Shown piece by piece: positions 1 to 60,248 of a DNA stretch of 60,248 nt. Below the pieces are notes generated by a model. The model had not been told where the DNA came from. It made no database searches and saw nothing but the letters and a program-made list of their open reading frames with translations. The DNA comes from Fimbriimonadaceae bacterium (GTDB lineage Bacteria > Armatimonadota > Fimbriimonadia > Fimbriimonadales > Fimbriimonadaceae), in NCBI GenBank assembly GCA_020847855.1, contig JADLBH010000020.1, forward strand, positions 1 to 60,248. The letters are read 5' to 3'. The first letter of the stretch is position 1. Every line of letters starts with the position of its first letter. The position numbers were made by a program, and so were the translations under genes.

Positions 1-1353
1 CTCGACGACCTCAAAGAGATCCTCGGCTTCCTCGACTTTGATTCGAGCGAAGGGACCGTCTCGGCCGAGGCCTCGGTCTCAGGCTTCGCGCAAAGCATCG
101 TGATCGTGGGCAAAGGGCGGATCCAAGCCGATCGTCTCGCGTTTCAGGGCACGACCTTTGCCTTGAAAGACGCGGCGTTCGACGTGGACATCGGACGCGA
201 GGGGGCGAGCCTTGTCGGTGGCGCCGGAGGGGAGGCGGGCGGGACGATCAAGGTTGATACCAAGGCCACGTTCGCCGAGCCTCTAAGGCTGGGTGGTCGG
301 ATGAAAGAGACGTTGACGGAAGCCGTGGTTTCCGGCGGAGTCGAGGCCGGTGGCTTGGTGGCAAGCTACCTTCTGGAAGGGTCGCAGCACGAGTCTCGGG
401 GGGAGATCGAGGCGAAAGTGGCGCTCGAAGGCACCGCGGGTCGGCCCATCCTGAGCGGGTATGTTCAAGCGGCTCTCTTGGAGGCATGGTTGCCCGAGGC
501 CATCGAGGATCGGAAGCCGTCCGAGATTCCGGATGTTTTGGCGTTCCGAGACTTCAACCTCTTGGTCAAGTCGGGTAGCCGGATCCGTTCCTCCACCCTA
601 GATGTTCGTCTTGGAGGATCGGGCACCCTCGATGGCAGTGTTTCGGCGCCCAGGCTCCAGCTTCCCTTGGTCCTCGAGACCGGCCTCTTGCGGATGCCGA
701 CCGCTCGCGTGAGGCTCGAGCCAGGCGGTGTGGCCGACGTCAGGATCGAAAACTTCGGGGCGGGCCCTATCGTGCGGACAACCTTGGACGTCGTCGGCAG
801 GACCCAAGTGACGGCGCGTCGGAGTTCGGGCCAATACGAGCGGTTCGATGTCGTCCTGGAGGTTCGCGGCGATGCCCTCGCGACGGACGGTCTCATCCTC
901 CGGGCTCGGAGCGAGCCACCCGAACTCACGCAGGAGGAGATCATCGCCCTCCTCGGGAGAACCGACCTGATCCGCGCCTTCGCAAGCGGTGCGGCGGGCG
1001 GGGGCTTCGATTCTGGTGCCCTGCGCGAGACGATCTACGGCATCGCGCTGCCCTCTCTGACCGAAGGGTTCCTGGCCGAAGTGGCCGATCAGCTACGGCT
1101 GGACTTTGTGCGAGTGGACTACAACCCCTTCGACCTGTTCAGCGTCGTGATCGGCAAGGGGCTCGGCAGGGGCGTTTTGCTCCAAGCTTCGCGGCAGTTT
1201 GCCCAGAGCGCGACGGAGCCGCTCAAGTTCGACGTTCGCCTTGTGTACCGTCCGCCTTTCCGGGATCGGTTCCTGCAGAACTTCCGGTTGAGCCTCGGCA
1301 GGAACGAGCGGGTGCCATGGCGCCTGACCCTCGATTGGAGCACGAGGTTCTAG
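1..1353 (+). CDS. tamB: TamB-like translocation/assembly module protein, C-terminal part
   Basis: The reading frame is open from the first base, so the gene starts outside the window; a GTG at 100 is only an internal codon. About 450 residues of a repetitive beta-strand-rich protein are visible, ending with the pattern of the TamB/DUF490 C-terminal domain: a helix-breaking segment with LTQEEIIALLGRTD, then strands ending in VPWRLTLDWSTRF. TamB spans the periplasm and works with Omp85 proteins (here BamA, 63 bp downstream) in outer-membrane assembly or lipid transport. The terminal Phe after alternating residues fits a beta-barrel-like end. The neighbourhood (bamA, skp, lpxD, lpxC) supports the call. 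Confidence 0.85.
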   Translation, partial: LDDLKEILGFLDFDSSEGTVSAEASVSGFAQSIVIVGKGRIQADRLAFQGTTFALKDAAFDVDIGREGASLVGGAGGEAGGTIKVDTKATFAEPLRLGGRMKETLTEAVVSGGVEAGGLVASYLLEGSQHESRGEIEAKVALEGTAGRPILSGYVQAALLEAWLPEAIEDRKPSEIPDVLAFRDFNLLVKSGSRIRSSTLDVRLGGSGTLDGSVSAPRLQLPLVLETGLLRMPTARVRLEPGGVADVRIENFGAGPIVRTTLDVVGRTQVTARRSSGQYERFDVVLEVRGDALATDGLILRARSEPPELTQEEIIALLGRTDLIRAFASGAAGGGFDSGALRETIYGIALPSLTEGFLAEVADQLRLDFVRVDYNPFDLFSVVIGKGLGRGVLLQASRQFAQSATEPLKFDVRLVYRPPFRDRFLQNFRLSLGRNERVPWRLTLDWSTRF

Positions 1354-1416
1354 GGACCCTGACACGCTGCCCCGGCGTATCCGTCTAAACTGCACCGAGC
1401 TACCGGTAGGAAGCCC

Positions 1417-3204
1417 ATGCGTAAATGGATTTTGCTCGTCTTGGCCAGTGCGGCGATCGCCGCCAGTGCACAACAGAACCCCACGGTTGCAAGCATCCTC
1501 GTGAGGGGGAACCAGAACATCTCGGTGGAGGCGATCCTGGCCTCCATGAGGGTCAAGAAGGGCGAGCCGCTCTCGCTCAGCCAATTGCAGGCGGACGAGC
1601 AAGCGATCCGGGACCTGGGCTATTTCCGCGACGTGAAGGTCTTGAACCGTGCCGTCTCGGACACGGAGAGCGAAGTGATCGTAGAGGTGAGCGAGTACCC
1701 AGTGGTCCGCGAGGTCCGCGTCGTGGGGAACACGGTGGTCTCTACCGAGGATGCGACGGCCGCAGTGATCGCGATCCAGCCGATCGGCAACGTTTGGAAC
1801 AACCGCAACGCTCGACCGATCCGCGACGCGCTGGCCAAGATCTACGAGGACAAGGGCTATTTTGTTGACTTCGAGCAAATCGGTCCCGACGCGGTCTCCG
1901 TGGGGACCCTGACCATCGCCGTGCTCGAACCCAGGGTCGGTGAGATCAAACTCATTGGGCTCTCTCGAACGAAGCCCTCGGTCGTCGAGCGCATCATGAA
2001 GACCCGTCCAGGCGACGTCTTCAGCCCTCGGCTCTGGAGGCGAGACATCGAGGAGCTTTACTACACCTATTGGTTTGACAAACTGGAGCCCGCCCAGCCC
2101 CAGATCGGGGACACTCCGGGAGAGTATGACCTGGCGATCGAGTTCAGCGAAGCCCGTACGGGCCAGTTGAACGCCGGTGTGGCCCTGGATCCACAAAGCC
2201 GGCTGGTCGGCACGGGCAGTTACAGCGAGAGCAACTTCCTAGGCTTGGGCAAGAGCATCGGGGTGCAGCTCGCCCAAGCGACGGTCGGGGGCGGGCCGAG
2301 TGTGGAGCTCGCCTATGGCGACCGGTTCTACGACCGCAAGGACACATCGCTGAACGCTCAAGTCTTCTCCAAGGTTGTGTACAACTTTACGGGTTCGGGC
2401 TTTGACACTATCGGTGGCGGGAACAATGACCGCCAGTTCGACGAGAGGCGGACAGGATTCAACCTCACCGCGACGCGTCCCGTTCGGAACGTTCGCTACA
2501 CGCTCGGTCTCCGAGGGAGCAACACGAAGACGTTGAACGTGAGCAGCGACCCCAATGTAGAGTTCGTTCGTCAGGACGGCGACGTTCTCGGGCTCGTGCT
2601 CGGTGCCAGCTACGACGTGCGCGTTCCCACCGCCGAGCCTCATTCGGGCGAGCTTCTCTCGCTAACGTTCGAGCCGGGCTACAGCCGCGTCACCCGTCTG
2701 GGCGGGGTGCTCGCTGGGGAAACTCGGACTCTCGGGACGAAGTTCTTTAGCAAGACGAGTGTTGAGTTCCGGAAGTATTGGTCGCCGCGGGTTGCCGACG
2801 ATGCTCCGCTTGACAAGGCACGCCCGGTGCTCGCAACCCGCGTCCGCTACTCCATTGTGAGCGGTACGGCACCGTTCTACGAGCAAGTCTTCATGGGCGG
2901 AGCCGACTCCTTGCGCGGGTATGAGAACCAGCGGTTCTGGGGTAGCCAGGGGGTGCTTGCCTCCGTAGAGTATCGGTACCCAGTGCAGAAGTCCTTCACG
3001 CTGATCGGGTTTGCCGACTATGGCGGGGCATGGGGCGGCTATGGCCAGCTCAAGGACTTTCCCCAGTCCCAGACGCCCCGACTCCGCCTCGGCTATGGCC
3101 TGGGTGTGGGCTTCCGAACCCCGATCGGGGCGATCCGCATAGACTTTGCCTTCAATCAAGAAGGCAGGAACCTCACCCACTTCTCGTTAGGTACGAGCTT
3201 CTGA
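1417..3204 (+). CDS. bamA: Outer-membrane assembly factor BamA (Omp85 family)
   Basis: Inserts beta-barrel proteins into the outer membrane. Residues 1-18 are a signal peptide ending ASA before QQNP. Two or three POTRA repeats follow (roughly 20-245; for example VASILVRGNQNISVEAIL and VREVRVVGNTVVSTEDA), then a 16-stranded-type barrel domain. The conserved late barrel motif is present as MGGADSLRGYE near residue 495, and the chain ends in an aromatic residue (SLGTSF). At 595 aa it is shorter than E. coli BamA (810 aa), which fits fewer POTRA domains. skp begins 15 bp downstream, so the two are probably cotranscribed. The start is ATG 1417, just before the signal peptide. Confidence 0.93.
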   Translation: MRKWILLVLASAAIAASAQQNPTVASILVRGNQNISVEAILASMRVKKGEPLSLSQLQADEQAIRDLGYFRDVKVLNRAVSDTESEVIVEVSEYPVVREVRVVGNTVVSTEDATAAVIAIQPIGNVWNNRNARPIRDALAKIYEDKGYFVDFEQIGPDAVSVGTLTIAVLEPRVGEIKLIGLSRTKPSVVERIMKTRPGDVFSPRLWRRDIEELYYTYWFDKLEPAQPQIGDTPGEYDLAIEFSEARTGQLNAGVALDPQSRLVGTGSYSESNFLGLGKSIGVQLAQATVGGGPSVELAYGDRFYDRKDTSLNAQVFSKVVYNFTGSGFDTIGGGNNDRQFDERRTGFNLTATRPVRNVRYTLGLRGSNTKTLNVSSDPNVEFVRQDGDVLGLVLGASYDVRVPTAEPHSGELLSLTFEPGYSRVTRLGGVLAGETRTLGTKFFSKTSVEFRKYWSPRVADDAPLDKARPVLATRVRYSIVSGTAPFYEQVFMGGADSLRGYENQRFWGSQGVLASVEYRYPVQKSFTLIGFADYGGAWGGYGQLKDFPQSQTPRLRLGYGLGVGFRTPIGAIRIDFAFNQEGRNLTHFSLGTSF

Positions 3205-3219
3205 CCCACCAGGTAACCA

Positions 3220-3861
3220 ATGAAGAACCGCTTCCCAACTCTCACCTATCTCGTCGTTGCCGTGGTCGTCGTGGCTGCCGTGCTCGCTGCGGTCGGCTTC
3301 CAGACTCCACAGTCCAAGTTTGGCGTCATTGACATTGACAAAGTCGTGTTCGACAGTCAGCTTGGAAAAAAGAACGCGGGCAAGCTCGATAACGCGGTGA
3401 AGGCCCGTCAGGCTCTGCTCGACTTCATCGAGTCGAACCGCGTGGCTACCGTGGAGCAGCTTCAAAAGCTGAGGGCCCTCGCGCTCAAGGCAGAACCGAC
3501 CGCGGCCGACAAGACCGAACTCGACAAGGTGAAGGGCGAGATCACCCAGTCCACGAAGGAGTTCGACGTCTTGAACCAAAAGGCGAGCCCGAGCGATACC
3601 GAGCGGATGTCGCTACAAGAGTACAACACCCGGCGACAGAACACCACGGCCATGATGCAAGAGTGGTCCGGTTCTTTCCAAGAGGAGCTCTACACGATGC
3701 GCGAACAGATGGTGAACGACTCGATCAAGGCGGCCGAGGTTGTGATCAAGGAGGTCTGCAAGCAGCAAGGCTATGACGTCGTGTTCTCTTCCAAGAGCGC
3801 CCTCTATGCAGCCAACGACCTCACGGAGGCAGTCATCAAAGCCCTCGATGCCAAGTCGTAG
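3220..3861 (+). CDS. skp: OmpH/Skp family periplasmic chaperone
   Basis: Holds unfolded outer-membrane proteins in the periplasm on their way to BamA. The N-terminus is one hydrophobic export segment (about 8-28), followed by KFGVIDIDKVVFDSQLGKKN, the usual start of the OmpH domain. A long charged, coiled-coil helical section (50-170) ends in a short beta region (QGYDVVFSSKSALYA), matching the tentacle-and-body design of Skp. Length 213 aa is normal for the family. Its 3' end overlaps the next gene by 14 bp, so translation is probably coupled. Confidence 0.9.
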   Translation: MKNRFPTLTYLVVAVVVVAAVLAAVGFQTPQSKFGVIDIDKVVFDSQLGKKNAGKLDNAVKARQALLDFIESNRVATVEQLQKLRALALKAEPTAADKTELDKVKGEITQSTKEFDVLNQKASPSDTERMSLQEYNTRRQNTTAMMQEWSGSFQEELYTMREQMVNDSIKAAEVVIKEVCKQQGYDVVFSSKSALYAANDLTEAVIKALDAKS

Positions 3862-4786
3862 CCCCTGGGTCGGAGTCGCACTGCTCGTGGTAGCGGGCTG
3901 TTCACCGGCCGGGACCGGGTTGGCCAAGGTTTCGTCCAGGATCGAGGCGGCTCCAAGGTCGGTGCCGCCGCGCCAAGTTACGCTCAGCGTGCAGGGCGAT
4001 TCCAGCACGATCGAGGGGGCGCCCGAGTTCAGATTCGGGCGCCCTGCGGGGAGTTCCGTGGTCCTTGTATCGAGCGATGGAGACTGGGCGGAGACGGAAC
4101 GGGAGGCGCTCGCCGAGGTCGAGCGCGACAGCAGGCGCCTTCGCCAAGAGCTGGATCGTGAAGTTGCCGCCGACTTCGACCAAGTCTACGACCGGATCCA
4201 TGCAATGTTCGTCGCCCAGGCTCCGCCGGTCGGCGAGGATTGGAAGGAGATCGCTTTCCTCGTCGGGTTTCCGGACCCTGGCGAGCCGCGAGTCCCTGCG
4301 ACAGAAGGCACGATGAAGGCCCTCGAAGAGGCAGCGGCGAAACTTGCGCGAGCACGGATCGGTGAGGCCGCAGACCGGTTCCGATCCGAGGTGCTGACCC
4401 TTCTTGAGGAGGCGAGGGGCCGCCGCCGCACGAAGCAGACCGAGCTCGAGGTTCAGATCGCGCTGATGAAGGACGAGGCCCTACGGAAAGCCCGCGAACA
4501 GAGCGTGGAACGGCGCGCCCAACTCGTGGAAGTTGCGAGCGACTTGGGCAACATCGGGGTGAGGATTCCAGCTTCACCCGGCACGAAGGGGCATGTGCCA
4601 ACGTTGAGCTACGTCGGGCCTGCGTGGCCGCCCGTCCCCAGGAAGGGATGGCGCTTCTCGCAACGGGAGGCGCGGCTTCAGCGGCTTTTCTTGGCATTGC
4701 GGGGCCGACGACCGACCGCGAGTGCCCGCGAGGACCTCACGCAGGAGTACCACCATTGGGCTGGCCCGTCGAAGGCTGGACGCTAG
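3848..4786 (+). CDS. Predicted lipoprotein with coiled-coil domain
   Basis: I do not recognise a named family. With the ATG at 3848 the product is 312 aa and begins with a short signal ending in the lipobox LLVVAGC, so it is probably a lipid-anchored envelope protein. Residues about 70-240 are rich in Glu, Arg and Ala and predicted coiled coil (for example [18 protein letters not shown]). The C-terminal 60 residues are basic and proline-rich. An in-frame start at 3773 would hide the lipobox inside the protein, so the later start is preferred. It overlaps skp by 14 bp and lpxD by 31 bp, placing it inside the envelope operon; a role in outer-membrane assembly is inference. Confidence 0.7.
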
Positions 4787-5733
4787 GGGAGATCTCAGGG
4801 ATCGTCGGCGGGGTGGAGTCCGGCGGAGTCGGAACCCAATACCTTCGCCCGGTTCCGGTGGACGCAGCGGACCCAGAGGGCGTTGCCTTTGCGGAGAGTG
4901 CGGCCTTCCTCGAGATCGCTCGCGACTCTGGGGTGGGGGCGGTTCTGATCCCGCCCGATGCCGAATACGACCGACCCTGCGTCCGAGTGCCGGCTCCCAG
5001 GCTCGCTTTCCTAGCCCTTCTCTCAGCGTACGCAGATCGTCGCCCGGCGGCTTTGGGCGTCGCGGAGACCGCCATCGTTTCGCCCGACGCCGTGCTCGAA
5101 CCTGGTGTCACGATGGGGCCGGGTTGCGTGATCGGTCCGGGATGCCGGGTGGGCGGGGGCACCGTGCTCGGACCTCACGTGACCCTAGTTGAGGATGTGA
5201 GGATCGGAGCTCGCTGTCGGATTCATGCCGGTACCGTGATAGGGGCGGACGGGTTTGGCTTCTTCTGGGACGGGGCACGTCATGTGAAGATCCCGCAGGT
5301 CGGCGGCGTGTTGATCGGTGACGACGTCGAGATCGGAGCGAACTGCTGCATTGACCGAGCCACATGCGGGGATACCATGATCGGTTCAGGTACGAAAATT
5401 GACAACCTTGTACAAATCGGACACAACTCCAGGATTGGGAACCACGTCGTGATTGCGGGTTGCACGGCCATCGCCGGCAGTGTGACGCTAGGCGACGGTG
5501 TGGTGATCGGGGGACTGACCGCGGTCTCCGACCACGTGAACATCGGTCCCGGTGCGCGGATCGGCGGGATGACGGGAGTGACCAAGGACGTCACCGAGGC
5601 CGGGGACTATTTTGGTATCCCCGCTCGGCCAGCGCGGGAGCATATGCGGATCCTCGCCTTGACCAACCGGCTACGGGGCCTTTTCGACCGCGTGGACAGG
5701 ATCGAAGGGAGCAAACAAGATCGCCTGGACTGA
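4756..5733 (+). CDS. lpxD: UDP-3-O-acylglucosamine N-acyltransferase
   Basis: Third step of lipid A synthesis: N-acylation of UDP-3-O-acylglucosamine. An N-terminal uridine-binding domain (about 1-100) is followed by left-handed beta-helix hexapeptide repeats ([20 protein letters not shown], then many more to residue 290) and a C-terminal helix. The catalytic His is in [11 protein letters not shown] start at 4624 would add 44 residues with no family counterpart. TTG 4756 gives [18 protein letters not shown], the usual LpxD N-terminus, and has AGGAG at 4743-4747 with an 8-nt spacer. The 326-aa product is close to the family norm. It overlaps lpxC by 14 bp. Confidence 0.92.
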
Positions 5734-6535
5734 GTTCACCCGCACGACCGTTGCAGACGAGGTTCGATTCTCCGGCCTTGGCTTGCACTCCGGCGCTCCG
5801 GTCGAGATCGTCGTCGCACCCTATGAAAACGGGATCGAGTTTTCGGCAGGATCGGTCCGGGTTCGTGCCAACCCCGAGAACGTCACGGACACGTCCCGCT
5901 GTACCTGCCTTGGTCCGGTTCAGACAGTCGAGCACCTCCTCAGCGCGCTCGCGGGTCTCGGGGTGAGCGATGCCTTGGTCCATGTCCAGGGGCCTGAGCT
6001 GCCCGCGCTCGATGGATCGAGCCGGGAGTATGCATCGGCTGTGGCGGCGGTCGGGAAACGGGCTCTTTCCGCGGCGAGAATCCACGGACTGTTCGAGCGG
6101 TGCTTCGCCGTCAGCGGCGAGGCGCGCGTCGCGATCGGCGCGGGAACCGGTCACTGGCGGTACGACTTCGAGTGCGGCGAGCGATGGCCTCACTCCCAGA
6201 CCTTCGAGGCAAGCCTCGATCCCGCGACCTATCCAGGGCAGGTCTCGGGGGCACGAACGTTTGCCTTTGAGGAGGAGGTGGCTCCCCTGCGGGCTGCGGG
6301 ACTGGGGCAGGGCCTGGACGAGACCTCGTGCTTGATCCTGGGCCAGGAGGGGTATCTGAACAAGCCACGTTGGCACGACGAGCCAGCTCGCCATAAGCTG
6401 CTGGACTTGGTAGGCGACCTCTCCTTGGCCGGAGTGCCGGTCACCCTCCTGAACGTGGTGGCGGTGCGCAGCGGGCACGCGCTCAATGTCGAGGCCGCTC
6501 GTCGGCTTTCGGCACAAGTGACAATCGAGACCTAG
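5720..6535 (+). CDS. lpxC: UDP-3-O-acyl-N-acetylglucosamine deacetylase, apparent ATC start
   Basis: Zinc-dependent committed step of lipid A synthesis. Zinc ligands are visible as [14 protein letters not shown] (first His) and [14 protein letters not shown] (His and Asp), with the late motif [14 protein letters not shown]. The domain begins at about [20 protein letters not shown], which lies upstream of the first TTG in frame (5783). No ATG, GTG or TTG exists between the upstream in-frame stop (5660) and 5783. ATC at 5720 sits 8 nt after AAGGGAG (5705-5711) and gives a 271-aa protein with a normal N-terminus. An ATC start is therefore likely; loss of a base from a normal start is the alternative. 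Overlaps lpxD, so probably coupled. Confidence 0.88.
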
Positions 6536-8034
6536 AGCGGCCCGAACTCGGGCCACGCCAGTTGGATTCCCATGCTGCGCAGGTCGGTCTGGAACTCCTC
6601 GGGCCGATCGCACACCGAGTGGGCTTCGGTGCTCCAGGCCAGGCAGTGAAACGCAAGCGCACCTGCTGCCTCGCCAACGTTCCACTCCACGGGGTGGAGC
6701 CGGTAGCACCCGTTCGTGATATGCGTGGTTCCGCAGCACTTTCCGGCCGCGATCAGGTTTCGCAGCCTTCGGTGGACGAGCATGCCGACGGGGATCTGAA
6801 ATGGCAGGGAGGAGAGGTCGAGGCCGGGCGAGCCGTTCGCGCCAGGGTGGAGGTCAATCCGGTAGGCACCGACACCGACGCTGTCGTGCCGATGGGGGGC
6901 AAGGGCGGCACCTGGGTGGCAATGGGTGGCCACGTCCTGCTCCCGAACTTGGTACACCGCCTCGATCCGCCTGCCCTCCCGATGGTAGGGGTAGGCGGCC
7001 AGCCCGTCCACCGTTCCTGCGATATCGGGCCGAAGTCGGATTCCGGGCAGTCCCTGCTCGGTCTGGAGCCAATAGACGAGGCTGAGCGTGAGTTGTCGCG
7101 CGCTCTCGAGCAGCGAGCGGACTGTCTCTATGGGCTCGTCCACGACCTTGCCCACCATATGATCGTTCTGAGGCCAGTTGAGGACGGTAACGGCCTCGCG
7201 GCTCTCGCCACCGTGGGGTGGCCCGACGATCTGCCGGTACCCGAACCAACTGAGGGAGTCTTCTGCAAAGACAGGGAGATGCTTTGCTTCGCCCGTCATC
7301 GGGTTACGATAGGTCAAGCTGAGGAGCGGGCCGGTCCAGTGCTCAGGCGCGAACGCCTTCCAACGCTCGTACTCCCGTGGCTTCTCGATCGTGTGGTCGC
7401 CGGAAGGGTCGAAGCCGACGCAAGCGCACCATGTAAAGCCCTGAACGTCGTGCGGATCGCCCTCTTCTGAGGCACTAGGCTCGCCGGTCAAGGACCGTGG
7501 CTCTGCCCCCAACCGGTACTCGGCCTGGCAAAGGGGAAGGAGGTCGCCCAACTCGGTTGCGTCGAGTACAAACGTCGGCTCGACCTCGGTCTCTTGCCCG
7601 GTGGGCAGATCGAGGAGCGTCGCGGAGGTGATCCGATCCCCGGCCACACCTAGTCTGGAAACAACCGTTTGGTGGAAGATGCGAACCCCGGACCCCTCCA
7701 GCATCCGCTGGATCACCGCTCGCCCAATGAGAGGTTCGTGGCAGAGCCGGCTCACCCAGCCACCACCGGGGTTGAACCATGGATCGGAGGGCGCGAGGCG
7801 GTGCTGTGCGATCGTTTCCTGGCGCACGAGAGTTCGGTATCGCGCATAGGACCTTGTCCGTCCGGTCTCCTCGATCCAAGGGTGCTCGTCGGGCGGCACG
7901 CACTGTGCCGTGAGCTGCCCTCCCAACCATTCGGTTTCCTCGGTCAACCAAACGGTGAGTCCGGAGTTCGCGAGCGCGAGGGCCGCCGCGACCCCGCCGG
8001 TTCCGCCACCCGCGATGAGCACGTCGAGCCTCAA
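6532..8034 (-). CDS. FAD-dependent oxidoreductase (FAD_oxidored family)
   Basis: The N-terminus carries the dinucleotide-binding fingerprint DVLIAGGGTGGVAAALALANS followed by an acidic strand end and EWLGGQLTAQ, typical of the FAD_oxidored (PF12831-type) proteins found next to sugar or secreted-protein genes. The last part has AAGKCCGTTHITNGCYRLHP, a usual C-terminal FAD contact region. TTG 8034 overlaps the stop of the upstream gene (TTGA) and follows AAGGTG by 8 nt; an ATG at 8067 would add 11 residues and a larger overlap. The substrate is not known. The 3' end overlaps lpxC by 4 bp in convergent orientation. Confidence 0.8.
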   Translation of the reverse strand: MRLDVLIAGGGTGGVAAALALANSGLTVWLTEETEWLGGQLTAQCVPPDEHPWIEETGRTRSYARYRTLVRQETIAQHRLAPSDPWFNPGGGWVSRLCHEPLIGRAVIQRMLEGSGVRIFHQTVVSRLGVAGDRITSATLLDLPTGQETEVEPTFVLDATELGDLLPLCQAEYRLGAEPRSLTGEPSASEEGDPHDVQGFTWCACVGFDPSGDHTIEKPREYERWKAFAPEHWTGPLLSLTYRNPMTGEAKHLPVFAEDSLSWFGYRQIVGPPHGGESREAVTVLNWPQNDHMVGKVVDEPIETVRSLLESARQLTLSLVYWLQTEQGLPGIRLRPDIAGTVDGLAAYPYHREGRRIEAVYQVREQDVATHCHPGAALAPHRHDSVGVGAYRIDLHPGANGSPGLDLSSLPFQIPVGMLVHRRLRNLIAAGKCCGTTHITNGCYRLHPVEWNVGEAAGALAFHCLAWSTEAHSVCDRPEEFQTDLRSMGIQLAWPEFGPL

Positions 8035-8366
8035 CTCTCTCGCACCTTGTCGGGAAAGTCGCGCCACAGGCCCGACCGGTAGTTACAGACCTTGCGGTAG
8101 ACCTCCGCGTGGAGCGCCTCCACCTCTGGGGTTCGGGCCGCGGCCTCGTGGAACGCGGCGTCGAGCTGGGCCAGGTCTTCGAACTCGATCGAGATGTGCC
8201 ACTCCCCGAGGAAGTCCGGTCCGAAGCCTAGCTTCCGCCGCTTGATCCTGTATCGGGCGAGGCCCGATGTCGCCTGGATGTGCCCGAGCCAGGCGTGGAC
8301 GGCCTCCACGAACCCGAGGTCGGACGTTCCCGGCACAAGGTCAACCCAAATCTCGTAGCAGTCCAT
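8031..8366 (-). CDS. Small alpha/beta protein, possibly ferredoxin-fold (EthD/NIPSNAP-like)
   Basis: A 111-aa soluble protein. The pattern YEIWVDLVPG...FVEAVHAWLGHIQ...YRIKRRKLGFGP...EWHISIEFEDLAQLDAAFHEA is beta-alpha-beta-beta-alpha, as in dimeric alpha-beta barrel proteins (EthD, NIPSNAP, monooxygenase-like). I cannot assign an exact family. It starts at ATG 8366 and its stop overlaps the TTG start of the FAD oxidoreductase, so the pair is probably one operon and may act on the same substrate (inference). It diverges from alaS across 58 bp. Confidence 0.65.
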   Translation of the reverse strand: MDCYEIWVDLVPGTSDLGFVEAVHAWLGHIQATSGLARYRIKRRKLGFGPDFLGEWHISIEFEDLAQLDAAFHEAAARTPEVEALHAEVYRKVCNYRSGLWRDFPDKVRES

Positions 8367-8424
8367 GGCTCAACTCTAGCATCCCGGGGGCGTCCCCGCC
8401 GTACCGGTACGATTCCACGCAACG

Positions 8425-11178
8425 ATGACGGTACGCGAGCTGAGGGCCATGTTCCTCGAGTTCTTCGAGTCCAAGGGGCACGTTCGGATGCCCTCTGGCT
8501 CGCTCGTGCCCTACGACGTCACGGGCAGGCTCGACGAGTCCCTGCTGTTCAACGGTGCAGGGATGGTGCAGTTCAAGCCCTATTTCCGAGGTGTAGCCGA
8601 GCCTAGGAGCCGTCGCGCCACAACCTCGCAAAAGTGCCTCCGCACGGGTGACATCGAGTCGGTGGGCAACCCCAACCACTTGACGTTCTTCGAAATGTTG
8701 GGGAACTTCTCCTTTGGCGACTACTTCAAGGCGGAGGCGATCGCTTACTCGTGGGAGTTCCTTACGGACTCGCGGTGGCTTGGGCTCGACCCCAAGCGGC
8801 TCGCCTTCACGGTCTTCGAGGACGATGATGAGGCCTATGACGAGTGGGCGAAGCACCTTTCTGCCAGCGGGATCCTCCCTGAGACCCGGATCTTTCGGCT
8901 TGGTGAGGAGACGAACTACTGGCCCGCTGGCTCCTTCTCCGCGGGGCCACCCGGCCCATGCGGGCCCAATAGCGAGATGTTCTACTGGGTACCGCAGAAC
9001 GAGCCCCCCCCGACTATCGAGGGTGTCTATGCCCGAGAGGACTACCTTCGCGACGATGCCCAGGGCAAGTGGCTCGAGATCTGGAACGACGTGTTCATCC
9101 AGTACGAGTGGCAAGGGGAGGAGCTTGCCAGCGGTGGTTTCCAAAAGACCGGTATGCCGCCGTTGCCTTTCGCCTCGATTGACACGGGCATGGGGATCGA
9201 GAGGACGGTCGTCGTCTTGAACGGACTGAGCTCGGTCTATGAGACCGACGCCTTCACGGGCATCCTCGATGCCCTCGCGAACCTTTCCGACCACGATGAC
9301 ATGTCGGCGCGGCGGATCATTGCGGATCATTTCCGCGCCGCCGCGTTCTGTATCGCCGATGGCGTGCTCCCTTCGAACACCGGTCGAGGTTACGTCTTGC
9401 GGAGATTGATCCGCCGAGCCGTTTTGAAAGGCTCCCGGAGGCTGGGCCTTGCGGAGCCGTTCTTGCACCGCTTGGTAGGTGCTCTTGTCGAGACCTTCGC
9501 CACACACTACACCGAGCTTGCGGAGAAGCGCGACGTGATCGTTGAGACCCTTCGCAACGAGGAAGCCTTGTTTCGGCGAACCCTGGAGAAAGGTACCGAG
9601 CTCTTGCTCGACGCTCTGGACTCGGTCCCCCCCGGCGGGGTTTTGTCCGGCGAAGCCGCGTTCCGCCTGCACGACACATTCGGGTTTCCGTTGGAGGTCA
9701 CGCAAGAGCTCGCAGCCGAGCAAGGAAGGCTCGTGGACATCGCCGGGTACCAGGCTGCGATGGCGAGCGCCCAGGCTCGTTCGCGGGGCGCCGACCAGCG
9801 CGAGAGCGTCTATGGCGGCGTGGTCATCGCCTTCCGCTTCGAGACGGCGGACGGCCCGACCGAGACCGTCTTTCGTGGCTATGAGGTGACCTCGTGTATG
9901 GCGAAGGTGAAGGGCGCCTTGCCGGTCTTGGACGATGCAGGGAGAGCGACCGGGGAAGTGGCCCTGGCGCTCGATCAGACCCCGTTCTACGCCGCAAGCG
10001 GGGGGCAGGTGGCAGACACCGGGGTGGTCCGCTTTGTCCAGTCGAGCGTTGCGCTCCACGTTTCTGACGTGGCCCGCCAGGACGGTGTCATCGTTCACCT
10101 CGCAAGCCCGGAAGCGGCGATCGGGATCGAGGGGGCGAGCGCTTCCGAGGCGACCGACTGGCTCAACCTGAACTTCTTCGACCACGATGTGCAGGCTACG
10201 GTGAAGGTGCTTGACCGTGCGGACACCGTGCGCCACCATACGGCGACGCACCTGTTGCACGCCGCACTGAGAGCGGAGCTAGGGACGCACGTCACGCAGG
10301 CGGGCTCCCTCGTCTCCCCGGAGCACTTGCGGTTCGACTTCACCCACGGGGCCGCGATGGAACCGGCCGAGCTTGACCGAGTGGAGGCTCTCGTGAACGC
10401 TGAGGTGCTTCGTGCCCAATCTGTCGTGACCTATGAAGACGTGCCCATCGAGGACGCACGTCGCATGGGTGCGATGGCGCTCTTTGGGGAGAAGTACGCC
10501 GACCGCGTCCGGGTCGTCCAAGTCGGGGGAATGTCCCCTTCCGAGCCTAGCTTTAGTCGAGAGCTCTGCGGTGGCATCCATGTGCGGAACACCGGAGAGA
10601 TCGGCCTGTTCAAGATTCTCCACGAAGGGAGCGCGGCGAGCGGAGTCCGCCGAATCGAGGCGGTCGCCGGGCTCCGGGCCTATGCTTGGGCCCTCGACCA
10701 GGAGCGCACGATCCGGGAAGCGTCCCAGCGGCTCAAGTCGAGCCCTTCCGAGATTGGCAGCGCGATCGAGCGCACATTGGAGCAGTTGCGGGAGGAGCGG
10801 CGGAAGCGGGAAAGGCTCGCCCAGCAGGGCGGTGGGGCCGATGTCGCCTCGGAGCAGATCGGGCCCTACCTTCTTCTCGTACAAAGCGCGGAAGGCCTCG
10901 GCCCCGAGGATGCCAAGGCGATGGCAGATCGCCTCGTGGATGGCAAACCGGAGGGGGTAGCTCTGGTCTTTGGCATCTCAGAAGGGAAAGTTGCGATCGT
11001 ATGCAAGGTCGGGAAGGACGCCCTTGCAGCCGGCGCACATGGAGGAAACATCGTGAAGGCCGCGGCCCAAGCAACGGGCGGAGGGGGGGGCGGAAGGCCC
11101 GATTTCGCCACCGCGGGCGGTAGGGATCCCTCTAAGATCGCGCAAGCCATCGAGGCGGTGCGACAGGTACTGTCCTAG
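8425..11178 (+). CDS. alaS: Alanyl-tRNA synthetase
   Basis: Charges tRNA-Ala. The class II catalytic domain occupies about 1-240 (FLEFFESKGHVRMPSGSLVP, NHLTFFEMLGNFSFGDYF, PCGPNSEMFY). The editing domain has the zinc site HHTATHLLHAALR near 605 and CGGIHVRNTGEIG near 713. The C-Ala domain follows, with a glycine-rich GGGGGGRPDFATAGG and KIAQAIEAV at the end. Length 917 aa is normal. The start is ATG 8425. It meets the MFS gene tail-to-tail with a 4-bp overlap. Confidence 0.97.
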   Translation: MTVRELRAMFLEFFESKGHVRMPSGSLVPYDVTGRLDESLLFNGAGMVQFKPYFRGVAEPRSRRATTSQKCLRTGDIESVGNPNHLTFFEMLGNFSFGDYFKAEAIAYSWEFLTDSRWLGLDPKRLAFTVFEDDDEAYDEWAKHLSASGILPETRIFRLGEETNYWPAGSFSAGPPGPCGPNSEMFYWVPQNEPPPTIEGVYAREDYLRDDAQGKWLEIWNDVFIQYEWQGEELASGGFQKTGMPPLPFASIDTGMGIERTVVVLNGLSSVYETDAFTGILDALANLSDHDDMSARRIIADHFRAAAFCIADGVLPSNTGRGYVLRRLIRRAVLKGSRRLGLAEPFLHRLVGALVETFATHYTELAEKRDVIVETLRNEEALFRRTLEKGTELLLDALDSVPPGGVLSGEAAFRLHDTFGFPLEVTQELAAEQGRLVDIAGYQAAMASAQARSRGADQRESVYGGVVIAFRFETADGPTETVFRGYEVTSCMAKVKGALPVLDDAGRATGEVALALDQTPFYAASGGQVADTGVVRFVQSSVALHVSDVARQDGVIVHLASPEAAIGIEGASASEATDWLNLNFFDHDVQATVKVLDRADTVRHHTATHLLHAALRAELGTHVTQAGSLVSPEHLRFDFTHGAAMEPAELDRVEALVNAEVLRAQSVVTYEDVPIEDARRMGAMALFGEKYADRVRVVQVGGMSPSEPSFSRELCGGIHVRNTGEIGLFKILHEGSAASGVRRIEAVAGLRAYAWALDQERTIREASQRLKSSPSEIGSAIERTLEQLREERRKRERLAQQGGGADVASEQIGPYLLLVQSAEGLGPEDAKAMADRLVDGKPEGVALVFGISEGKVAIVCKVGKDALAAGAHGGNIVKAAAQATGGGGGGRPDFATAGGRDPSKIAQAIEAVRQVLS

Positions 11179-12494
11179 TCTGCCAGCCTTACGCCTCTCC
11201 GATCGGGGAGTAGGAACGCACCTACGAGGGCGCAGATCGCAGCCACGGAAATGGGGTAGGCAAGCCCGGCAGTCTGCACACCGGACTGGGCTACGGCAGC
11301 CGTACCGATGAGGGGGACCAGCCCACCAAAGACCCCGTTGCCTATGTGATAAGGAAGCGACATGGACGTGTATCGGATCTTGGTCGGGAACAGTTCGACG
11401 AGCAACGCAGCGATCGGGCCATAGACCATGGTGACGAAGACGACTTGGACAAAGACAAGGGCCACCAGAGCGGGGATCGAGAGGGTCGCTCCAGAGTTCG
11501 CCGCCATCGCCACGTAGAGAGGGACGTAGGCTACCGCGGCAAGAGCCATGCCGGATACGATGATCCACTTTCGACCGACCTTGTCGCTCAGGGCGCCGAA
11601 CGCCACGAAGAGCGGGGTCGCCAAGACGAGCGCGATGGCGATCACGGTGTTCGCCACGACCTTGTCCACCTTGAGCTCGGTCTGCAAGAAGTAGAGCGCA
11701 TAGAACTGCCCGGTGTACCAAACGACGCCTTGCCCCATCGTCGCACCGAAGAGCGCGAGCAAGACGAACCGCCGGTTGACGGGCTCGACAAAGCTGTCAC
11801 GTAGTGGGTTCTGGGATCTTTGTCCACGCGCGGCCACTTCCAAGAAGAGAGGGGATTCTTGTAGCTTTCGGCGAATAAAGTAGGAGAAAACGACAAGTAC
11901 GGCTGAGAGGAGGAACGGTACCCTCCACCCCCAGGTTTCAAAGGCAGCCTCGCCCAAACCGACTTGCAGCCCTAGGATGACGCCGATGGAGAGGAGCAAT
12001 CCGAGTGTCGCCGTAGTCTGGATGAAGCTCGTGTAGAACCCTCTCCTTTCGTCCGGTGCGTGCTCTGCCACGTACGTTGCCGCTCCGCCATACTCCCCTC
12101 CCAGGGCGAGCCCTTGAGCGAGCCGGAGAAGCAGGACGAGCAAGGGCGCCGCAACGCCCACCAGCTCGAAAGATGGCACGAGTCCGATCGAGAACGTGGA
12201 CACTCCCATGATAAGCAAGGTGACGAGGAAGGCTGTCTTTCTCCCGACAACGTCCCCGATCCTGCCAAAGACGAGCGCGCCAAAGGGGCGCACGACGAAG
12301 CCGGTGGCAAAGATCGCCAAGGTCGAGAGAAGAGCGACGGTCGGGTTTCCCTTCGGGAAGAACTGTGTGGCGATGATCGTCGCCAAGCTGCCGAAGATGT
12401 AGAAGTCGTACCATTCGATCAACGTTCCGGCCGAGGACGCGGCGATCACTCGCCACAGGGATCGCTGTTGCTCCTTGCTCGTATCCGCATCCAT
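11175..12494 (-). CDS. MFS transporter, metabolite:H+ symporter (MHS/ProP-like) subfamily
   Basis: 439 aa with 12 predicted membrane helices. The N-terminus IAASSAGTLIEWYDFYIFG is the signature of the MHS subfamily (ProP, KgtP, ShiA), followed by the helix 2-3 loop motif GRIGDVVGRKTAF and the matching second-half loop GALSDKVGRKW. The RLAQGLALGGEYGGA segment is also typical. Substrates in this family are osmolytes, dicarboxylates or shikimate, and the sequence does not decide between them. It stands alone on its strand. Confidence 0.87.
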   Translation of the reverse strand: MDADTSKEQQRSLWRVIAASSAGTLIEWYDFYIFGSLATIIATQFFPKGNPTVALLSTLAIFATGFVVRPFGALVFGRIGDVVGRKTAFLVTLLIMGVSTFSIGLVPSFELVGVAAPLLVLLLRLAQGLALGGEYGGAATYVAEHAPDERRGFYTSFIQTTATLGLLLSIGVILGLQVGLGEAAFETWGWRVPFLLSAVLVVFSYFIRRKLQESPLFLEVAARGQRSQNPLRDSFVEPVNRRFVLLALFGATMGQGVVWYTGQFYALYFLQTELKVDKVVANTVIAIALVLATPLFVAFGALSDKVGRKWIIVSGMALAAVAYVPLYVAMAANSGATLSIPALVALVFVQVVFVTMVYGPIAALLVELFPTKIRYTSMSLPYHIGNGVFGGLVPLIGTAAVAQSGVQTAGLAYPISVAAICALVGAFLLPDRRGVRLAD

Positions 12495-12522
12495 CGGAGC
12501 TAAGGACGGATGAACGGCTCGA

Positions 12523-13461
12523 CTAGTCTTGCGGGAGCCATTCGCGCCACTCCGGCCCTGGATCGGTGGCCAGGAACCGTGCCAAGTTCACGTGGAGGCT
12601 GGACGCGGTCGGCGACCACGGCTCTTGGCCGGGAACCTCGTTGCGGTTCTCCCAATCCAGCGCGGTCTCCAGGATGTACCCAAGCACCCTCCCGCAGAAG
12701 CCCGGATCCGTCGCACAGCCCACTTCTCGGTACCCCTCGAGAGCCCACGGGACGGCCCACAGCGGTAGCGTCGAGAAGTCGAACGCAGGGTCGCCCCAAC
12801 CGGCATCACCCCAGTCGAGGATCCCGCTAAAGCTGCCGTCGGGCAAGGCCATGGTATTGAAGCTGTGCGCGTCGTTGTGCAGGAACCGTGGCTCCCCTTG
12901 GTGGGAGTTCGCGGGCCGAAGCCTTTCGATCCATCGCCCTAGCCAGAGCGCGTTGGGGGCATCCAATCTATGATTTTGCACTGCCATTTCTAGGTGGCCC
13001 TCGGGGTCGCTGGGTTCCGCCTCATCGAGCCACCCGAACGGGTCGGGGCACTCGAGGACTCGGGAATGGAGGTGGCCCAGCTCTCGGCCCAACTCACGAT
13101 AGAATCCTGGAAGCTCGGCCTCATGGGGTGAAACGGTACCGAGTGCGACACCGGGCCAGCGTTCATAGAGGGTGATCGTCGCCTCCACGGTGCGCTGCGT
13201 CTCGTCGAAGTCCAAGAGTCGAGGTGTGCGAATGCCGGCGCCGACCACTACTGGCACGGCGACGCTCTCGGTTCGGGCATCGGGATCGCCGGGGAGTTTG
13301 CAGACCCGGACAACGACGTCACCGGCGGCGGCGACCCAATTGACACAAGCCTCGCCGGGGAGCTCTTCGATCTGCGTACGGTGTCCTCGGGCCGCGAGCC
13401 AGCCCAGTACCTGGCTGAGAGGCACTGGGCACGAGGCTGCTAGCCTTGGGGAGCTTGCCAT
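12523..13461 (-). CDS. Aminoglycoside phosphotransferase-family (APH) kinase-like protein
   Basis: 312 aa with the APH/choline-kinase fold. The catalytic loop is FLHNDAHSFNTM (Brenner-type motif with Asn replacing Gly in HGD) and the metal-binding loop is GILDWGDAGWGDPAFDFS. The N-lobe is short (VNWVAAAGDVVVRVCKLPGD). Such proteins phosphorylate small molecules or maltose/homoserine-like substrates, so antibiotic resistance should not be assumed. The start is ATG 13461; it lies 28 bp from the MFS gene start on the same strand. Confidence 0.75.
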   Translation of the reverse strand: MASSPRLAASCPVPLSQVLGWLAARGHRTQIEELPGEACVNWVAAAGDVVVRVCKLPGDPDARTESVAVPVVVGAGIRTPRLLDFDETQRTVEATITLYERWPGVALGTVSPHEAELPGFYRELGRELGHLHSRVLECPDPFGWLDEAEPSDPEGHLEMAVQNHRLDAPNALWLGRWIERLRPANSHQGEPRFLHNDAHSFNTMALPDGSFSGILDWGDAGWGDPAFDFSTLPLWAVPWALEGYREVGCATDPGFCGRVLGYILETALDWENRNEVPGQEPWSPTASSLHVNLARFLATDPGPEWREWLPQD

Positions 13462-13504
13462 GGCACGGGTTCGTCGGCACCGCCGATTCTCGGCCGGATG
13501 CCCC

Positions 13505-14353
13505 TTAGCTTCTCTTCGCCGTGGTCTTCGTCTCCGACGCTTGGTTGATGGTCATCATCCCCATGTCAATGACGCTCGCGGAGCTGGACTCGCTCTTCAC
13601 CAGCAGCCCATCGGCAAGGCTGAACCATGCGTTCGTGACGCCGGTCATGGTCATATTGCCGGAGGACTCCATACCGGGTGCGGCCACGTCGAACGTCACC
13701 TTGCCGTCTAAGAACGACTTGATCTTTGCGCACTCGATGCCGTCCACGGTCTCAAAGGCGATGACTTCGTTCTGCACAGGAATCTCGCCCTTGGCGTTTT
13801 GGAGGAAGCCCATGCTCTGCGCAGCGAGGATGTCGGCAAAGTTGAGCTTGCTCTCCCACTTTGACCCGACGCTCACTGGCTCTTCGGGGAAGGCAAAGCC
13901 GAAGAACCCGATCTGCTTGTACATCTCCCTAGGTTGGATCATGACCATCGTGGCCAGCATGTCGCCGTCTTGGACTCCAGCGAGCACGATATCGGACGTA
14001 AGGCCCCTGGCATCGAACAGTCCGCTGAGGGTCGCCTTCTTGACGGAATTCGTGTCTCCTCCGCCCATTTGCTCGGCCATGCCTCCTTCTATCTTGAACT
14101 CGGTCGTGTTGAGGGTGAACTTCGTCTTCTCGTCCGCGGCCGGTTCGAAACTGTAGACCTGGGAGAGGGAGGTGGTCGAGTCCATGCTCTCGTCCATCGC
14201 GCCTGAGAATGTCATTTTCGTGGTGCTGGTACTCACGGTGGAGAGCTTGCTGCCGGGATTGACCTTGATGCGAACGAGACGGGCGTCTTGTGCGGTCGAG
14301 ATCGCCGCGATAGCGAAGAGGCTGAGAACGAAAGTTGAGCGGGCGGTCGTCAT
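13505..14353 (-). CDS. Secreted protein of unknown function (DUF6263-like)
   Basis: 282 aa. Signal peptide at 1-21 (FVLSLFAIAAISTAQ), then a beta-rich domain beginning ARLVRIKVNPGSKLSTVSTSTTKM. The layout, with an early strand, a prefactor test such as PEEPVSVGSKWESKLNF and a late YSF/FSLADGLLVKSES segment, resembles the DUF6263 family of exported proteins. That family link is from memory of pattern and not certain. No operon partners; its start faces the accessory region. Confidence 0.6.
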   Translation of the reverse strand: MTTARSTFVLSLFAIAAISTAQDARLVRIKVNPGSKLSTVSTSTTKMTFSGAMDESMDSTTSLSQVYSFEPAADEKTKFTLNTTEFKIEGGMAEQMGGGDTNSVKKATLSGLFDARGLTSDIVLAGVQDGDMLATMVMIQPREMYKQIGFFGFAFPEEPVSVGSKWESKLNFADILAAQSMGFLQNAKGEIPVQNEVIAFETVDGIECAKIKSFLDGKVTFDVAAPGMESSGNMTMTGVTNAWFSLADGLLVKSESSSASVIDMGMMTINQASETKTTAKRS

Positions 14354-14554
14354 TGTCGGCTCCGGTGCATAGAGTATACGCTCGCGTGCCGGTTCGGTTT
14401 CGACAGGTTCCAGACGCCAGGACCTACGTCTGGCGCAGGCTCTGGCTACGATTCTCCTCGCCTACCTCGAGCGATCGGGGTACGCCTGGCGCGGTAGGGG
14501 CTCATCTCGCGCGAGGCTCTGCGGATCACGAACTTTGCGAGCGGACTGGTAACC

Positions 14555-14773
14555 TCAGCGGACAGTCCGCGTCTCATGGGCCAAGATGAACGGACAGAAT
14601 CCCTGGTTGAGCAGGCACGGAAACTCCATCCGATTCAGCTTGGCCTCGTTATCGGCGTTGCCGAAATCCTTCAGCGCAAGGTGGTGATAGCAAGGCTGGC
14701 TGCAAGCTCCATTGCTAACGAAGAAGGGGCAGGAAACAGCCTTCTCGCTTAGGCTCGATGGAAGCGAAGGCAA
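14555..14773 (-). CDS. Short Cys-rich ORF downstream of the methyltransferase, possibly a remnant
   Basis: Minus-strand frame open from about 14813 to the TGA at 14555, with no ATG; TTG 14773 would give 72 aa. The product has regularly spaced Cys and His (SCPFFVSNGACSQPCYHHL, then EFPCLLNQGFCPFILAHE), which looks like a metal-binding fold. Third-position GC is higher than in the opposite 58-codon frame (14576-14755), so this strand is the likelier coding one. It follows the methyltransferase by less than 100 bp. It could be the tail of a degraded restriction partner, but I cannot name a family. Confidence 0.35.
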   Translation of the reverse strand: MPSLPSSLSEKAVSCPFFVSNGACSQPCYHHLALKDFGNADNEAKLNRMEFPCLLNQGFCPFILAHETRTVR

Positions 14774-14860
14774 GATTACAATCTCAAACCTGAAGCTCTC
14801 GGAATGTGTGGTTCACGGTACTTGGAAGTTCCTGGCCCACCAAGCGCCGCCATAGGGGAT

Positions 14861-15715
14861 TTATCCGGCGGTCAACAGCTTCAGTTGAGCGGTATCAAGC
14901 CGTCGCATCGCCAACTCAACGGACTCAGGTTTGAGTTCGATGCCAAGGCAAAGGCGATCCATAGTTCGGGCTACGAGACCAACGGTCCCGGAGCCGAAGA
15001 ACGGGTCCAGGATCATGTCTCCCGGCATTGTGGCGGCAAGAATGCAAGGCTCAATCAGTTTTCGCGGAAAAACTGCGAAGTGCGCCTCAGGATAAGGCTC
15101 GGTGTTGATCGGCCAAACCGTTCTTCGGTTTTTGTGCCCGTTCAGGTCCTTTCGCTCTTCAGCAGCTTCAAGCTGGTAGAAGCTATATCGCTCTGACTTC
15201 GAGAACATGAAGATGTACTCGTGAGCAACGGTGAAACGATCTTTCACGCTTTCGGGCTGGCAGTTCGGTTTGTGCCAGATGATGTCGTTGCGCAGATACC
15301 AGCCGTCGTATTGGAGCGCCATGGCGACCTTCCAGGCGACGCCGACAAGATCCTTCGGTTTCAGGCCCGGAGGAGTTGGAGGACGGTAGCTCATCGCTCT
15401 GCCCTTGTTCTTCTCGTCTGGCGCTCGCCAGGTTCGATTGCCGCTTGAGTAGGTGTTGGCGATGTTCAGCCAGAACGTCCCGTCCGGCCTCAGCGTACGC
15501 CGGACCTCTCGAAAAACCTCGACCAGCCCGCTCACATAGTCGTCCAAGCTTGCTTCCGACCCAATTTGCCCGTTGAAGCCGTAGTCCCGGACACCCCAAT
15601 AGGGAGGCGAGGTGATCACAGCCTGAAAGTGGTCGCTCGGGAGCTCGCGCACCACACTGCGAACATCGCCGCAAAGGATTGGAACCGGATTCTCAGGGGT
15701 TGGAAGCTGGATCAT
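14861..15715 (-). CDS. Site-specific DNA methyltransferase (beta class, N4-C or N6-A)
   Basis: 284 aa. Motif IV is TSPPYWGVRDYG near residue 36 and motif I is DPFFGSGTVGL near 245, so the catalytic motif precedes the SAM-binding motif (beta class). The SPPY form is common in N4-cytosine enzymes, but N6-adenine cannot be excluded. The target-recognition region lies between (for example RNDIIWHKPNCQPESVKDRFT). No restriction endonuclease gene is recognisable next to it, so it may be an orphan regulatory or phage-derived methylase. The start ATG 15715 has no clear ribosome-binding site. Confidence 0.88.
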   Translation of the reverse strand: MIQLPTPENPVPILCGDVRSVVRELPSDHFQAVITSPPYWGVRDYGFNGQIGSEASLDDYVSGLVEVFREVRRTLRPDGTFWLNIANTYSSGNRTWRAPDEKNKGRAMSYRPPTPPGLKPKDLVGVAWKVAMALQYDGWYLRNDIIWHKPNCQPESVKDRFTVAHEYIFMFSKSERYSFYQLEAAEERKDLNGHKNRRTVWPINTEPYPEAHFAVFPRKLIEPCILAATMPGDMILDPFFGSGTVGLVARTMDRLCLGIELKPESVELAMRRLDTAQLKLLTAG

Positions 15716-16082
15716 TTTTCGGTAGACGGGATGATACTACACTCGCTCAGGGTTGGCCATTCCCGACTAAACCCGGACTTCATGATCACAAGAGGCCTGG
15801 GCAGGGCTCGCGTGACTCCCACGAGGGCTCTCCCAGTGAAGCCGCCGGGCGAGAACGGAGTGCGCCCGTCGCGCCCCCAGGTCTGAGAGCGCTCTTCCTG
15901 CGGTCAACGATGTGGAGGACGGCTTCCCGTTCGCGTGCCCTTGCCGTTGCACGCTCATCTCAGCCAGGGCCGCCATGCGAGTTGTCTGCGTTGCTCCTCC
16001 ACGTCGTTAGTCTCCTGGCTTGTCTGGGATCAAACGTGGAACCGAGACCGAATCAAAAAATGCGAGAAGTTGACGTTGAGTC
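15716..16082. other. Intergenic region, no supported gene
   Basis: 367 bp between the methyltransferase start and the crcB stop. Short open frames exist on both strands but none has a family pattern, a plausible start with a ribosome-binding site, or codon use like the neighbours. I see no strong hairpin or repeat. Confidence 0.5.
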
Positions 16083-16481
16083 TTAGGGGTGAGCCGGTGG
16101 CCACGCAATTCGCGCCAAGTGGGCTCCAAGCAGACATGCCAGGATCGCCAATGCGTTGCTGCCCAGTATGTACAGAACTGCCAATCCTATCTGCTTCTCC
16201 TCAAAGAGGGCGATGGCCTCGGCAGAATAGGTTGAGAAGGTGGTGTATCCACCGCAAATCCCGACGCTTGCGAACAACCTCCATCCATGATCCCACCCCT
16301 TGGTCATTGCGAGCGCAACGATCGCCCCAAGTGCGAGGGATCCGGTCACATTGATGAGAAGAGTATGCCAAGGGAATGCGGGGTGTGACTTTCCGATGAC
16401 CCAGAAGCCGATCCAGTACCGGAGATTCGCTCCGATCGCCGCCCCGGCGGCTATGGCACACGCATCAGTGAGCCAACGCAT
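16083..16481 (-). CDS. crcB: Fluoride channel CrcB/Fluc
   Basis: Exports fluoride through a dual-topology dimer. 132 aa with four membrane helices. Family signatures are GANLRYWIGFW in helix 1, LLINVTGSLALGAIV in helix 2 and ICGGYTTFSTYSAEA in helix 3, the last lining the fluoride path. ATG 16481 gives the normal N-terminus MRWLTDACAIAAGA; the frame is open for 42 codons upstream (16607), but those residues are charged and match no family N-terminus. No fluoride riboswitch was recognised upstream. Confidence 0.92.
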   Translation of the reverse strand: MRWLTDACAIAAGAAIGANLRYWIGFWVIGKSHPAFPWHTLLINVTGSLALGAIVALAMTKGWDHGWRLFASVGICGGYTTFSTYSAEAIALFEEKQIGLAVLYILGSNALAILACLLGAHLARIAWPPAHP

Positions 16482-16782
16482 AACTACCACGGTACGACGC
16501 AAGTGTTCGGTCGTCGCACACTGAGTTGCACTGCCCAAGACACTCGACTCACTCCGGGAGCGAACCTTGCGAACGTCCGCAATACGGCGTGTTCGAGGCG
16601 CCCCCACACAATTGGGAAGGGCGGTTCAATTTGGTTGCCTTCCGCTTCGTGCCAAGAAACAGAGGATCGCCATCGAATTGAACGGGCCATGAGCATGTTG
16701 AGAGTATGATGCAAACCCCGGCGCGGCGGCACGTTGAAACCACGAAGACGATGATGCATCCCGCGGAAGATACGGACTTCCG
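16482..16782. other. Intergenic region between crcB and the ankyrin gene
   Basis: About 300 bp between divergent genes, so both promoters should be here. No gene is supported. I looked for a fluoride riboswitch (GATGG-type core flanked by a pairing stem) reading toward crcB and found no convincing fold. Confidence 0.4.
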
Positions 16783-17259
16783 ATGGAGCCTATCCTCTCA
16801 GCGGATATCGAGGCACTGGAGTTCCTCGCGCGAGATCATGCGCCTTTTCTCCTCGGCACGGACCCATGGCTTCAGTGGCACTGGCTCACGAACGCAATTG
16901 ACTGCGGAAGCGCGTCTGTCGTTCGTTGGATGTTGGAGAAAGGCGCCTCCCCAGTGTCTCGGGACGAAGAAGGCTACACCGCCCTACATTCCGCGATCGA
17001 ACGTGAAGCGTCGGACAAGTACCAGATCATGGCTATGCTTATAGAATCTGGAGCCGATCTCAACGCGCGCGGAGTCAACGATTGGACTCCTGCCCAATTG
17101 GCAGCCGTGCGCGACGACGTAGCAGCCTTGCGAATCCTGTATGAAGCAGGGGCGAGTTGTTCCGTCCGCACTCGGGTTGACCCCTTTTCTACCCCGCTCG
17201 AAGAGGCCCGGCTTCTCGGTTGTTCGGCTGAGGTGGTCGCCTTCCTCGACGGACATTGA
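16783..17259 (+). CDS. Ankyrin-repeat protein
   Basis: 158 aa made mostly of ankyrin repeats: WLTNAIDCGSASVVRWMLEKGASPVSRDEEG, then YTALHSAIEREASDKYQIMAMLIESGADLNAR, then DWTPAQLAAVRDDVAALRILYEAGAS (each described here by its start and end features, about 33 residues apart). No signal peptide, so probably a cytoplasmic protein-protein binding module. Such small proteins are often immunity or adaptor proteins, but no partner is evident here. The start ATG 16783 is not strongly supported; no upstream ATG is better. Confidence 0.75.
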   Translation: MEPILSADIEALEFLARDHAPFLLGTDPWLQWHWLTNAIDCGSASVVRWMLEKGASPVSRDEEGYTALHSAIEREASDKYQIMAMLIESGADLNARGVNDWTPAQLAAVRDDVAALRILYEAGASCSVRTRVDPFSTPLEEARLLGCSAEVVAFLDGH

Positions 17260-17356
17260 GGCAAGTCAACGAATCCTAAGCCGCTACCGGCCCAAATCGA
17301 CCCTTGTGACCCTGGGCATTCCAGCCGAACTGGATGACCTACTCGGAGAGTCGTTC

Positions 17357-17385
17357 CACCGTGTGTCCTGTATGGACACACGGTG
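17357..17385 (-). terminator. 12-bp perfect stem-loop just 3' of tRNA-Arg
   Basis: The arms CACCGTGTGTCC and GGACACACGGTG pair perfectly around the 5-nt loop TGTAT. It lies 3 nt beyond the CCA end of the tRNA gene on the minus strand. No T-tract follows in either direction, so it is not a classical intrinsic terminator; it may be a processing or Rho-assisted stop signal. Confidence 0.55.
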
Positions 17386-17388
17386 AAT

Positions 17389-17464
17389 TGGCCCGGGCGG
17401 AGGGATTCGAACCCCCGACACCCAGTTCCGAAGACTGGTGCTCTATCCACTGAGCTACGCCCGG
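17389..17464 (-). tRNA. tRNA-Arg(TCG)
   Basis: Read on the minus strand, the 76-nt gene begins CCGGGCG and ends CGCCCGG-G-CCA, with the CCA encoded. The D arm is GCTC...GAGC, the anticodon stem CCAGT/ACTGG holds loop CTTCGGA (anticodon TCG, reading CGA), and the T arm contains GGTTCGAATCC. All stems pair. Confidence 0.97.
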
Positions 17465-17496
17465 ACGAGGGTTCCCCATCGTACCCGTAGCGATCG

Positions 17497-17931
17497 TTAC
17501 CTTACCGACTCGCGGCCCACGAGTCGGCTCACTTCGGCGGCCCGCTTTGGTTCGAGGGTTCCCAGAACTTGGGCAGCCTTCTCGGTGTCCATGTGGACGA
17601 GGACTCGGGCCAGCTCCGGATCCTTGTACTGTCTCGCCATGGTCGCGAGCGCCTCCGTTGGGATTTCGTTCCAAATCTGAGCGACCTTCTTTTCCTCGGG
17701 AACCTTGGGCGCCTCTTCCTTCGTGCGGGTCGGGGAGGTGGGGGGAGACTGCTTGGCTCTTTCCACTGGCTTCGTTGACGGAGGATTGCTCGCCTTCGGC
17801 TTTTCCGCGCTCGCAGTGGGCTTCTTCGGCGGGGAGACGCCAGGAACGTTGACAATGCCTGCCTTGGCCGCGCCAAAGACGCCACCTCCCAGCACGAGCA
17901 ACATAACGGGAGCGATCGCGGCCATCTTCAC
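17497..17931 (-). CDS. MotE-like flagellar protein
   Basis: 144 aa: N-terminal membrane anchor ([16 protein letters not shown]), a proline/lysine/serine-rich linker, and a C-terminal MgtE-N/MotE-type domain ([53 protein letters not shown]). MotE proteins act as chaperones or partners of the flagellar stator component MotC. Last gene of the flagellar operon; its GTG start overlaps the stop of the transglycosylase gene (GTGA). Confidence 0.75.
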
Positions 17932-18527
17932 GGCTGTCTCCTCTGCGCCGCCTGAGCTAGAATCCTGGTGACGTAAGCTTGGGTCTCTGCGAAGGGTGGG
18001 ACCCCGCCGTGTCTGCGCACCGCCCCTGGCCCTGCGTTATAGGCGGCAAGGGCGAGCCTCTCGTCCCCACCGAACTCTTTGAGCATCTGTGCGAGGTATC
18101 GTGCCCCTCCGTCGAGGTTCTGAGCCGGGTCAAAGGCATCGGCGACCCCCAGCCCCTTCGCGGTGGCAGGCATCAACTGGCACAGCCCTTGGGCACCCAC
18201 GGCCGATACCGCTCTCGGGTTGTATCCGCTCTCGCACGTCACGAGGGCATCGAAAAGCACGGGATCCACGCCAGCCCGAACCGCCGCATCTTGGGCGAGG
18301 CCTTTCAGTCCGTTGGAGTCATCGCTGACCGAGATCCCCGCGCCGAAGGGGTCAAGGGGCGCTGGCGTCGTCAAGGAGCCGCTCATCGAGGAAGGGAACC
18401 CCGGCCATCGCGATGAGGTCTTGGAGGGAGGGCGAGGCGTGGGCTTCGGTTGGAGCGACGCGATCCGGTCTTGAATCTCTCGATATCGGTCGAGCGTAGC
18501 TTCGTAGCCCTTGGGCACAATCCTCAT
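17928..18527 (-). CDS. Lytic transglycosylase (SLT domain) in flagellar operon
   Basis: 199 aa. The SLT domain occupies about 85-195, with the catalytic Glu in [30 protein letters not shown] and the fold marker [20 protein letters not shown]. The N-terminal part is helical then proline-rich; there is no obvious cleavable signal, so export may use the flagellar route. It would open peptidoglycan for rod assembly (inference from context). The ATG at 18527 overlaps the fliJ stop (ATGA); an in-frame ATG three codons upstream is less likely. Confidence 0.83.
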
Positions 18528-18943
18528 GGTGTCCACCTCGCGCCGACGAAGTCGTCGTTCTCACGCTGCTCATATCGGGCCGCCACCTCGTTCCACGCTT
18601 CGCGCTCGTGGTCTTCCAAGACCTCGATCGCTCGGCGGCGCATCCGTGCCTCGAGCCAGAGGGTGCGGGCGCCCTCGAGCTCGCCCTCGGCGATCCCGCG
18701 AAGGATCCGAGCGGCCGACCTCGCATCCTCCAGCCGGTTCAGCCACTGCTCCATCTCGATCCGGTCAGCGAGAGAGTCGCCTGGGCACGTTTGGGCTGAT
18801 TGATACTCTTCCTCGGCGATGCGCAGGGCTGCCGTGGTTGCTTCAAGGCGCGCGGTTGCCAAGCCCAACTGCTGCAAGGCGTCTTCCTCCTCGCTCCTTC
18901 GGTGCTCCAGGATACGCGCTAACGAGAATCGAAACGGCTTCAT
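18524..18943 (-). CDS. fliJ: Flagellar export chaperone FliJ
   Basis: 139 aa, almost entirely coiled coil, starting [23 protein letters not shown], the usual FliJ N-terminus. FliJ is the stalk of the FliI ATPase and recycles export chaperones. Identity rests on pattern and on its place directly after fliI, whose stop it overlaps by 4 bp (ATGA). Confidence 0.85.
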
Positions 18944-20247
18944 GATGTGACCTCAACGAGCTTGGCGAGGCTTTGCTCCGGACTTCGGGAGTGGGATCGG
19001 TCCTGACGAAGGAGCTCCAAGATCGCGGGCCATCGCTCGATCGCAGCGTCTGCCATCGGCTTGGTGCCGGGCTTATAGGCCCCGATCGCGACGAGGTCCT
19101 CAACCTCCTCGTGTGCGGCCACCCAGGCTCGAACCTGTTCGGCACGGTGTACGTGGTCCTCGCTCGTTACGAACGGCATAACGCGGCTCAAGCTCTGCGT
19201 GACCGCGATGGGGGGATAGTGGCCCATACCCGTGAGCTTCCGGCTCAGGACGATATGGCCGTCCAATACGGCGCGAACGGTATCGGCCACCGGCTCGTTG
19301 GTGTCGTCGCCCTCGACCAGGACGGTGTAGATGCCGGTGATCGCGCCGGTCTGACCTTGCCCGGCCCTCTCCAGGAGCCTTGGGATCGCGGCAAAGACGC
19401 TCGGCGGATAGCCTCGCGTGGCGGGTGGCTCCCCTGCCGCCAAGCCGATCTCGCGCAGTGCCATGGCATACCTCGTGAGCGAGTCCATCATGAGAAGCAC
19501 GCTCATGCCCTGGTCTCGAAAGTGCTCTGCGAGCGCGGTCGCGGTCTGTGCCGCCTTGGCGCGCAGGACGGCAGGCTCGTCCCCTGTGGCGCAGACGACG
19601 ACGCTCTTGGCAAGGCCCTCCTCGCCTAGATCGTTCTCGAGGAACTCTCGCACCTCGCGGCCGCGCTCGCCGATCAGCCCGACGACGTTCACGTCGGCCT
19701 GCCCATAGCGGGCGATCATGCCGAGCAGCGTGCTCTTGCCCACACCCGACCCTGCAAAGACGCCAAGGCGCTGGCCGATCCCTACCGTCGTGACCGCATC
19801 CATCGCACCTACACCTGTGCCGAACTGTTCGGTGATCAACTTTCGGGTGAGCGGGTTGGGAGGGTTGGAGTCGAGCGCCGCCCTGTGTTCGACAAAGGGC
19901 AAGGGTTTGCCATCCATCGGCCGCCCCAGCGCATCGAGCACTCGGCCGAGGAGCTCCTTGCCGGCTGGGACGCTCAGGCCCTCGCCCGTGGTCGCGACAA
20001 GGTCGCCGGGCCGCACCCCCTCTTTTCGCTCCAGGGGCATCAGGATCAGCTTGCCTTCCCGCAGGCCGACGACCTCCGCGGGAAGCGCCCCTCCATGCCC
20101 TTCCCGTTGGACGAAGCACAGGTCTCCCACGCTCGCCCTCGGCCCTGCGCTCTCGATGGTGAGGCCTACTACCCGCACCACCCGGCCCTGGGGAACGACA
20201 CGCGGGGTGCGGACCAACGCACCGACCATGTGCTCGATCGTGGCCAC
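18940..20247 (-). CDS. fliI: Flagellar export ATPase FliI
   Basis: 435 aa, F1-beta-like hexameric ATPase that drives type III export. Walker A is GVFAGSGVGKSTL near residue 155, the Walker B region is VLLMMDSLTRYAMALREIGLAAGEPP, and GYPPSVFAAIPRLLERAG and TGIYTVLVEGDDTNEP follow, all family signatures. The GTG start at 20247 is 1 nt after the fliH stop. Confidence 0.95.
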   Translation of the reverse strand: MATIEHMVGALVRTPRVVPQGRVVRVVGLTIESAGPRASVGDLCFVQREGHGGALPAEVVGLREGKLILMPLERKEGVRPGDLVATTGEGLSVPAGKELLGRVLDALGRPMDGKPLPFVEHRAALDSNPPNPLTRKLITEQFGTGVGAMDAVTTVGIGQRLGVFAGSGVGKSTLLGMIARYGQADVNVVGLIGERGREVREFLENDLGEEGLAKSVVVCATGDEPAVLRAKAAQTATALAEHFRDQGMSVLLMMDSLTRYAMALREIGLAAGEPPATRGYPPSVFAAIPRLLERAGQGQTGAITGIYTVLVEGDDTNEPVADTVRAVLDGHIVLSRKLTGMGHYPPIAVTQSLSRVMPFVTSEDHVHRAEQVRAWVAAHEEVEDLVAIGAYKPGTKPMADAAIERWPAILELLRQDRSHSRSPEQSLAKLVEVTS

Positions 20248-20248
20248 G

Positions 20249-20842
20249 CTACGCGGCCTCCCGATCGAGCCTGTCGAGGAACGTTGCGCACTGCGCGTCC
20301 ATCTCGCCCCAGGTCGTCTCGATCACACAACCGGAGTCAATGGTCGGGTCGGGAACGATCTCCAGCCCGCGCGATCCAACCTCCGAGCTGGAAACGATCT
20401 CCGCGTGATGAGGGGCGACCCGGATCTTCAAGACCTCGGCCCCGATCACCGCGGACATGGCCTCGCGAACAATGTCGGTCACGGTGTCTGCGCTCGTTTC
20501 GACCTCGTGGGCGAGGACCTTTCTCGCAATCGCCACCGCCAACCGGCCCAACCGTCCTTCGGCCTCAGACCGCCATGCCGCTTGCTCAGCGGCGATTGCC
20601 AGCAGCGCCTCCGATGAACGGAGTTGAAGCTCGGACCGATGGGCCTCCGTCTCGGCTTCGGCGTCCCGAAGCCCGGTGGCCCGTCCTTCCGAGCGCCCTT
20701 GTTCGAAACCGTCGCAATAGCCGAGCCGTCGGGACTCCTCGTACGCCTGCTTCCCACCCCCCCCGGATCCGTCGTCGGCGAGAACCTCGGTCACTGGCCG
20801 CAAGACGCTGGCGAACGGAAGGAAACCGCGTTCGCCCTTCAA
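20249..20842 (-). CDS. fliH: Flagellar assembly protein FliH
   Basis: Negative regulator and stator of the FliI ATPase. 197 aa from TTG 20842: an N-terminal segment FLPFASVLRP, a charged coiled coil with the G-x3-G-like stretch GYCDGFEQGRSEGRATG, and a C-terminal FliH domain (IARKVLAHEVETSADTVTDIV...IVPDPTIDSGCVIET). The TTG is 1 nt past the fliG stop, with GAGGAGGA upstream; longer in-frame starts would run far into fliG. Confidence 0.87.
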   Translation of the reverse strand: MKGERGFLPFASVLRPVTEVLADDGSGGGGKQAYEESRRLGYCDGFEQGRSEGRATGLRDAEAETEAHRSELQLRSSEALLAIAAEQAAWRSEAEGRLGRLAVAIARKVLAHEVETSADTVTDIVREAMSAVIGAEVLKIRVAPHHAEIVSSSEVGSRGLEIVPDPTIDSGCVIETTWGEMDAQCATFLDRLDREAA

Positions 20843-20843
20843 T

Positions 20844-21854
20844 CTAGACAAGGACGTCCTCCTCTTCGCGCCCGACGCTGATCTCGCCCGACTCCTCGAG
20901 CCGCCGGATCGAGGCCACGATCTTCTGTTGTGCCTCTTCCACAATGCGCACTTTCACCGGACCCATAAACTCCATATCCTCCTTGAGCATGTTCACTGCG
21001 CGCTCGCTCATGTTCGAGAAGACCTTCTCGCTCACTTCGTCGCTCACACCTTTGAGGGCGGTTCCAAGATCCTTGACGTCTACATCCTTGAGGATCGCTT
21101 GAATCGCGCGATCATCCAGCGTCACGATGTCCTCGAACACGAACATCATGTTCTTTACGGTCTCCGCCATTTCGGGGTTGTTCTCGCTGAGGTTGTCAAG
21201 GATGAGTCGTTCTGTGCTTCGATCCACTCTGGAGAGAAGATCAACCAGGGCCTTCGGCCCCCCCGCCTTGCTCATCTCTTGGTTGATTACCGAGGACATC
21301 TTCTTTTCCAGCACCGCCTCGATCTTTCTGACTACCTCGGGCGGGGTCTGCTCCATCATCGCGATCCGCTCCGCAACATCCCCTCTGAGATCGGTAGGAA
21401 GCTTGGCGAGGATCGTTGCGGCCTGGCTCATGGGTAGAAACGCAAGGATAAGCGCGATCGTCTGCGGGTGTTCGTCTTGGATGAAGCTCAAGACTTGGAG
21501 CGGGTCGGTCCTGCGCAGGAACTCGAAGGGAACGATCTGCATCGCGCCCACGATCCTGCCCATCATCTCGCCCGCTTTGTCATCTCCGAACGCGGCGGCT
21601 AAGGTTTTGCGCGCGCTCTCGACCCCGCCCTCTGCGATAAAGTCTTGGGCTTGGGCCAAGCGGTGGAACTCGTCTACGATCTTCTCGCGAAGCTCCGGGG
21701 TGACCTTGTCGAGGCGGGCGATCTCGAGCAGCAGGCTCTCGACTTGCTCGTCGCTGAGGTGGCGGAGGATGCCCGCTGCGACTTCGGATCCAAGCACTGC
21801 GAGGATGATCGCAGCCTTCTTCCTGTAGGTGAGCTCGCTGCTAACCCGCCTCAC
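20844..21854 (-). CDS. fliG: Flagellar motor switch protein FliG
   Basis: 336 aa. N-terminal domain starts LTYRKKAAIILAVLGSEVAAGILRHL, the middle domain has LAFLPMSQAATILAKLP (EHPQ and armadillo features), and the C-terminal domain carries the charged torque helix with LDDRAIQAILKDVDVKDLG and LKGVSDEVSEKVFSNMSERA. The GTG start at 21854 overlaps the fliF stop (GTGA); an upstream in-frame start at 21875 would add seven residues unlike FliG. Confidence 0.95.
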   Translation of the reverse strand: MRRVSSELTYRKKAAIILAVLGSEVAAGILRHLSDEQVESLLLEIARLDKVTPELREKIVDEFHRLAQAQDFIAEGGVESARKTLAAAFGDDKAGEMMGRIVGAMQIVPFEFLRRTDPLQVLSFIQDEHPQTIALILAFLPMSQAATILAKLPTDLRGDVAERIAMMEQTPPEVVRKIEAVLEKKMSSVINQEMSKAGGPKALVDLLSRVDRSTERLILDNLSENNPEMAETVKNMMFVFEDIVTLDDRAIQAILKDVDVKDLGTALKGVSDEVSEKVFSNMSERAVNMLKEDMEFMGPVKVRIVEEAQQKIVASIRRLEESGEISVGREEEDVLV

Positions 21855-23491
21855 GCTCGTTCCTCCAAGAGCCAAGTCTTGAGGAGCATCGCGACGGTCT
21901 CGGGCCTGTGGCGGGCCAGTTTCTTGATCTGTTCGAGGGGGACGTCAATCCGGCGCCGGATCTCCTCTACGTCCACCGTATCGTCGAAGTGACCGAGGTC
22001 GGACACCGACTCCAGGCCGGCTTCCTTGAGCGCAGCTTGGATGTCGGGGTCGTTGGCCAAGCTCCTCGCCATATCGGCCCGGCTAGCGAGGGCTGGGTTG
22101 GAGGAGAGGGGAAGCGCACCGGTGTCGAGTGCGCGCGAACTGGCTAGCGGAGGGCTTGCACGGCTACTCATCGCGGCCTTGACGATTGACTTGGAGAAGA
22201 GAACGCCCACGATCACCAGCGCGGCAACCGGCAGCAAGGACATGACTTGCCCCATCATGTTCGAGCTCGAGGCTGCTGCCGCTGCCTTCTTCAGGTCTTG
22301 GTCCGCCGTTGCGTCGAACGGGACACTTTGGACCGAGGCGGAGAAGCCAGGTTGGCCGTTTCTCGCCCCGAGGTAGTCGTCGAGAATGGCTTGCAGCGGT
22401 GCGGTGTCCTCCACCTTGGTGGCATTGGCGATGACGCTGACCGTCATCGCGGTGAGCTCGCCCACCGCCTTGGAACGCTCGGTTCGCGTCTCTGTGGAAG
22501 GATATTGGTTGGAGGTCACGGTGCTGCTGTAGGCAGGCCCTCGCGGCGCGCCCGGCGTTGCCGGGTTGCCATCGGCGCCAGCAGTGCCAATCGCCGAGGA
22601 CTTCGGGTCGGTCATCGTCTCGGTAGCCTGCTCGGTCACCTTTTTGTCGCCGAGGGCGAAGTCGTACTTCTGTTCGCTCACTGTGTCCATGTCCAAGCTG
22701 ACTTGGATCGAAGCGATGGTGTTGCCGGGGCCGAACGCGACATCGAGCCTTCTCTGGAGTTCGGACTCCCGCCGTTTTGCCTCCGCGATCTCGGCCTGGA
22801 GCTTGCGGTTGCCCATTGTCGTGGGCGAGGACTCCTCGGCACCATCGAAGAGCATGCGGCCCGAGGTGTCAATCACGCTCACGTTCTTGGCCTGCAGGCC
22901 AGGAACCGCATATTGGACGAGGCGTGCGATCGCCTTGCTCTCGTCCAGCGCAGGGAGGCTTGCCGACGCGAGGTGGACGTTGACGACCGCACTGGGCGCG
23001 ACCGTCTCATCGGCGAAAGGCGAGTCCTTTCCTGGCGAGATATGGACGATCGCGGACTTCACGCTGTCCAGTGTCGAGATGGATCGGGAGAGGGCGGCCT
23101 CTTGCGCGAGCCGGATCGCCTCCCGCTCTTGCGCCGGTGTCGAGAAGGAACTGAGCAAGCCGAGAATGTCGGAGCCTTTGCCGCCGGTCGGGAGCTTGTC
23201 GTCTTGTGCGAGCCGCATTCGGGCGGTTGCGACCTTGTCCGCGGGGACGGAGACGCTTCCGCTGGCTTCGACCTGGCTCGGTATCCCGGCCGCGTTCAGC
23301 CCGTCCACCACGGTCGCTTGGTCCTCCGGGCTCAGGCCCGCAAAGAGCGGTTGGTACTTTGCCTGACCGGAGAAGTACGCCGTGAGGGCGAGGAAGCCGA
23401 TGAGGAGCACCCCCCCTACAAGAGTCAACAACCGCTGTGTGCGGTCTGCTGCTTGCCACCATTCTTGGATTCGTTCTATCAGTGCTTGCAT
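21851..23491 (-). CDS. fliF: Flagellar MS-ring protein FliF
   Basis: 546 aa. Two membrane helices bracket a large periplasmic region: LLTLVGGVLLIGFLALTAYF near 20-40 and LLPVAALVIVGVLFSKSIV near 430. YscJ/FliF ring-building motif is seen in YQPLFAGLSPEDQATVVDGLNAAGIP, and the C-terminal tail (DVEEIRRRIDVPLEQIKKLARHRPETVAMLLKTWL) is the FliG-binding end. Start ATG 23491, 38 bp after fliE. Confidence 0.96.
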   Translation of the reverse strand: MQALIERIQEWWQAADRTQRLLTLVGGVLLIGFLALTAYFSGQAKYQPLFAGLSPEDQATVVDGLNAAGIPSQVEASGSVSVPADKVATARMRLAQDDKLPTGGKGSDILGLLSSFSTPAQEREAIRLAQEAALSRSISTLDSVKSAIVHISPGKDSPFADETVAPSAVVNVHLASASLPALDESKAIARLVQYAVPGLQAKNVSVIDTSGRMLFDGAEESSPTTMGNRKLQAEIAEAKRRESELQRRLDVAFGPGNTIASIQVSLDMDTVSEQKYDFALGDKKVTEQATETMTDPKSSAIGTAGADGNPATPGAPRGPAYSSTVTSNQYPSTETRTERSKAVGELTAMTVSVIANATKVEDTAPLQAILDDYLGARNGQPGFSASVQSVPFDATADQDLKKAAAAASSSNMMGQVMSLLPVAALVIVGVLFSKSIVKAAMSSRASPPLASSRALDTGALPLSSNPALASRADMARSLANDPDIQAALKEAGLESVSDLGHFDDTVDVEEIRRRIDVPLEQIKKLARHRPETVAMLLKTWLLEERA

Positions 23492-23529
23492 GAAGCTGGC
23501 CTATCGGGCCAGATGGGATCTCGATCTGC

Positions 23530-23823
23530 CTAGACTTGCATACGGCTGACCTCTTGGTACGCTTCCAGCACCTTGTTCCTTACTTGCAGGGTAAGGGCCA
23601 TGGCCGTGCTTGCGCGTTCCATCGCGATCATGAGATCGTGAAACTCCACCGGGCGATTCGCCATCAGGTCGTTCTGAAGGCCCTTAGCATCTTGCTGGGC
23701 CTTGTTCACTTCCTTGAGGGCGTCCATCAGCATTTGGCTGAAGTCGCCTTGCGGCTCCTTCTTGCCAAGTTCCGGAGGCCGCGTAGGGGCCTGTGGGAGG
23801 GAGAGGGACGGGCCAATGCGCAA
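23530..23823 (-). CDS. fliE: Flagellar hook-basal body protein FliE
   Basis: 97 aa from TTG 23823, with AAAGGTG 7 nt upstream. FliE joins the MS ring to the rod. Signature: DFSQMLMDALKEVNKAQQDAKGLQNDL and the C-terminal FHDLMIAMERASTAMALTLQVRNKVLEAYQEVSRMQV. The longer start at 23841 would overlap flgC needlessly. It sits 4 nt after the flgC stop. Confidence 0.93.
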   Translation of the reverse strand: MRIGPSLSLPQAPTRPPELGKKEPQGDFSQMLMDALKEVNKAQQDAKGLQNDLMANRPVEFHDLMIAMERASTAMALTLQVRNKVLEAYQEVSRMQV

Positions 23824-23827
23824 ATGC

Positions 23828-24220
23828 TTACACCTTTCCAATGTTCAGGGCGGCGCGCGCCATCCCCTTTGCGCTGTTGAACGCCGCAACGTTCGCTTCA
23901 TAGGCGCGGGTTGCGGAGATCATGTTCACCATCTCCATGAGAGGGTCAACGTTGCTGTAATACACGAATCCTTGCGCGTCGGCCAACGGGTTGCCGGGCT
24001 CGGAGACCGCGCGAAACTCGCTCTGGTCCTCCTCGACGGCCCTGACGTGGACGCCTTCCTCGTCGCCTTCCAGGACGACGATACGGCGGCGGTAGGGGTC
24101 CTGGTCACCGATCTTCACAGTCTGGGCGTTGGCGATGTTCGCCGAGGTCACGTCCATGCGCAGCCGCTCGGCGAACATGCCGCTGGCGGCGGATCGCATC
24201 GCGGAGAAGATGGAGCTCAC
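23828..24220 (-). CDS. flgC: Flagellar proximal rod protein FlgC
   Basis: 130 aa. N-terminal rod signature FSAMRSAASGMFAERLRMDVTSANIANAQT and C-terminal VDPLMEMVNMISATRAYEANVAAFNSAKGM are textbook FlgC. The GTG start overlaps the flgB stop (GTGA). Confidence 0.95.
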   Translation of the reverse strand: MSSIFSAMRSAASGMFAERLRMDVTSANIANAQTVKIGDQDPYRRRIVVLEGDEEGVHVRAVEEDQSEFRAVSEPGNPLADAQGFVYYSNVDPLMEMVNMISATRAYEANVAAFNSAKGMARAALNIGKV

Positions 24221-24576
24221 CTGCCCTCCTTGATCACGTTGCGCAGCCCGCTGAAGTATCGGCTGGCAATATCGGCGAGGGTTTGGTACCGCAGCTCGGT
24301 CTCGGCCATCGAGAAGACCTCACGCTCGAGGTTGACCTCTTCGCCCGTTGCGCGAGAGCGATGGCTTCTCGATCGGTGTGGGAGCTTGTCCGCGATCGTG
24401 GCGCGCTGCTCGGCACCTTCAAGCTCGATGCCGAACTCCAGATCCTGCCTTGGGTAGCCAGGGGTGTTCACGTTCGCCAGGTTCGAGGAGAGCATGCCGT
24501 GCCTTTGCGAGGCTTGGTCCAGCGCTCTCTCCAGGTTCCGCGTTTGGGAGCCCCATATCCGGTCGAGAATGTCCAT
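24217..24576 (-). CDS. flgB: Flagellar proximal rod protein FlgB
   Basis: 119 aa from ATG 24576. RHGMLSSNLANVNTPGYPRQDLEF is the FlgB signature and the C-terminus has ETELRYQTLADIASRYFSGLRNVI. The frame is open upstream to 24825 and would translate the CGTGG repeat into ATPRH repeats, but those residues have no FlgB counterpart. First gene of the flagellar operon; its promoter should lie in 24577-24730, next to the repeat. Confidence 0.94.
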   Translation of the reverse strand: MDILDRIWGSQTRNLERALDQASQRHGMLSSNLANVNTPGYPRQDLEFGIELEGAEQRATIADKLPHRSRSHRSRATGEEVNLEREVFSMAETELRYQTLADIASRYFSGLRNVIKEGR

Positions 24577-24685
24577 GGCTGCGTTCCTCTGCCTCTCTAT
24601 CGGCAGGATCTGGGATTGCTGGAGGGCTGGGCCCGTCGGCCAGAACCATGACGTTCCAACGCTGAAATGCGCTGTGAAGTGAAAA

Positions 24686-26131
24686 TTGTGTAACGCGCTC
24701 CAGTGGCAAGACGTCTTACCATTACTATGGCGTGGCGTGGCGTGGCGTGGCGTGGCGTGGCGTGGCGTGGCGTGGCTCGCGCTCGGAGCGGCGGGCATGG
24801 CTTCTGCGTTCAACGCTGAGATCATAGCGACGGACGAGTGCGAAGGGTTGGCTTATTCCAAACTCAAGCAGAGCCCCTATCGGACCAGTGCCGGCGCGCA
24901 ATACGCCGAGTTCCAGTTGACGTGCATGGTCACCGACCTTCCCCCCGGCGCGACGGTGGCCTACCAATGGAGCCCGGTGCAGACGTCGAACCCTCAGAGC
25001 CCGCCCGCCGGGGCTATCTGGGTGCCTTCGCCGGGCACGGCGGCTAATACCATCGGCTGGGCCTACGTCGATGACAGCCCGCTAGGCCTCTACACTGCTT
25101 CGTGTACCGTGACCGTAACCGCTCCCCAAGGGGGCGGGCAGACCCAAGTGATGAAAGGGTTCCTCGTCGTCGGGGGGCCGCTGAAGCTTGAGGCGAAGAA
25201 CTACCTAAACGCCGACGGAACAATGCACCAGAACTTTCTTCCAACTTGGAAACATGATCTAACCGCCGCAGAGAAGCCGCACTTCATGCAGTACTTTAAC
25301 TACGACCCAACGGTACCGAGTTGGTTTTCGACGGCCTTTCAACGCCCTCAGGTAGGACACGTGCAACCTCGGTTCCAGCAGCCAGACATCGGTCCGGACG
25401 AACCCATCGAGTACCACTGGACGGTGCCGCCCGGAACGAAGGTCAAGGCGAAGGCCCAGCCAACCTTAGAGGACTCCACGTGGATCGAACTCCTCGCGAC
25501 CCAAGGAAGCGGTCGTGGAGGGATCGAGCCCAGGTGCCAGTTCAAGGTTGTGTTCAACGGTCGGACGTACTGGGTCTGGGACGATAGTCCGGAGTCGGCG
25601 CCCGAGAACGAGACCGAACCGAACCCCGACCACTTCCGCTTCACCGCGCACAAGCCGCAGGACACGCTGCCGAACTCGACCGAGGACGAAGAAGAGGATT
25701 GCGGAAACACCGAGTATCCATATGGATGGATCCGAAGGACCAGGCCGATCCTCCTAGACAACCTAGGGGACCGCATGCCCGACGTCTGGGTGCAGGAGCG
25801 GTTCCAGCCCCCGGTGCCGCCTCCAGGATCGAACATCAACACCTCCCTCGTCTGGTGGACGACCGTGCGGGGCGTGGACGACGCTTCGAACGGGCACCCC
25901 GCGGGCCGGTTTGGACTCGGGAGCAACGAGAACAACGAGAACGGGTGGGACAACCTGTGGTTGCGCCGCGAGAACCCGTACACCTATGCGCAGAACCCGG
26001 CCAGCCCCTTCTACGACTTTTCGCACCAATACTACGCAGCTAACAAGATAACGACCGGTACTATGGGTTATTTCGTCGGCTCATACCGGATCAAGCTGTG
26101 GACCGACCGAGTGGATCACATCAAGGAGTAG
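24686..26131 (+). CDS. Large secreted protein, possibly phase-variable at its 5' end
   Basis: I do not recognise a family. The body (from about 24797) is a 440-residue exported-type protein rich in Trp, Tyr, Pro and Asn, with an Ig-like beta segment (QWSPVQTSNPQSPP...YTASCTVTVTAP) and an acidic Glu/Asp stretch near 330. Two Trp-rich motifs follow (TSLVWWTTVRGVDD, NGWDNLWLRRENPYTY). In the present sequence the in-frame start is only a weak TTG (24686). The natural ATG at 24727 is out of frame by one base. With 10 or 7 repeat units that ATG would join the frame and encode a signal peptide (M-A-W-R-G-V repeats, then LALGAAGMASA). The true start is therefore uncertain. Confidence 0.65.
   Translation: MCNALQWQDVLPLLWRGVAWRGVAWRGVAWLALGAAGMASAFNAEIIATDECEGLAYSKLKQSPYRTSAGAQYAEFQLTCMVTDLPPGATVAYQWSPVQTSNPQSPPAGAIWVPSPGTAANTIGWAYVDDSPLGLYTASCTVTVTAPQGGGQTQVMKGFLVVGGPLKLEAKNYLNADGTMHQNFLPTWKHDLTAAEKPHFMQYFNYDPTVPSWFSTAFQRPQVGHVQPRFQQPDIGPDEPIEYHWTVPPGTKVKAKAQPTLEDSTWIELLATQGSGRGGIEPRCQFKVVFNGRTYWVWDDSPESAPENETEPNPDHFRFTAHKPQDTLPNSTEDEEEDCGNTEYPYGWIRRTRPILLDNLGDRMPDVWVQERFQPPVPPPGSNINTSLVWWTTVRGVDDASNGHPAGRFGLGSNENNENGWDNLWLRRENPYTYAQNPASPFYDFSHQYYAANKITTGTMGYFVGSYRIKLWTDRVDHIKE
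24731..24775. repeat. (CGTGG)9 pentanucleotide microsatellite
   Basis: Nine perfect tandem CGTGG units, with a partial unit before them. The array lies between flgB and a divergent secreted-protein gene and begins 2 bp after an ATG (24727). Unit length 5 is not a multiple of three, so slippage would change reading frame. Confidence 0.97.
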
Positions 26132-26165
26132 TGACCTAAAGTTGTTACGCAGGATGAAGGCATAC

Positions 26166-27374
26166 ATGGTGAGAACGATGCGCAGGCCGGGTTCTGCCTT
26201 TCGATTTGTGTCAGGTGCACTGCTGGCTATGAGTTGTACTCCTACAGCCTTCTCGCAGGGATATCTGGAAGAGTATGGCGGCAGGGATGGACTCTGGAGG
26301 ATTGGCTCTCGATCGAATGGCTTGTTCTCCGATATCGTTGTGTTACGCAAGATCGGCGAAACGCGGATTGGACTTCGGCGGGCGCGGCTATTCGTTGATC
26401 TGGCAGACGGGCAAGAGCACCTTGAGTGTTTTGCGGAGGACTATGATGTCATCGAGTCGTCAAAAGGCGCGTTTCACGGAAGTGTGAGGTTCTTAGTACC
26501 TACGTTCTCAGGAGTCGTTGGGCAGCTCCGTCCACGCGCGAACGGAGCGTACTGTGTGGCGTTCGTGAACAAAGCCGAAGACGGGTGGTACCGGCTTGGT
26601 TCGCAAGCATATGGCGAGCCATGGGAAGACGCAAGGCTCCATTTGGCGCCTGAGCCAGGGACAGACGGAGTCCTCTTCGCTAGCATAGACTTACCTGGCC
26701 CCGCTACTTTCGAGCAGGGAGCCGACGCTGGTGCCTCCGCGCTGAGTATGGGGGTTCGTTGCCTCCCGAGCTTAGACTCGCGTGAACGATTCAGAACGCT
26801 CTCGATTCTTCAGTCCGCGAGCTTCTTGGTAGGTTCTCGTCGCGGGGCGATCACGCGGTTGGGCCGGGACGTGCTCTCGGTGGTGGACGCCCTTCCGAGC
26901 AAGGAGCGCTGGATGCTCTACGGGCTCTTCCCCAAGTCGGACGTGCCCGGCTACATCGAGTTGGCCACCGACTCGCTGATTGAGGCGGCGAAGGACGAAG
27001 CGTTCTGGTCCTCCCTCCCCGAGCCGTTGCGCCTTTCTTGGCGCGATTGGATCCAGCGGGTCCGAGCGGAGTTCCTGGAGACGCGAGGGATCCTTGGGAG
27101 CGTCGCGCGGAGCGTCGACGCGGCGGACGCAGTGCACGACCGCGCACTGGCCCGCGGGCTGCTCCGGAACTGCCCGGACGGGCCCTGGACGGGGGTGCGC
27201 CAAAGCGCGGTCGTCCGGTTCTGGGACGAGGGCGACGAAGGTATGAAGGACATGCTCATGGACAAGCTCCGCTTCTGGGCAAACATCCAGAAGAGCCGCA
27301 TCTATGACGACCGAGGGCAATGGGTGAACCGGCAAGAGATGGTGGACTTCTGGACCACTTGGCTGCACAGTTGA
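26166..27374 (+). CDS. Secreted protein of unknown function
   Basis: 402 aa from ATG 26166 (GAAGG at 26156-26160, 5-nt spacer). The frame also holds a TTG at 26142 and an ATG at 26154. The N-terminus is a signal sequence (FRFVSGALLAMSCTPTAFSQG), either cleaved at AFS or lipidated at the Cys. The first half is beta-rich (GYLEEYGGRDGLWRIGSRSNGLF), the second half helical (VDALPSKERWMLYGLFPKSDVPGYIELATDSL). It starts 34 bp after the previous gene, so the two may be cotranscribed. Confidence 0.65.
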   Translation: MVRTMRRPGSAFRFVSGALLAMSCTPTAFSQGYLEEYGGRDGLWRIGSRSNGLFSDIVVLRKIGETRIGLRRARLFVDLADGQEHLECFAEDYDVIESSKGAFHGSVRFLVPTFSGVVGQLRPRANGAYCVAFVNKAEDGWYRLGSQAYGEPWEDARLHLAPEPGTDGVLFASIDLPGPATFEQGADAGASALSMGVRCLPSLDSRERFRTLSILQSASFLVGSRRGAITRLGRDVLSVVDALPSKERWMLYGLFPKSDVPGYIELATDSLIEAAKDEAFWSSLPEPLRLSWRDWIQRVRAEFLETRGILGSVARSVDAADAVHDRALARGLLRNCPDGPWTGVRQSAVVRFWDEGDEGMKDMLMDKLRFWANIQKSRIYDDRGQWVNRQEMVDFWTTWLHS

Positions 27375-27379
27375 GCCCG

Positions 27380-27400
27380 CTCCCCGCTATCATCGGGGAG
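27380..27400 (+). promoter_or_regulatory. 7-bp hairpin overlapping the aminotransferase start
   Basis: CTCCCCG and CGGGGAG pair around CTATCAT. The 3' arm contains the only GGGGAG-like ribosome-binding sequence and the first base of the GTG start at 27400. It could damp initiation or act as a weak terminator after the upstream gene; the role is inference. Confidence 0.35.
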
Positions 27401-28644
27401 TGAACTCGCGCGACTCGGTTGCCGCCCAGTACGCTGCCCATGTCGGGCCGGGGATGGCGCGGCTGCTTTCCTTCGCCGGGTTTGGGGTCGAGGTGCGGGC
27501 CGAAGGGTGCTCCGTGTGGGACTCGGAAGGTACCGGTTACCTCGACTTCCTCGGCGGCTTTGGCGTGTTCTCGCTGGGGCACCGGCACCCTCGGGTGCTC
27601 GATGCCGTGAGGCGGCAGCTCGAGGCCATGCCGCTCTCGTGCAAGACCTTCTTCAACCCCGTGATGGCGGAAGCGGCGGAGCGGCTCGCGGGGGTCGCGC
27701 CCGAGGGGCTGGAGTACGTGTTCTTCTCCAACTCGGGCGCGGAGAGCGTCGAGGCGGCGCTCAAGTTCGCTCGGGCAGCGACAGGACGGCCTGGCATTGT
27801 CGCGACGGAGGGGGGGTACCACGGCAAGACGCTGGGTGCGCTCTCGGCGACGGGGCGAGAGAAGTACCAGAGTGCGTTCCGCCCCTTGGTGCCGGGCTTT
27901 GCCCATGTGCCCTACGGCGACCTTGCCGCCGCGCGAGCAGCGGTCGGCCCCGAGACGGCGGCCTTTATCGTCGAAGCCGTGCAAGGCGAGGGGGGGATCA
28001 TCGTCCCGCCCGAGGGCTACCTGGCCGGGCTCCGCGAGGCTTGCGACACCGCTGGCGCCTTGCTGATCTTGGACGAAGTGCAGACCGGGCTCGGCCGCAC
28101 GGGCGCGATGTGGGGCTGCGACCACGAGGGCGTCCGCCCCGACATCCTGACTTCCGCGAAAGCTTTAGGGGGGGGCGTCATGCCAATCGGGGCGACCTTG
28201 GGGACGCATGCGGTCTGGGACAGGGTGTTCGGCGAAAACCCCTTCCTCCATACCTCCACGTTCGGAGGGAACCCGATGGCGTGCGCCGCCGCTGTCGCTA
28301 CCTTGGAAGTCCTTCGGGACGAGGGCCTCGTCGAGCGCTCCGCCCAACTGGGGGCCGTGCTGATGGACGGGCTACGGTCGGAGGCGCTGCCGCTCGACCT
28401 CGTTTCCGACGTGCGCGGTCGCGGGCTTATGGTGGGGGTCGAGCTGGCGATGGACGAGGTCGGAGAACTCCTCGTGGCCCAGCTGCTCAAGCGGGGCGTG
28501 ATCGTCGCGTACACGCTCAACAACCCGCGCGTGATCCGCCTAGAGCCGCCGCTGGTAGTGTCTGAGGATCAGGTCGGCAGGGCGGTCGCCGCGCTACGGG
28601 AAGCGGTGCTCGAGACGCAAGAGTTGCTGGCCGGCGTAGTGTAG
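27400..28644 (+). CDS. Class III PLP-dependent aminotransferase (putrescine/acetylornithine type)
   Basis: 414 aa. The N-terminus VAAQYAAHVGPGMARLLSFAGF and YLDFLGGFGVFSLGHRHP match the putrescine/ornithine aminotransferase branch. PLP features are NSGAESVEAALKFARAATGR, the Asp in LLILDEVQTGLGRTG, and the Schiff-base Lys in DILTSAKALGGGVMPIG. The likely reaction is transfer of an omega-amino group to 2-oxoglutarate; the exact diamine or amino acid cannot be read from sequence. GTG 27400 is chosen because the family N-terminus begins there; ATG 27454 is the alternative. Confidence 0.88.
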   Translation: MNSRDSVAAQYAAHVGPGMARLLSFAGFGVEVRAEGCSVWDSEGTGYLDFLGGFGVFSLGHRHPRVLDAVRRQLEAMPLSCKTFFNPVMAEAAERLAGVAPEGLEYVFFSNSGAESVEAALKFARAATGRPGIVATEGGYHGKTLGALSATGREKYQSAFRPLVPGFAHVPYGDLAAARAAVGPETAAFIVEAVQGEGGIIVPPEGYLAGLREACDTAGALLILDEVQTGLGRTGAMWGCDHEGVRPDILTSAKALGGGVMPIGATLGTHAVWDRVFGENPFLHTSTFGGNPMACAAAVATLEVLRDEGLVERSAQLGAVLMDGLRSEALPLDLVSDVRGRGLMVGVELAMDEVGELLVAQLLKRGVIVAYTLNNPRVIRLEPPLVVSEDQVGRAVAALREAVLETQELLAGVV

Positions 28645-28694
28645 CGCGAGGGATTGGGAACTCAGCGCATTGCCCGGGCGTCTGCGGTAACAAG

Positions 28695-29228
28695 ATGAAA
28701 GGTTGGGGCGCGGTCATCGTGGGAGGGCTCGTCGGGGCCGCCGTGTTTGTGCTCTGGCCCGTCTACACAGATCCACAGGGCCCGCGAAAGGCGACGGTCG
28801 CGCTGAGCAACACGAAACAGATCGGGACTTCGTTCATGATCTCCGCAGCAGACTTCGACGACCATCTCCCGCCCCTTGCGACTTGGGCACGCGTCTTGAC
28901 TCCCTATGTCAAGAACGAGCAAGTGTTCTGGAACGTGCGCGACGGAGGGTCGAAGACCGGTTTTGCGATGAGCGCCCTGGCGGGCGGGCTCGACCTAGCC
29001 CGGGTCAAGGCGCTTGAAGGCACCGTCATGCACTTCGAGTGCCCAGCAGGGCTGGGCAAAGGGGTCGGCGGCCCGAGCGACGTCTACTGGGACGCGGAGG
29101 GCTACGCCACGGTCGGTTTCCTCGACTCCCACGCCCGCAGCATCCCGCGCAAAGACGTAGGTACCCTATCCTGGCGGCCACGCGTGCTTCCTTCCCGCAA
29201 GACCGAGCCCCGCGAGCCCAGCCACTAG
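28695..29228 (+). CDS. Membrane-anchored pseudopilin-like (DUF1559-type) protein without prepilin signal
   Basis: 177 aa. One N-terminal helix (GAVIVGGLVGAAVFVLWPVY), then VALSNTKQIGTSFMISAADFDDHLP, the stretch that follows the helix in many DUF1559/pseudopilin proteins, then YWDAEGYATVGFLDSHARSIP, a variant of the terminal H-x-DG region. The leader lacks the G-F-T/S-L-x-E prepilin cleavage motif. Its last bases overlap the end of a DUF4139 gene fragment on the other strand. Confidence 0.6.
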   Translation: MKGWGAVIVGGLVGAAVFVLWPVYTDPQGPRKATVALSNTKQIGTSFMISAADFDDHLPPLATWARVLTPYVKNEQVFWNVRDGGSKTGFAMSALAGGLDLARVKALEGTVMHFECPAGLGKGVGGPSDVYWDAEGYATVGFLDSHARSIPRKDVGTLSWRPRVLPSRKTEPREPSH

Positions 29229-29380
29229 GGCCAGTACGTCTCGACGGCGTACGACGGCGTCAGCGTGTGCCCGGCGGCGAGAGTCAGCACCCATTCGGCG
29301 GTCTCGCTGTCGAGCTTCTTGTGGGGCGCGCTCTCCTGGGTGATCTTCCACTCGCCCCAGCGCCGCTCGTAGTATGCCGG
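29225..29380 (-). pseudogene. 3'-terminal fragment of a DUF4139 gene
   Basis: The last about 47 codons read ERRWGEWKITQESAPHKKL...VETYWP and stop at 29225. They match the C-terminus of the intact DUF4139 gene at 32750-34180 (ERHWGEWKITQESAPHKKL...VETYWL) almost residue for residue, and the DNA is nearly identical over about 140 bp. No start belongs to it; upstream sequence is unrelated. It is the residue of a segmental duplication. Confidence 0.9.
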
Positions 29381-29390
29381 GACGTTTCGT

Positions 29391-29849
29391 TCAGCGGGAA
29401 TCTGCAAACCGGACGACAGCAGTGATCGCCGCAAACGAGGCTGCGTAGGCAGCGATGGCCAAAGCCGAGCCCCACTTGAGGAAGTTTCCGAGGAACATTG
29501 GGACACTGGCGCCTGGGCGTCCCAAGAATGCGATGAACTGAACCGCAGTCAGCACGACCCAGAGGCCGATGATCGCCAGTGCCAAGGTCTGGAGCCTCGT
29601 TCGCTCTCCCATCGTGGTAGGCAGAGCAGCACCCACTACCAAGGCAGCACCGCCTAACGTATAGAGCGAACCGGAGACGGGCAACCACGCAGCGGCCTCA
29701 GGCCGGAGGATGCCCAATAGGGCGAACAGTGCGATGGAAGCCCACAGAGCGAAGAACATAGCCGTGCCAAACACGGCCGCCTGAAGCGCACGGGCGGCGA
29801 AGCACTTCCAATGTCGCTTCTCTTGCCTCAACGCCCCCCTTTCTCGCAC
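29391..29849 (-). CDS. Four-helix membrane protein in pseudopilin module
   Basis: 152 aa with four predicted membrane helices (AVFGTAMFFALWASIALFALLG; LYTLGGAALVVGAALP; LALAIIGLWVVLTAVQFIAFLG; WGSALAIAAYAASFAAITAVV). No family recognised. It overlaps the 3' end of the pseudopilin gene by 22 bp, so it is likely translated with it. A protein of similar size and helix count takes the same role in the neighbouring module (31664-32137). Confidence 0.65.
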   Translation of the reverse strand: MRERGALRQEKRHWKCFAARALQAAVFGTAMFFALWASIALFALLGILRPEAAAWLPVSGSLYTLGGAALVVGAALPTTMGERTRLQTLALAIIGLWVVLTAVQFIAFLGRPGASVPMFLGNFLKWGSALAIAAYAASFAAITAVVRFADSR

Positions 29850-30469
29850 GCGGAGTCGTCGTCAGTGTATAGCCGACAGCCCTTCAAGACCTTGTTCCGT
29901 TTGTCGCCCCAGCCGATCCATGGGAGGTGGATCCTGCGGTGGACGACCGCGGTATCCATCAGCAACCGCTGGTACGCGCCCGGCTCGTCCCAGAAGCGCA
30001 TTGTGCGGTAGTTTCCTGGCGTATCCAAGGCGATCAGCCATCCCGACCCTTTCGCTTCGGCAAAGTAGCCCGAGAATCGGCGGCGGTTGCCTTCGGTCTG
30101 CCAACCGGTCATGTCGTAGGCCAGGTACGAGTCCTTCCACGCCGTCGGCGGGTTCTCAGCCCCTGGGTAGCGCTCAACGCGCACGCGGTTCGCGATCCCT
30201 TGGGGCGTCGGGTCGTGCGGGCTGGCGACGAGAGCCCGGTCCAAGACGGCGGCCTGGATCAAGGGGGGAGTCGAGAACCATCCGTCCGAGTCCGTCGTCG
30301 TCTGGTACAGGGCATGGGCCTGGCCAATCTGCCGGAGGTTAGCAGTGTCGTGCGTGGCGATCGCGCGCTTGCGGGCTGAGCCGCTCGCCGCGAGTAACAA
30401 CGCCGCGAGTAAGGCCACGATCGCGACGGAGACCAAGACCTCAATCAGGCTAAAGCCCTTACGTATCAC
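29828..30469 (-). CDS. Type IV pilin-like (pseudopilin) secreted protein
   Basis: 213 aa from GTG 30469. The leader RKGFSLIEVLVSVAIVALLAALLLAA carries a prepilin peptidase site (G|F, Glu5) and the hydrophobic helix. ANLRQIGQAHALYQTTTDSDGW follows, the usual pattern in multi-copy pseudopilins of this lineage. The GTG overlaps the stop of the upstream Cys-rich gene (GTGA), which argues against the longer in-frame start at 30553. Confidence 0.85.
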   Translation of the reverse strand: MIRKGFSLIEVLVSVAIVALLAALLLAASGSARKRAIATHDTANLRQIGQAHALYQTTTDSDGWFSTPPLIQAAVLDRALVASPHDPTPQGIANRVRVERYPGAENPPTAWKDSYLAYDMTGWQTEGNRRRFSGYFAEAKGSGWLIALDTPGNYRTMRFWDEPGAYQRLLMDTAVVHRRIHLPWIGWGDKRNKVLKGCRLYTDDDSACEKGGR

Positions 30470-30807
30470 TGCCGGCAGGTGTCTGCGGGACACGGCGGAA
30501 GTACGGCAACCGGATGTAGCACGCAACAGCCATTGTTCGTCCAGGCCGTGCACTCGAACGTGGGGCCATTCGAGTAGATGTCGTGGTCAACTTCCCGGCG
30601 TCGCTCATGGTCATGCTGAACCCCGTTGCACCAATCGCCTGTCGCGTACTGCCACTGCCAGCATGCGTGCTCCGGGTAGTCGTCCGTGACTGTGAGTTCG
30701 GCACAGTCAGGGATCTGGCCCCCGCCTCCTTGGCCATGGGCCATACTGAGCAGAATCGTTCCGAAGAACAGGCCGAGAACGACGAGAATCGAGAGCCTAG
30801 TCTCCAT
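30466..30807 (-). CDS. Small Cys-rich secreted protein, first gene of module I
   Basis: 113 aa: signal peptide (LSILVVLGLFFGTILLSMAHG), a glycine linker, then a mature part with eight Cys (CAELTV...HACWQWQYATGDWCNG...FECTAWTNNGCCVLHP...PPCPADTCRQ), suggesting disulfides. No family recognised. It lies directly after a conserved (CT)n leader repeat and is coupled to the pseudopilin gene. Confidence 0.7.
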   Translation of the reverse strand: METRLSILVVLGLFFGTILLSMAHGQGGGGQIPDCAELTVTDDYPEHACWQWQYATGDWCNGVQHDHERRREVDHDIYSNGPTFECTAWTNNGCCVLHPVAVLPPCPADTCRQ

Positions 30808-30819
30808 ACGATCAGGTTA

Positions 30820-30889
30820 CTCTCTCTCTCTCTCTCTCTCTCTATGAGTCGAACGTCCCGGTTTGAATCTACCGCCAGTACGTCTCGAC
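30820..30889 (-). repeat. Leader repeat copy 1: (CT)12 plus conserved 24-mer plus DUF4139 tail
   Basis: Twelve CT units (30820-30843), then the 24-nt conserved block 30844-30867 (starts ATGAGTCGAACG, ends CCCGGTTTGAA). The last 16 bases, 30874-30889, match the 3' end of the DUF4139 gene (VETYW codons). On the minus strand it is the 5' leader of the gene starting at 30807. Confidence 0.92.
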
Positions 30890-31007
30890 CAAGTACTCAA
30901 TTCACATGTATCCGGACGCTGCGCTCCGGTAGAGAAGGAGAAGGGAGATCAGGCAATGATCTGCTCAGTCAGATTCCCCGCCTGCGCCCGTGTCCACTTG
31001 CGATGAA

Positions 31008-31667
31008 TCACGGCTCCGCGAGCCACGTTGACATCGAAGGGAAGTCCTCACAAAAGATCTGTGCACCTTCGATTGACCGTAATGTGGGAGAGTTCACCAC
31101 CAAGTCAAATCGTCCTCGCTTGACACTGCCATCCAGCCGAAACCTCAGTGCCGGGCCTAAGAAGGTTCCTGGGCCCGCTCCGCGGTCGTCACCCTTAGGG
31201 TAGATCGGTTTTGCCCCGCTCGGGTGAACGAGTGAGACGATGAGGCCTGGGTTCGGGCACACGTCGAGAAACCTTGACCAGCTCTTGAACTTCGGGATTT
31301 GGAGCGCGGGGAGAAACGTGAAAAGAGAGTTGTAGGAAGTCGGGTGCACGGCTGTGCTCTTCATCCATACCCTCTCAAACGCTAGGCCATACCCGTCCTC
31401 ATAAGGATCTCCCGGAGTCATCATGACTCGGGAATCCCTCACGTAGCCACCGTCTATGAGCGGATCCAGATTGTCCCGCACAAACTGGGAGTCGTGGTCA
31501 GTTGCGTACAGGTGAAGAGCAACACCGGCCTGTCGAAGGTTCGAGAGCGCGATGGTGCCATACGACTCCTGCTTGCCACGTGCCAATGCGACCGCCAGCA
31601 GTGCCGCGACGACGCCAACGATCGCTGCCGCAACCAACACTTCGAGGAGACTCAAGCCACGCTTCAT
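31008..31667 (-). CDS. Type IV pilin-like (pseudopilin) secreted protein
   Basis: 219 aa. Leader MKRGLSLLEVLVAAAIVGVVAALLAVAL has the prepilin cleavage pattern (G|L, Glu5). IALSNLRQAGVALHLYATDHDSQF follows, then a globular part. The ATG overlaps the stop of the upstream membrane-protein gene (ATGA). Paralogue of the gene at 29828-30469 in the same type of module, but the gene order within the module differs. Confidence 0.85.
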   Translation of the reverse strand: MKRGLSLLEVLVAAAIVGVVAALLAVALARGKQESYGTIALSNLRQAGVALHLYATDHDSQFVRDNLDPLIDGGYVRDSRVMMTPGDPYEDGYGLAFERVWMKSTAVHPTSYNSLFTFLPALQIPKFKSWSRFLDVCPNPGLIVSLVHPSGAKPIYPKGDDRGAGPGTFLGPALRFRLDGSVKRGRFDLVVNSPTLRSIEGAQIFCEDFPSMSTWLAEP

Positions 31668-32137
31668 TCAGTGCCTCCGCCCGTCAAACGCAACAGACGG
31701 GCAGAGAATTCGATGGCAGACCAAGACACCCCAAGTCCGAAGGAGACCAAGGCTATGATTGCGAGCACGAACACAACCGCTGCCGCGCCCGGCTCCATCT
31801 CGCCAAACGAGAGGAGGTTCACGAACCCGAGCGCACCGATCGAGCCTGCGAGGATCCAAACCCAAGTCCCTTTTCGCCAAGGTGACGCGAAAACCCAAGG
31901 GAAAACGGAAACAGTGAGTACGGCAACGATGAACCACGCGGTGACGGAACCGCTCCAACTCTGTTGCCTAAACTTGAAGGGCATGTTCCAGTCTAGCCAG
32001 AGGAGGCCTAGCTCGGATGCCACACCCGTGGAAACTGCAAGGGCCCAAGTTCCCCGCGGGTACGAGCGTACACCCTCCAGAACTAGCCCCCTCCCACTAA
32101 CCTCGTTGAGCAGGGCCTCTCTTGCGTCGTGCCGCAC
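31664..32137 (-). CDS. Four-helix membrane protein in pseudopilin module II
   Basis: 157 aa from GTG 32137, overlapping the upstream Cys-rich gene by 55 bp; a later in-frame GTG near 32020 is possible. Helices: TWALAVSTGVASELGLLWL; VTAWFIVAVLTVSVFPWVF; WVWILAGSIGALGFVNLL; AAAVVFVLAIIALVSFGLGV. No family recognised. Same position class as 29391-29849. Confidence 0.6.
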   Translation of the reverse strand: MRHDAREALLNEVSGRGLVLEGVRSYPRGTWALAVSTGVASELGLLWLDWNMPFKFRQQSWSGSVTAWFIVAVLTVSVFPWVFASPWRKGTWVWILAGSIGALGFVNLLSFGEMEPGAAAVVFVLAIIALVSFGLGVSWSAIEFSARLLRLTGGGTE

Positions 32138-32688
32138 AATGGCTCTGGATCTATGGAACCTTCATCGGTGCAGCAAAGTTTGTTCCCCTCTTCGTCAGGG
32201 CAACCGTTCACCTTGATGGTTCCTGCGTTCTGCCAGCCAGCGCAATATTGGTATATTTTGCCGTCCGGGCAAGAAAACTTATAGATGCGTCTCCTCATCA
32301 GCTCATCTTTCGCCCAGGGGAGCCACGAGCAATCCGGAGACACTCGAATGCACCAGTCTTGAGTCTGGGTTCCAGTCCAAGCGCAGTCGCCGCACCCACT
32401 GTTCGGCGGAGGTGCCGGGATTGAGCATTGCGGCGTTTCGCCGTTGGTCGGAGTTGCCAAAGTTCGGTTGTCGTCCGAACCTACGAGTGTCGCCATTGCG
32501 AGCCTGATTCCACGAGTAGTTTCGCTGCCCGCGCTACAACCGCACGGAGGGGGCCCTATGAAGCTCGGGCTCCCTCCATGGAAGCCCCCACCCGCCGCCC
32601 AGGTCGTGGCCCCAAACGCAACTGCTCCCGCAAAGGTCACCGTGGCGAGCTTCACACAACCCCTCAAGAGACTTCGCTGAGCACCCAT
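32083..32688 (-). CDS. Cys-rich secreted protein, first gene of module II
   Basis: 201 aa: signal peptide (VKLATVTFAGAVAFGATTWAAG), a Gly/Pro linker (GPPPCGCSAGSE), then a Cys-rich mature region (CGDCAWTGTQTQDWCIRVSPDC, YQYCAGWQNAGTIKVNGCPDEEGNKLCC). About 15 Cys suggest several disulfides. The W-x-G-x-Q/W pattern near the second Cys pair recalls the module I protein. It starts 12 bp after leader repeat copy 2. Confidence 0.7.
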   Translation of the reverse strand: MGAQRSLLRGCVKLATVTFAGAVAFGATTWAAGGGFHGGSPSFIGPPPCGCSAGSETTRGIRLAMATLVGSDDNRTLATPTNGETPQCSIPAPPPNSGCGDCAWTGTQTQDWCIRVSPDCSWLPWAKDELMRRRIYKFSCPDGKIYQYCAGWQNAGTIKVNGCPDEEGNKLCCTDEGSIDPEPLCGTTQERPCSTRLVGGG

Positions 32689-32700
32689 GGTACGAGTATG

Positions 32701-32748
32701 CTCTCTCTCTCTCTCTCTCTCTCTATGAGGCGAACGTCCCGGTTTGAA
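32701..32748 (-). repeat. Leader repeat copy 2: (CT)12 plus conserved 24-mer
   Basis: Twelve CT units (32701-32724) followed by the 24-nt block 32725-32748, one base different from copy 1 (ATGAGG for ATGAGT). It fills the gap between the DUF4139 stop (32750) and the start of the next gene (32688) on the minus strand. Confidence 0.93.
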
Positions 32749-32749
32749 T

Positions 32750-34180
32750 CTACAGCCAGTACGTCTCGACGGTGTACTCGAGAGTCACGGTCTGGCCGGC
32801 GGCGAGCGTCAGCACCCATTCGGCGGTCTCGCTGTCGAGCTTCTTGTGCGGCGCGCTCTCCTGGGTGATCTTCCACTCGCCCCAGTGCCGCTCCAGCACG
32901 TGGACGGTCTCGGGCGTCTCCTTGCGGTTGCGGAGCTCGATCTCGAACTTCTGCCTCATGCCGTCGCGGCTGCGGCGGCGGGTCAGCCATTCGAACGACT
33001 CGCGCTTGCGGTCGGCCACGATGTCGAACGACCGCCCTACCGCCAGGCTGATCTTCTCGTCCCGTGGCGTGTGGTTGATCGAGTCCTCGCCGAGCAGCTG
33101 CACCGCGCCGCTCGAGTCCTTCTGGTAGACCTTGAACGTCCCGGCGGGCAGCGGCATGCCGAGTTGGCTCGCCTTGTCGTTCTTCAGCTCGATGAGGAAC
33201 AGCGGGCGCAGCTGGCCGGTCCCGATCTCGCCTTCGCCGGGCATCTGCGCTCCGTAGTTGCGCATCGCGTCAATCACGAGCTTCTTGGTCACCGGCACTC
33301 CCGCCGCCTCCATCATCGTGATCTGCTTGATCTCGTTGTTGCGCACGTTGGCAGGTCGCTGGAGCGTGTAGAGATGGTATTCGGCGAAGGACTCCTCGGC
33401 GAAGCCCTTATCTTCCATCGCGCCGAGCGCCATCTCCCGCCCCCCCCCTCGCCTCATCATCGCGGGCGCCTGGGCTCGCATTACCTCGCCCGCCAGAAGC
33501 TTGAGCTTGGCGTCCTTCCAGGTCGCCCCGCTGTTGTTCGTGATCGTGCACCATCCGCGGAAGTCGCCCGATTTGCCGTCTTGGCCCAGGTAGAGCACGT
33601 AGTCGCTCTTCCAGGATGTCCCTTGGGTGATGTAGCTGAGCTCGACGTCTGCCGGGCCGGCTTGGGCGGATTCGATGTCCCAGAGCAGCGTCGGCTTGCT
33701 GATCAGCCCCTCGGGCAGGCTCGTCACCTCGATCTCGCCGGTGGGGTTCAGCAGGATTCGCCCGTCGTCGGTGCGCACGACCATCCCTTGCCAGGTCGGG
33801 GAGACGTTGCCGTTCGCGTCCGAGACCATCGCGGTGGGCGAGCTGAGCAGGGTGCCGACCACGCGCTCCTTGGTGCCGTTCGGCAGCACTCGGTTCAGCG
33901 CGATCTGCCCCCCAACGGCCTTGTTCAAGATCGCGACCGGACTGATCAGGTCATATTGGTAGTTCTGCTCGAGCACCTGGAACGTTTTGGCCCCGACCTG
34001 GCTCACCGCCACAGAGTTCGTCTCGATCATCTGGGCCACGTCCTCGACCGCCACCTGCTGGCGACCCTGGCGCAGGTCGAAGCGTCGCTGCTCTTTGACG
34101 AGCGCGAAGCCCTGGTTGTAGACGGTGACTTCGACGTTGGTGGCGGCGAGTGCGGTGGCGAGAGCGATCATTCCGGTCAT
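32750..34180 (-). CDS. DUF4139 domain-containing secreted protein
   Basis: 476 aa. A short signal-like N-terminus (IALATALAA), then TNVEVTVYNQGFALVKEQRRFDL, the classic opening of DUF4139/mucoidy-inhibitor-like proteins. VELSYITQGTSWKSDYVLYLG and the late RDEKISLAVGRSFDIVADRK complete the domain. Function unknown; likely a surface or periplasmic beta-sandwich. Its 3' end has been duplicated at least twice nearby (29225-29380 and 30874-30889). Divergent from ribH. Confidence 0.85.
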   Translation of the reverse strand: MTGMIALATALAATNVEVTVYNQGFALVKEQRRFDLRQGRQQVAVEDVAQMIETNSVAVSQVGAKTFQVLEQNYQYDLISPVAILNKAVGGQIALNRVLPNGTKERVVGTLLSSPTAMVSDANGNVSPTWQGMVVRTDDGRILLNPTGEIEVTSLPEGLISKPTLLWDIESAQAGPADVELSYITQGTSWKSDYVLYLGQDGKSGDFRGWCTITNNSGATWKDAKLKLLAGEVMRAQAPAMMRRGGGREMALGAMEDKGFAEESFAEYHLYTLQRPANVRNNEIKQITMMEAAGVPVTKKLVIDAMRNYGAQMPGEGEIGTGQLRPLFLIELKNDKASQLGMPLPAGTFKVYQKDSSGAVQLLGEDSINHTPRDEKISLAVGRSFDIVADRKRESFEWLTRRRSRDGMRQKFEIELRNRKETPETVHVLERHWGEWKITQESAPHKKLDSETAEWVLTLAAGQTVTLEYTVETYWL

Positions 34181-34249
34181 TGTAGTGGCCTCTCGTTCTC
34201 AGACGCTTGCGCCCCCAGGCCCGTTACGCGAGGAGTTCATACTAGGGCT

Positions 34250-34714
34250 ATGGGTGAGATTGTGGGCACGCCCGACGGTGCGGGGAAGCACGTCGGCATC
34301 GTCGTGGCCCGGTGGAACGAGCTCGTGACCAAGGAATTGCTCGAAGGCTGCCTGGACGAACTGCGCCGTTGCGGCGGGCCGGAAGTGACCGTGGTGCGCG
34401 TTCCGGGGTCTTGGGAGATCCCCCTAGCCGCGACGGCGCTGGTCGAGCGCGGCGAGGTGGACGGCGTCGTCGCCCTCGGGTGCATCCTGCAAGGCGAGAC
34501 CGCCCACGCCGGCCAGCTGGCGGGCGACGTGGCCGGGGCGCTCATGGCCCTGCAGAACGCGAGCGGCGTCCCCGTCGCCTGGGGCGTCCTCACCCCCGAG
34601 ACCGCCGCCCAAGCCCTCGACCGAGCCGGCCTCAAACACGGCAACAAAGGCCGCGAAGCGGCGGCTGCCCTGCTCGAGACCGCCTCGGCCCTAGAACAAC
34701 TCCGAGGCGGGTAA
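34250..34714 (+). CDS. ribH: 6,7-dimethyl-8-ribityllumazine synthase
   Basis: Penultimate step of riboflavin synthesis. 154 aa from ATG 34250. Family motifs: IVVARWNELVTKELLEGCLDEL, VPGSWEIPLAATALV, ALGCILQGETAHAGQLAGDV (with the catalytic His of the GET-x-H motif), PVAWGVLTPETAAQALDRAG and a GNKGREAA tail. The frame is open far upstream across the opposite DUF4139 gene, which is chance. No other rib gene is nearby. Confidence 0.95.
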   Translation: MGEIVGTPDGAGKHVGIVVARWNELVTKELLEGCLDELRRCGGPEVTVVRVPGSWEIPLAATALVERGEVDGVVALGCILQGETAHAGQLAGDVAGALMALQNASGVPVAWGVLTPETAAQALDRAGLKHGNKGREAAAALLETASALEQLRGG

Positions 34715-34825
34715 CGGGCTCACTCCTGCGCCCTGGGCACAATAGTGACGGCGGGCCAGCCGAACCTCGCTCTTCCTCGGGGGCAAGGCGCGCGATCGGG
34801 TTGCTCGCCTTCGGTCGCGCCGCCG

Positions 34826-35517
34826 CTACCGGCTGAGACGCGGACTGTTGGAGGCCGCTCCACCTCCGGCTGCGCCCAAGCGGGCGCGGTCCAGTTCCTT
34901 CTTGAACGGTTGCGAGAGCGCACCAATCCCGGTGACCACCTGCCCGTCATTCTGGAGCCTTCCCAGGAAGCTTAATCGAATCTGCAGGTGCGGGGAGAGC
35001 ACCAGCCGGATCTCATACTCGGGGCACTCGCCCTCCTCGAGCCGAAGGTTCCCTGGCGCATCGGCCGCATCCATCCCTGGTTGCCAGCTCGCGACCACGT
35101 TCGCGATCTCGCCCGCTCGGAGTAGCTTCCTCGCGCCCCGGGTATGCCAAGTTGCCGCCTTCACCGTTCCGCGTTCAAGCGTGATCTCTGCCCGCGCGCA
35201 GTCCGCATCAGTCCATGCACGCTCCCTCACTTCCTTGGATGATTGCTCGACCAACTTACTCCCAGCCTTTGGTAGAGCTAGCCGCCAGCCGTCTCCAGTT
35301 CGGCGCCACTCGGAGCGGTACGCACTGGAAAGGGCCTCGTAGGCTGAGGATCCACTCCACTCCCCAGAGAAGGACAGCCTGCCGATGCCGTCATCGGTTG
35401 ACAAGGACTGAGCTTCCTCGCCAAGTCTGGCGATCGAGTCGAGAAATCTCCGCACTCCACGACACCAGGCGAGTCGTTGCCTGCTACGCCGAGTGCGGCG
35501 AGGATCAAGCTCAGCAT
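34826..35517 (-). pseudogene. Secreted protein, short paralogue of 35700-37691, with probable frameshift
   Basis: The signal-peptide start lies in one frame (ATG 35517, LSLILAALGVAGNDSPGVVECG). The rest lies in another frame (RFLDSIARLGEEAQSL... to the stop at 34826). The two frames join if one base is added or removed near 35443-35455. The product matches the beginning and end of the neighbouring 663-aa protein: LSFSGEWSGSSAYEALSSAYRSEWRR... corresponds to VTGKWDPSRLVDAVEVACRAEWRE, and VASWQPGMDA...LRLEEG to LNDWQPGYPE...LRLVEG. It is about 230 residues, so it lacks the paralogue's centre. A sequencing error could also explain the shift. Confidence 0.65.
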
Positions 35518-35699
35518 CGCTATAGTCTAGCTTCCTCCGCTCGATACCTTGAATGTAGGCAGACATGAACAGGACGCTGAACCATGGATCGGTGGCTCGG
35601 TTTCACAGGGCGATTCGTTGGGATGCAAGCATTGGCCTGAAAGTGCTTCTCTCTAGTACGAAGGGGTTTCACACCCACTACTCAGAATCACGGTGGGCT

Positions 35700-37691
35700 T
35701 CAGAATGATGCTGATGTCGTACCGCCATCCGTTTGTTTGGCCGGTAGCGATGGTGTACGGTGCTTCTCAATCTCAGCTCGGAGGCTGGAGGATAGCGAGG
35801 GGATACCCTGTACTTCATCGTGTGTGGGGGTGAACTCACTGGGAAACTCAACGGCTATGAACGCGGGTTCAGATAGGGTGATCTTGACCTGGGACACCTC
35901 CATGACGCCCTCCACCAAGCGCAGCTTGGATGGATTGAGGTTCTCCGGGTATCCAGGTTGCCAGTCATTCAAGTAATCGGCGAGCGTTGCTGCCGAAAGG
36001 ACGCTGGAAACAGATGTCTTGAGAACCGCCGCAGGGACAGTCTGCTTCGCAAGGTGTACGGTCAAGGCTTCCCACTTGATTCTTGACGATTCCGCGGCGG
36101 TCAGCAAGCTCGAATCCTCACCCTCTCTGCTCAGGATGCCACCGAAGGCGAAGGTTCGGACGGATGCCTGAATGTCCTTGGGGAGCACAGCGTATTTCCA
36201 TTTTCCGCCACCAGAGGCGATGCGAAGGAGCTCGCCGAGAAGACGGTAGTCGTGCGGCATTGCAACTCTCGATCGTGCTGGGAGCCCTTCGCGAACGAGG
36301 CACGTTTCCCACCAGTTTGCCTCGGCGGTTCCAAGCGTGGATAAGCCGATACCCGCGAAGTACCGACCGAGGTCGTCGGCCCCGTAGGCGTGCTGTTCCC
36401 TGGCATTGGAAACGAAGCGGCGGCTTGCCCTGGCGGAGCCCGCATCCCAAGGACCGAGCGTTCCGTTCCTCGGGCGAAGAATTAGCCCCCCCTCAGTCTT
36501 GGCTTGCCTGAGTCCGAAGTAGCCCTTTCCGAGCAAGTCAAGCGCGTCGTGCAAGGTCATCTTTGCCTTGAGGCGATTGGAGATCTGTGCCTCGAAGCCG
36601 ATAGGGAGGAGGGCGAGGACAGGCTCCTCTCGAACGATGCTGAGCGTGGAGACAATGTCCGATGTGCCAAGGGCCTCGGGTATGGAGATCTTGGCGAGAT
36701 CTCCTTTGGTGCCGGGCTCTCCGGTAGAGAGTGCAGGATAACGAGTAATCGTATCGGGCCGCCAATGCACAAGGTTCTGATCCGAGGGAGGCGGCAATAA
36801 GACGGTTGCAAGGTCAGAACTACCATGGTCAAGTGGAACCCGCTCCATGAACCCGTCTGGCCGAGGAAGGCCCCGGTCAATGACCACCGCTGCCCACAAT
36901 TCGTCACCCCAAGGCTTCACGGTCAGCGAGAGCCCGGTCACAGGTAGCCAGCTAGCAGTGGAACCGAAGAGCCAGTTCATCCCGTTGACGCCGGCAAGCT
37001 CTCCGGACTGCGCCGATGCAGCAAGGCGGTTCGCAACTTCGATCGAGGCACGCTCGAACGCCTTTGCGTGCGGCCCTGAGTTCTTTAGGTCTCTCACACC
37101 AGGCAAGGACAAGGTCGAGTATGTGACCGAGTCTCCGATCGGAATCCCTGCCAACTCGGAAGCGCCAAGGTCCAGAAGGAGCTCGACCGCTAGGGTCCGC
37201 ATGGGATGGTCCTCAACGGTAGGCGTAGAAGAGTTCGGCCCTACGGGTATTCGACCTTCTTTTGAACTACGGACGTAGTCCTCCACCGCTTCCAAATAGT
37301 GCTGCGCTACGAGTTTCTCGTCGGAAGCTTGGTACGAAGATATGGATTTCGCAATGGTGGCTAATGCCGACTCGACAACTTTGTTTCGGGTTTCGTCCGC
37401 AGTCCTCCGATCGTCTGCCGCCTGATTTTCATCACGAGTAAGCCGGTATGCCCCGTTGGCCTCCCGCCACTCGGCACGGCATGCCACTTCGACGGCATCC
37501 ACAAGTCTAGAAGGATCCCACTTCCCGGTTACGACGACGCGGGCTTCTGCGAGCGTCCCCGTCGCAACGTATTTCTGACCAACCTCTTGGCTGATCTCTG
37601 CGAGCAGGTCGGCTAGGCGGAGCGCACGGGCAGGCGTATCCTGTGCGTGCGCTCCTAGCAGAACCACGACGAGCGAGGCAAAGGCGGTCAA
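35700..37691 (-). CDS. Large secreted protein of unknown function
   Basis: 663 aa. Signal peptide (FASLVVVLLGAHAQ), then ALRLADLLAEISQEVGQKYVATGTLAEARVVVTG, which looks like a secretin/STN-type short N-domain. A long mixed region follows with no recognised fold. The end (SLRAEIEKHRTPSLPAKQTDGG) is hydrophilic. A shorter frameshifted paralogue lies directly downstream. It follows the Cys-rich gene at 37704 by 12 bp and so is probably in module III's transcript. Confidence 0.6.
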   Translation of the reverse strand: MTAFASLVVVLLGAHAQDTPARALRLADLLAEISQEVGQKYVATGTLAEARVVVTGKWDPSRLVDAVEVACRAEWREANGAYRLTRDENQAADDRRTADETRNKVVESALATIAKSISSYQASDEKLVAQHYLEAVEDYVRSSKEGRIPVGPNSSTPTVEDHPMRTLAVELLLDLGASELAGIPIGDSVTYSTLSLPGVRDLKNSGPHAKAFERASIEVANRLAASAQSGELAGVNGMNWLFGSTASWLPVTGLSLTVKPWGDELWAAVVIDRGLPRPDGFMERVPLDHGSSDLATVLLPPPSDQNLVHWRPDTITRYPALSTGEPGTKGDLAKISIPEALGTSDIVSTLSIVREEPVLALLPIGFEAQISNRLKAKMTLHDALDLLGKGYFGLRQAKTEGGLILRPRNGTLGPWDAGSARASRRFVSNAREQHAYGADDLGRYFAGIGLSTLGTAEANWWETCLVREGLPARSRVAMPHDYRLLGELLRIASGGGKWKYAVLPKDIQASVRTFAFGGILSREGEDSSLLTAAESSRIKWEALTVHLAKQTVPAAVLKTSVSSVLSAATLADYLNDWQPGYPENLNPSKLRLVEGVMEVSQVKITLSEPAFIAVEFPSEFTPTHDEVQGIPSLSSSLRAEIEKHRTPSLPAKQTDGGTTSASF

Positions 37692-37703
37692 TGCCCTACT
37701 AGT

Positions 37704-37946
37704 CTAGCCCCCACCGCCGGGCGGCGTGTTCGGGGGTTGGCATCCGCAAATCCCAGTATCTGGGTTCTTGGCGCATACCCAGCCTGTCGAGACACAGTGA
37801 CCGACCAGCACGCATCTTTGCTCCGTCGTGCTCCAGGAACAGTAGCCCGGTGGCGGAGGGGGCGGGAGGTACGCGGTGGCGGCGACGACGGCGAGGGCCA
37901 CCGATCCGAGGAGGGCGGTCCGTGCGAGCATGGTACTCAGCTTCAT
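37704..37946 (-). CDS. Small Cys-rich secreted protein, module III
   Basis: 80 aa from ATG 37946: signal peptide (ARTALLGSVALAVVAATAYLP), polyproline, then six Cys (YCSWSTTEQRCVLVGHCVSTGWVCAKNPDTGICGCQPP). It looks like a small disulfide-rich domain. It starts 2 nt after the upstream small gene's stop, so the two are coupled. The longer in-frame start (38117) would overlap that gene entirely. Confidence 0.68.
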   Translation of the reverse strand: MKLSTMLARTALLGSVALAVVAATAYLPPPPPPGYCSWSTTEQRCVLVGHCVSTGWVCAKNPDTGICGCQPPNTPPGGGG

Positions 37947-37948
37947 GG

Positions 37949-38161
37949 CTACTGTCCTTGGGCGAGCCTGGCGCGGATCTGAGTGGCGTAATCTTTCGGC
38001 GGGTCGCTCGTGCAACCTTCGGCCAGCGATCCTACCGCGAGCCTCCTCACGCCCGGTGCCACAGCCGTAACCGCCAAAGTAAGGGTCAGGATCGCGAGGT
38101 AGCTCCAAGCCCCCCACTTGCCGTTCCAGCCGTCTGCCAGGTTCCTGCGAAGGCTGCCCAT
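37949..38161 (-). CDS. Small membrane or exported protein, first gene of module III
   Basis: 70 aa. One hydrophobic segment (WSYLAILTLTLAVTAVAPGV), then a short tail with a single Cys (SLAEGCTSDPPKDYATQIRARL). No family recognised. It begins 9 bp after leader repeat copy 3 and is followed at once by the Cys-rich gene, the same arrangement as in modules I and II. Confidence 0.6.
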   Translation of the reverse strand: MGSLRRNLADGWNGKWGAWSYLAILTLTLAVTAVAPGVRRLAVGSLAEGCTSDPPKDYATQIRARLAQGQ

Positions 38162-38170
38162 GCGGCCATT

Positions 38171-38206
38171 CTCTCTCTCTCTATGAGTCGAACGTCCCGG
38201 TTTGAA
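38171..38206 (-). repeat. Leader repeat copy 3: (CT)6 plus conserved 24-mer
   Basis: Six CT units (38171-38182), then the 24-nt block 38183-38206 identical to copy 1. On the minus strand it separates the rhamnosidase stop (38214) from the small gene at 38161. The CT count is half that of the other copies. Confidence 0.93.
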
Positions 38207-38213
38207 CCTAAGT

Positions 38214-40274
38214 CTAGCCCTTGGCGAAGTGCCGGCCGGCGGGGAGGTGGGCGCGGCGGCCCTGCCAGGCTAGTTCGAACGACACGGGCGACTCGACCTC
38301 CAGCCCTCGCCCGCTCAGCTCGACCCGCAGGTCGCCCGCAGGGTGCGCGACCGTCGCCTGGAAACGCTGAAGCCTGCCGGGCCGAGGCGCGACCTGTGCC
38401 CGCGCCCAACCGGGTGCGACGCTCGACACTCCGGCGACGGTCTGGAGCAGCCCGAGCACCGGGTGGGCGCTCCATGCGTGGCAGTCGCTTCGCGTGGGCT
38501 CGGCGGTCTCGGCGAAGGTGCTCAGCCCCCGCTCGAGCATCGCCCGCCACGGGCCGAGCAGCGAAAGGTAGTCCGCCCCAGTCTGCGCAAGGTGGCTGTA
38601 GTAGAGGAAGTAGGGCGTACACCGGGGCGCCAATTCAGGCCAAGACGCTGGCCAAGGATCCTCCCGCAGGCCGCGCCCCCGGCAGACCAGCGCACGGAGC
38701 GCCTTCGCGTGCTCGGACGGCGCGTCCGCGTGGCCGGGGTCTGAATGCGAGGGGGGGCGGCCCTCCAAGGCCGCTAGCGCGTCGCGGGCGAGCTCGAGCA
38801 GCAGCTCGTGCTCCGGCGAGTCCAGCATGGCGTCTGGGCGGCCCGCGCCCCACTCCGGGCACCAGTCCATGAACGGCCACTGCTGCATGCCCTCCGGCTG
38901 CTCCCGAAGCCGCACAAATCCCTCGACAGCCCGGCGCGCGCCTGCGACCCACTCTTGAGGGGGGGGCTTCGAGTCGTGCATCAGCCGGTCGGCGAGCATC
39001 ACGACCCACCAGAGCGAGAACCCTGGGATCACCTGGCGAACGCGGGCCGGATGGCAACTCGCCACCATCCCGGTCTCGTCCTGGCTCCAGAGGTACTGTT
39101 CCGCCGCCTGGCGGGCGAGCCGTCGGTCTCGGGAGAGATAAGCGTGGCACAGAGCTTGGATCCGGGTGTCTCCCACATACTGGAGCTGTTCGTAGTAGGG
39201 GCAGTCGAAGTACGTTTCGCCCGCGCAGAGGCGAAGCGTGCTCACCCCGGCTTCCCAGATCTTCGCAACCGTTTCGTCGTTACACTCGAAGCTGGACTCG
39301 ACCTTGTAGTCATAGCCGACGGTCTCCGCACGAAGCGAGACCAACTGGCAAGGCTGGTCGCAGTTCAGTTCGACATATCTCCATGTCCGATGCCAAAGTG
39401 GTGAATAGGCCCGGTTCGTGCCGTCCAGGACAAACACGTCCTGGTAGCCAGCGACACGGCCGTGTTGGATGTCGTCCCTTTGCAACTTGCCACTGTCGGA
39501 CCATGGGCCTTCCGCATAAGTCGCGCGAACCTGGGTTCCCTCGGGCCCTTGAAGCCCGACCGCGATCGTGCCGTGAACGAGCCGACCCATATCGAGGACG
39601 ATCGGCTGGCCGGGCGCGAGCGACCAAGGTGGCCCTGGCGAGTCGGCGCGGAACCCTCGCGGGCCGGTGAGGGCGCGCACATGGCGCTCGGGGGTGCGGG
39701 CGAGGGCCGGGATCGGGCGAGGCACGAGCCACCACGGGCTGTTGCCGTTCCATTCCCCGCGTTCGAGCGCGGCCCCGATGGTGTTCGGCACCCTCCACTC
39801 GGTTGGGTCGAGATGCCCCCCCTCGATACATTCCCCAGGCCCTACGTCTATGTAGAACGGCCCGAGCCCGTCGTGCATCATTTCGAACTTTCGGCCGGGT
39901 ACGTGACCGACCTCCCAGCCCTCTGGAGTGTCCAGGCCCTCTCCCTCGAAGAGGAACGCAAGCCGTGCCGTCTGGTGCGCCGCGGGCGCGTAGCGACCTA
40001 GCCACCAGACCGTCGCCTCTATCAAGTTCCCCCCCTTAGAAAGCCATGGTGAAAGTTCGTAGCTCTCGTATCGCCAGTGCAAGAGATCCCCTACTGCCGG
40101 GCCCTCCCCTACCCGCTCCCCGTTGACCCTCAGGCAGTACCGCTGATCCGCGGAGACGCGCACGGACAGACTCTCCGGCACCGATTCCAGGTGTAGATTG
40201 CGGCGGAAGACGAAAGCACCGAACTCGCCCTCGGGATGCTGGCTCCACCCACACCATTCGGCCTTCCAAGGCAC
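38214..40274 (-). CDS. GH78-like alpha-L-rhamnosidase family protein
   Basis: 686 aa, no signal peptide. N-terminal beta domains (FGAFVFRRNLHLESVPESLSVRVSADQRYCLRVNGERVGEGPAVGD is the typical carbohydrate-binding start, described by its ends) precede an (alpha/alpha)6 barrel. The catalytic-region pattern AGETYFDCPYYEQLQYVGDTRIQ matches GH78 enzymes (DCP...GDTQ). The final part has HAWSAHPVLGLLQTVAGV. Cleaves terminal rhamnose or a related sugar; the substrate is unproven. The downstream TSUP gene's direction and the 3-bp gap suggest cotranscription. Confidence 0.82.
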   Translation of the reverse strand: MPWKAEWCGWSQHPEGEFGAFVFRRNLHLESVPESLSVRVSADQRYCLRVNGERVGEGPAVGDLLHWRYESYELSPWLSKGGNLIEATVWWLGRYAPAAHQTARLAFLFEGEGLDTPEGWEVGHVPGRKFEMMHDGLGPFYIDVGPGECIEGGHLDPTEWRVPNTIGAALERGEWNGNSPWWLVPRPIPALARTPERHVRALTGPRGFRADSPGPPWSLAPGQPIVLDMGRLVHGTIAVGLQGPEGTQVRATYAEGPWSDSGKLQRDDIQHGRVAGYQDVFVLDGTNRAYSPLWHRTWRYVELNCDQPCQLVSLRAETVGYDYKVESSFECNDETVAKIWEAGVSTLRLCAGETYFDCPYYEQLQYVGDTRIQALCHAYLSRDRRLARQAAEQYLWSQDETGMVASCHPARVRQVIPGFSLWWVVMLADRLMHDSKPPPQEWVAGARRAVEGFVRLREQPEGMQQWPFMDWCPEWGAGRPDAMLDSPEHELLLELARDALAALEGRPPSHSDPGHADAPSEHAKALRALVCRGRGLREDPWPASWPELAPRCTPYFLYYSHLAQTGADYLSLLGPWRAMLERGLSTFAETAEPTRSDCHAWSAHPVLGLLQTVAGVSSVAPGWARAQVAPRPGRLQRFQATVAHPAGDLRVELSGRGLEVESPVSFELAWQGRRAHLPAGRHFAKG

Positions 40275-40277
40275 GGC

Positions 40278-41051
40278 TCAGGACCCCCCGAGCATACGAG
40301 CAATGAACACGCCCGTCATCACGACACCATAAACGACCACGATGGTCCGGAGTATTCCCGAATGAACCTTCTGAGTAATCCTTGCAGAGGCGTAACCGCC
40401 AAGGATCGCACCCAGCATCATCGAAAGACAAGGCCCCAGCGCGATCAACCCCTTTCCGAGGAAGATCCCCATGGCGGCAAGGTTGATCAGCACCGCGAGC
40501 CAGTTCTTCACCGCGTTCATCTCGTTGAGGTCGGCGTCCATGAAGAGCACCATCGCACCGAGCATCATGATCCCCATCCCTGCCCCGAAGTAGCCGCCAT
40601 AGACACTGATCAGAGTTTGGATCACGGCCCCGCTCGCCGGGTGCCGGCCGTGGCCTGTGCGCTCGGACCAAGCCTTCACCTTGTCTTGGAGCGCAAGGAG
40701 TACCGTTGCAGAGAGGATGAGCCAAGGGACCGCAGCTTTGAACGTGCTGCTGGGTGTGGCAACAAGCAGTAACGAACCCGCGAGCGCCCCGACGAGGGTG
40801 GGGGCGACGAGCCGGAAGAGCACCGGTCGCACCCTCGGTAGGCTCTCTCGGTAGCCGAGCGCGCTCGATAGCGAACCTGGCCAGAGCCCGACCGAGTTCG
40901 TCGCGTTGGCATGGAGCTCGGGCATCCCTGCGAAGACGAGCAGGGGGAACGAGACTAAGGTGCCGCCCCCTGCAAACGCGTTCACCGCAGCCGCAAGGAC
41001 ACCTCCAAGGAAGGCGAGGACCAGCCCGGTCGGAGTCTCATAGAGCGGCAC
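40278..41051 (-). CDS. TSUP (TauE/SafE) family transporter
   Basis: 257 aa with about eight membrane helices. Opening LVLAFLGGVLAAAVNAFAGGGTLVSFPLLVFAGMPELHANATNSVGL is the standard TauE/SafE N-terminal motif (cited by its ends). The second half repeats it with LISVYGGYFGAGMGIMMLGAM. The family exports sulfite, sulfoacetate or similar organosulfur anions; the substrate here is unknown. It precedes the rhamnosidase gene by 3 bp. Confidence 0.85.
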   Translation of the reverse strand: MPLYETPTGLVLAFLGGVLAAAVNAFAGGGTLVSFPLLVFAGMPELHANATNSVGLWPGSLSSALGYRESLPRVRPVLFRLVAPTLVGALAGSLLLVATPSSTFKAAVPWLILSATVLLALQDKVKAWSERTGHGRHPASGAVIQTLISVYGGYFGAGMGIMMLGAMVLFMDADLNEMNAVKNWLAVLINLAAMGIFLGKGLIALGPCLSMMLGAILGGYASARITQKVHSGILRTIVVVYGVVMTGVFIARMLGGS

Positions 41052-41085
41052 ACCCAGGGTTTACCCGGCCCGGTAGGATAGTGGC

Positions 41086-41712
41086 ATGTGTGGCCGGTAC
41101 GCTTTCTTCCAGGAACACGAGGAGCTCGAGCGATTGCTGGGCCGATTGGAACCGCTCGACTACCCGCGCCGATACAACATCTCGCCGACCCAGTTGGGCC
41201 TTGTCGCCTTGCAAGACGGCAAGCGCCACTTGGCGGTCATGCCCTGGGGCCTCCAGCCAGCGTGGGCGACCAAAGGGGGGGCGATGATCAACGCACGATG
41301 GGAGAGCGCCGCTGAAAAGCCTTACTTTCGGTCGGCATGGAAGTCGCGCCGGTGTGCCGTGCCCGCCAGCGGATGGTTCGAATGGAAGGAGGAAGGGGGG
41401 GCAAAGCAGCCCTACTTCGCAAGGTTGCATGACCGGGCGCCGATGCTCTTCGCAGGGCTTTGGGAGGAGGGCTCCGGCTATGCGATCCTCACGAAGGACG
41501 CCGAGCAGGGCCTTCGGGAGGTTCACGATCGAATGCCCGTGATCCTTGGGGAGGAGGAAGTGGGAGCTTGGCTCGACGTCGAGTCTCCTCGCGACGCCTT
41601 GCCTGGGCTTGTGCGCGATTGGGCGGAGTCGCTCGAGGTCTATCCTGTGGACCGTAGGGTGGGCCGTCCTGCCTTCGACGTTCCGGAGGCGTGCGAGGCT
41701 ATTCGGACGTAA
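41086..41712 (+). CDS. SOS-response-associated (SRAP/HMCES, YedK-like) protein
   Basis: 208 aa. Forms a thiazolidine link to abasic sites in single-stranded DNA through Cys2, which is exposed once Met1 is removed (M-C-GRYAFF). Other conserved parts: RYNISPTQLGLV, the NARSET-like NARWESAAEKPYFRSAW, RRCAVPASGWFEWK and the catalytic His in VHDRMPVIL. The start ATG 41086 is fixed by the required Cys2. It overlaps sufU tail-to-tail by 14 bp. Confidence 0.93.
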   Translation: MCGRYAFFQEHEELERLLGRLEPLDYPRRYNISPTQLGLVALQDGKRHLAVMPWGLQPAWATKGGAMINARWESAAEKPYFRSAWKSRRCAVPASGWFEWKEEGGAKQPYFARLHDRAPMLFAGLWEEGSGYAILTKDAEQGLREVHDRMPVILGEEEVGAWLDVESPRDALPGLVRDWAESLEVYPVDRRVGRPAFDVPEACEAIRT

Positions 41713-42130
41713 CCGTGGAGCCTGTTTCGAGGGCGCTCGTCAAGGCATGCCACGCGAGGGTTGCGCACTTGACCCGGTTTGCGTAGTTGCGGACACCGAG
41801 GAGGCACTCGAGCTCGCCTAGACCTTCGGGCGTCTCGTCGGTGGTAAGCGCGGCCCGGAACCGCTGCGAGAGCGCGACCGCCAGGGCCGTGGTCGTTCCC
41901 TTGACCTCGGTGGTGAGCAGACTCGCGCTCGCCTGGCTGATCGCGCACCCGCAACCCTCGAACGCAACGTCCTCGATTCTTTCGCCCTCGACCCGGAGCT
42001 CGAGGACGAGACGGTCGCCACAGAGTGGGTTGTAGCCCTCCGCTCTGTGGGTGGCGTTGGGCAACTTGCGGTGGTTCCTCGGCTTGCGCCCGTGGTCGAG
42101 GATCGTCTCCTGGTAAAGATCGTCTAGCAA
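41699..42130 (-). CDS. sufU: SufU-type iron-sulfur cluster assembly protein
   Basis: 143 aa. Zinc-bound sulfur acceptor that takes persulfide from SufS. Three conserved Cys: NPLCGDRL, GCGCAISQASASLL and RVKCATLAWHAL. The Gly-Asp after the first Cys and the insertion between sites (EVKGTTTALAVALSQRFRAAL) fit SufU more than IscU. Its partner sufS lies 3.4 kb away on the same strand, separated by three unrelated genes. Confidence 0.92.
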   Translation of the reverse strand: MLDDLYQETILDHGRKPRNHRKLPNATHRAEGYNPLCGDRLVLELRVEGERIEDVAFEGCGCAISQASASLLTTEVKGTTTALAVALSQRFRAALTTDETPEGLGELECLLGVRNYANRVKCATLAWHALTSALETGSTVTSE

Positions 42131-42185
42131 CGCTTCGAGTCTACTCGCGAACGCCCACAGGTAAAGTCAAGAGGGAGGCCCAGGA

Positions 42186-43487
42186 GTGACGACACTGACG
42201 AAGATCGGTTGCATCGGTGTGCCGATCGCGTGTGTTGTGGCCGTGTACGTCGTTGGATGCCAGACTGGGATCGGTCCGTACGACTTGCCTCCGATGGCGA
42301 GGAAGGCGGACGCCGTCTACGCTGAGGCGAAGCGTATCGGCCTCCCAACTACGTCGGCCGAGGTCCTCGTCCCGATCCCTGGGGAAGACGCGCGGGCGGA
42401 GGTATTGAGCGCGAGCAGGGCTCTCTCCGAAGCCCTCGCGGGTGCGAACGGCAGCACGCCGGACGAGCGGCTCCGCCTTGTCGCTCAGGAGCGTTCGGGC
42501 GTTCTGGACAAGGTTGTTGCTGCGTTGGAGACGAAGCCCGGTTGGGAGCCCGCGCTGAATTGGGACAAGGGCGTCTTCCTCCTGTTTCCAGAGTACGCCC
42601 AGTTCAAGGGAACTGCAAAGTTGCTCGCGCGAAGAGCGGAGATACGGGCTAAGCAGGGCGAGCCTGCGAGTGCGGTCCGCGACCTGAAGGCGATCCGTAC
42701 CCTCTCCGGACGGCTTTGCACCGAGTCCACGTTGATCAGCGCGCTCGTTGGGATCGCCCTCGACCAGATTGGCCTGCGGGCTGCGGAACGGTGCGCGACC
42801 GAGCTCGACGGAGACGCGGAAGGACTGGAGTTGCTCCGGTCCGAGGTCGCCCGACCGCACGATGCCATCGGCATCGAAGCTTCGGTACGAGGGGAGTTCT
42901 ACCTGTACCTGTTCTCCTTCCGAAATCTGAGCACGATTGGTGGTGTCGGGGCGCGGGCAGGCGCCGCCACGGGGACTCCCCCTCCACCCAGTGCTCTGGT
43001 TCGGGACGGCGTGCCGAGCGGGATGTTCGAACGGGCCAGCTTTGCCGATATCGGCCAACGATTCATAGAGGCAGCCAAGGCGATCCGAGCGAAGCCTGGC
43101 GACCTTCAATGGGCGCGTGACCTCGCCGATGTAGGGCCGCCCACAGCAAGCAATATGTACGCCCAAGACATGTTGGAGGTCTACCGGCAAGCGGCTGACC
43201 AAGTCGGGCGCGTCCGAGCTCAGCGGCGGGTCTGCGAGGCAGGGATCGGGGTGCTCGAGTTTCGGGCTCGAACCGGTAAAACGCCCGCGACGCTCGCAGA
43301 GGCCAAGGCCGACTTCGAGGACCCGCTTCGAGTAGGTGAAAAGATGAAGGCGATCCTTGAGAAGGACCGCATCGTCGTGTGGAGCGTCGGGTTGAACGGA
43401 GAGGACGAGAAGGGTGGAACAGTCCGCGACCCCGCCAAGCGTCCCGACGATCTCGCCTTCTTCTACCCGTCGAAGAGCCGTCCCTAG
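42186..43487 (+). CDS. Membrane-anchored protein of unknown function
   Basis: 433 aa from GTG 42186, with GGAGG upstream at about 7 nt. N-terminal hydrophobic segment IGVPIACVVAVYVVGC may be a lipoprotein signal (VVGC). The rest is helical with TPR-like parts (TAKLLARRAEIRAKQGEPASAVRDLKAIRTL). It ends in a short beta region resembling the secreted-protein tail motif VWSVGLNGEDEKGG, common in Planctomycetes and Armatimonadota proteins. No enzymatic motif. Confidence 0.65.
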   Translation: MTTLTKIGCIGVPIACVVAVYVVGCQTGIGPYDLPPMARKADAVYAEAKRIGLPTTSAEVLVPIPGEDARAEVLSASRALSEALAGANGSTPDERLRLVAQERSGVLDKVVAALETKPGWEPALNWDKGVFLLFPEYAQFKGTAKLLARRAEIRAKQGEPASAVRDLKAIRTLSGRLCTESTLISALVGIALDQIGLRAAERCATELDGDAEGLELLRSEVARPHDAIGIEASVRGEFYLYLFSFRNLSTIGGVGARAGAATGTPPPPSALVRDGVPSGMFERASFADIGQRFIEAAKAIRAKPGDLQWARDLADVGPPTASNMYAQDMLEVYRQAADQVGRVRAQRRVCEAGIGVLEFRARTGKTPATLAEAKADFEDPLRVGEKMKAILEKDRIVVWSVGLNGEDEKGGTVRDPAKRPDDLAFFYPSKSRP

Positions 43488-43494
43488 GGGCGGC

Positions 43495-44082
43495 TCACTG
43501 CTCCACGATCTCGCAAGAGGGCGCCATGTCGCGCAACGCCTCACGGTGGCCCGCGGTCACGCCGTGGAACCTGAGCACGATCCCCTTGCTACCCTCCCAT
43601 CGCGCGACCGTCTCCTTCACATAATCACGATCCTCGGTGGACATCAGCTCGGTGCCGCAATCGGTGACCACGTCCAACTCGACCGGGGACTTCCAGTGCG
43701 GGGCGCGCGAGTCAATCTTTCGGACGAGTACCGCGAGGTTCGTGCCTTTCGTGTTCGCCGTGTGGCTAACCAAGGGCTTGAGCAGGGTTCCCGCGTCGGC
43801 CCCGTCCAAAACACCTTTGCCGTCATAGACCTCGATGATCGAGACGTCGAAGCGGAACACGGCGAGGTGAGTGCCTCGACCGGTCTCCTCAACGAGCCTT
43901 CGGGCACGCGGGTAGAGCCGCTCCCACTCGCCCTTGGCGGACTCGGAGACGTCCACGGCCACCACGCGGGTTCCGATCGCGGGCCGTCCGCCCGCCGCGG
44001 CCCCGGCCGTGCCAGTGCTACAGCCGCCGGCCGCGAGGCAGCTCAAGGCTGCGCCCGCGCTAAGCCATCGAGGCGCCTTCAT
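43495..44082 (-). CDS. Predicted lipoprotein with von Willebrand A-like fold
   Basis: 195 aa. Lipobox LSCLAAGGC near residue 21. The domain starts TRVVAVDVSESAKGEWER, close to a MIDAS D-x-S-x-S motif, with a central strand RGTHLAVFRFDVSI and a later VELDVVTDCGTE. This is the VWA order, although the metal site is only partly conserved. It overlaps the upstream membrane-protein gene by 23 bp. Confidence 0.6.
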   Translation of the reverse strand: MKAPRWLSAGAALSCLAAGGCSTGTAGAAAGGRPAIGTRVVAVDVSESAKGEWERLYPRARRLVEETGRGTHLAVFRFDVSIIEVYDGKGVLDGADAGTLLKPLVSHTANTKGTNLAVLVRKIDSRAPHWKSPVELDVVTDCGTELMSTEDRDYVKETVARWEGSKGIVLRFHGVTAGHREALRDMAPSCEIVEQ

Positions 44083-45280
44083 CTTCCTCCTGGTTCCGCT
44101 CCCGGTTCTCGACCCACGGCACCTTCGTGGAGGAGCTGTGCCCGTCTGTTCGTCTCTGCTCGTCCGGGAGGATAGCTGCGAGGCCGTGGAGCGCGACCTC
44201 CCGCTCCTCGATCTCCTGGGTCAGGACGCCGATCTGCGAGATCAGGGCCTGAAGGCACCGGAAGTCGGGGTTGCCCTTGAGCGACTCCCACTCGGCCTCA
44301 CTTTCCAAGTCCGCTCGGCGGGCAAGCTGGAGCGCGTCGGTGTGCGCCTGGGCCTTGTCGCCGTAGACGGTCTCGGCGTGCTTCCCTAAGGAGTCGCGGT
44401 GCTCGACGGCCAACTGGTGGTTCTCGTCGTGGATCAGGGCTGCCTTTCGCTCCCGCTCGTGCCGCAGCGCTTCGATCCTCTCACGCTCGTTGGGCTCGTG
44501 CCTCCCTAGCACAAAGGAGCGCGCGCCGGTCGCGACGAGCAACGGGCACGTGACGGCGAGGGCGAGCGCGAGAAGCTGGAAGTACGGCGGTACGCTCGCC
44601 TCTGTGAGTTCCCGAGCGCGGATGTACTCCCGCATCGCCAAAGCTCCGAGATGGGCGTCCAACAGGCATCCGCCCAAGGTGACTGCTACGGCTGCCCATG
44701 GTCGGTGTGACTGCTCTCGCGGCAGGGCCGACTCGCGTCCGGCGTGCTTCCAGACCGTCGAGATCAGGATCTTGAGGGCGCCCAGGACGCACACACCGAG
44801 GATCGCTCCCGCATAGAGCACCCAGGTGTCGCGTCGCCAGCTGAATCCGACGAGCGTCATCAGGCCAAGACCGATCAGGGCCCCGATCACGACGGTGAAC
44901 GCCCAGAGCATGACGTCCGGCCACTTCGACGGCGGGTCGCTTGGCCCCTGGTGCTCGGGTACGTCCTGCGGCACAACCGCCAACGGCGGGAGCGGTGCAG
45001 GGCGGGCCACCGGCTCGATGGGGCTCGGCTCGGTGGCCTCGCGCCGCACGATCCGGATGAAGTTGTTGTCGGCGACCGAATACTGGAGGCCGATACGCCC
45101 AGCGGTGTCGCTCGCGCCCATCCTCAATTCGAGGCGCTTCGAGGTCATTCGCTCGATCTCCTCCTGGATCGCCTTTCGGGCGTTGCGGGCTTCCTCTGCT
45201 CGGGCTTGCCGGCTACGGTGGGTCGCATCGCGGTGCTGCGTAGGGTCGGGAGTCTCGTCTAGATTGGGAACGGTGCTCAT
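44060..45280 (-). CDS. Multi-helix membrane protein with coiled-coil ends
   Basis: 406 aa. A charged N-terminal helix (EEARNARKAIQEEIERMTSKR), a proline-rich linker, then about four to five membrane helices (VMLWAFTVVIGALIGLGLMTLV; WVLYAGAILGVCVLGALKIL; PPYFQLLALALAVTCPLLVA). A long C-terminal coiled coil follows (LRHERERKAALIHDENHQLAVEHRD). No family recognised. Paired with the VWA-like lipoprotein, so perhaps an envelope complex. Confidence 0.6.
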   Translation of the reverse strand: MSTVPNLDETPDPTQHRDATHRSRQARAEEARNARKAIQEEIERMTSKRLELRMGASDTAGRIGLQYSVADNNFIRIVRREATEPSPIEPVARPAPLPPLAVVPQDVPEHQGPSDPPSKWPDVMLWAFTVVIGALIGLGLMTLVGFSWRRDTWVLYAGAILGVCVLGALKILISTVWKHAGRESALPREQSHRPWAAVAVTLGGCLLDAHLGALAMREYIRARELTEASVPPYFQLLALALAVTCPLLVATGARSFVLGRHEPNERERIEALRHERERKAALIHDENHQLAVEHRDSLGKHAETVYGDKAQAHTDALQLARRADLESEAEWESLKGNPDFRCLQALISQIGVLTQEIEEREVALHGLAAILPDEQRRTDGHSSSTKVPWVENRERNQEEDEGASMA

Positions 45281-45530
45281 CTTCGGCTGGGAGTACTAAG
45301 TACGGGATCGCAGACGCGCGCGTTGCAACTTCAATAGGTGCGTTCGGCTACATGGCTCAAGAAGCCTCAAGATGATCGGATCTAAGGGGCCGGAACGGCC
45401 TGTGGCCACTTGAGAGCGGCGAACCGGAAAGCAAGATCAGGCGAAGCAAATGGAAGGTTGGTGCCGCGGTACGCCCCTTTGCTCCGCCTCTTCGTAGCTC
45501 GACGAGGCGCATCGGCTGTGTTGTGGCCGC

Positions 45531-46775
45531 TCAGCCGAAGATGCGATGCGCCGCCGCGACGCCGGCCAGGAGCGCGTCCACGTCGCCTTCATTGTTGTAG
45601 CAGGCGAACGAGGCGCGAACCGTGGCCGGGACGGCAAGCCGCTCCATGAGCGGCATACAACAGTGGTGCCCGACCCGCACGGCCACTCCGTGCTGATCGA
45701 GGACGGTCCCGAGATCGTGCGGGTGGGCCCAGTCTGCGACGAAGCTGACGATCCCTACCTTCACTTTGGACTTCCCCACAATTCGGACACCGGGGATCTC
45801 TCCCAAGCCGGCCGTCGCCAGCGTAGCGAGCCTCCGTTCATGCTTGTCGGCCTCTTCGACACCGATCCCGCCCAACCAGTCGAGGGCCTTGGCGAATCCG
45901 ACCGCCCCCGCCACGTGCGGCGTCCCCGGCTCCAGGCGGTTGGGGAGATCGGCATAGGTGCTTTTCTCGAAGCGGACGGATCGGATCATGTCGCCCCCCC
46001 CTTGATACGGGGGTAGCGCATCAAGTAGCTCGAACCGCCCGTACAGCGCACCGATCCCCATGGGGCCATATGCCTTGTGTGCGCTCATCGTGCAGAAGTC
46101 GGTACCGATTTCATGAACATCCATGGCCAGGTGGGCGAGGGCTTGGGCACAATCGAGCAACACCAGCGCATCGTGCTCGTGGGCGAGTCGTACTGCTTCG
46201 GCCACGGGTTGGACCGTGCCGAGCGCATTGCATACATGCTTGAGGCCGAGGAGCCGAACACTCCCCTCAATCAAGTGACGTCTAAGGTCCTCTAGGTCGA
46301 GCAGGCCATCCTCGTCCACGGCGACGGGCTGAACCTGCGCCCCGGTCGCATCCGCCGCCATCTGCCATGGGACGATGTTTGCGTGGTGCTCGGCGTGGGA
46401 GAGCAGAACGACGTCACCCTTACCGAGGTTCCTCCGTCCCCACGTGGCGGCGACGAGGTTGACCGCCTCGGTGCAGCCCTTGGTGAAGACGATCTCCTCT
46501 GGCGCCGCTGCCCCGATCCATCGCCCCACCGTGGCGCGCGAAGCTTCGTAAGCTACCGTCGCAGCCTGACCGAGCGTGTGTACACCTCGGTTCACGTTTG
46601 CGTTCGCCGAGCGGTAATAGTCGCTCACGGCCGCGATCACGGCCTCAGGTTTTTGGGTGGTGGCGGCGTTGTCGAGGTAGGCAAGCGGATGCCCGTTCAT
46701 CGTCTGGGCGAGGGCGGGGAACTGGGAGCGAACCCCTGCAAGCCAGACACGGTCCAACGCCCTATCCTCTATCAT
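45531..46775 (-). CDS. sufS: Cysteine desulfurase SufS
   Basis: 414 aa PLP enzyme that releases sulfur from cysteine for Fe-S clusters. Type II (SufS/CsdA) features: YLDNAATTQKPEAVIAAVSDYYRSANANVNRG at the start (cited by its ends), SHAEHHANIVPWQ, the PLP Lys in FCTMSAHKAYGPMGIGALYG and the catalytic Cys loop VRVGHHCCMPLM followed by VRASFACYNNEGDVDAL. Its start is 3 bp after the sdhA stop, suggesting one transcript. Confidence 0.95.
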   Translation of the reverse strand: MIEDRALDRVWLAGVRSQFPALAQTMNGHPLAYLDNAATTQKPEAVIAAVSDYYRSANANVNRGVHTLGQAATVAYEASRATVGRWIGAAAPEEIVFTKGCTEAVNLVAATWGRRNLGKGDVVLLSHAEHHANIVPWQMAADATGAQVQPVAVDEDGLLDLEDLRRHLIEGSVRLLGLKHVCNALGTVQPVAEAVRLAHEHDALVLLDCAQALAHLAMDVHEIGTDFCTMSAHKAYGPMGIGALYGRFELLDALPPYQGGGDMIRSVRFEKSTYADLPNRLEPGTPHVAGAVGFAKALDWLGGIGVEEADKHERRLATLATAGLGEIPGVRIVGKSKVKVGIVSFVADWAHPHDLGTVLDQHGVAVRVGHHCCMPLMERLAVPATVRASFACYNNEGDVDALLAGVAAAHRIFG

Positions 46776-46778
46776 GGG

Positions 46779-48683
46779 TCACCCGGTCGGCTCAGCCAGG
46801 GCGTCCTCGCCCATGATGAGCTTGACGACCTTGTTCTGGTTGATCTTGTAGTTGCGGGCGCGAGGGGGAACATAGTTGCACTCGATCGGCTCCGAAATAT
46901 CGATGACCGGCCCGTTGGGAGCCCACGTCGCCTTCGTGGTCTTGAGCCAGTTCTCGTCGTCCCGATCGGGGGTGTCGAGCTTAAAGTGGGCGCCGCGGGA
47001 CTCGTTGCGGGCGATCGCTCCGGCCACGATGGCCTTGCTCATCTCGATCATGTCTTGGAGCGAACGGACGAAGGGGACGGCTTGGTTGGTCCACGTGGAG
47101 TCGTCGAGCAGGCCGCACTGGTGCGAACGTGCCGCGAGCTCGTCGAGCTTGCCTTGAGTGGCGATCAGGTCCTTCTGTAGGCGCCAGATGCCGCAGTTGT
47201 CCCACATTGCCTCCTGGAGCTCCGCGAGCAAGCCATAGGGGTTCTCGGTGCCCTCGGCCTTTGCCAAACCTTGATAGCGTGACTGCTGCTCCCGTGTTGC
47301 CTCTTCCGCGACGCTGGTCGGGAGGCTCTCCCAACCCCCCCCCTCAGGAAGGTTCCTCAGGTATGCCTCCACGCCGAGGGACGCGAGTTCGCCTCCCGTG
47401 AGGCACGAGAGCAACGAGTTGGCCCCCAGGCGATTGGCGCCGTGATATTGGTACTCGCACTCCCCTGCAGCAAAGAGCCCCGCCATCGAGGTCTGTTGGT
47501 TGCGCGGGCTCGCGGTGTCCAGCGTCTCCCCGTTGTGGCCCTTCTCATAGTCCACCCAAAGTCCGCCCATGGTGTAGTGGACCGCAGGATAGATCCGCAT
47601 CGGGTTGTCTATCGGGTCCTCGCGCATGAACTTCTCATAAATCTCGAGCACCCCGCCGAGTTTGTCGTTGATCAGGTCGCGGCTCCAGCCGAGCTCACGG
47701 TGCAGGTGGCCAATGTCCAGATAGACTTGCTTTCGCCTTCCGACCCCCTTGTCCATCCGGCAGACGCAGTAGATCGCAAAGCTCACCAGGTCCCGGCTCA
47801 AGAGGTTGCCGTACTTCGGGTCGAGTTCCTCGCAGAAGTACCAGCGGTCGCTCTCCGGTATGTCGAGCGGCTTGCGCCCGTCCATAGGGTCGCGTGGGGT
47901 CCATAGTCGCCCTCCCTCCCCTCGGACGCTCTCGCTGATGAGCCGGCACTTGTCCTCGCCGGGGATCGCGGTCGGGTGAATCTGCACCATCTCGGGGTTG
48001 CCGTAGACCGCGCCTTGTTGATAGCAGATGCTCACCGGTTCCCCTGAGTTGATGACCGAGTTCGTGCTCTTGCCAAAGATGACCCCGTTGCCCCCGCTTG
48101 CGATCACGGTGGCGTCCGCGGGGAATGACCTCACCTCCATGGTTCTCAGGTCTTGCGCGGTGATGCCACGGCAGCGCTCGTTCCCGTCTTTGATCAACCC
48201 GACCATGGTCCAGCCTTCGTATTTCTCGACCTGGCCGGAGACCTCGAACCGTCGCACTTGCTCGTCCAGGGCATAGAGCAACTGTTGGCCGGTCGTGGCA
48301 CCCGCATAGGCGGTGCGGTGCTTCAGCGTGCCGCCGAATCGTCGGAAACTCAGCATCCCTTCGCTCGTGCGGTTGAAGGGCACCCCCATCCGGTCGAGGA
48401 GGTAGATCATGGCCGGTGCCCGCTCGGCCATTCGCATGACCGGTGGCTGGTGGTTGAGGAAATCCCCGCCGGTGACCGTGTCCTCGAAGTGGAGGTAGGG
48501 GCTGTCGTCCTCCCCGCGGAGGTTCACGGCACCATTGATCCCGCCCTGAGCGCACACGCTATGGCTCCTCTTCACCGGAACGATGCTAAAGAGTTGGACC
48601 TTGTGACCGGCCTCCGCCAGCTTCATGGTGGTCATCAGGCCGGCAAGGCCCCCTCCGACAACGGCGACGCATCGTTCCTTCAT
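46779..48683 (-). CDS. sdhA: Succinate dehydrogenase/fumarate reductase flavoprotein subunit
   Basis: 634 aa. FAD-binding VAVVGGGLAGLMTTMKLAEAG, the covalent-flavin His region HSVCAQGGINGAVN, and the active-site segments HPTAIPG, GEGGRLWTPRDP and HYTMGGLWVDYE, then LFAAGECEYQYHGANRLGANSLLSC. The insertion pattern fits the type B complexes (Bacillus/Bacteroidetes-like). sdhB and a membrane anchor are not in the window on either side, which is unusual; they may be encoded elsewhere. Confidence 0.95.
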   Translation of the reverse strand: MKERCVAVVGGGLAGLMTTMKLAEAGHKVQLFSIVPVKRSHSVCAQGGINGAVNLRGEDDSPYLHFEDTVTGGDFLNHQPPVMRMAERAPAMIYLLDRMGVPFNRTSEGMLSFRRFGGTLKHRTAYAGATTGQQLLYALDEQVRRFEVSGQVEKYEGWTMVGLIKDGNERCRGITAQDLRTMEVRSFPADATVIASGGNGVIFGKSTNSVINSGEPVSICYQQGAVYGNPEMVQIHPTAIPGEDKCRLISESVRGEGGRLWTPRDPMDGRKPLDIPESDRWYFCEELDPKYGNLLSRDLVSFAIYCVCRMDKGVGRRKQVYLDIGHLHRELGWSRDLINDKLGGVLEIYEKFMREDPIDNPMRIYPAVHYTMGGLWVDYEKGHNGETLDTASPRNQQTSMAGLFAAGECEYQYHGANRLGANSLLSCLTGGELASLGVEAYLRNLPEGGGWESLPTSVAEEATREQQSRYQGLAKAEGTENPYGLLAELQEAMWDNCGIWRLQKDLIATQGKLDELAARSHQCGLLDDSTWTNQAVPFVRSLQDMIEMSKAIVAGAIARNESRGAHFKLDTPDRDDENWLKTTKATWAPNGPVIDISEPIECNYVPPRARNYKINQNKVVKLIMGEDALAEPTG

Positions 48684-48752
48684 GGTTGCTGGAACCTACG
48701 GTACCTGAGGACGCCACCGGGGTCCAGCCCCAGGGCCGGGCTCGGCCCGTGA

Positions 48753-49775
48753 CTAGTCCGGCGTGTCTACAATCACACTGACTGGGCTGTGGTCGCTCGT
48801 CCTGGCGGCCTGGGGCAAGGAAGCGTTCGAGAGGGCGTGAACCTCGTGCTCCACCTTGCCGGCCCCTGGCCCGATTCGCCAAGGGCACGATCCGTTCGTG
48901 AGCGACTGCGTGAACAAAATGTGATCGAGAAGGATCGGTTTGGGCTCGGTCTCGTTCACCACGAAGTCGGCGAACTTCGCCGTCCAGCGAAGATCTTGCG
49001 GAAAGTCGAACAGGGCATGGAAGAGGTAGCGCCCGGAAAAGAATACGTCGCCTTGGATGTTGCTGATCAGATCGAAGAAGAGAAAGCGATCCTCGAACCA
49101 TTCTTTGCCAGGGCCATCGTTGAAGTCCCCCATGACGAAGATAGCGGGGTTGGGCGTTTGGTCGAACCGCGCGTCCACATAGTCGCGAACGTTGGTCGCC
49201 TCGCGGGCCATTTTCATACGCGCCTCGACGGCCTTTCTCATGAAAGCGGGAGGGTCGCTCTGCCACAAGGATTTCCCCATATTGATGAACTTGCTCTTGA
49301 GGTGGAGGCCGATCAACTCGATCCGGTTCCCGCTCACATCGAGCACCAACGTTTGTGGGTGTCGGTAGTGGCTATGGGTGCTCGGAGTGGTCTCGCCCCA
49401 GCGGTAAACCTCAAAGCTCTTCTCCGTAAAGTCGTCCCAAACCTCGGGGGCGAGAAGCGAGGCAGATTGCGCCAAATGGGGCCTCACGAGCCACCACACC
49501 CACTGTTGCCCCTGCTGCGCGTATCGTTGGGCCTCGGTCGCCGAACCAGGTGGGAGCTTGACCGGCACATAATCCCCGGCAAGGAGACCGTTGGCCACCT
49601 CGTCTATCGCAGACTCACCCTTGGGGCCCTCCAACAGGCACCAGATGTCAGGATCGAGCCTACGCACCTCTTCCACGACCGCATCGCGCCGCCGGGACGA
49701 GTTTGTCGAGAGATTGGGCTGGATCAAGCGCTCCATGTGCGCAACGTTCCAACTCACGATCTTGAGTTTTCCCAT
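48753..49775 (-). CDS. Endonuclease/exonuclease/phosphatase family protein
   Basis: 340 aa. Starts KLKIVSWNVAHMERLIQPNL, the first strand of the EEP fold with catalytic Asn, followed by VVEEVRRLDPDIWCLLEGPKG (Glu metal ligand), VMGDFNDGPGKEWFE and the closing ASDHSPVSV-like RTSDHSPVSVIVDTPD. Cytoplasmic; the substrate could be DNA or a phosphoester. Its first 40 codons are duplicated at 52203-52424. Confidence 0.87.
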   Translation of the reverse strand: MGKLKIVSWNVAHMERLIQPNLSTNSSRRRDAVVEEVRRLDPDIWCLLEGPKGESAIDEVANGLLAGDYVPVKLPPGSATEAQRYAQQGQQWVWWLVRPHLAQSASLLAPEVWDDFTEKSFEVYRWGETTPSTHSHYRHPQTLVLDVSGNRIELIGLHLKSKFINMGKSLWQSDPPAFMRKAVEARMKMAREATNVRDYVDARFDQTPNPAIFVMGDFNDGPGKEWFEDRFLFFDLISNIQGDVFFSGRYLFHALFDFPQDLRWTAKFADFVVNETEPKPILLDHILFTQSLTNGSCPWRIGPGAGKVEHEVHALSNASLPQAARTSDHSPVSVIVDTPD

Positions 49776-49884
49776 ACAAGAAAGTGTACAGGGACGGGGC
49801 TCGACTTTGGGATGAGGCTACACGATGCGGTGGGAACTCGGCGGACGGCTAGAGGTTGGCTTGTCGAGCACACTCGGAAGCACC

Positions 49885-50508
49885 CTAGCTGGCCTCGGCG
49901 AGCGCCTTGAGACGGTTCAGTGCCTCGCCCCATGCGTTCCGCAGCCCGTCGGCCTCGCCGCGAGTCTGGATTCGGGAGGTCATGACGTTCATCATGCACT
50001 TGCCTTTGTTCTCTTGGAACATTACGTCCACGGTCATCGGGGCAGAGCAGCCTGGGTGTTCCCAGGTGAATCGAAGGTCTTTGTCCGGGCGGACCCGCGT
50101 GAAGGTCGCGCGGCACCCGCCGCCGCACGCGAGCTTTCCGCCCTCGGTGACTTCCTGGGTCGCGTCGTCGCCGAAGACCTCGCGGAAGCGTGCAAGGTCC
50201 GTCCAAAGGGCGTAGACGCTCTGCACCGGTGCCGCGATGTTCTTCGTGCAGCAAATCGAGTAACCCTCGGCCAGCCCGTCCTTCTTCTTCACGCCATGGT
50301 GGGCCTCGTACTCCACATAGATCGTCGTAGGCCACCAGGCGTCCTTCGTGCCGATCGTGTCGTAGAGGTGGCTCGTCGAGTCGCGGCGGCCCTTCTCAAG
50401 ACCGCCGATCTCATCGAGGACGAGGAACCATTCGGCGAACGACTTGCCGGTGGCGGCCTTGCAAGCCTCGTCGGTCACGGGGTGGTCAGGAGTGTTGGAT
50501 ACTTTCAT
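49885..50508 (-). CDS. DUF4287 plus SRPBCC (AHSA1-like) protein
   Basis: 207 aa from ATG 50508. The first 70 residues resemble DUF4287 (DEACKAATGKSFAEWFLVLDEIGG...YVEYEAHHGVKKK); the rest is an SRPBCC/START-like domain (YSICCTKNIAAPVQSVYALWTD...TWEHPGCSAPMTVDVMFQENKGKCMM). This combination is common next to small TetR or ArsR regulators. The gene overlaps the tetR end by 23 bp, so it is probably controlled with it. An upstream start (50601) would add residues from inside tetR. Confidence 0.78.
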   Translation of the reverse strand: MKVSNTPDHPVTDEACKAATGKSFAEWFLVLDEIGGLEKGRRDSTSHLYDTIGTKDAWWPTTIYVEYEAHHGVKKKDGLAEGYSICCTKNIAAPVQSVYALWTDLARFREVFGDDATQEVTEGGKLACGGGCRATFTRVRPDKDLRFTWEHPGCSAPMTVDVMFQENKGKCMMNVMTSRIQTRGEADGLRNAWGEALNRLKALAEAS

Positions 50509-51148
50509 CTTGATGCTCTGTAGGTTCAGGTAACGGCCGAGGGGAACTCCATTCAGTACCCTCGGCCAGGAGTCGGTCGTAGTGCGAGCGGAGCTGCGCA
50601 ACGGCAGAATCGAACGGATCCAAGTTGCGGTAAGTCTTGGCGAGCATCACAGCGCCCTCCATCACCGTGAGGGTGAAAAGCGCGAGCGCCCTAGGGTCGG
50701 TATCGAGCGGCAACCGGTCCTGCGCGGCAACAACGTTCGCCTCTATGGCGGCTAGCCAGTTCTCGAAGTTCTCCCGGATCAAGGTTCGCGCAGCCGGGTG
50801 CGAATTGCTGAGCTCTAAAGCGAGGTTGCCAATGGGACAACCGTACTCAAACTCAAGTATGAGAAGGAGCTGACGGTAGCCGTCCAACACACCGAAAACA
50901 CGTTCGATAGGATCGTCAATACGGGCGTAGACGAACTGCAGGAGTCCTTCATCAATATTGTCGCGATACCATGTAAGGACGGCGAGCAGTAGATCCTCCT
51001 TCGTCGGGAAGAAGTGGTAGAGGCTGCCACTGTTCGCCCCTGAGGTCTTGAGAATCTGTGCGATTCCGGTAGCGTGGTATCCCTTTAGCAAGAAGAGGTC
51101 GCGGGCTGCCTCGACGAGTCGCTCCCGGGTCTGTGCCACCGGTGCCAC
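50486..51148 (-). CDS. TetR-family transcriptional regulator
   Basis: 220 aa. Helix-turn-helix: TRERLVEAARDLFLLKGYHATGIAQILKTSGANSGSLYHFFPTKEDLLLAVL (cited by its ends), the standard TetR DNA-binding domain. The C-terminal ligand domain (GYRQLLLILEFEYGCPIGNLALELS) resembles the TetR_C_33/AcrR-like group. It overlaps and probably regulates the SRPBCC gene downstream. Confidence 0.9.
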   Translation of the reverse strand: MAPVAQTRERLVEAARDLFLLKGYHATGIAQILKTSGANSGSLYHFFPTKEDLLLAVLTWYRDNIDEGLLQFVYARIDDPIERVFGVLDGYRQLLLILEFEYGCPIGNLALELSNSHPAARTLIRENFENWLAAIEANVVAAQDRLPLDTDPRALALFTLTVMEGAVMLAKTYRNLDPFDSAVAQLRSHYDRLLAEGTEWSSPRPLPEPTEHQDESIQHS

Positions 51149-51149
51149 C

Positions 51150-52196
51150 TTATCGCTTTGTCCTTCGTGTTGCTCGAACCGTCAATTCGGTGGGGGCGAC
51201 GGCTTGGGCGAGCTTTCCTTCGAACTCGACGTTCCAGCCAGTTGGCACTTGGATCCCGTTCAGGTTCTTAAAGCCAGTGAAGACGAGCTTGCGCGCGCCG
51301 TAGGCCCCGCTCGGTCCCCTGCCGCGAGACTCGATCGCTCGCACTTCGCCCGTCTTTGGATCGGTCCAGATCCGAACCGACGTTCCACTTCGGTAGAGCT
51401 CGAACGAGCCGTCCTCCTTACCCACGAGGGTTCGATCCTTGTGTAGGCCGTTGATCAAGGAAGGAAGGAGGGTGTGATCGCGAATCCTAACCAGTTCACG
51501 AGCTTGGGCGGAATAGAAGGGTTCACGCTTGCCGCTCGGCGACTCGAAGTATCCGGAATCGCCCTGCGCGACAGTTCTGAACACGTCTTTGCCATAGGTC
51601 AGGACTTGCTCGTACTCGTTTGGATAGACGAATCGGAGCGTCTCCTCCACCGGGAAGTCCTTGCCTCCTTGGCGGTATGTGCTCCGAACGGATTCTTCGT
51701 ACGTGGACACGTCGAGGAGCGCTTCCTTGCCGCCCATCCATTGGACCACGCGGTCAAAGCAACGTTGCCCTTCCAGCGCTTCTTCCGGCGATCCGACTGG
51801 TTTCGCGTCATCGCGCTCGATTCGCGGTTCAGGGTCGGCCAAGAAACTGCTCCGGCAGCCGTCCGAGGCGAAGAGATAGAGCTTCCCGCCGGAGACGGCG
51901 TAGCGCTCGATGGAACCCCGTCCTCCGAGGGATCCCATCTTGCCGCACCCGCCTCCGAGCTGAATCTCGTACTTGCTGGTGGCTTCGAATCGCGCCTTGT
52001 TGGGCTCGCTGGTGAACAGATAGCGGTAGCCCTCCTTGTCCACCCAAATGCTCGGGTCGCCAGGGACATCCCTGCCGTGATCAATGAGCTCGACAGGATC
52101 GGACTTGAACGTTCCAAGCGGAGCGTCCTGTGTGTGATGAAAGGCTGCGGTGAGTAGGGAGAGAATCACTTGGGAGCTCCTGAGTTGATCGTTCAA
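51150..52196 (-). CDS. Secreted protein with YHS-like repeats
   Basis: 348 aa. A weak signal (VILSLLTAAFHHTQ), then DPSIWVDKEGYRYLFTSEPNKARFEATSKYEIQLGGGCGKMG and KLYLFASDGCRSSFLADPEPRI (each cited by its ends). Both resemble YHS domains, in which a Cys and an aromatic pair bind metal. The second half is beta-rich, like a LolA-type lipoprotein-carrier fold (YRQGGKDFPVEETLRFVYPNEYEQVLTYGKD). The stop is 1 bp before tetR, so the three genes may form an operon. Confidence 0.65.
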   Translation of the reverse strand: MNDQLRSSQVILSLLTAAFHHTQDAPLGTFKSDPVELIDHGRDVPGDPSIWVDKEGYRYLFTSEPNKARFEATSKYEIQLGGGCGKMGSLGGRGSIERYAVSGGKLYLFASDGCRSSFLADPEPRIERDDAKPVGSPEEALEGQRCFDRVVQWMGGKEALLDVSTYEESVRSTYRQGGKDFPVEETLRFVYPNEYEQVLTYGKDVFRTVAQGDSGYFESPSGKREPFYSAQARELVRIRDHTLLPSLINGLHKDRTLVGKEDGSFELYRSGTSVRIWTDPKTGEVRAIESRGRGPSGAYGARKLVFTGFKNLNGIQVPTGWNVEFEGKLAQAVAPTELTVRATRRTKR

Positions 52197-52202
52197 CTAG
52201 GA

Positions 52203-52424
52203 TCATGGCACACGCTGGATTGCCCAGTCAAGCCCTGGAGCAACCATTGTCCGCGTGCGGCTCCCCAGCCTTGTTGGCCATGACCCCGGCGTGGTGCCTC
52301 GATTGAGCCTTGGCACCTCGCTCACGATCGCGTCGCGTCGCCGTGTCAAGGCCGTGGACAGGTAGGGCTGGATCAGGCGTCGCATGTGTGCGACGTTCCA
52401 ACTCTCGACCCTGAGCTTTCCCAT
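52203..52424 (-). pseudogene. 5' fragment of the endonuclease/exonuclease/phosphatase gene
   Basis: From ATG 52424 the frame gives GKLRVESWNVAHMRRLIQPYLSTALTRRRDAIVSEV, closely matching the start of 48753-49775. After about 42 residues it loses similarity and ends in unrelated codons. The catalytic parts are missing. A partial duplication, now inactive. Confidence 0.82.
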
Positions 52425-52568
52425 AGGAGAGGACGTACAAGGGCTCTGCACGCATCTGTCGGTTCTTCCTCGGGTTCTCGAGTTCGTCGTCGAGGACCCT
52501 GGGGGAACGATGCGCACAGGGTTCGGCTAGGTTGTCCTTCCATGCGCGGGCCTCGGCTTACCCGAGGC

Positions 52569-53921
52569 TCAAGGCCGACGGAACGCCCGATTGATCGCGA
52601 CTGCAGGGCCCAGCAGCCCGCGCCTCTGGAGCTTGCCTGCGATCGCTTGCACGCGGATGAGGCGCACGAGGCCAAAGAGCACGAGCCCTACTGTGAAGGC
52701 TCGCAAGGCAATCATGGACGCCTCTTGCCAACGGGTGCCCGTGGCCAGCAACACCACTAAGATGAACGCGATCGGAAGCCAAAACGCTGGATGGAAGAGC
52801 TCGCGAAGCGTTGTCAGGAACGGATGGCTGGACTTTGCCTTGGGCGGGCGAGCCGGGCCGAGGCTCTTCAGCCGTTCCAAGCCACGGTTGCGGCGACTCC
52901 AGAATCCTGCGGTCACGGTGCCGGTGAGCAGCGCGGAGGCTGCGATGAACGCGGCCAGCACAATGGGCAAGGCGGGTGCTTCCAGACCAAGGCGCGCGGA
53001 GATCCATCGGATCGTGATATCGTAGGCCTTGAACAGGTCGTTGCCCACGAGCAGCCACTGAAGAAGGATTCCTTGGCCCGAGGACCAAGCCCCGATCAAC
53101 ACCCCGCCCAGGAACACAGAGAACCGACTCCAGCCCAAGAACCGGATCGCGGCCGAGTACAGGATCCCCTGAACGGAGATCGCCAGCATGGGGCGCAGGC
53201 GGCTCCCCGCCGGGCTCAGTGCCTTGAGGCCTGCGGCAACCAGGGCGACCCACGCTACGCGCTCCCGGTTCGCCAGGCCTTCCGCGGCAGAGGTCATCAC
53301 GAGGGCTTGGAGGGTCGAGAGGAATTGTCCTCGGAGCGGTACCTTGGCGCCATGAAGCGCGCTTCCCAAGCTCGCTTCGAGGGCTCCCGCACCGGCCCCG
53401 TAGACCCCGACCGCCTCCCAATCTCGCGCACCGACGCACAGAGCCTCAAGTCGCTGCGCCGAATGCGGCTCGCGCACGTCCACGACTAGATCGAACGGCC
53501 GACCTAACCGATCTCCGACGGCAGGCAGTTGATCCTCGCGCACCGCCATGAGGACGATCGTCGGGTTCGCCTCCACGATGGCGGGCCAAAATCTGAAGTG
53601 GCCCGCACCTGTGGCTTCCCACGGCCCGAACTCGTCCAAGGCAACGATCTCAGCACCCGCGAACGCCAGCTCGAGTACAGGCTCGGAGAACACGTAGCGC
53701 GGACGGCGCGTCTCGTCTCGAACTGCAAAGGGAAACCGCTCGCCTGCCGGGATCAGTACGAGGTCGTATGACTCTGCCCCTCGATGCCCCTCAATCCTGG
53801 GACCAGCGGGTTGGAGGAAACCGGCAACCGACTTTCCTCGGGCGAGCAATCGCTCCGAAACCTCGTTGAGCAAGCTAGTCTTCCCGCTCCCAACCGGGCC
53901 GGTGACGACGATGAGGAGCAT
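52569..53921 (-). CDS. THEP1-like NTPase fused to a membrane domain
   Basis: 450 aa. N-terminal about 175 residues form a nucleoside-triphosphatase of the THEP1/DUF2478 type: Walker A VTGPVGSGKTSLLNEV and Walker B EIVALDEFGPWE. Residues about 195-450 hold roughly six membrane helices (ERVAWVALVAAGLKAL; MLAISVQGILYSAAIRFLGW; FSVFLGGVLIGAWSSGQGILLQWLL; IVLAAFIAASALLTGTVTAGF; WLPIAFILVVLLATG). The membrane part resembles ECF-type or DUF transport domains, but I cannot name it. The frame is continuous, with no break at the junction. Start ATG 53921 overlaps the stop of the upstream fragment (TAATG). Confidence 0.75.
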   Translation of the reverse strand: MLLIVVTGPVGSGKTSLLNEVSERLLARGKSVAGFLQPAGPRIEGHRGAESYDLVLIPAGERFPFAVRDETRRPRYVFSEPVLELAFAGAEIVALDEFGPWEATGAGHFRFWPAIVEANPTIVLMAVREDQLPAVGDRLGRPFDLVVDVREPHSAQRLEALCVGARDWEAVGVYGAGAGALEASLGSALHGAKVPLRGQFLSTLQALVMTSAAEGLANRERVAWVALVAAGLKALSPAGSRLRPMLAISVQGILYSAAIRFLGWSRFSVFLGGVLIGAWSSGQGILLQWLLVGNDLFKAYDITIRWISARLGLEAPALPIVLAAFIAASALLTGTVTAGFWSRRNRGLERLKSLGPARPPKAKSSHPFLTTLRELFHPAFWLPIAFILVVLLATGTRWQEASMIALRAFTVGLVLFGLVRLIRVQAIAGKLQRRGLLGPAVAINRAFRRP

Positions 53922-54340
53922 TACAGCCAGAACATGGATCGGATCGAGCGTCGGCCGGGTGCGTCCCTAACCGCCCTTCCGTCGGCGGTCACATTGTTGG
54001 CACCCTTGCGGTGTAGGGTCGGGTTTGTCCCCTTTCGATCCTGCAGTACCATGGTGAAGCTCGGTTGTACGATCTCGCCCGCTTGGATCGCTCGACCGGG
54101 GCTGCCGCCCTGGGTTTGCTCCCTGCGCGTGTCAGCGAAGATATAGGCATTCTGCTCGTAGTTCGTGTTCGGGGATGCGTCGGGATAGGACCTTGCGCTG
54201 CTCGGACAGAACCCGAGGTCGAAGATCTTGACATAGGGTTGCATCAGGTGCAGAAGCGGACCTGCGTCCCAGCGATTCGTCGGCGGATACGTTTGCAGCG
54301 GGCGGCCTTGGGAGAAGCGTGCTCGGAAGTGTGCCGCAGA
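53921..54340 (-). pseudogene. C-terminal part of a pseudopilin/DUF1559-like protein
   Basis: The minus frame is open from about 54340 (just after a TAG) to the TAA at 53921. It reads FSQGRPLQTYPPTNRWDAGP, then LMQPYVKIFDLGFCPSSARS and LHRKGANNVTADGRAVRD, the H-x9-DG end found in multi-copy pseudopilins. The prepilin leader and ALSN segment are missing; upstream sequence in the other minus frames gives no leader. Likely a truncated or frameshifted gene. Its stop overlaps the NTPase start. Confidence 0.6.
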
Positions 54341-54392
54341 CTACGGTGCGGAAGTACTCCTTTCGTGGCGCCGAGTCCTCGCCCCACTGTGG

Positions 54393-54671
54393 ATGCCCGC
54401 GGGAACACCCTCGAGCGAAGCCCGAGTCGTTTACGATGTAACGAATCCGTTTCTTGCGCAGATTTGTGGACCCTTCGGAGACGGAGGATTGGCACGTGAC
54501 GTTGAGGCCATCCTCAGACGGATTGACTGGCATTCGCAGGTCACGGTCAACTTCGTAGAGGGTGATGGCACTGCGGGGTGGAACCGATCCAGCCGGACCG
54601 TAACGGTTCATAGTGCTTACATCCTAAGGTTCTTCGATCAAGGTCGGCGGAACCACCTAGGCGGGGGCTAA
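54393..54671 (+). CDS. Unrecognised short ORF, probably a fragment
   Basis: 92 codons. The section LARDVEAILRRIDWHSQVTVNFVEGDGTAGWNRSSRTVTVHSAYIL (cited by its ends) has the look of a folded domain, with helix, strand and a loop GDGTAGW. There is no good start or ribosome-binding site, and nothing upstream belongs to it. It may be the remnant of a larger protein; I cannot name a family. Confidence 0.3.
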   Translation: MPAGTPSSEARVVYDVTNPFLAQICGPFGDGGLARDVEAILRRIDWHSQVTVNFVEGDGTAGWNRSSRTVTVHSAYILRFFDQGRRNHLGGG

Positions 54672-54747
54672 CGTCCGGAATCGAGCAAGGCTCGATTACT
54701 GTCTGCGATCGCCTGGCGGCGTAGGTGGGGCCACGAGGACGCCCGGC

Positions 54748-54993
54748 CTACTCCTGTAATTCGGTCTCATCCTGCGGCGTAGGGCCCTGTTTCGCCTCAA
54801 CCTCGTCAGAAGCCGGTTGCGGCGAACCGCCTTCGTTCTCCCAGCGCTCCAACGCCCGGTCGCGAAGGGCCTCGCATGCCTGGTTGCCCACCGCTCGTCC
54901 GTTCTCTTCTTGCCTTGGCTTGGTTTCGCACCGGTCCGAGTTCGCCGAACTAGCACCAGGAGGAGTGCGATCCCCGGCAGAGGTTGCGCTCAT
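54748..54993 (-). CDS. Small DUF2934-like protein
   Basis: 81 aa from ATG 54993, which overlaps the stop of the ferredoxin gene (ATGA). The segment ACEALRDRALERWENEGG matches the DUF2934 core (REIRERAYxLWEEEGxP). The rest is charged and disordered. DUF2934 proteins are small cytoplasmic proteins of unknown role. The overlap argues for a real, coupled gene despite the low complexity. Confidence 0.55.
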   Translation of the reverse strand: MSATSAGDRTPPGASSANSDRCETKPRQEENGRAVGNQACEALRDRALERWENEGGSPQPASDEVEAKQGPTPQDETELQE

Positions 54994-55235
54994 TCGACTT
55001 CGGGGGCAGGAGCCTTCTCCCAAGTGAGCGCACCACTGGGGCACTTTTCGACTTGGGCGATGATTTGCTCGGTGGTTGCCGCTAGAGGATCAATCCAAGG
55101 GCGTCGCTGCGGATTGAAAACCTCTCCGAGCCCCCGAGCACAAATACCCGAGTGGGCGCACAGGCTCGGTTTCCAGAGGACGACGATCTCGTCGTTCGAG
55201 TAGCGAAGGGTCGCTGTCTTCCTTTCGTTGCTCAT
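54990..55235 (-). CDS. YjdI-type [4Fe-4S] mono-cluster protein
   Basis: 81 aa from ATG 55235 (a GTG at 55247 is the alternative). The Fer4_19 pattern is clear: VLWKPSLCAHSGICARGLGEVFNPQRRPWI, then VEKCPSGALTW, giving the four Cys-type ligand set of YjdI proteins. It is probably a low-molecular-weight electron carrier or Fe-S protein. Followed by the DUF2934-like gene with a 4-bp overlap. Confidence 0.85.
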   Translation of the reverse strand: MSNERKTATLRYSNDEIVVLWKPSLCAHSGICARGLGEVFNPQRRPWIDPLAATTEQIIAQVEKCPSGALTWEKAPAPEVE

Positions 55236-55248
55236 GAGGTTACTCACG

Positions 55249-55254
55249 ATTATA
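55249..55254 (-). promoter_or_regulatory. Perfect -10 box (TATAAT) for the ferredoxin operon
   Basis: TATAAT on the minus strand, ending 13 nt before the ATG at 55235. A start site 6-7 nt downstream would leave a leader of only about 7 nt, so the mRNA could be nearly leaderless. A weak -35 (GTTCAC-like) lies about 17 nt upstream. Confidence 0.5.
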
Positions 55255-55259
55255 CAAGG

Positions 55260-56089
55260 ATCGGCAGAGAGGTGAACCCGGCGGCGAGGGCGATGGCGCT
55301 GGCCCTACGGGAAGTGGCCGTGTCGAGGACGGTCAAGGATCTGTCCGCCAGGTCAAACGTGACCTCGGCAGACTTGGACACTTACGAGCGAAAGGATCGG
55401 CTCGGCGAGTGGAAGGTCAACCAGGTAGCCCAGCCGAATGGCGTGCGCTCAGCTTCCGGCATTTCTGGGACGACCACGATCAGCCGGTTCCGTGGAGGCG
55501 CGCCCAAGTCGGGCCACGAAGAGATCGGAGTTCCTCGCAGGAGTTCCGCTCTTTCACGATCGGAACGAAGGGGATGCCGATCGGCGTGGCCGTCTCGCAA
55601 GTTTGCCATGCTTGCACCCCGTCCCTCATTGGGTGAGCCACCAAGTTGCCTACGGCATAGCGGGCTTCTGCAATGAAAGCGATGTCCTCCTAAACGATAA
55701 GGATTTTGAGATGCATCACGCTTTGCCGACACTGCTCCTAGTCGCGGTTCCGCGCAGAGGCGCGGACGACGTAGCTGGGTGTAAGAACCCTTTCGAGCAC
55801 CAGCCGGTCGCCTTCATCGAGCCCAAGCCGCGAGACTCGGTATTCGAGTACGCAGAGGTCTCGCTCGTCACCCGATCCCAGGATTGCGGTAGGCATGACC
55901 TTTCGCAACGAACGAAGGGAGGCACGGCGCAAGCGCGGGGTATGCGAGATCATCTTCTCAATGCCAGACCGCTAGCCGGGGCCCTCAGACCAAACGGTGC
56001 GGCTTTGGCCATCGGCCCCGCTCACAACTTGTGGAGCACGTAGGCACCTAGGAGCCATCCTCCGAAACTTTCTCCGGATAAGCCAGTCT
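55260..56089. other. 830 bp without a supported gene, probably degraded sequence
   Basis: Several open frames overlap on both strands and none dominates. The most protein-like is on the minus strand (55738-55953, ERDLCVLEYRVSRLGLDEGDR), with another stretch at 55382-55732 in a different frame (NRLIVVVPEMPEAERTPFGW). They could be parts of one decayed gene. No family recognised. It borders the tRNA-Ala repeat at 56090. Confidence 0.4.
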
Positions 56090-56214
56090 TGGTGGAGATG
56101 ATGGGATTCGAACCCACGACCTCTGCAGTGCGATGACCGTTTTGAAGGTCAATCTAAATGAAAACAGCCAATTTTGAACCTAAATGACCTCTGCAGTTGC
56201 GAACTGCAGTGGTC
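56090..56214 (-). mobile_element. Left attachment-like unit: tRNA-Ala(CGC) 3' half plus inverted repeat
   Basis: Minus-strand reading of 56090-56135 is the tRNA-Ala 3' half: anticodon loop ending TCGCAC, 3' anticodon stem TGCAG, T arm GTGGG-TTCGAAT-CCCAT, acceptor CATCTCC, A73 and CCA. U70 implies the G3-U70 alanine identity pair. The 5' half is absent. At 56186-56214 follows an inverted repeat (GACCTCTGCAGTT, 3 nt, AACTGCAGTGGTC; 12 of 13 pairs). The same unit recurs at 59974-60098 with identical spacing. Such 3'-tRNA duplications are typical integrase attachment sites. Confidence 0.85.
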
Positions 56215-56286
56215 AGGAGCGAACGTACTTCAGGGCCCCACTTCGCACCATCTGTGGCTCATCTCTTGGGGGCTCGGGAACTAAAT

Positions 56287-56308
56287 CGATTAAAGAATCG
56301 TTTAATCG
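56287..56308 (+). promoter_or_regulatory. Palindromic operator of the ArsR-family repressor
   Basis: Arms CGATTAAA and TTTAATCG, perfectly complementary, around GAATCG. It ends 3 bp before the repressor ATG (56312). AT-rich 8-bp arms with a 6-bp centre fit ArsR/SmtB operators, so the repressor probably controls its own operon from here. Confidence 0.75.
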
Positions 56309-56311
56309 TGT

Positions 56312-56698
56312 ATGCCGACCGGAAAGAAGTCCAGCGTAGAGACCCTTCGATGCGACGCCTATAACGACGACCCTTTGCGCGTGGCGCGGGTGGCGAAGCG
56401 AATGCCGGACCGGGAGTGGATCGAGGCTTCGGCCAGGCGGCTGGCGGCCATCGGGCACCCGGTGCGGGCGACGATCCTCTCCGCCATCGGCATCGAGCCG
56501 CTCTGCGTTTGCGAGCTGAGTGCGCTCTTAGGAATGTCCTCCCCCGCGCTGATGCACCACTTGAGGATTCTAGGTGGGGCGCGGGTGATCGAGGTGCGGA
56601 AGGAGGGCAAGTTCGCGGTTTACAGCCCGACGGATCCCTCGGCGCTCGCCGCGCTCGAAGCGGCCTCAGCAGACAGAATTCCATTGGAGGTGGCTTAG
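56312..56698 (+). CDS. ArsR/SmtB-family metal-sensing repressor
   Basis: 128 aa. Winged helix core: LAAIGHPVRATILSAIGIEPLCVCELSALLGMSSPALMHHLRILGGARVI (cited by its ends). The ELCVCDL-type motif is present as LCVCEL, the alpha-3 metal site of ArsR/CadC. An N-terminal Cys in VETLRCDAYNDDPLRVARV matches the extra ligand region of CadC/CmtR-type sensors for soft metals. Metal binding would release the operator just upstream. Its stop abuts the MerT gene ATG, so it leads the operon. Confidence 0.9.
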   Translation: MPTGKKSSVETLRCDAYNDDPLRVARVAKRMPDREWIEASARRLAAIGHPVRATILSAIGIEPLCVCELSALLGMSSPALMHHLRILGGARVIEVRKEGKFAVYSPTDPSALAALEAASADRIPLEVA

Positions 56699-57301
56699 AT
56701 GAAGACCGTTGTTTCTTACATCGGCACGGCGGTGGCGGCGCTCGCGGCCTCGGCGTGTTGCTGGATTCCGGCGCTGCTCGGCGCGGGGGCAGCAGGCTCA
56801 CTCGGGATTTCAGCGGCGCTCGCCCCCTGGCGTCCCTATCTACTCGTGTTGACTGGGCTTTTTTTGACCGCAGGCTTTTGGATGGTCTATCGTCGGCCCA
56901 AGTCGGATTGCTGCGACTCGGGTGGCTGCGCGACGCCGGCTGCAAGAACCCGCCGCCGGATCAACATCGGGGTGATGTGGTCGATTGCCGCCTTCTCGCT
57001 CGCCATGGCGGCATACCCAGAGGTTCAAGCAATGCGTTCTCGAGCTTCGCACGCGGCCGAAGCACCCGTAATGGCAGCGGCTTCGCGCGAGGTGGTCTTG
57101 GCGGTCAAAGGCATGGATTGCGAGGCGTGCGCGGCACCCATTGAGGAGAACCTGAAGCAGGTTCCAGGGGTCGTTTTCGCGCGAGTGGATTATCCCAAGG
57201 CTCGCGCGGTCGTTGGGCTCGGAAGACCGGAGCCGACACAAGCTGCGCTCATCGAGGCTGTGAAGAAAAGCGGATTTGAAGCGACAGTAACGAAACTCTA
57301 A
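56699..57301 (+). CDS. Mercury-type transporter MerT fused to HMA domain (MerTP)
   Basis: 200 aa. The MerT part (1-115) has three membrane helices, the first with the vicinal Cys pair (AALAASACCWIPALLGAG) and a loop with the second site (KSDCCDSGGC). The C-terminal part (about 130-200) is an HMA domain with VKGMDCEACAAPIEENLKQVPGV. It moves Hg(II) or a similar soft cation to the cytoplasm by thiol exchange. All Cys positions are normal here. GGAGG at 56686-56690 is 8 nt from the ATG. No merA is in the island, so import would need another detoxifying step. Confidence 0.9.
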   Translation: MKTVVSYIGTAVAALAASACCWIPALLGAGAAGSLGISAALAPWRPYLLVLTGLFLTAGFWMVYRRPKSDCCDSGGCATPAARTRRRINIGVMWSIAAFSLAMAAYPEVQAMRSRASHAAEAPVMAAASREVVLAVKGMDCEACAAPIEENLKQVPGVVFARVDYPKARAVVGLGRPEPTQAALIEAVKKSGFEATVTKL

Positions 57302-57311
57302 CGGAGGAAAC

Positions 57312-57830
57312 ATGATGAAGACACTGACATTGGTCCTGCTCGCTGTGGCAGGCATTTACGGACAGGCGGGCAAAGCCCCGCAAGAGCACCCGAAGCCCGT
57401 GCCGGTGACGCTGGCTATTTCGGGAATGACGTGAGGGGGTTGTTCGGCCGCGGCGCGGTCGGCAATCGCCGGGACGAAGGGATGCGAGACCCCAGTGGAA
57501 GTAAGCCTGGAAGAGGGGAGCGCAAGATTTAAGTTGGACGCGTGTTGTACGCCGCTCCAAGCCCCCATCAAGGCAGTGGAAGGCGCTCACCGAGGCAGCT
57601 TTAAGGCCCAGCTGCTGCTGCAAACAGAGGGCTCTCCGGGCGCGCGGTGGAGCAAGGCTCGCGAAGGGATCGCGAGGGTCGAAGGCGTGAAGGCGGTTTC
57701 GGAACCCGACAAGGTCGGATTTTTCAAGGTCGCCCTCGATACCAGCAAAACAACGCTTCTGATAGACCTCGTGAAGGCGGCCAAGGAGGCGGGCGTTGTT
57801 GTCCGCGATCCGAAGCGCGCAGCGCGGTGA
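57312..57830 (+). CDS. MerP-like periplasmic HMA protein with predicted selenocysteine
   Basis: 172 aa when the UGA at 57432-57434 is read as Sec. Signal peptide (TLTLVLLAVAGIYG), then an HMA domain whose metal motif is SGM-T-U-GGC: the UGA sits exactly at the first Cys of GMTCxxC. The frame continues with normal codons to a UGA stop at 57828. A second, degenerate HMA-like half follows (about 100-172, GIARVEGVKAVSEPDKVGFFKVALD). A hairpin (57444-57462) lies at bacterial SECIS distance. GGAGG (57303-57307) precedes tandem ATGs 57312 and 57315; the second has the better spacing. Sec-containing MerP proteins are known from surveys. If Sec is not made, the gene would give only a 40-aa peptide. 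Confidence 0.85.
57444..57462 (+). promoter_or_regulatory. Putative bacterial SECIS hairpin in the merP-like gene
   Basis: TCGGCC pairs with GGTCGG (two G-U pairs) around loop GCGGCGC. The loop opens with G, 16 nt after the UGA, inside the usual window for SelB binding. Confidence 0.6.
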
Positions 57831-57855
57831 GGTCGAACTTGGCGTAATTCAGCAC

Positions 57856-57890
57856 GCCCCCTCCGTCCGGTCCAAAAAGCTGGAGGGGGC
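57856..57890 (+). promoter_or_regulatory. Strong intercistronic hairpin
   Basis: GCCCCCTCC pairs perfectly with GGAGGGGGC (9 bp) around a 17-nt loop, between the MerP-like stop (57830) and the AhpD-like start (57910). No T-run follows, so it is not an intrinsic terminator; an mRNA-stability or processing element is more likely. Confidence 0.6.
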
Positions 57891-57909
57891 CAATACAACA
57901 GGAGAACAA

Positions 57910-58275
57910 ATGAACAACCAATTGACAGACATCGAACCTGCTTACGAGCACTTGACGGACTTCGCTAAAGCTACGCACGGCACGACGGGCGCGATCCAAG
58001 GGATGCGACAAAAGGCGATCTACAGCGATGGAGCGCTATCGTCGAAGTTCAAGACTCTCGGGGCGCTGCTTTGGTCCATCAGCGCGCGCTGCGAGCCTTG
58101 CGTGAAATATTACGCCCTGAAGTCGCGCGAGATGGGTGTGACCGAAGAGGAGATTGGCGAGATCGGCGCGCTGGCCTCGACAATGGGAGGCTGCGTAGGA
58201 GAGACCTGGGGATTAAAGGCGTATGCGGCTTTTAAGGAGGCGAGTCCGGCGGATGAAGAGTGCTGCGCGGTCTGA
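57910..58275 (+). CDS. AhpD-like (carboxymuconolactone decarboxylase family) protein
   Basis: 121 aa from ATG 57910, AGGAG 5 nt upstream. CMD-domain redox motif ARCEPCVKYYALKSREMGVTEEEIGE (Cys-x2-Cys) and a C-terminal Cys-rich end ASPADEECCAV, which looks like a metal or thiol site. AhpD-type proteins reduce peroxides or alkyl-thiols with two redox Cys. A longer in-frame start at 57796 would run through the upstream hairpin. Both Cys of the motif are ordinary Cys here. It belongs to the same operon. Confidence 0.83.
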   Translation: MNNQLTDIEPAYEHLTDFAKATHGTTGAIQGMRQKAIYSDGALSSKFKTLGALLWSISARCEPCVKYYALKSREMGVTEEEIGEIGALASTMGGCVGETWGLKAYAAFKEASPADEECCAV

Positions 58276-58338
58276 CGACCTGCGCGCCACCGGAGTCGGC
58301 CGTGGCACCAAACTCCGGCCCCGCCCGTTCTAAACGAT

Positions 58339-59163
58339 ATGATTGCCATCTTGCTCACCGCCGTCATGCAATCCGATCTTCCCGATCAATCCAAGGTCGC
58401 CGCCGCCTTTAATGCCGCCAAAGGCAAGGTGCGCGTCGTCATGCTCGTGTCCCCGACCTGAGGGGAGTGCGTTCATGGCGCGGACGTGATCCGCGACGAC
58501 GTGGTCCTCAAACTCAAAGACAAGCGCCTGGCGGCGTTCTCGGTCTATATTCCCATGGTTCCAGGTGATTCCGATAAACCGGCGGTCGAAGCCGCCAAGA
58601 GACTGGAGAAAGCGGGCATCAAGTCGTTCTGGGACGGCAAGCGCGAACTCGGAAAAGCCTATGCCAGTATCGTCACCCTGCCGAAGGGCCGAACCATAGC
58701 GTGGGACATCTATTTCGTTTACGGGCCTGATGCGGTATGGGGCCGGACGCCTCCAAAGCCGGTCTACTGGATGCATCAGCTCGCCGTTGACGACAAATGC
58801 CTCGACGGGACAAAGTTCCGCGTAGCGGTGAAGAAGGAACTCGACGCCATGAAGCAAACGAAGCACTTGGTTCTCCTGACTCGGGATGGCTGTACAGGTA
58901 CGGTGACGATGAAGGCAAACCTCGACGCCGCTGTCAAGAAGCTCAAAGGCTGGGATTACGAAATCGTCGACCTCGACAAGCTCCCCAAGGGCGACCCTCG
59001 GAAGGGATATCCCACGCCCACCCTCCTGTTTGCTGGCAAGGACCTTTACGGCATGGCGCCACCCGCGCCTGGCACTGACTCCCCTGGGTGACGCTTGTAT
59101 TCGGGCGGAGTTCCGTCCTCTAGCGACATCGCACAGAAACTGGCAGGAACCGAGAAGAAATGA
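58339..59163 (+). CDS. Two-domain thioredoxin-like protein with two predicted selenocysteines
   Basis: 274 aa if both UGAs are Sec. U41 is in VMLVSPT-U-GEC, the redox C-x-x-C position of a thioredoxin-like domain (about 25-160). U251 is in DSPG-U-RLYSGGVPSSSDI, where I would expect a Cys-Arg-x-Tyr-x-Gly-Gly motif. The second domain (175-270) has HLVLLTRDGCTGTVTMKANLDAA and GYPTPTLLFAGKDLYGM. Both UGAs keep the same frame on either side; each has a hairpin 16-25 nt downstream. The frame ends at TGA 59161, overlapping the next ATG (ATGA), which supports reading through 59089. Without Sec, only 40 residues would be made from ATG 58339. Confidence 0.8.
58479..58495 (+). promoter_or_regulatory. 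Putative bacterial SECIS hairpin, first UGA of the thioredoxin-like gene
   Basis: CGCGGA and TCCGCG pair perfectly (6 bp) around CGTGA, a loop with G in second position. It starts 17 nt after the UGA at 58459-58461. This is the best of the four hairpins. Confidence 0.65.
59103..59118 (+). promoter_or_regulatory. Putative bacterial SECIS hairpin, second UGA of the thioredoxin-like gene
   Basis: GGGCGG pairs with CCGTCC (one G-U pair) around the tetraloop AGTT. The loop G is 19 nt after the UGA at 59089-59091, within range. Confidence 0.55.
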
Positions 59164-59833
59164 ACAAAAAGCTCCTCACAACGCTTTCCGTCCTCGTGGC
59201 GCTGACCATCAAGCTACAAGCCCAAACCACCTCCGGGTGACCCATCTGACCCGCCAGCGGATTCGCCGCACAAGGCGGAGACCCGGTCGGTTCGATCTGG
59301 ACATTAACTAGAAAGGGTCGGATATTCCTTTCGGGGATGCATTCCAAAGGTCTCGCCGGCGAGACGGAAATCTTCGTGCGCTACGGCGTCACGGATCGGC
59401 TGGAACTCGGGCTGGGCTACTTGAGGAAGCAAAACATCGTGCGTCCGCTCGTGAGCTACGTGCTTGTGCCGGAGACGGCGGCAAGGCCATCGCTCACGAC
59501 GGGCGCGATGATCGACGCGCTTGAAGATGGGCGGCAGATGGTGTTCCTCACCGTCGGCAAGAGCTTCCCGACCAAGCTGGGCGTGCCCGTCAACGTGTAC
59601 GGCGGCGTGGCCCGAGTCACCACGACCGGCGACAACCGTTGGCTGGCGGCTTGCTCGTGCCCATTGCCAGGGGGCTGAACGCCTCGGTCCAGTATGACGG
59701 GAAGTATGCGAACCTCGGGCTCGTCGCGCGAGTGGGTTCGATCAAAGGCGCACCGGTCTATTTCGGGATCGTCGCGGCCCAGGGCGACCGCTTCGGACCG
59801 CTCATCGCAACAAGCTTCCCGATAGGTCGCTGA
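59160..59833 (+). pseudogene. Outer-membrane beta-barrel protein, frame-damaged, two in-frame UGAs
   Basis: Signal peptide (KKLLTTLSVLVALTIKLQAQ). UGAs at 59238 and 59247 then give SG-U-PI-U-PASG. A barrel follows (GETEIFVRYGVTDRLELGLGYL...YVLVPETAARPSL...MVFLTVGKSFPTKLG). Near 59637 the frame stops matching; the family sequence continues one frame over (LAGGLLVPIARGLNASVQYDGKYANLGL to the stop at 59833), so one base was lost. The adjacent frame over the UGAs reads PPPGDPSDPPADSPHK, a plausible linker. Several small indels, in nature or in the assembly, may therefore explain everything. It may have been a porin for the island's substrate. Confidence 0.7.
59262..59279 (+). promoter_or_regulatory. 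Possible SECIS-like hairpin in the barrel gene
   Basis: TTCGCC pairs with GGCGGA (one G-U pair) around GCACAA. The loop G lies 19 nt after the second UGA and 28 nt after the first. Weak evidence because the gene itself is damaged. Confidence 0.3.
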
Positions 59834-59973
59834 TTCCTACCTGCGCGTGCTCGCAGTGCACTGAGTCGAACCGAGCATGTGCACTGTCCAGACGATGGTT
59901 CTGTGAGTCAGACTCAACGGGCCCCGGCGGTTTAGGAACCATTTGTAGGAACCACTGCAGGTTCCATTGAATC

Positions 59974-60098
59974 TGGTGGAGATGATGGGATTCGAACCCA
60001 CGACCTCTGCAGTGCGATGTCTCTATCAACACACAAATTCGCCAAAAACGGTCGTTTTTGAACTTAATCGACCTCTGCAGTTGTACGTTGCAGTGGTC
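59974..60098 (-). mobile_element. Right attachment-like unit: tRNA-Ala(CGC) 3' half plus inverted repeat
   Basis: 59974-60019 is identical to 56090-56135 (46 bp, tRNA-Ala 3' half with CCA on the minus strand). The middle 50 bp have diverged. At 60070-60098 the inverted repeat recurs with the same spacing (left arm GACCTCTGCAGTT, right arm CGTTGCAGTGGTC, imperfect). The two units are direct repeats 3,884 bp apart and bracket the mercury/selenoprotein operon. No integrase lies between them. Confidence 0.85.
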
Positions 60099-60136
60099 GC
60101 AGGCGTGATGCCTCGTTATAGGGCAACGATTCGACG

Positions 60137-60248
60137 CTACAGTTTTGTGCTCCGTAGCCTCAGCGCATTGCCAATCACGGACACAGAACTTAAGCTCATT
60201 GCCAATGCCGCGATCATCGGACTCAGTAGAAGACCAGTGAACGGATAA
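60137..60248 (-). CDS. Heavy-metal P1B-type ATPase, C-terminal end (partial)
   Basis: Only the last 37 codons are in the window, on the minus strand, ending at TAG 60137-60139. The sequence [20 protein letters not shown] then IGNALRLRS is the invariant C-terminus of copper/soft-metal P1B ATPases (CopA/CopB type). The rest lies beyond the right edge. It is just outside the right tRNA-Ala repeat and may belong to a second, adjacent metal-resistance insert. Confidence 0.85.

Follow-up and report, generated by a model that had tools for sequence, protein, structure and literature searches.

A putative soft-metal detoxification operon with three selenoproteins and no merA in an Armatimonadota bacterium

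In the present work we describe a cluster of six genes from a bacterium of the Armatimonadota, which on balance we read as an operon for the detoxification of a soft metal, most likely Hg(II), with secreted selenoproteins in the place usually taken by MerA. The cluster lies at positions 56312-59833 of the window, i.e. the whole stretch of 60,248 nucleotides that was analysed, and its genes all run in the same direction in the order ArsR, MerTP, selenocysteine (Sec)-containing HMA protein (Sec-HMA), AhpD, thioredoxin-type selenoprotein and barrel-like protein. A merA-less, selenoprotein-rich soft-metal operon, as proposed in the preliminary description of this DNA, is kept outside the source genome and is recurrently tied to mer genes.

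Results and discussion

Layout of the operon

The features of the region are as follows.

56090-56135, strand not assigned: left boundary repeat of 46 bp, copied from the tRNA-Ala(CGC) 3' end (repeat comparison)
56161-56214, strand not assigned: 54-bp palindrome-containing repeat that flanks the left tRNA fragment and has 78% identity to 60045-60098 (repeat comparison)
56287-56308, plus strand: perfect inverted repeat CGATTAAA-GAATCG-TTTAATCG, probable ArsR operator (repeat search)
56312-56698, plus strand: ArsR/SmtB repressor, CadC-like (Pfam/NCBIfam, structure alignment)
56699-57301, plus strand: MerTP fusion of MerT (CC in the first TM helix) and an HMA domain (GMDCEAC) (Pfam/NCBIfam)
57312-57830, plus strand: Sec-HMA, MerP-like, predicted to be secreted, Sec TGA 57432-57434 in GMT-U-GGC (Pfam/NCBIfam)
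57910-58275, plus strand: AhpD/CMD-family protein, CEPC, no Sec (Pfam/NCBIfam)
58339-59163, plus strand: two-domain thioredoxin-fold double selenoprotein (homologue alignment, predicted structure)
58459-58461, plus strand: TGA for the N-domain Sec, SPT-U41-GEC (aligned homologues)
59089-59091, plus strand: TGA for the Sec of the C domain, which is related to the DF family, PG-U251-RLY (aligned homologues)
59160-59833, plus strand: signal peptide and barrel-like protein with N-terminal U-P-I-U, TGA 59238-59240 and 59247-59249 (barrel-family comparison)
59974-60019, strand not assigned: right boundary repeat of 46 bp, copied from the tRNA-Ala(CGC) 3' end (repeat comparison)

All six genes, with their common direction and their short gaps or overlaps, were found where they had been placed before. 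The stop codon of arsR and the start codon of merTP adjoin at 56698/56699, gaps of 10, 79 and 63 bp separate MerTP from Sec-HMA, Sec-HMA from AhpD and AhpD from the thioredoxin gene, respectively, and the thioredoxin and barrel genes overlap by the 4 bp of their stop and start codons (ATGA, 59160-59163). ArsR, MerT plus HMA, HMA and CMD/AhpD are assigned within the operon by Pfam and NCBIfam. The predicted Sec residues total five and are spread over three proteins, with one in Sec-HMA and two each in the thioredoxin-type and barrel-like proteins. Parts of the preliminary description had to be amended here: the Sec of the thioredoxin-like protein had been recognized, but the gene runs on to 59163 and contains a second Sec codon; the barrel protein is present, but its two Sec residues (UPIU, 59238-59249) had been missed and its frame is broken near 59640, the rest up to 59833 being read in another frame; and the AhpD-like protein is likewise present, but as a Cys protein and not as a Sec protein.

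Reading of the in-frame TGA codons

The genome encodes SelA, SelB, SelD and tRNA-Sec(UCA). Among the 49 homologous loci covering the SPT-U-xx-C site of the thioredoxin protein, the active-site residue is U in 43, C in 4, T in 1 and W in 1. At both sites of this protein, the in-frame TGA aligns with Cys of homologues; the DF-like site is U in the source operon, L031, L033, L038 and L060, and C in L039, L052, L066, L074 and L077-L080. In Sec-HMA, the TGA occupies the position of the metal-site Cys when GMTUGGC is aligned to the HMA model, and homologues of the barrel protein exchange Sec and Cys at their motif (UPxU, CPLU, CPLC, CPIC). The comparative analysis of the hairpin 3' of the thioredoxin UGA gave 79% of cells paired versus 32-54% after sliding, and non-Sec homologues retain 1-3 of 5 hairpin pairs versus a mean of 3.9. 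In view of the Sec machinery, the TGA at the active site in most loci and the lack of this hairpin in non-Sec homologues, chance does not account for the in-frame TGAs, and the comparison of homologues indicates that they are read as Sec. By single-sequence fold energy, two of the four hairpins tested in the source operon are not unusual; the z values are 0.65 and -0.74 for the thioredoxin hairpins and -2.14 for the hairpin 3' of the Sec-HMA TGA.

Each TGA, if it were an ordinary stop, would close a short open frame, and the genes would then be pseudogenes or encode short proteins. This reading is scarcely credible, since TGA and Cys replace each other at corresponding positions across many genomes and the Sec machinery is complete, and it was rejected on the Cys/TGA exchange.

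The GMTUGG motif was found elsewhere in one further TGA copy only, in L033, where it is decayed. Matches to Sec-HMA in L051, L058 and L065 were not counted; the U in L051, the one checked, is the terminal stop.

A thioredoxin family linked to mer genes

In the predicted model (pLDDT 94.4), the double selenoprotein has a thioredoxin fold, with an N domain resembling ResA and DsbE (Z up to 13.4). The likeness to the extracytoplasmic thiol-disulfide reductases ResA, TlpA and DsbE is one of N-domain fold (Z 12-13.4), whereas identity is only about 9-17% and the protein described here has a Sec active site and the motifs SPTUxxC and WMHQL. The N-terminal family, which spans about a dozen phyla, has no match in Pfam or NCBIfam. 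The C domain of the protein shares the [C/U]RxY site of the DF family of (seleno)proteins (NF049942; deep-Sep, PMC12013277) and aligns with 3818-4138 of L078, a stretch that reaches 105 bits with NF049942. Searched alone, the C domain does not match NF049942 at E<0.1 (curated cut-off 70); the kinship appears only via an iterated profile and the homologue L078. In contrast to the DF family, the domain is fused here to a UxxC thioredoxin and lies within a mer operon.

Genes of mer type, defined as MerT/P/C, HMA, DF or GDCCVxC within 5 kb, were found near the thioredoxin gene in 26 of 51 loci. The remaining 25 loci, six of which have little flanking DNA, are without a nearby mer gene, so the thioredoxin also acts elsewhere. 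The mer label switches, by gain or loss, at least 8 times on well-supported tree branches.

The selenoproteins might serve redox repair instead of acting as a metal sink: a periplasmic UxxC thioredoxin would reduce or isomerise disulfides and strip metal off damaged thiols, with resistance conferred by transport or by another locus. The reductase-like fold of the N domain, the half of the loci without mer genes and the varied partners that the family adjoins speak for this reading, which we nevertheless consider rather unlikely. The thioredoxin is tied to the metal itself by the recurrent mer linkage and by its single-ORF fusions to MerTP (MerTP-Trx, L070), MerT (DF-MerT-Trx, L052) and HMA (HMA-Trx, L060), and the DF-like domain and Sec-HMA bring additional soft ligands.

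Absence of merA

MerA is regarded as the key enzyme by which bacteria detoxify mercury. The preliminary description noted that merA and merB are missing from the operon, and the genome too has no merB and no merA above the family cut-off; a MerA concealed elsewhere in the genome was rejected, as the best match reached 177.8 bits versus a cut-off of 454. Whether homologous clusters carry merA, a point raised earlier, came out differently for two sets of loci. It is present, complete or as a fragment, in 4 of 16 homologous ArsR-MerTP or MerTP loci of the same phylum, but among the 51 thioredoxin loci only one (L086) has an adjoining MerA-like gene, in which the GGTCVNVGC site is present. None of the four merA-bearing Armatimonadota loci has the thioredoxin selenoprotein. 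Nine of the 16 have neither MerA nor the thioredoxin, so that the absence of merA is not special by itself. The FAD enzymes encoded next to the thioredoxin gene in L051 and L065 were rejected as MerA, having neither a C-terminal CC nor GGTCVNxGC.

Regulator, transporter and identity of the metal

The solved structure closest to ArsR is that of CadC (1u2w), a Cd/Pb-sensing repressor. In the alignment, C14 and LCVC of ArsR coincide with C7 and C58/C60 of CadC, i.e. the alpha3N ligands are present, whereas ArsR has Asn at the position of CadC C11. Sites of the CadC type sense Cd, Pb, Bi and Zn too. Repeats nearly identical to the putative operator, or matching it by half, occur 5' of arsR in L032, L033, L112, L114 and L115. 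MerTP exceeds the cut-off of PF02411 (40.9 versus 32.9 bits), with ASACC in TM1 and an HMA domain, but does not reach the cut-off of the MerTP equivalog in NCBIfam (88.6 versus 180); its copies in relatives are 51-64% identical.

The CadC-like regulator would also suit an operon directed at a soft element other than Hg (Cd/Pb, As/Sb or Cu), in which MerTP would transport soft metals in general. The resemblance of AhpD to the arsenic-linked families NF041537 and TIGR04169 and the metal ATPase and YHS-type genes on the next contig or island point the same way. We regard this alternative as unlikely: an ArsR of like type, an operator resembling the one here and MerTP are found beside merA in L114, whose product has the MerA hallmarks GGTCVNxGC and C-terminal SCC, and beside a merA fragment in L115. 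MerR regulators of other loci (L052, L074, L076, L078-L080) have a three-Cys spacing resembling that of Hg/Pb MerR. Since relatives with merA share the CadC-like ArsR, the similar palindromic operator and MerTP, the comparison suggests that the operon responds to Hg(II).

AhpD follows MerTP also in L112 and L113; as it is present only there and in the source operon, it was rejected as a constant partner.

Proposed function and comparison with known systems

In the detoxification reading, ArsR would bind the metal and leave its palindromic operator, and MerTP, by its vicinal-Cys MerT and HMA parts, would capture the metal and move it at the inner membrane. Sec-HMA and the barrel protein have signal-peptide-like N-termini, as do several thioredoxin homologues, so that, judged from sequence, the selenols probably sit outside the cytoplasm, whereas the preliminary description had selenol/thiol proteins act on metal already taken up. 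There the selenols of Sec-HMA, of the UxxC thioredoxin/DF-like domain and of an intact UPxU barrel would bind the metal and relay it among themselves or keep it as Hg-selenolate, in which case reduction to Hg(0) would not be needed. AhpD would be an accessory thiol protein. Most likely, secreted selenols thus replace or supplement MerA in metal handling, by a presumed chemistry of sequestration. Import of Hg without MerA would be risky, which counts against the detoxification reading, as do the frameshifted barrel here and the decayed Sec-HMA homologue in L033.

More tentatively, a fully MerA-independent route is conceivable, with secreted selenols that would receive Hg(II) from MerTP or the periplasm and fix it as Hg-selenolate, possibly an HgSe precursor. 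It is put forward with equal reserve that such a route might be built on two families outside Pfam and NCBIfam, the SPTUxxC/WMHQL thioredoxin and the UPxU barrel-like protein. A literature search on tiemannite and selenoproteins found nothing. If true, the route would be a bacterial parallel to selenium-based Hg binding in animals and a second solution to Hg detoxification, with a mer-type switch and transporter and with selenoproteins for MerA, in about a dozen phyla; selenium and mercury biochemistry would be linked in bacteria, and sensing or clean-up could draw on metal binders of very high strength. Two more candidate selenoprotein families emerge from the work, both with clear exchange of Cys and Sec; they are missed because automatic annotation ends them at TGA.

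With the merA-based mer operon, the cluster shares an ArsR-type regulator, found in 8.1% of surveyed mer operons (PMC3466566), a vicinal-Cys MerT and HMA/MerP domains; it differs by its three selenoproteins and by the lack of MerA in operon and genome. The earlier statement that this is not a described system stands for the gene combination, which was not found in the literature examined (overlap with the work of Haft on selenoprotein neighbourhoods and SAO is possible), but not for its elements, as Sec-MerP, Sec-MerT, the DF family, SAO and Tso are already listed. Known Sec mer proteins comprise the 'putative mercuric transport protein' of PF02411, the MerT/CopZ selenoprotein (NF045683), the metal-binding UxxU family (NF041115) and MerP from the GOS survey (PMC2398784, PMC13188914). 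In these MerT/MerP-type proteins, too, Sec takes the position of Cys, whereas the Sec of the HMA protein described here lies in GMTUGGC and two more selenoproteins accompany it; none of these models reaches its curated cut-off in the window. The SAO (Sec-assisted organometallic) and Tso operons (PMC13188914) also encode multiple selenoproteins, SAO with a proposed organometal role, but none of SaoB/C/L/P/T/X or TsoA/B/C was found among the proteins of the window: the NCBIfam models of SAO/Tso selenoproteins gave 0 matches, and the TsoR model scored 25 of 115 bits on ArsR.

Island boundaries and the barrel-like protein

Between the tRNA-Ala fragments no integrase was seen by eye. The boundary repeats from the 3' end of the tRNA gene, the barrel frameshift and the decayed Sec-HMA copy in L033 would fit a decaying mobile cassette, whose genes are in part disrupted and may not function in this strain. 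We consider this quite improbable, as the five other genes are open, both thioredoxin Sec sites are conserved and the frameshift may have arisen in assembly.

The barrel-like protein has no family match in Pfam or NCBIfam, and its similarity to DUF5777 is limited to E=0.22. The family is located mostly outside mer loci, and no conserved gene was seen among its neighbours there. AlphaFold gave no usable fold for a Zixibacterial member (pLDDT 27), and the Zixibacterial barrels may have no more than the N-terminal UxxU in common with the Armatimonad ones. With regard to a possible outer-membrane beta-barrel fold, the barrel-like protein has a signal-peptide-like N-terminus, and the L033 protein ends in an aromatic residue (GYRF).

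Organization of the operon

All six genes of the unidirectional set proposed in the preliminary description were found on the + strand between 56312 and 59833. The window spans contig C20 in full, and its genome (2.53 Mb, completeness 97%) has Armatimonadota MAGs as its closest named relatives.

Genes of the operon
56312-56698, +, ArsR regulator
56699-57301, +, MerTP (MerT-HMA fusion)
57312-57830, +, secreted HMA protein (Sec-HMA) with one in-frame TGA
57910-58275, +, AhpD/CMD protein
58339-59163, +, thioredoxin-type protein
59160 onward, +, barrel-like protein; homologous sequence to 59833 in shifted frame

The thioredoxin-type protein is a selenoprotein as described before, but it extends further: its frame passes a second Sec codon at 59089, reads PG-U-RLYSGGVPSSSDIAQKLAGTEKK and ends at the TGA at 59161-59163, which overlaps the start codon (ATG) of the barrel gene. 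The barrel frame contains two TGAs, in SG-U-PI-U-PASG, right behind a signal-peptide-like stretch. It is shifted near 59640, either through an error in sequencing or because the gene is truly broken, and homology resumes in another frame up to 59833.

On each side of the operon lies a 46-bp copy of the tRNA-Ala(CGC) 3' end (56090-56135 and 59974-60019), and a 54-bp repeat containing a palindrome follows each copy. Intact tRNA-Ala(CGC) lies near the start of another contig of this genome (G000:C10:1136-1211). The fragments look as if a cassette had inserted at a tRNA gene; inspection by eye showed no integrase between them. The window end (60133-60248, - strand), read by eye, resembles the C-terminal part of a P-type ATPase for heavy metals, and C10 starts with genes for a YHS-like protein and a secreted Cys-rich protein (G000:C10:3-1064, L125); between the window and tRNA-Ala there may thus be a second metal island.

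Selenocysteine reading of the TGA codons

The genome encodes SelA, SelB, SelD and a tRNA-Sec with anticodon UCA; SelD (G000:C10:43359-44279) itself has one in-frame TGA that is read through. The case for TGA as Sec is carried by comparative evidence. Scanning named genomes with the thioredoxin alignment yielded 46 loci, in Armatimonadota, Acidobacteriota, Zixibacteria, Planctomycetota, Chloroflexota, Eremiobacterota, Gemmatimonadota, Actinomycetota, Bacteroidota and others, and with relatives 51 different loci. At the SPT-U-xx-C position, counted in 49 of these 51 (frame-broken L072 and truncated L089 were left out), U is found in 43, Cys in four (two identical), Thr in one and Trp in one. The second site holds U in the window, L031, L033, L038 and L060, and Cys in L039, L052, L066, L074 and L077-L080.

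A five-pair stem at the thioredoxin site is 79% paired (41 sequences) as compared to 32-54% when the partner is slid by up to 4 bases; in five non-Sec homologues 1-3 pairs remain, where the mean is 3.9. In the barrel set, stems differ between sequences on both sides (for example GAGCC-GGTTC-GGCTT, GCATCC-GGTT-CGGATG, GCAGCC-GGTC-CGGCTG), and Cys versions are without the stem. Single-sequence folding in the window was strong for Sec-HMA (z -2.14) and barrel (z -1.80) and not strong for the two thioredoxin sites (z 0.65 and -0.74).

Protein families

For ArsR, CadC is nearest among solved structures: C14 aligns with CadC C7 and the LCVC motif with CadC C58/C60. MerTP exceeds the Pfam cut-offs for MerT and HMA and scores below the NCBIfam equivalog cut-off.

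The predicted model of the thioredoxin protein has two thioredoxin-like domains (pLDDT 94.4). The N domain, without a match in Pfam or NCBIfam, is similar to extracytoplasmic reductases of the ResA/DsbE/TlpA type (Z up to 13.4 over 132 residues at 2.7 A, with low identity), and homologues carry signal-peptide-like N-terminal stretches. The C domain appears related by sequence to NF049942, 'DF family (seleno)protein'; it is itself under the reporting level, and its free-standing homologue in a zixibacterial locus (L078:3818-4138) scores 105 bits. NF049942 is the 'hypothetical protein DF' of the deep-Sep paper (PMC12013277), listed in PMC13188914. At L078 5182-6474, the thioredoxin selenoprotein follows a DUF3887-like domain within one fusion protein.

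The literature (PMC2398784, PMC13188914) already lists MerP and MerT variants with Sec, GDCCVxC (as GOS_B), the DF family, and selenoprotein operons, SAO and Tso among them. The SPTUxxC/WMHQL thioredoxin and UPxU barrel-like families were not found in the literature or family libraries searched, nor was a merA-less operon uniting them in that literature; as its coverage was incomplete, priority is uncertain.

Linkage to mercury genes and absence of merA

MerT, MerP/HMA, MerC, DF or GDCCVxC (NF041374) genes lie within 5 kb of the thioredoxin gene at 26 of the 51 loci, MerR or ArsR regulators are common around them, and one-frame fusions occur: MerTP-Trx (L070), DF-MerT-Trx (L052) and HMA-Trx (L060). 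Mapped onto a 50-sequence tree, the mer label has to change 12 times, at least eight of them on well-supported branches; thus, the mer link arose or was kept repeatedly. In MerR of the zixibacterial loci L074, L078 and L080, the Cys residues are spaced as in Hg/Pb sensors, C-(about 35)-C-(8)-C.

MerA exceeded the family cut-off in 3 of 45 searched genomes that hold the thioredoxin, and a MerA-like gene (by its GGTCVNVGC site) adjoins it in L086 only. MerTP was found in 16 of 251 genomes searched, the window genome counted.

Arrangements within the phylum
Window, L032, L033: thioredoxin selenoprotein; merA in none of the three
L112, L113: ArsR-MerTP-AhpD
L114: merA divergent from ArsR-MerTP-DF(Cys)
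L115: ArsR-MerTP-DF(Cys), then merA fragment
L118, L122: merA present

The absence of merA and merB noted earlier extends to the whole window genome, where neither MerA above the family cut-off nor MerB was found. That similar loci elsewhere also lack merA holds for L032 and L033 but not for L114, L115, L118 and L122, with merA or a fragment. The L112 and L113 operons, without selenoproteins, possibly represent a precursor arrangement.

The ArsR proteins in this comparison share RCDAYNDDPxRVxRV and EPLCVCEL. The inverted repeat CGATTAAA-GAATCG-TTTAATCG (56287-56308) is found again ahead of arsR in L032, L112 and L115, and L033 and L114 have half of it or a variant. This regulator and operator are common to merA and selenoprotein operons, which is the strongest reason to take Hg(II) as the likely signal; the metal could also be Cd, Pb or As.

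Most likely, these sequences form a mercury-type operon with a set of secreted selenoproteins that replaced MerA, or to which MerA was never added. Hg(II) binds more tightly to selenolates than to thiolates; a periplasmic chain from Sec-HMA through the UxxC thioredoxin with its DF-like domain to the UPxU protein could therefore trap the metal. The selenoprotein set might just as well serve in repair: the fold of the thioredoxin N domain is that of a reductase, and half of the thioredoxin loci are not mer loci.

Barrel-like family

The barrel-like family, for which 'barrel' as a fold is our inference, has no Pfam or NCBIfam match and is present in 45 of 251 relatives searched. Its N-terminal motif occurs as UPxU, CPLU, CPLC and CPIC; thus, both positions exchange with Cys. 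A second copy in the window genome (C37:101696-102286; L131, L138) reads CPLU. Including this copy and 44 other Armatimonadota genomes, such selenoproteins are widespread and carry [U/C]Px[U/C] close to the N-terminus of the mature protein; their neighbours across these genomes are not conserved. In the zixibacterial mer loci L074 (3353), L078 (4183) and L080 (4187), another barrel-like protein carries AQ-U-AL-U-STPN directly past the signal peptide.
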